DNA of 24,354 nucleotides from Fidelibacterota bacterium (GCA_021734045.1 JAIPJR010000046.1:1-24354); one strand, 5' to 3'. Counted from the first letter of the stretch, positions 1 to 24,354 are shown. The notes: generated by a model from the letters alone, not told the origin. Made by a program: numbers and translations.

Positions 1-9
1 CTCACCTTA

Positions 10-15
10 CCTCCT
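10..15 (-). promoter_or_regulatory. Ribosome binding site of a minus-strand gene beyond the left edge
   Basis: Read on the minus strand, these bases are AGGAGG, followed by TAAG and then GTG (complement of 3-5). This is a consensus Shine-Dalgarno site pointing out of the window. A minus-strand gene therefore probably starts at or just beyond the left edge, either at the GTG (spacing 4, a little short) or at a codon outside the window. No coding part of that gene can be judged. Confidence 0.45.
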
Positions 16-159
16 TTTAGGAGATGGTTCCGGGATCAAGTAGCAAGGTTCCGGTCGATTCGACCCTTACACCTTACTGCTTGTCAATATAGCTTATTCT
101 TTTCTCAAAATTACGACATCAATAGAAAATTACGCGGTCAGGCACAAAACCGGTTCACG

Positions 160-582
160 TTGGATTCAGGTATTCCCCAACTGATGGTTTTGAATGCCAT
201 GCGATCGCGAATTACCGTGGGGGAGAGTGTGTATATCGGTCGGGCTCAACTGACCGGGGAATCTTCAGATGTTGTGACCCTGGCCATGGAATCAAATCAA
301 AGCGTTACTCTCCCAATCGATTCTGTGACCTCCTGGGAAATTTCAATGCAAAATGGTCCCGGGAGTTACGTGCGGGAAGGTGTTTTGGTAGGCATGGTGG
401 GAGCGTTACTGGGTGGTCTGACAGGCTTAGCTATATGCGATAGAGAATCAGAAGCCCCCACGTATGGCTGTTTTTTAGCAGGTGCGATTTATTACGGTGC
501 TCCTGTGATCTTGTTGGCGCCGCTGATTGGTGCCACCATCGAGAAGCCGGAAGAGTGGGCGATGATATATCGCGTTCCGTGA
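160..582 (+). CDS. Hypothetical small glycine-rich membrane protein
   Basis: I do not recognise this gene as a named family. The 140-residue product has a beta-rich first half (about residues 15-62) in a pattern common to small 'store a value, act through a membrane tail' proteins. Two hydrophobic, glycine-rich stretches follow at about 70-95 and 102-125, with glycine-zipper-like spacing in the first. The frame stays open all the way to the left edge of the window, but that upstream part contains no ATG and does not look like a signal peptide. The start is uncertain: TTG 160 is the first start codon, with ATG 184 and ATG 199 as alternatives, and none has a convincing ribosome binding site. 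It could be an intact small envelope protein or a remnant that has lost its signal peptide. No terminator follows; the downstream region is repeat-rich. Confidence 0.5.
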   Translation: MDSGIPQLMVLNAMRSRITVGESVYIGRAQLTGESSDVVTLAMESNQSVTLPIDSVTSWEISMQNGPGSYVREGVLVGMVGALLGGLTGLAICDRESEAPTYGCFLAGAIYYGAPVILLAPLIGATIEKPEEWAMIYRVP

Positions 583-638
583 GAAGCCGGTTTTATTTTT
601 CCAAAGTACATCAGCATTCTTAAAAGAGAAATTTACAG

Positions 639-669
639 GATTTCATTGCCACGGGCTTTCCCATGGGGA
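639..669 (+). repeat. REP-like repeat core, copy 1
   Basis: This 31-base segment is identical to 879-909. It contains the core CCACGGGCTTTCCCATGGGG. In this copy the segment is part of a larger hairpin: CCACG at 649-653 can pair with CGTGG at 686-690, and CCCC-TTC-GGGG at 670-680 forms a tight inner stem. The shape resembles REP or BIME elements that are mobilised by RAYT (Y1) transposases. No transposase is in the window. Confidence 0.6.
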
Positions 670-733
670 CCCCTTCGGGGCATGTCGTGGATTATGGTCG
701 TAGACTCGGAACGAGGTTTTAGCCCCTAACTAT

Positions 734-802
734 CCTCGTTTTGAGAATTAATGTTTGGGAATTTGAATTTGTCTGTTATTTGATGCTTGGGATTTGTGAT
801 TT
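734..802 (+). repeat. AT-rich degenerate repeat, copy 1
   Basis: The first 16 bases (734-749, CCTCGTTTTGAGAATT) are identical to 1052-1067. The next 53 bases align to 1068-1120 without gaps, with about 37 matches by hand count. The segment is dominated by TTTG and AATTTG words. Such text is often seen in intergenic regions of candidate-phylum genomes and produces spurious open frames. Confidence 0.55.
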
Positions 803-878
803 CCCCGAATTGGGCTAAAGCCCATTTTATGTCATTTATCATGTTCGCCAGACTGAAGCCTTCAAATCTGCATCTGAA

Positions 879-909
879 GATTTCATTGCCACGGGCTTTC
901 CCATGGGGA
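879..909 (+). repeat. REP-like repeat core, copy 2
   Basis: Identical over 31 bases to 639-669. Downstream of the core this copy diverges: instead of the CCCC-TTC-GGGG hairpin it has the palindrome GGGGATCCCC at 905-914, and the closing CGTGG arm is missing. It therefore looks like a decayed or alternative member of the same repeat family. Confidence 0.6.
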
Positions 910-1051
910 TCCCCTGGGGGGACTTCAAACAGGATATGCTGTTTCACGCTGCGGCGATTCCACCTTTTTCCGGGAAGGCTTTTCATGACAGGATACAAAA
1001 ACCAGAACATGGATTTTCCATCCTCCATTTTCCATTTTCCTTCCTCCTGAC

Positions 1052-1120
1052 CCTCGTTTTGAGAATTGATTTTTGAAAATTCGAACTTGTTTGTGAATTG
1101 GAATTTGTTAATTGTGATTT
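1052..1120 (+). repeat. AT-rich degenerate repeat, copy 2
   Basis: Second copy of the segment at 734-802. It lies downstream of the second REP-like core just as copy 1 lies downstream of the first, so the two elements seem to travel or duplicate as a composite unit. The distance between core and AT-rich part differs (about 95 and 173 bases). The extra sequence in this copy includes TCCATTTTCC-type repeats. Confidence 0.55.
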
Positions 1121-1194
1121 TCAATCCTGCTAAGATGTACAGAATTGTACGCAACCTTTCCCGGGTCATCCTTTGGCAAAGTGTAAGGGGTCAT

Positions 1195-1222
1195 AAAAAA
1201 ACCGCCTCAAAATCTGAGGCGG
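1195..1222 (-). terminator. Rho-independent terminator of trxB
   Basis: On the minus strand an 8-bp perfect stem (CCGCCTCA at 1202-1209 with TGAGGCGG at 1215-1222) and a 5-base loop are followed by seven T residues (complement of 1195-1201). It lies 39 bases beyond the trxB stop codon. Confidence 0.9.
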
Positions 1223-1261
1223 CCTTGTGATCGTTGCTGTTTGTTCCGAATTATATGATGG

Positions 1262-2209
1262 TCAAACAATCTCCTGCTCAGCCAGCCAGCGTTCCGCTTC
1301 AATTGCGGCCATACAGCCGTTACCGGCGGCGGTAATGGCTTGACGGTAAACACTATCGCGTACATCACCGCATGCATAAACACCGGGGATATCCGTAGCC
1401 GTACTATCGGGTTTGGTAATGAGATAACCGGCATCATTGGTGGGCAGATAATCGGTGAACAGATCGGTATTGGGTTTGTGCCCGATGGCCAGGAAAACGC
1501 CGTCAATGGGCATTTCACGGGTTTCACCGGTTTGGGTGTTTTCCAATGTCACGCCGGTGACGCCCCCTGCACCTGGTTCACCCTGGATCTCGGTGATGAC
1601 TGAATTGAGGACAAACTCAATTTTCGGGTTAGACGCTGCCCGGTGCTCCATGATTTTGGATGCCCGGAATTCATCCCGCCGGTGCACGATATACACTTTG
1701 GATGCAAATTTTGTGAGGAAAGTGGCCTCTTCCATGGCTGAATCGCCGCCACCTACCACAATTACCTTTTTGTCCCTGAAAAAAAATCCGTCACAGGTAG
1801 CGCAGGCGGAAACGCCATATCCCTGGAGCTTTTTCTCTGACGCCAGTCCCAACCATTTAGCGCTGGCACCGGTGGAGATGATAACTGCGTCGCTGGTGTA
1901 CAAGTTATCACCAACCCAGACACGGAACGGACGCTCGGAGAAATCCACTTTGGTCACATGTTCAAATTTTGTCTGGGCGCCGAAACGCTGAGCCTGGTTC
2001 CGGAAAACCTCCATGAGTTCGGGCCCCTGAATGCCTTCCACAAAACCGGGATAGTTTTCTACTTCCGTGGTAATGGTGAGCTGACCGCCCGGTTGATTGC
2101 CCTCAAGGACCAGAGGATTCAAATCAGCGCGGGCTGCATATATGGCAGCGGTGAGTCCGGCCGGACCGGATCCGATAATGATTACATTTTCGTGTTGTGC
2201 TTTGGACAT
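1262..2209 (-). CDS. trxB: Thioredoxin reductase (NADPH)
   Basis: This 315-residue flavoprotein has the normal length of low-molecular-weight bacterial thioredoxin reductase, which passes electrons from NADPH through FAD to thioredoxin in the cytoplasm. Visible motifs are the FAD-binding GSGPAG at residues 13-18, the redox-active CATC at 136-139, the NADPH-binding GGGDSA at 153-158, a HRRDEFRAS segment of the type that selects NADPH over NADH, and ACGD near the C-terminus for the FAD ribityl chain. The ATG at 2207-2209 is preceded by GGAGG four bases upstream. The gene is monocistronic, ending at a clear terminator and starting next to a divergent cytochrome gene. No thioredoxin gene is adjacent. 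A ferredoxin-NADP reductase-like paralogue is less likely because the CxxC is intact. Confidence 0.96.
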
Positions 2210-2334
2210 TATGCCTCCGTTAATTCTTTTCCTGAAAAATCATATTCAAATTCAATCTTGTCATTGTACTTCGTGACAGCAATATTCACTCCATGGAAAG
2301 ACCCATCATCTACCCTCTGTTTATCAATAGAATG

Positions 2335-2340
2335 AAAGGA
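2335..2340 (+). promoter_or_regulatory. Ribosome binding site deciding the cytochrome start
   Basis: AAAGGA, seven bases before ATG 2348. This favours ATG 2348 over the in-frame TTG at 2342, which lies only one base after the motif. Confidence 0.55.
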
Positions 2341-2347
2341 CTTGGTC

Positions 2348-2695
2348 ATGTATAAAATTGTGTCTGTATTGGTATCTTTACTCATCTTGCTCCTGTTAGA
2401 GACCTGTGGGAATGACGCGTTACAAAAAACGAAAACGGGTCTGGATAAGGCATCAATTTCCAGGGGAAAACAACTTTTTCAGCAGTACCGGTGTGTGCAA
2501 TGTCATGGGGACGATGGCACCTCGGGATTCGCAGATTTATCAAAAACGGGGGAAAAGTATTCCATTCAGGAGGTGAAAACCTGGATCGCCAATCCCTCAT
2601 CCATGAAACCCGGTGCGTCTATGCCCGCCTTTAATATGTTACAGGATGAGCAGGTATCGGATTTGGCTCAGTTTGTCATCAGTTTGGGGGAATAG
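2348..2695 (+). CDS. Small exported mono-haem cytochrome c
   Basis: The 115-residue product begins with a hydrophobic export segment (about residues 4-18) followed directly by Cys20. The preceding residues are L-E-T, a poor match to a lipobox, so a lipoprotein anchor is possible but not secure. The mature part is a class I cytochrome c domain, with the haem-attachment motif CVQCH at 49-53 and the likely distal ligand Met92 in SMPAF. Such proteins carry electrons in the periplasm or on the outer face of the inner membrane. The partner cannot be told: the gene stands alone between divergent trxB and a convergent response regulator gene, 12 bases from the latter's stop codon. The start at ATG 2348 is chosen for the AAAGGA seven bases upstream. 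Confidence 0.85.
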   Translation: MYKIVSVLVSLLILLLLETCGNDALQKTKTGLDKASISRGKQLFQQYRCVQCHGDDGTSGFADLSKTGEKYSIQEVKTWIANPSSMKPGASMPAFNMLQDEQVSDLAQFVISLGE

Positions 2696-2707
2696 CGCTG
2701 TAAAAAG

Positions 2708-4057
2708 CTAATCCAGCTCAATCTGGAGTTCATCAATCTTACGGTAGAGACTGCTGAGTCCGATTCCCAGCACCTCCGCCGCTTTGGCTTTATCCTGATT
2801 CTGGTGGTTCAGAATATTCATAATATGATGACGCTCGAACGCACGGGAAGCTTCTTTCAAATTATCCGGGTAGGACATACCGTTCGATTTTACCGTGTGT
2901 TGCGGTAAATCTTCCACTGTAAGTCGGTCGCCATTACAGAGCAATACCGCCCGCTCAATGATATTCTCCAGTTCCCGCACTTCCCCTTTCCAGTTATAAT
3001 TCATCAACACCTTCATGGCTTCGTTGTCCATACCGGTGACCCGACGCTTCAATTCCTCATTGTAGCGGTTGATGAAATAGTTAACCAGCAACGGGATGTC
3101 ATCTTTCCGTTCGAATAGGGAGGGCAGATGAATTTCGATGATATTCAGGCGGTAATACAGATCTTCCCGAAAATTGCCATCTTCCACCTCTTTTGCCAGA
3201 TCTCGGTTCGTGGCAGCCAGGAGCCTGATGTTAATGGGTTGGGAGATGTTACTACCCAGCGGTTTCACCTCCTTGGTTTCTATCACCCGCAGCAGTTTGA
3301 CTTGGACATGGAGTGGAATTTCTCCCACTTCGTCTAAAAACAGAGTTCCGCCCTGGGCGGCTTTGAATACGCCGTCTTTATCCTTGGCTGCGCCGGTGAA
3401 AGCACCCTTTTTGTACCCGAACAACTCCGATTCGAAGAGAGTTTCGGGAATCGCACCGCAATTAATAGGCACAAACGGCTTATTGGTGCGATCGGAGCGA
3501 CTGTGAATCGCCCGGGCGACCAGTTCTTTACCCGTGCCTGATTTACCTGAGATGAGGACGGTGGACGTGGAAGGCGCTACTTTTTCAATAAGATCATAAA
3601 TCCGCTTCATGGATTTACTCTCACCGATCAGTTTCTCGTAGTTGTATTTAGCTGAAATTTCACTCCGCAGGAATTTATTTTCGCGAATCAGATCCTTGTG
3701 TTTCGCCAGATTCTTCACCCGGGCGATGACCTCGTCAAAATCCAAGGGTTTGAGGATGTAATCCACGGCGCCATTACGCAGGGAGTCCACAGCGCTTTCG
3801 GTGGAGCCATAGGAAGTAATCATAATCACAAAGGTATCCGGCGCGATCTCCCGCGCCTTTTTCAGTAATGTCAAACCATCCAGCTTGGGCATTTTCAAAT
3901 CGGAAATGACGATGTCATAATTAGTATTTTCCAGCATTTCCAGTGCTGACTCACCATTGTCGGCCGTATCGCATAAAAATCCTTCTTCAGTCAGGATTAA
4001 CGATAGCGATTCCCTGATTTCCTGCTCATCATCCACTATTAGAATCATGTAACTCAT
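2708..4057 (-). CDS. NtrC-family sigma-54-dependent response regulator
   Basis: This 449-residue protein has the three standard domains. A receiver domain (about 1-120) has D53 as phospho-acceptor in VISDLKMP and K103 in ILKP. A sigma-54-interacting AAA+ domain (about 142-375) has Walker A GKSGTGKE at 171-178, the sigma-54 contact loop GAFTGA at 218-223 and Walker B TLFLDEVGE at 238-246. A Fis-type helix-turn-helix covers the last 40 residues or so. It should activate sigma-54 promoters when phosphorylated by the histidine kinase encoded just upstream, whose stop overlaps this start in ATGA (4054-4057). GGAG lies six bases before the ATG. Its target genes cannot be named; I found no convincing -24/-12 promoter in the window. 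Confidence 0.95.
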   Translation of the reverse strand: MSYMILIVDDEQEIRESLSLILTEEGFLCDTADNGESALEMLENTNYDIVISDLKMPKLDGLTLLKKAREIAPDTFVIMITSYGSTESAVDSLRNGAVDYILKPLDFDEVIARVKNLAKHKDLIRENKFLRSEISAKYNYEKLIGESKSMKRIYDLIEKVAPSTSTVLISGKSGTGKELVARAIHSRSDRTNKPFVPINCGAIPETLFESELFGYKKGAFTGAAKDKDGVFKAAQGGTLFLDEVGEIPLHVQVKLLRVIETKEVKPLGSNISQPINIRLLAATNRDLAKEVEDGNFREDLYYRLNIIEIHLPSLFERKDDIPLLVNYFINRYNEELKRRVTGMDNEAMKVLMNYNWKGEVRELENIIERAVLLCNGDRLTVEDLPQHTVKSNGMSYPDNLKEASRAFERHHIMNILNHQNQDKAKAAEVLGIGLSSLYRKIDELQIELD

Positions 4058-5370
4058 GTTTTCTCCATCGGTAGTCGAATTGTGAAGGTGGTCCCTTTTT
4101 CTGGCTCACTCATAACCGTGATGCTTCCCTTCATACTTTTAATAATGCCGTGACTCACACTGAGTCCGAGTCCGGTTCCTTTACCCACCTCTTTGGTTGT
4201 GAAAAAGGGCTCAAATATTTTTTCTGCCACAGAATTGGTCATGCCCATACCATCATCCTTGACCATTATGCAGACTTCATCATTTTGATTGGCGGTGCGA
4301 ATCCAGATTTTACTGCCATTCTCGCGGGTGGCATCCAGCGCATTGATAACCAGATTTACAATGACCTGGTGCAATTTATCCGGTGATGCTTTTATCTGGG
4401 ATAACTTCTTATCCAGATCCAGATGAATGTCCACCTGCTGAGTCCGTTCATCGTAACGCAGTAGTCCAACAGCATTTTCAACAACATCATTCACCTGAAC
4501 CCGGCTGACTTGGGTCAGGTTGGGGCGGGTGAAGTCCACAAGTTCCCGCACGATTTTACTGATGCGCTCCACATTCACGCGAATGCGCGCCAGTTGGTCT
4601 TTCGTCTCCGCATTTTTGGAACGCCGTTCCATTAGTTGAACCAGGGAGGAAATCGACGTGAGTGGATTGCCAATTTCATGTGCAACGCCGGCGGCTAAAT
4701 GTCCCAGTGTCACCAAACGTTCAGACTGACGCATTTGATGCTCAATCTTCTTTACTTCGGAGATGTCACGAATAATCTGGGAACGACCGATCACCTGATT
4801 TTCCGAGTCATGCAACACCGATTCGGTTAAATGAACGGGTATAATTTGCCCGTCTTTCCGAATGCGCTCAGTGCTGTAATTTTTTACAAATCCGGCATGT
4901 TGAATGCCATAAGCCAGACAAAGTAATTCGCCCGACTTTAAGAGCGTTTCGGGGATAAGAATGCCGATGGGTTTGCCGAGGATTTCCTCACTGCTCCAGC
5001 CAAAAATGTTCTCCGCACCTTTATTCCAGCTCAGAATATGGTTGTCTTTGCTGATGGTTATAATGGCGTCGGCAGAATTTTCCACGATGTTCCGAAAGCG
5101 GTCTTCGGATACCGCCAGCTCGGATTCAAATCGGGCGCGAAAGTAGAAAATGGTCCATACTGCCCAGCCCGCCAACAAAAGCGCGACCACCAGCCCGCGG
5201 GTGATAAAGAGGTAGTGAATGGTGTGGGGGGTGGTGTCTTTCAGGAAATTCTGCTCCAGGATTTCCCATACGCCGAAGACGAAGGCTACGATGGTCATGG
5301 CAGCCAGTAAAAACCAACCAATCCTGAGTTTAACAGCAAATTCTCGAAATGTTAGACGACCATCGCGCAT
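4054..5370 (-). CDS. NtrB-like membrane sensor histidine kinase with PAS domain
   Basis: From ATG 5370 the protein has 438 residues. Two transmembrane helices (about 15-37 and 53-76) enclose only a short outside loop, so the signal is probably sensed in the membrane or through the PAS domain at about 88-205. The kinase core shows the H-box [13 protein letters not shown] with H231, the N-box [13 protein letters not shown], and the ATP-lid motifs DDGMGM and [11 protein letters not shown]. It should phosphorylate the partner NtrC-type regulator, with which it overlaps by four bases. The frame extends upstream to a TTG at 5404-5406, adding 12 residues, but neither start has a clear ribosome binding site; ATG was preferred. 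The stimulus is unknown. Confidence 0.92.
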
Positions 5371-5571
5371 TCGGGATAAGTAAATTCTCAAACATAAGAA
5401 TATCAAGGTATATCGGAATTCCCGGGTCGTGTGACCTCTTATTTTTAAGAAATTCGGGGGCGAAAAAAACCGTTTGATTCAACGTGGGGCTCAGCCTATC
5501 TTAGCGCGCTTTTCGACAAATTTGAGACGCGTGTTATTTGGAAGAAACACCCGGTCTCAATGCATAACGCC

Positions 5572-5644
5572 GGGGCATTAGCTCAGCTGGGAGAGCGCTT
5601 GACTGGCAGTCAAGAGGTCAACGGTTCGATCCCGTTATGCTCCA
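5572..5644 (+). tRNA. tRNA-Ala (anticodon GGC)
   Basis: A full cloverleaf can be drawn. The acceptor stem is GGGGCAT with ATGCTCC (one G-T pair), the D-arm GCTC/GAGC, the anticodon arm CTTGA/TCAAG with loop CTGGCAG (anticodon GGC at 5605-5607), and the T-arm AACGG/CCGTT with loop TTCGATC. The discriminator base is A5644. The CCA end is not encoded (ACAC follows), so it must be added by tRNA nucleotidyltransferase. It reads GCC, and GCU by wobble. Confidence 0.96.
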
Positions 5645-5655
5645 CACCCCCCTTA

Positions 5656-5689
5656 ACCCTTGTTCACCGCTGGTGGATGAGGGTTTTTT
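5656..5689 (+). terminator. Rho-independent terminator after tRNA-Ala
   Basis: A 13-bp stem including three G-T pairs (5656-5668 with 5672-5684), with a three-base loop, is followed by a run of T residues (5684-5689). It starts 12 bases after the tRNA, which indicates that the tRNA is transcribed alone. Confidence 0.85.
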
Positions 5690-5762
5690 ACATACCTTGA
5701 TAATTTCAAATCACCTGCTGACTTTCGCTTTTTTCTCACCGATTTCCACCGAGATTTGAAGC

Positions 5763-6248
5763 ATGAAAACGAAGAAACAAAAATCAGAATGCGTCAGCTC
5801 CTGGGAAATCGTATTTCCCAATGACGCCAATGCCCACGGGACCATGTTTGGTGGGAAAATCATGGCGGTCATGGATAAAATGGCCGGCATCGCTGCTTCA
5901 CGCTACGCCCGCCATCTGGTGGTGACTGCCTCAACCGAGTGGGTGCATTTCAAGGAACCGGTACGGGTTGGGGAGCGCATTGAAACCACTGCCCGGGTGG
6001 TTTGGGTCGGACGTTCCTCCATGGTTGTAAAAATCGATGTGATGGCAGAGAATTTTCTCACCGGCGATCGGCGCCACTGTACAACAGCCCATTTTAATAT
6101 GGTGGCATTGGATGGGGAGGAAAAACCTGTCCGCATACCGGAGTTGCTGGTGGAAACCCACGAAGAGAAGCGGGATTTTGAGATTGCTGAAATTGTGAAG
6201 AAAAAAGCGTTGGAGCGTAAGCAGAGTATTGAAGCCACCAACCGGTGA
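5763..6248 (+). CDS. Acyl-CoA thioesterase, YciA/BACH-like hotdog protein
   Basis: This 161-residue protein is a single hotdog-fold domain. Near the N-terminus it has the family signature PNDANAHGTMFGGKIMAVMDKMAG (given in part: N23 and D38 are the likely catalytic pair), and a second conserved strand, VHFKEPVRVGE, occurs at about 61-71. Members hydrolyse acyl-CoA to free fatty acid and CoA in the cytoplasm; the chain-length preference cannot be read from sequence. The C-terminal 30 residues are charged and probably helical. The start is the ATG after a weak GAG-containing upstream stretch; no strong ribosome binding site is visible. The gene stands alone between the tRNA terminator and the convergent ABC transporter genes. 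Confidence 0.9.
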   Translation: MKTKKQKSECVSSWEIVFPNDANAHGTMFGGKIMAVMDKMAGIAASRYARHLVVTASTEWVHFKEPVRVGERIETTARVVWVGRSSMVVKIDVMAENFLTGDRRHCTTAHFNMVALDGEEKPVRIPELLVETHEEKRDFEIAEIVKKKALERKQSIEATNR

Positions 6249-6255
6249 GATAAGA

Positions 6256-7764
6256 TCAGTCGGAAATTTTCAGGCGAATCCCTTTTGGGACCAGCCAGCG
6301 CTCGGATAGCTCAAACAGCCCCTGGACAACCAGCGCCATAACTGCGGCCGGAACAGCACCCTCCAGAATTAACCCCATATTATCAAGGCGAATGCCGGTA
6401 AGAATCGGCTGACCATAGCCACCAGCACCGATTAAGGCTCCCAATGTTGCCGTCCCGATACAAATGACAGCCGAAGTTTTAATGCCCGCCAGAATAGCCC
6501 GTGACGCCAATGGCAGATCGATTTTCCATAGCACTGCAACCCATGGCAGACCCAGGGCCAGAGCCGATTCCTGAATCCCCGGTTCAATGCTTTTCAGACC
6601 CGTATAGGTATTACGCACGATGGGCAACAGACCATACAGAAACAGCGCAAAAATGGCCGGCGGTCCGCCGATTCCCAACAGGGGAATCATAAACACCAGC
6701 AACGCCAGGGACGGGATGGTCTGAATAATACCCACAACGGCCAGAATTCCCTGACCGGTTTTGGGATGATAAGCTGACCAGATACCCAGCGGTAATGCCA
6801 GCAGAATAGCCGCACCCAGTGCGATTGCCACCAAAAACAGGTGTTCAACCGTGCGCTCCCAAATCCGTTGCCAGCGATTTTTTATCACTACTTGTGAGGT
6901 AATACCAAACGTGTCGTTTATCCACTCAGAGGCCACCACACCTTCCGGTTGCCGTTCTAATTTCACCCGACCATTTAATTGGCTCATGGTGGCGGCATCA
7001 ATCGTACCCAGCAGAGATTTTAACTTCGAGATCAGCCCAGGTGCTTCTGTGTCGAGATTTAAGCGATATAGGATAACAGCCTGATATTCAGGGAAATACA
7101 TCAGATCGTCCACCAGCGTTTTCAACTGGTAATAGTCAATTTCCGCATCCGTTGAATAGACATCGATAACATGAATATTGCCGTTCGCCAGACCACGATA
7201 TGCCAGATCATGATCTAATCCTCGCACATTTGAATGGGGGAGTTGGTACGCACGTTTCAAACCCGGCCAACCATCACTACGATCCATGAATTCATTGGTG
7301 AATCCCAACACCAGATCGGGAAATCGTTTTAAATCAGATATTCGGTTGATATTCAGCGTATCAGCTGTTTGGGAGAGCATTCCCAATGCGTAAGTATTGT
7401 TGAAGCCCAGTGGTGCCAGCATGCCGATGCCCTGGTTCCTTAAACTATCGCGAAGTGCAGCCATTCCTGGTGCCACCGAAAGGTCGGACAGAATTTCCTC
7501 GCGAATTGTGCCGGTGTATTCAGGATAGATCTGGATATCACCGCCCTGTAACGCGTTCCACAGAACCCGCGTACCACCCAACTCTCTGCGATGAATTGCT
7601 TCAAAGGAAGTCTGATTCACGGTTTGTGTGATGATTTCGCCCAGGATTACCGACTCAGTGAATTTTTTGGAGCCCACAACAATGGGTTCACCTGCTGGTT
7701 TTATTGCCAACAGGGGCGCTGCGAGCATCATTATGCAGAACCCGATGAGTGAACGCGCAATCAC
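6256..7764 (-). CDS. ABC importer: substrate-binding domain fused to permease (OpuC/ProX-ProW, EgtU-like family)
   Basis: This 502-residue protein begins with a signal peptide (hydrophobic 5-20, likely cleavage near LLA). An OpuAC/ProX-type binding domain follows at about 24-290, with GSKKFTESVILGEI at 31-44 and GGDIQIYPEYTGT near 74-86. The last part (about 305-495) is a BPD_transp_1 permease with five predicted helices and the cytoplasmic EAA loop around ESALALGLPWVAVLWKIDLPLA. The topology is consistent: binding domain outside, EAA loop inside. The order is the reverse of OpuABC and EgtU, which have the permease first. Ligands in this family include glycine betaine, choline, carnitine and ergothioneine. 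The divergent egtB-egtD genes make ergothioneine or another trimethylammonium compound plausible, but this is inference. The start is GTG 7762-7764, overlapping the ATPase stop, with GGAG eight bases upstream. Confidence 0.88.
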   Translation of the reverse strand: MIARSLIGFCIMMLAAPLLAIKPAGEPIVVGSKKFTESVILGEIITQTVNQTSFEAIHRRELGGTRVLWNALQGGDIQIYPEYTGTIREEILSDLSVAPGMAALRDSLRNQGIGMLAPLGFNNTYALGMLSQTADTLNINRISDLKRFPDLVLGFTNEFMDRSDGWPGLKRAYQLPHSNVRGLDHDLAYRGLANGNIHVIDVYSTDAEIDYYQLKTLVDDLMYFPEYQAVILYRLNLDTEAPGLISKLKSLLGTIDAATMSQLNGRVKLERQPEGVVASEWINDTFGITSQVVIKNRWQRIWERTVEHLFLVAIALGAAILLALPLGIWSAYHPKTGQGILAVVGIIQTIPSLALLVFMIPLLGIGGPPAIFALFLYGLLPIVRNTYTGLKSIEPGIQESALALGLPWVAVLWKIDLPLASRAILAGIKTSAVICIGTATLGALIGAGGYGQPILTGIRLDNMGLILEGAVPAAVMALVVQGLFELSERWLVPKGIRLKISD

Positions 7765-8510
7765 TGGTCATTCTCCGCGATAACCGTGACCTGCCGTTGG
7801 GCTTGAATGAAATCCTTCACAAACGGGTCGGCTGGTTGGTTAACCAGGGTTGTGATTGTGCCTTGTTGGACGATTCTGCCCTGGCGCATTAAAATGATTT
7901 CATCACCAAAAAATGCCGCTTCACCCATATCGTGGGTGACCAGAACTACCGTTTTTCTCAGCCGATTGAATATTTCCTTTAAATCCTGCTGTAAATTCGC
8001 CCGTATCATAGGGTCCAGCGCGCCTAACGGCTCATCCAGCAGGAGGACTTTAGGATCCAGCATCAACGCTCGCATGAGACTGACGCGCTGGCGCTGGCCA
8101 CCAGATAGTTGCAACGGGAAGCGGTGCCAAAGGCTTTCAGGAATCCGGGTGAGTTCAGAAAGTTCACCCAGGCGCTGTCGAATACGGGACTCGGACCAAT
8201 TCAGATACCGGGCTACCAGCGTGATATTCTGTTCTACGGTCAGGTGTGGAAACAGACCGCCCTCCTGAATCACATAACCCATCTGGTGACGGAGAGCCTG
8301 AATATTGCCAGGTGTAACAGCTTCTCTATCAAAGCGGATCTCACCACTATCCGGCTCTAGTAACCGGATCATCAGCTTCAGTAGTGTGGATTTTCCACAG
8401 CCGCTGGGGCCAATCAGAACAGATGTCTGTTCCTGCCTAAAGTCTAAATCCAGCGGCTGCAATGCAGCGAAAGAGCCGAAGCGTTTTGATACGCCATTCA
8501 GGGAAAACAT
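7761..8510 (-). CDS. ABC importer ATPase (ProV/OpuCA/EgtV-like)
   Basis: From ATG 8508-8510 the protein has 249 residues. It shows a complete nucleotide-binding domain: Walker A GPSGCGKST at 34-42, Q-loop Q82, signature LSGGQRQR at 135-142, Walker B VLLLDEP at 155-161 and H-loop H203 in VTHDM. It powers the fused binding/permease protein encoded downstream, with which it overlaps by four bases (GTGA). The C-terminal tandem CBS domains found in classic ProV/OpuCA are absent. The frame extends upstream to a TTG at 8658-8660, but those 50 extra residues do not resemble the family and would run into the divergent gene, so the internal ATG was chosen. No clear ribosome binding site precedes it. 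Confidence 0.9.
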   Translation of the reverse strand: MFSLNGVSKRFGSFAALQPLDLDFRQEQTSVLIGPSGCGKSTLLKLMIRLLEPDSGEIRFDREAVTPGNIQALRHQMGYVIQEGGLFPHLTVEQNITLVARYLNWSESRIRQRLGELSELTRIPESLWHRFPLQLSGGQRQRVSLMRALMLDPKVLLLDEPLGALDPMIRANLQQDLKEIFNRLRKTVVLVTHDMGEAAFFGDEIILMRQGRIVQQGTITTLVNQPADPFVKDFIQAQRQVTVIAENDQ

Positions 8511-8592
8511 AAAGGATAGTTTAGCGGGACCAGTCAATAATGGAAGCCTAAAATCAACCCCATTCAGCGCTCCGGTACCGTTGGTTTTCAAA

Positions 8593-8621
8593 TTGATATC
8601 CCAGTACGTAAACGATAGATT
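8593..8621 (+). promoter_or_regulatory. Candidate sigma-70-type promoter for the FG-GAP/egt genes
   Basis: A -35 box TTGATA (8593-8598, five of six consensus bases) and a -10 box TAGATT (8616-8621, four of six) are separated by exactly 17 bases. Transcription would begin near 8628, giving a leader of about 19 bases that contains the ribosome binding site at 8634-8639. Found by eye only. Confidence 0.45.
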
Positions 8622-8633
8622 TCGGGACCCGGC

Positions 8634-8639
8634 GAAAGG
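8634..8639 (+). promoter_or_regulatory. Ribosome binding site deciding the FG-GAP protein start
   Basis: GAAAGG, seven bases before GTG 8647. The codons after this GTG encode a typical signal peptide, whereas the open frame further upstream is only the antisense of the ATPase gene. Confidence 0.55.
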
Positions 8640-8646
8640 TTGGATT

Positions 8647-10575
8647 GTGGGAATTGTCAAGTTACTGAAAAACAGCGTTGTAATTGTCTTTGGCTTTCTA
8701 CTGATCTATTCCGCGATTAGTGTCTGGCCGGATGAGTCCCGTAAAGACATAAACCCAGAATTTACAGCTCTCCAGACTTCATCTGACCCCCACCATCAGT
8801 TCCTGAAAAACCCCCAAGTGTTGAACACGCCCGGAGCTATTGAGAACCCGACCGGCAAAACAGCTTTAGAAAACCGTGGTTCCGATGGAATCCATATCAT
8901 TTCTCGCCAATCGGTACAGAATAGACAGTTCATGCCGGTGAGTAGAATTATACCCGAATCGGGAATTCCCGGTAGTATGGTTACCATCTTCTGCCCGGGC
9001 ATCATGCCGGATGACGACGCACAGGTCTTCATGAATGGCGAATCGGTGCGTGTGAACACCCTGGAGTCTGGCCAGGTGAGCGTCCTGCTCCCTGGAGGTA
9101 TGTATGGGCTCGTCCATGTTGAAGTCGTTACAGAGAATACTTACTATCAAAGCTTAAGTGGATTAAATATCCTTCGCCCGCAACCTTCATCACCCTATTT
9201 TGCCCATCCGGAGGTTGTCACCAGGTCTGCTGTCAATCTGGACCGAATATGGTCGTTTGACATGGATTTAGATGGTGATACTGACATTTTTACCACATCC
9301 CAGAGCAGCGGCTACTTGGCCTGGCTGGAAAATCTTGACGACCGGGGAACGTACGGTCCACCAATTGTTGTGCACGACGGAGCTGACTCACTGATAACCG
9401 TGGGAATTCAGGACATGGATGATGATGGTGACCGGGATATTTATGCCGTTTTAGCATCTACATCACAATTTGTCTGGTTCGAAAATGTGGATGGGATCGG
9501 GCGTTTCACAGCGCCCCGCACCATTCCTGCTATTAACCAGCCCGTTCACTGGGCCGCTTGTGCAGATTTGGATGGGGATGGTAAGACGGACGTACTGACT
9601 GCGGGTGCAGGCAGCCAGGGTGGTTACCTGACCTGGTACAAAAATCGTGATGGAAGGGGAAATTTCTCTGAAGCACAACCCATCGCGCATTCACCTGATC
9701 CTTTCCTCTGGGTTACGGTGGGGGATTTGAATCATAATGGTGATATTGATGTATTGGCAGCCTGTTCTGGTGAGAATGAAATAAGCTGGTTCGTGAATCT
9801 CAATGGCGCTGCACGCTTTTCCAGTGCCCAGGTTATTACGAACATGGTAGCAGGCCCCACAACCGCTGTGGCTACGGATTTGAACGGCGACAAGTTTGTC
9901 GATGTGCTCTCTGTCTCCTCTCAGGATAGTAAAATTGCATGGTACCGGAACCGGGACGGACGGGGTGTGTTTGGCAATCAGGTGACGATTAGCACCACGG
10001 TCACCGGTGCAGAGGCCGTGAGTGCGGCTGATCTGGATGCGGATGGTGATTTGGATGTGCTCTCTTCCAGCACTACAGATGGGCGAATCGTCTGGTTTGA
10101 AAATGCCGGCGGAGGCGAATTCCTCACCGAAAACACAATTACCAATGATAATGCGCGTGCCCGGTATGTTCAGGCAGCAGATGTGGATTCTGATGGTGAT
10201 TTGGATATTTTGGCGGTTGCATTTACGGGGGACGAGATTCTGCTTTTCAGGCAGTTATCACCCTTTGTGGGGAATAATGTCCGATCGGCCATCCCGCGAG
10301 AATTCCGCCTGCACCAAAACTATCCCAATCCTTTCAATCCCAGAACAACGATTCGCTATAGCCTGCCTGAAGCCAGCGAGGTGGAACTGGTGGTCATGAA
10401 TGCAGTGGGTCAGGTGGTGAATACGCTTGTCCATGAATATCAACAAGCCGGGTTTAAATCGGTTGTGTGGGACGGTCGGGATGAGAATGGAAAATCGCTG
10501 GGGTCAGGTGTCTATTTTTACCGCATTAAAGCGGGATTCTACCGGGAATCCCGGAGAATGATTTTAATCCGCTGA
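8647..10575 (+). CDS. Secreted seven-repeat FG-GAP/VCBS beta-propeller protein with type IX sorting domain
   Basis: From GTG 8647 the product has 642 residues. It has a signal peptide (hydrophobic 8-24), a spacer, an IPT/TIG-like domain at about 96-178, and seven FG-GAP/VCBS repeats. Their DxDxDGDxDI-type calcium-binding motifs begin at residues 205, 256, 307, 360, 411, 462 and 512, a period of about 51. Most repeats also carry a W-[FY/L]-x-N motif, which suggests a seven-bladed propeller. The last 90 residues or so (from FRLHQNYPNPFNP) form a FlgD-like, type IX secretion C-terminal domain ending in RMILIR. The protein should be exported and either anchored at the cell surface or released. 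The ligand or partner is unknown. It lies 62 bases upstream of egtB in the same direction, so co-transcription is possible. Confidence 0.88.
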   Translation: MGIVKLLKNSVVIVFGFLLIYSAISVWPDESRKDINPEFTALQTSSDPHHQFLKNPQVLNTPGAIENPTGKTALENRGSDGIHIISRQSVQNRQFMPVSRIIPESGIPGSMVTIFCPGIMPDDDAQVFMNGESVRVNTLESGQVSVLLPGGMYGLVHVEVVTENTYYQSLSGLNILRPQPSSPYFAHPEVVTRSAVNLDRIWSFDMDLDGDTDIFTTSQSSGYLAWLENLDDRGTYGPPIVVHDGADSLITVGIQDMDDDGDRDIYAVLASTSQFVWFENVDGIGRFTAPRTIPAINQPVHWAACADLDGDGKTDVLTAGAGSQGGYLTWYKNRDGRGNFSEAQPIAHSPDPFLWVTVGDLNHNGDIDVLAACSGENEISWFVNLNGAARFSSAQVITNMVAGPTTAVATDLNGDKFVDVLSVSSQDSKIAWYRNRDGRGVFGNQVTISTTVTGAEAVSAADLDADGDLDVLSSSTTDGRIVWFENAGGGEFLTENTITNDNARARYVQAADVDSDGDLDILAVAFTGDEILLFRQLSPFVGNNVRSAIPREFRLHQNYPNPFNPRTTIRYSLPEASEVELVVMNAVGQVVNTLVHEYQQAGFKSVVWDGRDENGKSLGSGVYFYRIKAGFYRESRRMILIR

Positions 10576-10637
10576 TTCAGTTGAATACAGATTTTTCCAC
10601 TGGTATCCGAATCGCTTCATCTATCTGAAAGCACATT

Positions 10638-11918
10638 ATGCAGCGCCAAGACCTTTCGCAATCATACGCCACTATTCGTCAGTTGACGGAAAAGCTTTGC
10701 CGACCCCTGGCGTTGGAAGATTACCTGCCCCAGCCCATTCAGGATGTGAGTCCGCCCAAATGGCATTTAGCACACACCACCTGGTTTTTCGAAACCTTTA
10801 TTCTTAAAAAATATCTCTGCGCTTATCAGGACTATAACCCGCAGTTCAATTATCTGTTCAACTCCTATTATCAATCCATGGGTACACCATTCAATCGTCC
10901 GCAACGGGGTGATTTATCACGACCAACGGTGGCGGAAGTTTATCAATACCGGGCTGCAGTTGATGATCAAATACTCAATTTGCTGAAAACGGCCGCTGTA
11001 AAAACCAATCCGGATCTTAAAGCACTCCTGATATTAGGGCTGCACCATGAACAACAGCACCAGGAGTTATTGATTACCGATATAAAGTATATCCTGGCGC
11101 AAAATCCTGTCATGCCGGCCTATAGTCCACGAGGTTCAAAAATTTCAGGTAGAGAAAAACAACAGGTCATCCCGTTGAATTTTCGCACAATCGAGGGTGG
11201 GTTAAAAGAAATCGGGTGGCCGCGAGATTCAGGATTCTGTTTTGATAATGAAATGCCACGACACCAAGTCCATCTGGCACCGTTTCGACTGGCGAACCGG
11301 CCGGTCACAAACGGAGAATATTTAGCATTTATCCGGGACGGCGGCTATTCTGATTTTCGACATTGGTTATCCGACGGTTGGGATTGGGTGCAGGCCAATG
11401 CTATCCAGGCACCACTTTATTGGCAGGAACGCGAGGGTGAGTGGTTCGAAAGGACATTATCTGGTGATGGGCCGGTTGATTTGCATCGACCGGTGGCGCA
11501 TGTGAGCTATTATGAAGCGGAAGCCTATGCCAGCTGGGCTGGTAAACGGCTGCCCACTGAGCAGGAGTGGGAGAGTGCTGCTGTTGTGGCATCTGGAGTG
11601 GAAAATGTGGCCGGATCCCTACTGGAGGATCGAGAGTTTCATCCTGCCGCACCAATAAATGCCACGGCAAACGGCTTTTACCAACTGACAGGAGATGTCT
11701 GGGAATGGACCAACAGCGCCTATCTCCCGTATCCGGGGTATCGTCATTCAGCAGATGCCCTGGGTGAGTACAATGGTAAATTTATGAGCGGTCAGATGGT
11801 TCTACGCGGGGGATCTTGTGCCACGCCGCAAAATCATATTCGATTGACCTACCGGAATTTTTTCCATCCGGAAAAACGCTGGCAGTTTACCGGTATCCGG
11901 CTGGCTGATAATCTTTAA
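10638..11918 (+). CDS. egtB: Ergothioneine sulfoxide synthase EgtB
   Basis: This 426-residue protein has the two-domain layout of EgtB. An N-terminal DinB-like helical domain carries the three iron-binding histidines, here H46 in KWHLAHTTWFFE and H137 and H141 in HHEQQHQE (the HxxxHxE motif). A C-terminal FGE/formylglycine-enzyme-like domain (about 190-425) has GKRLPTEQEWE, GDVWEWTNS and MVLRGGSCATPQNHIR. The enzyme uses Fe(II) and O2 to join hercynine to a thiol (gamma-glutamylcysteine or cysteine), giving the sulfoxide precursor of ergothioneine. It is not OvoA because the methyltransferase is a separate gene. No egtA, egtC or C-S lyase gene is nearby, so the cysteine-using two-gene route is attractive but unproven. 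egtD follows after 28 bases. Confidence 0.94.
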   Translation: MQRQDLSQSYATIRQLTEKLCRPLALEDYLPQPIQDVSPPKWHLAHTTWFFETFILKKYLCAYQDYNPQFNYLFNSYYQSMGTPFNRPQRGDLSRPTVAEVYQYRAAVDDQILNLLKTAAVKTNPDLKALLILGLHHEQQHQELLITDIKYILAQNPVMPAYSPRGSKISGREKQQVIPLNFRTIEGGLKEIGWPRDSGFCFDNEMPRHQVHLAPFRLANRPVTNGEYLAFIRDGGYSDFRHWLSDGWDWVQANAIQAPLYWQEREGEWFERTLSGDGPVDLHRPVAHVSYYEAEAYASWAGKRLPTEQEWESAAVVASGVENVAGSLLEDREFHPAAPINATANGFYQLTGDVWEWTNSAYLPYPGYRHSADALGEYNGKFMSGQMVLRGGSCATPQNHIRLTYRNFFHPEKRWQFTGIRLADNL

Positions 11919-11946
11919 TAACCCCTAAAATTCAGCATATTACGAC

Positions 11947-12942
11947 ATGAAACAAACGTATCGTATCCTAAAACCAAGTGCTCAGAATGCTGAGACTGCC
12001 CGACAACGATTTCTGCATGATGTGGAGCAGGGATTGTCTCAGTCCCCCAAATCTATTCCCTCACGCTATTTTTACGATGAAACGGGCAGTAAAATTTTTG
12101 AGCAGATAATGGATCTGCCGGAGTACTACCTCACCAGGGCAGAGTACGAAATACTCAATAACAGCCGACAACAACTTGCGGAAATGATGAACCTCCAGGG
12201 GTTTAACCTGATTGAGCTGGGCGCTGGGGACGGCCGTAAGACCCGGGTGTTGCTGGAGTACTTACAGTCCGCCAAAATTGATTTTAGGTACATTCCCATT
12301 GATATCAGCCCGGGCGCTATGGCAACCCTGCAAGAGGAGGTCAGTGCCTGCTGTGGTGATTTGGAGATGCTGGGCGTGGTAGGAGAGTATTTCCAAGGTT
12401 TGAATTGGGTGGAGAAGCAAGTCGGTGGCGCTTCGCTGGTATTATTCCTGGGATCTAATATTGGAAATTTCCACCCTGGGAAGGCAAAGGTATTTCTCCG
12501 TCGTCTGCGGCAGGTTCTGCGTCCGGGCGATTTTGTACTCATGGGTTTTGATCTGAAAAAAGACACGCGGCGGCTGAACGCAGCTTATAATGACAAGCAG
12601 GGAATTACCGCTCAATTTAATCTGAATCTGCTCAACCGAATTAATGGAGAGTTAGCGGGAGCGTTTGATTTGGATAATTGGGCGTTTTATAGTTGGTATA
12701 ATCCCCTGAGCGGGGCCGTGGAAAGTTCTCTCCTGAGCCAGGTCCGGCAAACAGTGCATATTGGTGCGTGTGACAGGAATTTTGTATTTGATGCCTGGGA
12801 AGCGATTCACACCGAATTTTCGTTCAAGTACAGTGAGGCTGAGATTGAATCGATGGCAAAACTAGCGGGATTTTTAGTAGTCCATCATTTCTACGATAAT
12901 CAACATGATTTTGTTGACTCCCTTTGGAGGGTACCAGCATGA
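11947..12942 (+). CDS. egtD: L-histidine N-alpha-methyltransferase EgtD
   Basis: The 331-residue protein belongs to the Methyltransf_33 (DUF2260) family and makes hercynine by trimethylating the histidine alpha-amino group with S-adenosylmethionine. Family features are PSRYFYDETGSKIFEQI at 38-54, the SAM-binding ELGAGDGRKT at 90-99, FLGSNIGN at 167-174 and the histidine-pocket region near the C-terminus. Residues aligned by eye with the histidine-binding set of mycobacterial EgtD (Asn166, Tyr206, Glu282, Ser284, recalled from the literature) are N171, Y214, E290 and S292. All are conserved, which supports true histidine methylation. The gene follows egtB by 28 bases, and its stop overlaps the SDR start in ATGA. 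Confidence 0.94.
   Translation: MKQTYRILKPSAQNAETARQRFLHDVEQGLSQSPKSIPSRYFYDETGSKIFEQIMDLPEYYLTRAEYEILNNSRQQLAEMMNLQGFNLIELGAGDGRKTRVLLEYLQSAKIDFRYIPIDISPGAMATLQEEVSACCGDLEMLGVVGEYFQGLNWVEKQVGGASLVLFLGSNIGNFHPGKAKVFLRRLRQVLRPGDFVLMGFDLKKDTRRLNAAYNDKQGITAQFNLNLLNRINGELAGAFDLDNWAFYSWYNPLSGAVESSLLSQVRQTVHIGACDRNFVFDAWEAIHTEFSFKYSEAEIESMAKLAGFLVVHHFYDNQHDFVDSLWRVPA
12926..12930 (+). promoter_or_regulatory. Ribosome binding site deciding the SDR start
   Basis: GGAGG inside the end of egtD, eight bases before ATG 12939. It favours this ATG over the in-frame TTG at 12924 and points to translational coupling. Confidence 0.7.
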
Positions 12943-13661
12943 GTCAGTCCAAATCAAATCGCCCGGTTATAATTGTGACCGGAGCCAGCCGGGGCATCGG
13001 TCGTTTATTGTGTGAGGGTTTGCTGGAAAAAAATGGTGTGGTATATGGCCTTGCCAGGCACAAGGCGGAAATGACGATTCCTGACCCGCCGAAGAGAAGT
13101 GAGTTCATTCCATACACGATGGATATTGCCCAGCCGAAAGAAATCGAAAAATTTTACGCTCATCTGGATGAAAAACAGGATACGCCATCGGTACTGATTA
13201 ATAATGCGGGCGTTGGATATTTTAAGCATGCGGAAGATTTGACACTGGAAGAATGGCAGGCGATGGTGGCAACCAATTTAACGGGCACCTTCCTCATGAC
13301 ACAGGGGGCGATTCACCGGATGAAGCGCCAGAGGATGGGGACAATCGTGAATATGATCTCAGTTGCCGGACGACAACCATTTCGTAATGGCAGTGGATAC
13401 GCCGTTACAAAATTCGGATTAGACGGCTTCACCAAAGTAATCCGGGAGGAGCTGAGGAAATTCAGAATCCGGGTGATTGGTGTGTATCCCGGAGCCACAA
13501 ACAGCACCTGGTGGGATGAGATTCCGGGCAGCGAAAATCTCCCCAGGGAGAAAATGCTCCCGCCCGAAACTGTGGCGAATGCGATTCTAAATGCACTGGC
13601 TCAGCCAGCAGAAGTGGTAATGGAGGAAATTGTCATCCGAAGTATTTACGGGAACTATTAA
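12939..13661 (+). CDS. Short-chain dehydrogenase/reductase coupled to egtD
   Basis: The 240-residue protein is a classical SDR. It has the NAD(P)-binding TGASRGIG at 14-21 and NNAG at 88-91, and a complete catalytic tetrad N113, S141, Y154, K158 with the normal 13-residue Ser-Tyr spacing. The arginine in TGASRGIG suggests NADPH. Its substrate cannot be deduced; the nearest textbook label would be 3-oxoacyl-ACP-reductase-like. The context is the interesting part: its ATG overlaps the egtD stop by four bases with a strong GGAGG upstream, so it is made together with EgtB and EgtD. No SDR step is known in ergothioneine synthesis, so it may process a related metabolite or merely share regulation. 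It is the last gene in this direction. Confidence 0.9.
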   Translation: MSQSKSNRPVIIVTGASRGIGRLLCEGLLEKNGVVYGLARHKAEMTIPDPPKRSEFIPYTMDIAQPKEIEKFYAHLDEKQDTPSVLINNAGVGYFKHAEDLTLEEWQAMVATNLTGTFLMTQGAIHRMKRQRMGTIVNMISVAGRQPFRNGSGYAVTKFGLDGFTKVIREELRKFRIRVIGVYPGATNSTWWDEIPGSENLPREKMLPPETVANAILNALAQPAEVVMEEIVIRSIYGNY

Positions 13662-13723
13662 ATCAATATATCATGCAGATATTTAGAATAATAACAGAAA
13701 CACTTAAAGTGATAGTTTAAATG

Positions 13724-14425
13724 CTAAAGCTGATTGGTGAGACTTGCATTGATGAAGATTTCTACGCGCCGGTTCATCTCCCGGCCTGTGGGTGTATTGT
13801 TGGAGGCGATGGGTTGGTGCTCTCCGAATCCGGCTACGGCAAACTGTTCGCCCGATAATCCGGTGTACTCCTGAAGCAGTCGCATCACTGTTTGCGCACG
13901 AGCGGCACTTAATTCCCAATTATCGCGATATTTACTGCCCGGGATTAGAGGGACATTATCCGTGTGTCCTTCCACCCGTATTTCAAGATTCCAACTCAAT
14001 CCATTGCGTTCAAACTCTCGTAACCAGGGTGCCCAGCGACTGGTGCGCAGATTAACGATGTCCAGGTTTTTAATGGTGGCCCCCAGTGTTTGTAGCTGAT
14101 AGATCAATTCCAGTCGAGGCTCGGCGCTGCCTGTCTCAAACAGGCGCGGATCATTCAGTGATATTTTTACACCCTTACTGTCGCGGTCGATGTGAATGAC
14201 ATTAATATTGAGAAGATCCACAACCCGTTGAATTTCCCGGGTCGTATCATCCAACCTGGAATTTACCCAGGCATGAACTTTTGTAATCTCGCCCGCTCGC
14301 ACGTTCAGCATCATGATAAAGAAGGTAATAACCAGGGTAATCATATCACCGTAGGAGAGGAGCCAGCCTTTGCGTGCTCTGGCGGAAACATCAGTAATGC
14401 GGGCTTCGAGTTTAGATACGGCCAT
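13724..14425 (-). CDS. MotB-like stator protein with intact proton-binding Asp
   Basis: From ATG 14423-14425 the product has 233 residues. It has one N-terminal transmembrane helix starting at about residue 21 with the stator signature SYGDMITLVITFFIMML, where D27 matches the proton-carrying Asp32 of E. coli MotB. A linker follows, then an OmpA/MotB peptidoglycan-binding domain from about residue 140 (VEGHTDNVPL, DNWELSAARA, NRRVEIFI). It should pair with the MotA-like channel encoded two genes upstream and anchor it to the cell wall. The start was chosen for GGAG five bases upstream and because the longer frame (to 14530) only reads through the preceding gene, which it overlaps by 14 bases here. 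No flagellar genes are near, so the motor may drive something other than a flagellum. Confidence 0.88.
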   Translation of the reverse strand: MAVSKLEARITDVSARARKGWLLSYGDMITLVITFFIMMLNVRAGEITKVHAWVNSRLDDTTREIQRVVDLLNINVIHIDRDSKGVKISLNDPRLFETGSAEPRLELIYQLQTLGATIKNLDIVNLRTSRWAPWLREFERNGLSWNLEIRVEGHTDNVPLIPGSKYRDNWELSAARAQTVMRLLQEYTGLSGEQFAVAGFGEHQPIASNNTPTGREMNRRVEIFINASLTNQL

Positions 14426-15119
14426 TTTTCTCCACCATCTGAATATCCAGATAAATTTCAACTCGACGATTTTCATCCAGATTGTTAATGGATCGGAAGG
14501 GATGAAATGCACCATAACCAGCCAGTGCAAAATAATCGGCCGGGAGATTGGTGGTCAATTCCAGGTATTCCATAACACGGGAAGCACGAGCTGTACTTAA
14601 TTCCCAATTATCAGCAAATCGGTTCGTACGTATCGGTCTGCGGTCCGAATGTCCTTCGATGCGAACTTGGACAATAATGTCCTGGCCCAGACTGCGCAAA
14701 TGCTCGACTGTGCTGGAATAATCGGTATAAATCCGGTCAATTTCCAAGCCGTTGATAATGCTGGAAACATGCTGTAAATAGGGGAAAAATGCTGATTCAA
14801 TCTGATCATTGCCGGTGAGAAACAGTACCTGATCCTCAACCTGAGTTGGGACCAGCAGACGAATGCCCTTGGTCCCTGTATTTTCAACGTAAAGCCAATC
14901 CAGGTTGCGGGTGCGCTTTTCCCGGAGAATTTCTTCGAACATGTGGTTTTTCAACCGATCTGCAAAGCGGTAGGTGGAAGCGACCTCGTTCTCGGCCTGG
15001 ATAATAAGCATGATGAAAAATGCCAGTACAGCCGTGAGCAGGGAGCTGTACGTCATCTGCCAGGTAGAGGTATCCTTGATTCCACCACTGCTGCGCAGAC
15101 TTAAAATCTGATGTGCCAT
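14412..15119 (-). CDS. MotB-like protein lacking the proton-binding Asp
   Basis: This 235-residue protein has the same layout as its neighbour: an N-terminal helix, a linker and an OmpA/MotB C-terminal domain (IEGHSDRRPI, DNWELSTARA, NRRVEIYL). The stator helix reads TYSSLLTAVLAFFIMLI. Aligned with E. coli MotB, in which YADFMTAMMAFF surrounds Asp32, the Asp position is S26; the rest of the pattern (Y, T, A, A-F-F) is kept. It therefore should not carry protons itself and may act in a heterodimer with the Asp-containing partner encoded next. The gene lies 11 bases after the MotA-like gene and overlaps the next gene by 14 bases. No strong ribosome binding site is visible, so coupling to the upstream gene is likely. 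Confidence 0.85.
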   Translation of the reverse strand: MAHQILSLRSSGGIKDTSTWQMTYSSLLTAVLAFFIMLIIQAENEVASTYRFADRLKNHMFEEILREKRTRNLDWLYVENTGTKGIRLLVPTQVEDQVLFLTGNDQIESAFFPYLQHVSSIINGLEIDRIYTDYSSTVEHLRSLGQDIIVQVRIEGHSDRRPIRTNRFADNWELSTARASRVMEYLELTTNLPADYFALAGYGAFHPFRSINNLDENRRVEIYLDIQMVEKNGRI

Positions 15120-15130
15120 GGACGTGAAGC

Positions 15131-15994
15131 TTAGATTTCCAGCATTTCTGCTTCAGCGGCCTCGGCTGCCGCCTGTGCTGACCGGTGACGCTCACGGGTT
15201 TGCTTATCCACGAAGGTGAGGAGCTTCTCCTCCATGATAAGCGGGTGTTCTTTGGCGTGAATGCTTTGAATGCCAGCCATGATGATTTCGCTAATGTGAA
15301 CTTCCTCATCGGACCGGGTTTTAAGCTTTCCTGCAATGGGTATGAAAATCAGATTCGCCAATAACACACCGTAAAATGTAGTCACCAGTGCGATTCCCAT
15401 ACCGTGGAGTAATTTTCCGGTGGTATCCTGCGCCTGGTCAGCAAAACTGGCAACGGAAGAGGTTTCACCCTGCGTTGTCATCATCAAAATCAATCCCATC
15501 ACCGTTCCCAGCAAGCCAAAGGCAGGTGCGTAGGTACCCATGTTGTAAAACATCTCCTGGCCGTTGCGATGGCGAATGACCATGTTCTGGAGCTCATTCT
15601 GGAGAAAATTATTGAGTTTATTGGCGTCCTTCTCCAGAATGGCATTTTCCAGTCCGATACGCATATAATTATTTTCGATGTCCGGCAGGACATTTTCCAG
15701 AGCGATGAGACCTTGTTTACGGCTCATTTTGTTGTATTCAACCAATTGATTAATGACGGAGAGGGGATTTTGAAAATACTGTTTTCCCAGCGCCTTTCCG
15801 GCGACACGCACCATGGAGAGGATGGTTGAAGCAGGATAATTGATAATGGTGGCTGCCAGGGTACCGCCTAACACGATGGCCAGACCTTGCAGATTGAAGA
15901 ACGCGCCGGGGATTGAGCCGGCATCGAAATCGTACATACCGATAGCGACCAGTGAGATTCCAATTATCATCCCAATGATGGTTGCGAAATCCAT
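15131..15994 (-). CDS. motA: MotA-like proton channel subunit
   Basis: From ATG 15992-15994 the product has 287 residues. It has the MotA layout: two helices near the N-terminus (about 4-22 and 33-52), a cytoplasmic region of about 90 residues, two helices at about 140-162 and 188-210, and a charged C-terminal tail. The conserved prolines appear as P147 in TYAPAFGLLGTVMGL and P209 in ANLIFIPIAGKL. It forms the ring around the MotB helices that converts ion flow into torque. The start chosen matches the usual MotA N-terminus (MDFATIIG); the frame extends eight codons to a TTG at 16016-16018. It leads an operon with two MotB-like genes. The gene name follows the family; a flagellar role is not shown here. 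Confidence 0.88.
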   Translation of the reverse strand: MDFATIIGMIIGISLVAIGMYDFDAGSIPGAFFNLQGLAIVLGGTLAATIINYPASTILSMVRVAGKALGKQYFQNPLSVINQLVEYNKMSRKQGLIALENVLPDIENNYMRIGLENAILEKDANKLNNFLQNELQNMVIRHRNGQEMFYNMGTYAPAFGLLGTVMGLILMMTTQGETSSVASFADQAQDTTGKLLHGMGIALVTTFYGVLLANLIFIPIAGKLKTRSDEEVHISEIIMAGIQSIHAKEHPLIMEEKLLTFVDKQTRERHRSAQAAAEAAEAEMLEI

Positions 15995-16019
15995 AGAGGT
16001 GACCTTCCCTTTTTTCAAC

Positions 16020-16030
16020 TCACATTGTGA
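16020..16030. promoter_or_regulatory. Short palindrome upstream of the motA-like gene
   Basis: TCACATTGTGA is a perfect inverted repeat (5-bp arms, one-base centre) located 26-36 bases before the motA start codon. It could be half of a regulator site, but it is short enough to occur by chance. Confidence 0.2.
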
Positions 16031-16166
16031 ATGAAATGCTTACGCATCTGAGCTTACAAATCGTTGGGTTAATATAGCCTTTCCCGTGAAATTGAAAAAC
16101 ATCAGTTTCAAGAATATTTGTATCTCCTCATGCCATTTGTCCTGAAAAAAATATGGAAAAACCGAG

Positions 16167-16201
16167 TTGCTTTTTAAACTTCGATGTTCTATTGTATCGA
16201 A
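16167..16201 (+). promoter_or_regulatory. Candidate promoter with overlapping inverted-repeat operator for trpR-trpB2
   Basis: A -35-like TTGCTT (16167-16172) and a -10-like TATTGT (16190-16195) have a 17-base spacer. An inverted repeat, TTCGAT at 16180-16185 and ATCGAA at 16196-16201, brackets the -10 box, as the operators of TrpR-regulated genes do in enteric bacteria. Transcription would start only a few bases before ATG 16205, so the message may be almost leaderless. The operator sequence does not match the E. coli trp operator, and both boxes are weak. Confidence 0.35.
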
Positions 16202-16204
16202 ACA

Positions 16205-16510
16205 ATGAAGCGTCCAAACCTCCATAGCGAACTCCTGACGATCCTGGCGGATTATACCGACCGGAAAGCACTGGAAAAATTTCTGCAAGACCTGTTAACC
16301 CCCAATGAAATCGAGGAGATTGGCAAACGATGGGAACTCATCAAATTACTCGCCGATGGCGTACCTCAACGGGAAATCGCAAAACGATTGGGCATTAGCC
16401 TGGGAAAAATCTCCCGTGGCGCCCATGAACTTAAGTACGGCCATGACGGCTTTAAGATAGCGCTGGCCTATATCCGGAAGCAGTCTAAAAACGACACCCA
16501 GAACGATTAA
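16205..16510 (+). CDS. TrpR/YerC-family transcriptional repressor
   Basis: From ATG 16205 the product has 101 residues, close to the 108 of E. coli TrpR. The all-helical core is clear: [20 protein letters not shown] at 30-49, followed by the helix-turn-helix [20 protein letters not shown] at 53-72. The three tryptophan-contacting residues of E. coli TrpR (Thr44, Arg54, Arg84) correspond to T32, R42 and R71, and the RGxxxLK segment after the recognition helix is TrpR-like. The loop before the HTH is one residue shorter than in TrpR, and the following YGHDGF resembles YerC, so the assignment lies between the two. The trpB2 gene 11 bases downstream supports a tryptophan-responsive role. ATG 16184 is an alternative start; neither has a ribosome binding site. 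Confidence 0.82.
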
Positions 16511-16521
16511 AGGAAAATTTC

Positions 16522-17877
16522 GTGAAAAAATACTTTCTACCTGAATCAGAAATACCCAAAACCTGGTACAATCTCATGGCGGATTTACCCAAACCCCCGC
16601 CACCAACCCTTCATCCCGGTACGCGTGAACCCATCGGTCCCGATGATCTGGCGCCCCTTTTCCCCATGGCCCTCATTGAGCAGGAGGTGTCGCAGGAGCC
16701 GGAATTAAAAATCCCCGATCAGGTGTTGGAGGTTTATCAACTATGGCGACCATCGCCGCTGATCCGGGCGACCTTTCTGGAGAAAGCGCTGAAGACTCCG
16801 GCACGGATTTACTATAAATACGAAGGTGTGAGCCCGGCGGGAAGTCATAAACCCAATACAGCCGTCGCCCAGGCATTCTACAATAAAGAAGCCGGTGTCA
16901 AGCGCCTGGCAACCGAGACAGGTGCCGGGCAGTGGGGCAGTTCCCTGGCACTGGCCGGTCAGTATTTCGGCTTGGAGGTGAAGGTTTACATGGTGCGCGT
17001 GAGTTATGATCAAAAACCATATCGGCGCAGCATGATGCAAGCCTGGGGTGCCCAGGTGGTACCCAGTCCCAGTGAGGATACCCAATTTGGTCGCCGGATT
17101 CTAGCAGAGGATCCTGCCAGTCGGGGGTCACTGGGAATTGCCATATCGGAAGCTGTGGAAGACGCGGCCGGGCGGCATGATACCAAGTATTCCCTGGGCA
17201 GTGTGTTAAATCATGTCCTGCTCCACCAATCCATCATCGGTCTGGAGACGCAGAAGCAAATGGCGTTAGCCGGTGATAAGCCGGATGTGGTGATTGGTTG
17301 TGTTGGTGGGGGCAGCAATTTTGCCGGATTGGCCTTCCCATACCTACGCGATAAAATCAATGGTCAGGCGATAGAATTCCGTGCCATCGAACCTTCCGCT
17401 TGTCCAACGTTGACACGTGGTAAATATGCCTATGATTTTGGCGATACCGCCTCTTTGACACCACTGGTAGCCATGCATACCCTGGGACATGATTTCATGC
17501 CACCGGGTATTCATGCCGGCGGGCTTCGGTATCACGGGATGGCACCAATGTTAAGTCATGTGGTGGAGATGGGTTTGGTAGACGCGTACGCGTATAATCA
17601 GGTGGATGTCTTTCGGGCTGCCACGCTGTTTGCGGGCACGGAAGGCATAATACCAGCACCGGAATCTGCCCACGCCATTCAGGGTGCTATTGTAGCAGCT
17701 GAAGAGGCCCGCGAAGCCGGGGAGGAGAAGGTGATTCTCTTTAACCTCAGCGGTCACGGGCATTTTGATATGGCAGCCTATGACGCCTGGTTTAAGGGTG
17801 ATTTGGAGGATGTGGCTTTGCCGGAAAGTGAATTAGCAAAAAACCTTCATTCCCTGGATGATCTTCCGGTGATTTGA
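16522..17877 (+). CDS. trpB: Tryptophan synthase beta chain, TrpB2 type
   Basis: The 451-residue protein is of the longer TrpB2 class. It has an extended N-terminus with [19 protein letters not shown], the PLP lysine K110 in [17 protein letters not shown] at 132-139 and the phosphate-binding GGGSN at 262-266. It condenses serine and indole to tryptophan using pyridoxal phosphate. TrpB2 enzymes usually work without TrpA, and indeed no trpA or other trp gene is next to it, so indole salvage is likely. The start is GTG 16522 with AAAGGA seven bases upstream (partly in the trpR stop region). It is co-transcribed with the TrpR-family gene 11 bases upstream and ends at a strong terminator. Confidence 0.94.
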
Positions 17878-17903
17878 AAAAAAACGCCCATAAATCCCTC
17901 CAT

Positions 17904-17937
17904 AAAAAAAGCCCGGAAATGTTGTTTCCGGGCTTTT
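17904..17937. terminator. Bidirectional rho-independent terminator
   Basis: A 9-bp perfect stem (GCCCGGAAA at 17911-17919 with TTTCCGGGC at 17925-17933) is flanked by seven A residues on the left and four T residues on the right. It serves trpB2 on the plus strand and the convergent Haem_bd gene on the minus strand. Confidence 0.92.
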
Positions 17938-17972
17938 GGTTAGTTTGAAAAAACCAATTCGAGATTCGACGA

Positions 17973-18476
17973 TTACTGACTCTCCATCGCCTCATCATGT
18001 GAAGTGGGCTCGGCTGCTTCCTCGTGAATCGTTTGATCGAAAAGCTGCGCATTCGCCTCCACCGCCCAATTCATCAAAAGTTGCTTATCCTCGTCGCTTA
18101 ATTTGGCCTCCGGATGGAGTGGCAGATATATGGGCATGGGCATTTCACCTTCGTCAATCACTTCATAAACCTCATCCAGAAGATGGGATTTCTCTTCCGT
18201 ATCATAGGCATTCCAGGTCGAAAAATTCATATTTTCACGCCCATGATTCACATCTCTAGCCACCAGCCAGGAAACTGGTGCTACATACGCATACCAAGGC
18301 CACCGGGTGTTATTAGAGTGGCAATCATAGCATGAACGGTCCAAAATGGCGTGAATCTCATCCGGTGCTTCAATTTCTGATTCCACAGGCGGATTCGTGC
18401 GGTTTACAGGGAATAGCTGAATCAGTACGAACAGCACGATAAGAATGAGGACAATTCGACTGGTCAATGATTTCAT
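17973..18476 (-). CDS. Membrane-anchored Haem_bd-family c-type haem protein
   Basis: The 167-residue protein has an N-terminal membrane anchor or uncleaved signal (about 7-23). The haem-attachment motif CYDCH at 49-53 is followed by SNNTRWPWY and PVSWLVARDVNHGRENMNFSTWN, the signature of the Haem_bd family (PF14376). A second conserved part, MPMPIYLPLHPEAKLSDEDKQLLMNW, contains candidate distal ligands. The last 20 residues or so are acidic and unconserved. The domain faces the periplasm. Its function is not established; it is often found near cytochromes in Bacteroidota-like genomes. The ATG has GGAG five to six bases upstream. The gene is separated from ppiD by a terminator and from trpB2 by the bidirectional terminator, so it is transcribed alone. 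Confidence 0.87.
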   Translation of the reverse strand: MKSLTSRIVLILIVLFVLIQLFPVNRTNPPVESEIEAPDEIHAILDRSCYDCHSNNTRWPWYAYVAPVSWLVARDVNHGRENMNFSTWNAYDTEEKSHLLDEVYEVIDEGEMPMPIYLPLHPEAKLSDEDKQLLMNWAVEANAQLFDQTIHEEAAEPTSHDEAMESQ

Positions 18477-18604
18477 TGGGGACTCCGTTTTTTTATCTTA
18501 ATCAATCAATTCGGTTCTTATCATAAAATTTACGGCAATTTAATCAGCAGTGCGGAGAAGTTCAATTAACTTCCTGCGGTGTTTCGGCATTCATGAACCT
18601 GAAT

Positions 18605-18636
18605 AAAAAAAGCCCACCGGGATAATGGTGGGCTTT
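18605..18636 (-). terminator. Rho-independent terminator of the ppiD-like gene
   Basis: On the minus strand a stem of eight perfect pairs (18611-18618 with 18627-18634), extendable by A-T pairs and with an eight-base loop, is followed by six T residues (complement of 18605-18610). It lies 29 bases past the stop codon. Confidence 0.9.
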
Positions 18637-18664
18637 GTAATCATTTTGAGTCGCTACAGGTCTA

Positions 18665-20479
18665 TCAGAGGAATTTGACCCGGTTGTCAATGATTTCCGC
18701 TTCCTCTTTCAAACCAGCCAGAAAATTAGTCCAGGCAGCGTTTTGCCGCGCTTCCAAAGCTTTTTCATACAGGGATTTCCGCATGGCGTTGTATTTCACC
18801 GGATCAAAGGCACCGCGGGAATTGAGCTTCAGAATGACATACCCGCGACTGACCTCCTGAGGTGGGAGAACGGTGCTCGGTTCAGCAGCACGCAAAGCGC
18901 CCCAAACTTTTGGAAAATTACCGACACCCGGGAGAGCTTTATCTGCAGTGAGAGAAGCCGGTTTCTGGTGGGTAAGTCCGGTGCGGGATTCCGCCAGCGT
19001 CTTTAGATCCGAATCGTCACCGATTGCAGAATAAATGGAGTCGGCCAATGCTTTCGCCAGAACCATTTTCTTGTCATTAATCAGTTTGCGTTTGATGCTG
19101 GCCTTCACTTCATCCAAAGGCCGGGGACCGGGTGGAACGATGCTTTCCAAGCGGAACAAACCCATGTGGGTATCGGTGCTTAAAACATCACTGATTGTAC
19201 CAACGGTATTACGAAATGCAAATGAAATGGCCGGCTGAAAGGCACCTAGCCCGGTAATAAATGTGTCACTGAGCTTCAATGGCGTTGTCTCATTAATCTG
19301 CATGCCCAGTGAGTCTGCTGCCGCTTGAAAGCTAATTTCTTCTGCTAAAAATTTGAGCTGGAAAAGCTGTTGCCGCACCGCTTCTCGTGTGGACTGACTA
19401 GGTGTGATGCGCATGAGAATATGACTGGCCAGCACCTCTTTCTTTTCGCCACTGTTGCGGCTGCTGTCAACGCGAATCAGGTGATAGCCAAAGCGGGTAA
19501 GAACTGGTCCAACCAGTTCGCCTTTTTTGGCGCTGAATGCCGCTTCTTCAAAGGGCGGTACCATGCGCCCCTTACCAAACCAGCCCAGAGAACCACCGTT
19601 ACTCCCGGAAGGATCATCCGAATTTAATTGTGCCACTTCCTCAAACCGTCTCCCGTCCCGGATCTGGTGCTTTAATTCCACCAAACGGTCGAAGGTAAGT
19701 TGGCTATCCAGGTTGGTCGGGGTCAGTGGTTGGGCGGCGTATTGTAACACGCGACTTTCCGCCTGCTGATAATCTTCCGCGTGTGTGTCGTAATAATTTG
19801 CAATTTCTGCATCAGTTGGCTGGGCGGCTTCATCATCCCATAGTGTGTTGCGTATAAAAATGTATTCCACGCTGTAGGGGATTGTCTGCTGAGCGAAAAT
19901 TTCACGGAGTTCAGCTTCTGAAACATTGGCCGTGGCAAAAATTTGGCGTTGGAGTTTTTCAATGGGAATTACACTTCGCAACTGGTTCTCCATCGCCAGG
20001 AAGAAGTTGGCCGCTTCGGGGCTCTGGAGTGCCGCCTGGTACTGCTCAGAATCAAAATTGCCCGCTTCATCGGAAAAGTACTGCCGGATGACCGGATGGA
20101 TATTTTCCGTTCCGTAATAAGTAATTTCTTCCTGCGTCGCAGTCAGTCCGAGATTTTCCACCTGCTGCCGAATCAGAACCTGTGTCACCAAGGCATCCCA
20201 AACCTGATCACGCAGTTGATTCATCTGTTGGTCGGTAGGTTCCTGACCGCTGCGCTCCCGGTAACTCTCACGCTCACGATCCACCGCCCGCATGTATTGT
20301 TCATAGGAAATTTCTTCACCATTTACCACGGTAAAGGCATTGGGCTTTTTACCTGAAATCAGGTCGGTGATGTCCGCACCACCTACCAAACCGCCAATAC
20401 TCATAGTGGCAACGAATACCACAACTAAAAACCCCAGAACGAGCTTCATATTCGCTCGCATTTGATTCATCACGCCCAT
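18665..20479 (-). CDS. PpiD/SurA-like peptidyl-prolyl isomerase, membrane-anchored
   Basis: From ATG 20477-20479 the product has 604 residues, close to E. coli PpiD. It has a single N-terminal transmembrane helix (about 10-32), a SurA_N/PpiD-type helical region (about 55-190) that starts with NGEEISYEQYMRAVDRERE, and a parvulin-type rotamase domain with FEEVAQLNSDDPSGSNGGSL (first part) and FEEAAFSAKKGELVGPV. A long helical C-terminal part follows. Such proteins help fold exported and outer-membrane proteins at the periplasmic face of the inner membrane. AAGGAGG lies 11 bases before the chosen ATG, a rather long gap; the frame also extends nine codons to a TTG that lies upstream of that AAGGAGG. 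The gene is monocistronic and ends at its own terminator. Confidence 0.9.
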   Translation of the reverse strand: MGVMNQMRANMKLVLGFLVVVFVATMSIGGLVGGADITDLISGKKPNAFTVVNGEEISYEQYMRAVDRERESYRERSGQEPTDQQMNQLRDQVWDALVTQVLIRQQVENLGLTATQEEITYYGTENIHPVIRQYFSDEAGNFDSEQYQAALQSPEAANFFLAMENQLRSVIPIEKLQRQIFATANVSEAELREIFAQQTIPYSVEYIFIRNTLWDDEAAQPTDAEIANYYDTHAEDYQQAESRVLQYAAQPLTPTNLDSQLTFDRLVELKHQIRDGRRFEEVAQLNSDDPSGSNGGSLGWFGKGRMVPPFEEAAFSAKKGELVGPVLTRFGYHLIRVDSSRNSGEKKEVLASHILMRITPSQSTREAVRQQLFQLKFLAEEISFQAAADSLGMQINETTPLKLSDTFITGLGAFQPAISFAFRNTVGTISDVLSTDTHMGLFRLESIVPPGPRPLDEVKASIKRKLINDKKMVLAKALADSIYSAIGDDSDLKTLAESRTGLTHQKPASLTADKALPGVGNFPKVWGALRAAEPSTVLPPQEVSRGYVILKLNSRGAFDPVKYNAMRKSLYEKALEARQNAAWTNFLAGLKEEAEIIDNRVKFL

Positions 20480-20736
20480 GTACTGTCCAACCTCCTTAGC
20501 ACACAAAAAATATTCTCAAGCCATGGCCTGGAAAAAAGCCGCAAAATATAGGTTTACAACCTCCCTGGCGCAACACAACTTCCTGGTCCCTTGTAATCTA
20601 CAACCTTATCCGGACGATTAAGGATGCAATTCCACAATCATTCTGGGGAACCGCAACTGAACACGTATATTGGCCGCCTGAATGAAGGCTGTGGTTCGCT
20701 GTAATCATATGCCTGCTCAACCTTACAGAGGAGAAA

Positions 20737-22863
20737 ATGTCGGCTCAACCCCATAAAGACATAGAGAATCAGGATCAGGAAAATATCCACACCAATCGTC
20801 TGGTTAACGAAACCAGTCCCTATTTAAAGCAACATGCCCACAACCCGGTGGATTGGTTTCCATGGGGCGACGAGGCGTTTGAAAAAGCGATTCAGGAAGA
20901 TAAGCCGATTTTCCTTTCTATCGGTTATTCCACCTGCCACTGGTGCCACGTCATGGCTCACGAAAGTTTCGAAGATCCGGCAGTAGCAGCCTATCTCAAT
21001 GAGCATTTTGTGAGCATTAAAGTTGACCGCGAAGAGCGCCCGGATGTGGATCACGTTTATATGGCTGTCTGTCAAGCCATGACAAAAAGTGGCGGTTGGC
21101 CGCTTACAATCGTCATGACACCGGCTAAGGAGCCTTTCTTCGCGGGAACCTATTTTCCACGGGAGTCACGCGGCGGCCGCATCGGGATTTTGGAACTGCT
21201 GGAAAGAATCCGGGATGTCTGGGAAAATGCCCGGGAAAGTGTGTACAATTCCACCAACGAAATCATTAACCATCTTGAAAAGAGCGGGGAAATTCCTGCC
21301 GGACCGGCACTGACTGATTCCACCGCTCATGTGGCAGCTCGTGATTTGGCGGACCATTTTGATACGCAGTATGGCGGTTTTCGGGAAGCACCCAAATTTC
21401 CCAGTCCACACACGCTCACCTTTTTGCTCCAACAAACCCAAATAACGGGCGATGTATCGTTTCAGGCTATGGCGGTAAAAACGCTCACGGAAATGCGTCT
21501 GGGCGGTATGTATGACCAGATCGGCGGCGGATTTCATCGCTACAGCACCGACCGGAAATGGCATTTACCCCATTTTGAGAAAATGCTGTACGACCAGGCA
21601 TTGCTGGTGATGGCTTATACGGATGCGTACCAGATAACCCGGAATGACCTGTTTCGCCGCACGGTGACGGAAACAATTGATTATCTGGTGCGGGATATGC
21701 GATCTGTGGACGGTGTCTATTTTTCTGCCGAGGATGCGGATAGTGAAGGTGAGGAGGGAAAGTTCTACACTTGGCGCTATGAGGATATTGAAGCCATTGT
21801 GGGGCAAACCAGAATCGCCCTGCTTGCAGATGAATTCAGCCTGTCGGTTTCCGGTAATTTTCTGGAAGAGGCGACCCGTCAGCCAACCGGGCTGAATATT
21901 CTTCACCTGTCGGATGTACCGGAGAAATTAGCCGAGCGCTCCGGCTTAACGGTTGAACAATGGTGGCAGCGCTGGGAGCAGGACCGTCAGGCGCTGTTGG
22001 CGGAGCGTGAAAAACGAATCCGGCCTGACCGGGATGAAAAGATTTTAACGGATTGGAATGGACTCACCATCGCAGCCCTAGCCAAAGCAGCGCGCGTTCT
22101 GGGCAGGCCCGAATATGCCACCCGAGCGCGCGAGGTGGCAGATTTTGTATTGGCAAATTTGATGAGGACGGATGGGACATTGCTGCACCATTATGCGCCC
22201 TCAGGCACTGCTGTCCCTGCCTTTCTGGATGATTACGCCAACTTTATCTGGGGCTTACGGGAGCTTTACGAAACTGTATTTGACACACGTTATCTGGAAG
22301 CAGCCGTAACGCTACAGCGCACGCAGGATGCATTATTCTGGGATGACAGCCGGGGCGGCTACTTTTTTACGCCCGCAAACGGTGAACGGCTTATAACGCG
22401 CGCTAAAGAAGTTTATGACGGTGCCTATCCGTCCGGGAATGCGGTGAGTGCGGCCAATTTGTTCTATCTGGCACGGATTACCGGAGAGCCGGTGTGGGAA
22501 AGTATGCTTGAAAAATTAAACCAGGCATTTTCTCAACAGGTGCAGCGTGTTCCAGAAGGGTTTACAGCGCTGCTTGCAGCCATCACTATCAGCCGGACAG
22601 GGTTTCGTGAGATTGTGGTAACCGGACCACCGAATCACCCGGCTACCCAGGAAATGTTACGATTGATTCAGGACCGCTACGATCCTTTTAAGGTTTTACT
22701 CTACCGCAATCCTGAGGATGCGTTGTTGACCGAATTGGCACCTTTTACAAAAGACCAGGTCCCGATCAATGGTCGACCAACCGTCTATATTTGTGAAAAT
22801 TACGCCTGCCGGGAACCTGTTGATTCAATCGAAAAACTACGCCAGGTGCTGGGTGTGCAGTAA
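20737..22863 (+). CDS. YyaL/SSP411 family protein (thioredoxin-like DUF255 plus alpha/alpha barrel)
   Basis: The 708-residue protein starts with a DUF255 thioredoxin-like domain: [21 protein letters not shown] at about 20-40, CHWC at 67-70, then MAHESFEDP and [11 protein letters not shown] long region follows that resembles the (alpha/alpha)6 barrels of N-acylglucosamine 2-epimerase and glycosidases, with [17 protein letters not shown] and [11 protein letters not shown]. Human SPATA20/SSP411 and B. subtilis YyaL have this layout. The biochemical role is unknown; a redox or cellobiose-epimerase-like activity has been suggested for the family, and neither can be read here. The length is typical and the CxxC is intact. 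The start has AGAGGAG just upstream. The gene stands alone between divergent ppiD and convergent add. Confidence 0.92.
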
Positions 22864-22927
22864 ATGAGAACCATGTAATCCCGGTAAATAAGGATTAGTG
22901 CCATACCAGAGCTGGGTTCGTTCACAC

Positions 22928-23983
22928 CTAATATTTCGCCTCTTTTATCCCCAGATAGTCATCAATCTGATCCGCAACCCGCTTAATCATCAGCGTGCGT
23001 TCCCGGTGATGAAGGAAGGCGCTCTTAAAGCCGGAAATGATGAAGTCTTTAAAATCCAACATGTTAAAATTAAAAGTTTTATGAGCTAACATATATTCAT
23101 CGAGCAGTGTGGTATTGCTGATAAGACGATTGTCTGTATTCAGGGTGACCCGCAGACCATAGTCGTGATAAAACCGGATGGGATGGTGCTCGATTTTATC
23201 CACAGACATGGTGTGCAGATTACTGGTCAGACAGACTTCCAGGCAAATCCTGTGGTCATTCACATAGTTTAGCAAATCACCATCTTCTTTTAATTTCGTT
23301 CCATGACCAATCCGATTAGCACCGCAATAGTGAATCGCCTGGTGGATGCTGGGCGGACCGTAAGCCTCACCGGCGTGTAGGGTTACATTGATATTGTTAT
23401 TACGTATGAGGTAAAATGCTTCCACATGGTCCTTAGCAGGGAAATTTTCCTCTGCACCTGCCAAATCAAACCCCACTACACCGCGATATTTATAGGCCAC
23501 AGCCAATTCCGCCAGTTGCAGCGATATATCTGGCGAAATAGAGCGAATCCCACAGATAATGACGCCGGTACGAATGTCAAATTCCCGCTCCGCCTCCTGA
23601 AGGCCGTCCAGAACTGCGTCAATGGACTCCATGGGGGTCATCCCCATATCGTTGTGCAGAATAGGCGAGTAGCGCACTTCCAAATATTTCACATTTTCTT
23701 GTGCGCAATCTTCCGCCAGTTCGAACGCAACCCTATGGAGCGCCTCCGGGGTTTGTAATACTGACAGGGTGATTTTGAATTTATCAATATACTCTACCAG
23801 ATTTTTAACCCGCCCTTGAACAGCTACTGCTTTGAATAGAGTGTCCCGGTCAGTGGATGGCAGGGTAACCTTATTTTTCTGAGCCAGATCCAGAATGGTA
23901 TCCAGCCGGAGTGAACCATCCAGGTGAACATGGAGTTCCGTTTTAGGAAGCTCCTGTAAAAATTCCCGTTTAACCGGTTTCAT
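22928..23983 (-). CDS. add: Adenosine deaminase
   Basis: The 351-residue protein is of the zinc-dependent ADA family, which deaminates adenosine or deoxyadenosine to inosine in purine salvage. Catalytic and metal-binding residues are visible: H18 and H20 in TELHVHLDGS, H203 and E206 in HAGEAYGP, H227 in RIGHGT, and D284 in LNTDNRLIS. The length matches bacterial Add. Related adenine or N6-modified-adenosine deaminases share these motifs, so the exact substrate is not certain. AGGAG lies six bases before the ATG. The gene follows the OPT transporter gene by 18 bases and is probably co-transcribed with it. Confidence 0.92.
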   Translation of the reverse strand: MKPVKREFLQELPKTELHVHLDGSLRLDTILDLAQKNKVTLPSTDRDTLFKAVAVQGRVKNLVEYIDKFKITLSVLQTPEALHRVAFELAEDCAQENVKYLEVRYSPILHNDMGMTPMESIDAVLDGLQEAEREFDIRTGVIICGIRSISPDISLQLAELAVAYKYRGVVGFDLAGAEENFPAKDHVEAFYLIRNNNINVTLHAGEAYGPPSIHQAIHYCGANRIGHGTKLKEDGDLLNYVNDHRICLEVCLTSNLHTMSVDKIEHHPIRFYHDYGLRVTLNTDNRLISNTTLLDEYMLAHKTFNFNMLDFKDFIISGFKSAFLHHRERTLMIKRVADQIDDYLGIKEAKY

Positions 23984-24001
23984 AGGGACTCCTGTAGTGA
24001 C

Positions 24002-24354
24002 TTAAATTTTTCGTTTTGCCTGGTAAAACAGCCAAATAATCACCAGTACAAATACAATTTCGCCCACACCTGCTGGCATCCAGCTCATGGTGGGCCAGAC
24101 GTCCTTGTTTCCGGTGATAAAAATGGGGATAGCCACAAGAATACCCATCAGCGCTTCGCCGGTAATGAGTCCGGAGGCCATGAGTAATCCCGTTTTTTCC
24201 CCCCGCTTACCAGCCCCAACCTTTTGAGCAAAGTGAGCCAGCATGCCGCCAATAAAAATCGGTGTAGAAAGGGAGATGGGCAGGTAAATACCCACTGCTA
24301 CCGCCAGGATTGGAAATCGGAAACTGGCACCGCGTTTTTCCTGGATGATATCCA
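24002..24354 (-). CDS. OPT-family oligopeptide transporter, C-terminal part (cut by the right edge)
   Basis: Only the last 116 residues or so are in the window; the frame continues without a stop to the right edge. The visible part has RFPILAVAVGIYLPISLSTP, then FIGGMLAH, a charged loop, LLMASGLITGEALMGILVAIPI and a last hydrophobic segment ending in YQAKRKI. This pattern is the C-terminal end of OPT (oligopeptide) transporters, which take up peptides or metal-chelator complexes across the inner membrane. The substrate cannot be told from this part. The TAA stop is 18 bases before the adenosine deaminase start. Confidence 0.85.
   Translation of the reverse strand, partial: DIIQEKRGASFRFPILAVAVGIYLPISLSTPIFIGGMLAHFAQKVGAGKRGEKTGLLMASGLITGEALMGILVAIPIFITGNKDVWPTMSWMPAGVGEIVFVLVIIWLFYQAKRKI

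Follow-up and report, generated by a model that had tools for sequence, protein, structure and literature searches.

A putative ergothioneine importer encoded beside ergothioneine synthesis genes in Fidelibacterota and other bacterial phyla

Bacterial ergothioneine importers have so far been described in organisms that do not produce the compound, namely Streptococcus, other Firmicutes and Helicobacter. Helicobacter pylori, with its EgtUV system, is one such non-producer. In EgtUBC of Streptococcus pneumoniae and BilEB of Listeria monocytogenes, an OpuAC-type binding domain (SBD) is fused to a permease domain (TMD) and accompanied by an ATPase (PMC9732360). Two determinants of specificity have been named for the S. 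pneumoniae protein (SpEgtU), G244 and an F293/Y337 switch, and in a G244F mutant the affinity for ergothioneine drops about 100-fold (PMC9732360). Here we describe an importer of the same general composition from the Fidelibacterota which, unlike the known EgtU systems of non-producers, adjoins ergothioneine synthesis genes. Judging from the sequences compared below, we consider it fairly probable that two divergent gene sets would jointly make and take in ergothioneine, and that the importer represents a domain-permuted, EgtU-like branch, mainly associated with producers, with ergothioneine as its likeliest ligand.

The stretch of DNA analysed (the window, 24,354 nucleotides) makes up the complete contig G000:C10 in the 2.5 Mb, 92% complete genome of an uncultured bacterium from the sea, whose nearest named relative is Ca. 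Neomarinimicrobiota isolate Tobar14m-G39. Genes were assigned using Pfam and NCBIfam profiles with curated cut-offs (Table 1). The importer is a two-gene system comprising an SBD/permease fusion and an ATPase, whose ATG start at 8510 was placed by homology to relatives. A first-pass annotation had described egtB, egtD and an SDR gene opposite this importer. Its coordinates and the divergent layout were confirmed, but it had missed a gene for a secreted FG-GAP repeat protein, which probably starts with the GTG at 8647. This gene lies between the two sets and is the first on the egt side, which led us to reject an arrangement in which egtB directly faces the importer genes over a single intergenic region. 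The plus-strand genes (FG-GAP, egtB, egtD and SDR) are spaced by 62, 28 and -19 bp, consistent with a single transcript. Scanning the divergent intergenic region for consensus promoters and terminators gave signals no higher than in shuffled sequences. In the sister species (G001, locus L059) the entire arrangement is preserved, including the FG-GAP gene. This gene with its T9SS-type tail (7583-9346 in L059) heads the egt unit only in the window genus. The SDR gene also adjoins egtD only there and does not recur in other linked loci; its product could act on a compound of the ergothioneine pathway or be unrelated.

Table 1. Features of the importer and ergothioneine synthesis locus (window coordinates).
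Feature	Position	Strand	Evidence
Importer fusion: signal sequence, OpuAC SBD (aa 27-283) and permease (aa 323-493)	6256-7764	-	Pfam PF04069 E 9e-52, PF00528 E 2e-19
SBD of importer fusion	6895-7695	-	Alignment to SpEgtUC, LmBilEB and AfProX; AlphaFold model
ABC ATPase, ProV/OpuCA type, no CBS extension	7761-8510	-	PF00005 E 3e-36, TIGR01186 227 bits
Divergent intergenic region; would hold both promoters	8511-8646	.	Sequence and start positions
Secreted FG-GAP repeat protein, FlgD_ig / T9SS-type tail	~8647-10575	+	PF13517 E 9e-48, TIGR04183 above cut-off
EgtB, sulfoxide synthase, Chloracidobacterium (cysteine-using) type	10638-11918	+	TIGR03440 572 bits (cut-off 360)
EgtD, histidine N-alpha-methyltransferase	11947-12942	+	TIGR03438 315 bits (cut-off 291)
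SDR-family oxidoreductase, overlaps egtD end	12924-13661	+	PF00106 E 2e-46

Both synthesis enzymes retain their key residues, in agreement with the earlier description. EgtB contains intact DinB-type H43/H46 and H137/H141 motifs. For EgtD the nearest solved structures are 7scf and 4uy6, and alignment to the latter revealed that it retains the motif residues (Y, N, Y and E/S) of the mycobacterial structures. The nearest solved relatives of EgtB are 8qf6/6qki/6o6l; the Chloracidobacterium enzyme is matched over the full length (E 4e-143), and only ordinary sequence divergence separates EgtB from the C. thermophilum protein (6qki/6o6l). Mycobacterial EgtB is a much poorer match (E 2e-40). Since C. 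thermophilum EgtB (CthEgtB) prefers cysteine (PMC10903977), the window enzyme would yield hercynylcysteine sulfoxide, a correction to the earlier description. Such a preference fits the missing EgtC: none was found in the genome, where the sole match was weak and fell within a 618-aa frame that is probably GlmS. No dedicated egtE gene was detected either; nothing in the genome scored above the EgtE cut-off, so that the C-S lyase step would fall to a PLP enzyme of general function.

The importer fusion shares 85% identity with its copy in the sister species and about 57-60% with those of other genera and phyla. Its SBD is N-terminal and its TMD C-terminal. In contrast, SpEgtU carries the SBD at the C terminus (residues 233-506), and H. 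pylori EgtU, also a fused protein, has the TMD first and the SBD at residues 287-553. A confident AlphaFold model of the window SBD (pLDDT 94.6) found EgtU, OpuBC and ProX as fold neighbours, all at Z scores of about 31-34 and within about 3 Z units (32-33 for the H. pylori structures 8dp6/8dp7), so that EgtU-like and betaine/choline-like proteins could not be told apart by fold. The EgtU proteins of S. pneumoniae, L. monocytogenes and H. pylori are among the top neighbours by sequence and fold, SpEgtU being one of the best PDB sequence matches. ProX of Archaeoglobus fulgidus (AfProX, 1sw2), which binds glycine betaine and proline betaine, is 34% identical to the window SBD.

To compare the binding pockets, we mapped the window SBD onto the SpEgtUC-ergothioneine structure (PMC9732360). 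The aromatic cage is kept: N123, Y125, Y203 and Y227 correspond to N339, Y341, Y419 and Y443 of SpEgtU, and Y83 contributes in addition. All of K33, T65, T86, E158 and R162 match the SpEgtU contacts to carboxylate and imidazole (K242, T275, T296, E375 and R379), an equivalent of D381 is present, and K33, T86 and R162 are the carboxylate contacts. AfProX has the K/T/E/R contacts too, so these are not diagnostic of EgtU. At the named specificity sites the window SBD differs from SpEgtU. The invariant G244 is replaced by F35 (phenylalanine in 98 of 99 aligned proteins), I243 by K34, and the F293/Y337 switch by Y83/F121, which is the AfProX arrangement. Indeed, AfProX carries the same F/Y/F residues at the 244/293/337 sites, and its combination of a pentagonal cage of four tyrosines with a phenylalanine at the G244 site recurs in the window SBD (Y83, Y125, Y203, Y227 and F35). 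The OpuAC-permease fusion with its ATPase shares the composition of the EgtU systems, but membership of the SpEgtU type, from which the residues at the G244 and F293/Y337 sites and the domain order all depart, is not supported. The suggested pocket comparison with EgtU and betaine complexes went partly against the first-pass interpretation, with the K/T/R/E contacts and the betaine-type cage kept but AfProX-type residues at the named specificity sites. By the published pocket rule, the window importer is not a SpEgtU-type EgtU. F35 would be the main sticking point for ergothioneine as ligand, and the pocket argues for caution.

Part of this rule is not general, however. H. pylori EgtU, solved with ergothioneine (8dp7), has a tyrosine at the 293 site, like the window SBD, and a serine at the 244 site, where the window SBD has phenylalanine (residues taken from a PDB alignment with a constructed ProX-like probe). 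It binds ergothioneine without F293. Moreover, four positions at or close to the segments that touch the ligand (N157, W166, H185 and D186) are nearly invariant in the window family and peculiar to it, as are a mostly conserved K34 and the motif RGxDHD. AfProX is without the former four and without K34. These family-own residues suggest that the window-type pocket may have evolved separately.

We then analysed how often importer and synthesis genes occur together. The importer was detected in 23 of the 245 genomes of the phylum, egtD in 31 and both in 22. That is, egtD is present in 22/23 importer genomes versus 9/222 genomes without the importer (Fisher p 3.6e-23, with genomes taken as independent and shared ancestry ignored). 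The survey of related genomes proposed earlier therefore revealed a strong linkage. In 19 of the 22 cases both genes are on the same contig, and the lone importer genome without egtD (G038) is 69% complete. The phylum has 29 OpuAC-domain genes, nearly all of the window importer kind apart from a handful, and 22 of the 29 share a contig with egtD at a distance of no more than about 15 kb. In nine genomes of another genus of the same order (g3), the importer genes are embedded in an operon on one strand, egtB-[DUF5996-like]-ATPase-SBD/TMD-egtD, where 75-90 bp separate the importer and egtD. The uncharacterised gene between egtB and the ATPase in this operon encodes about 285 aa with weak likeness to DUF5996 (PF19459, below cut-off; L060 7094-7942, L061 1417-2271, L068 6811-7686, L070 6804-7652). 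One further locus (L076, G004:C94:4325-6067) has an intact egtD, but its egtB is broken and its importer reduced to a short remnant containing one stop codon, which looks like operon decay or an assembly fault.

Because these counts are uncorrected for kinship, we turned to a second phylum, Latescibacterota. There, egtD was found in 10/17 importer genomes versus 3/47 others (p 2.5e-5), and 9 of the 10 importer-egtD pairs are at most 3 kb apart. The importers of the seven genomes without egtD (G265, G269, G273, G314, G316, G319 and G320), which are candidate scavengers, score closely like the rest.

A scan of species genomes across phyla retained 80 importer relatives (56-85% identical, flanks of up to 10 kb). 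Within about 10 kb of the importer, egtD was present at 27 of the 80 loci, distributed over nine named phyla: Fidelibacterota, Planctomycetota (Scalindua), Nitrospinota, Poribacteria, Latescibacterota, Thermodesulfobacteriota, Acidobacteriota, Effluviviacota and a record named Gemmatimonadetes. Gene orders vary, with egtD before the ATPase or after the fusion, egtB inverted, or a divergent layout as in the window (L141 and L158). When all neighbouring frames were clustered, only egtD and egtB recurred beside the importer across distant loci. When linkage was mapped onto a quick tree built from 89 importers, at least 14 changes were required, an approximate count given the many weakly supported branches, compared to a mean of 26.5 for shuffled labels (0 of 500 shuffles as low). 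The linkage between importer and egt genes is real and far beyond chance. Together with the two phylum-wide counts, it supports the pairing of synthesis with a linked importer that the first-pass annotation had pointed out.

For roughly two thirds of the importer relatives, no neighbouring gene recurs, for instance L085, L100, L142 and L143 (Pseudomonadota, Nitrospirota and Myxococcota). Two loci named Gemmatimonadetes (L158 and L128) group with Latescibacterota, and the importer of L163 (Comamonas sp. KCTC 72670, assembly of about 9 Mb) groups inside Myxococcus, which probably reflects a mislabelled or mixed record. Among 41 unlinked importer genomes tested, 32 have egtD elsewhere and nine are without it, some of these nine being incomplete assemblies. 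Pocket residues did not differ between egt-linked and unlinked importers. Unlinked importers, including those of the nine genomes without egtD, therefore either share the ligand or contradict its assignment.

What could account for this linkage other than ergothioneine uptake? That it is a neighbourhood held by chance or descent, with no shared function, is very improbable. Within one genus the layout is inherited and the genomes are not independent, but this explanation is contradicted by gene order and orientation, which vary across nine phyla, by the 14 or more changes of linkage among the importers and by the two phylum-wide co-occurrence tests. A more serious alternative, though in our view an unlikely one, is that the importer takes up a small compatible solute such as glycine betaine and is tied to the egt genes through methyl supply to SAM for EgtD or through a shared stress regulon. 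The family is OpuAC/ProV-like, its residues at the 244, 293 and 337 sites are those of AfProX, and egtD is missing from some importer genomes. However, OpuAC importers in the phylum are nearly confined to genomes with egtD (24/25 versus 7/220 others), which is unexpected for an osmolyte importer of marine bacteria, and a stand-alone OpuAC binding protein, with a permease close by, is encoded separately in the window genus (G001). Ionic-strength sensing in the osmotic OpuA system is carried by CBS modules, and the window ATPase is without such a module.

It is less probable still that the importer delivers hercynine, or analogues of histidine betaine, as substrate for EgtB instead of the finished product. 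Linkage is equally to egtB and egtD, and F35 would fill a space that holds water near the thione in SpEgtU, so that a sulfur-free ligand may fit better. Yet EgtD encoded in the same loci already makes hercynine, and the solved EgtU proteins discriminate against it (PMC9732360). Hercynine is accordingly the second-choice ligand, less likely than ergothioneine. Since nine phyla or more show a tie between this importer type and egt genes, its probable role is dedicated ergothioneine import by producers, and we predict ergothioneine as its likely ligand. On these comparisons it appears about as likely as not that the whole SBD-TMD branch, with its K-F pocket signature and RGxDHD motif and its spread over at least nine phyla, serves ergothioneine alone in self-producers.

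In the proposed ergothioneine cycle, EgtD, by its family membership, trimethylates histidine to hercynine, which the cysteine-using EgtB, as suggested by its nearest solved relative, would join to cysteine as the sulfoxide; a general PLP C-S lyase encoded elsewhere in the genome would complete ergothioneine. The periplasmic SBD, tethered before the permease, may capture ergothioneine leaked from the cell itself or supplied by neighbours, gripping the trimethylammonium group in the aromatic cage and the carboxylate with K33, T86 and R162. The ligand would then pass through the homodimeric permease to the cytosol, powered by the ATPase, alongside new synthesis by EgtD and EgtB. The nine importer genomes without egtD could belong to scavengers comparable to Streptococcus and Helicobacter, or to users of another ligand.

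If a producer-linked importer family does extend across many phyla, then producers would import ergothioneine too, and recapture or sharing of the product would be a normal part of bacterial ergothioneine metabolism. Recognition of ergothioneine would not need the G244/F293 signature; the window family would thus put the published pocket rule for ergothioneine specificity to the test. It would also offer a sequence basis on which to annotate the hundreds of proteins now labelled 'glycine betaine transporter', and would lead one to ask whether ergothioneine leaks from cells and is exchanged between them in marine communities. While EgtU and EgtUV themselves are known, the open-licence literature searched yielded no account of an egtBD-linked importer, nor a description of a linked, domain-permuted, producer-associated branch; both are weak negatives.

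Within the same phylum, an importer of a second type is also associated with ergothioneine synthesis, and this association is independent of the first. One genome contains the operon egtB-egtC-egtD-ATPase-importer (L074, G028:C2 7490-12845), in which the importer has the usual TMD-SBD order and an SBD closest to AfProX. In another, egtD-ATPase-importer were found on a 3.4-kb contig (L075, G033:C73).
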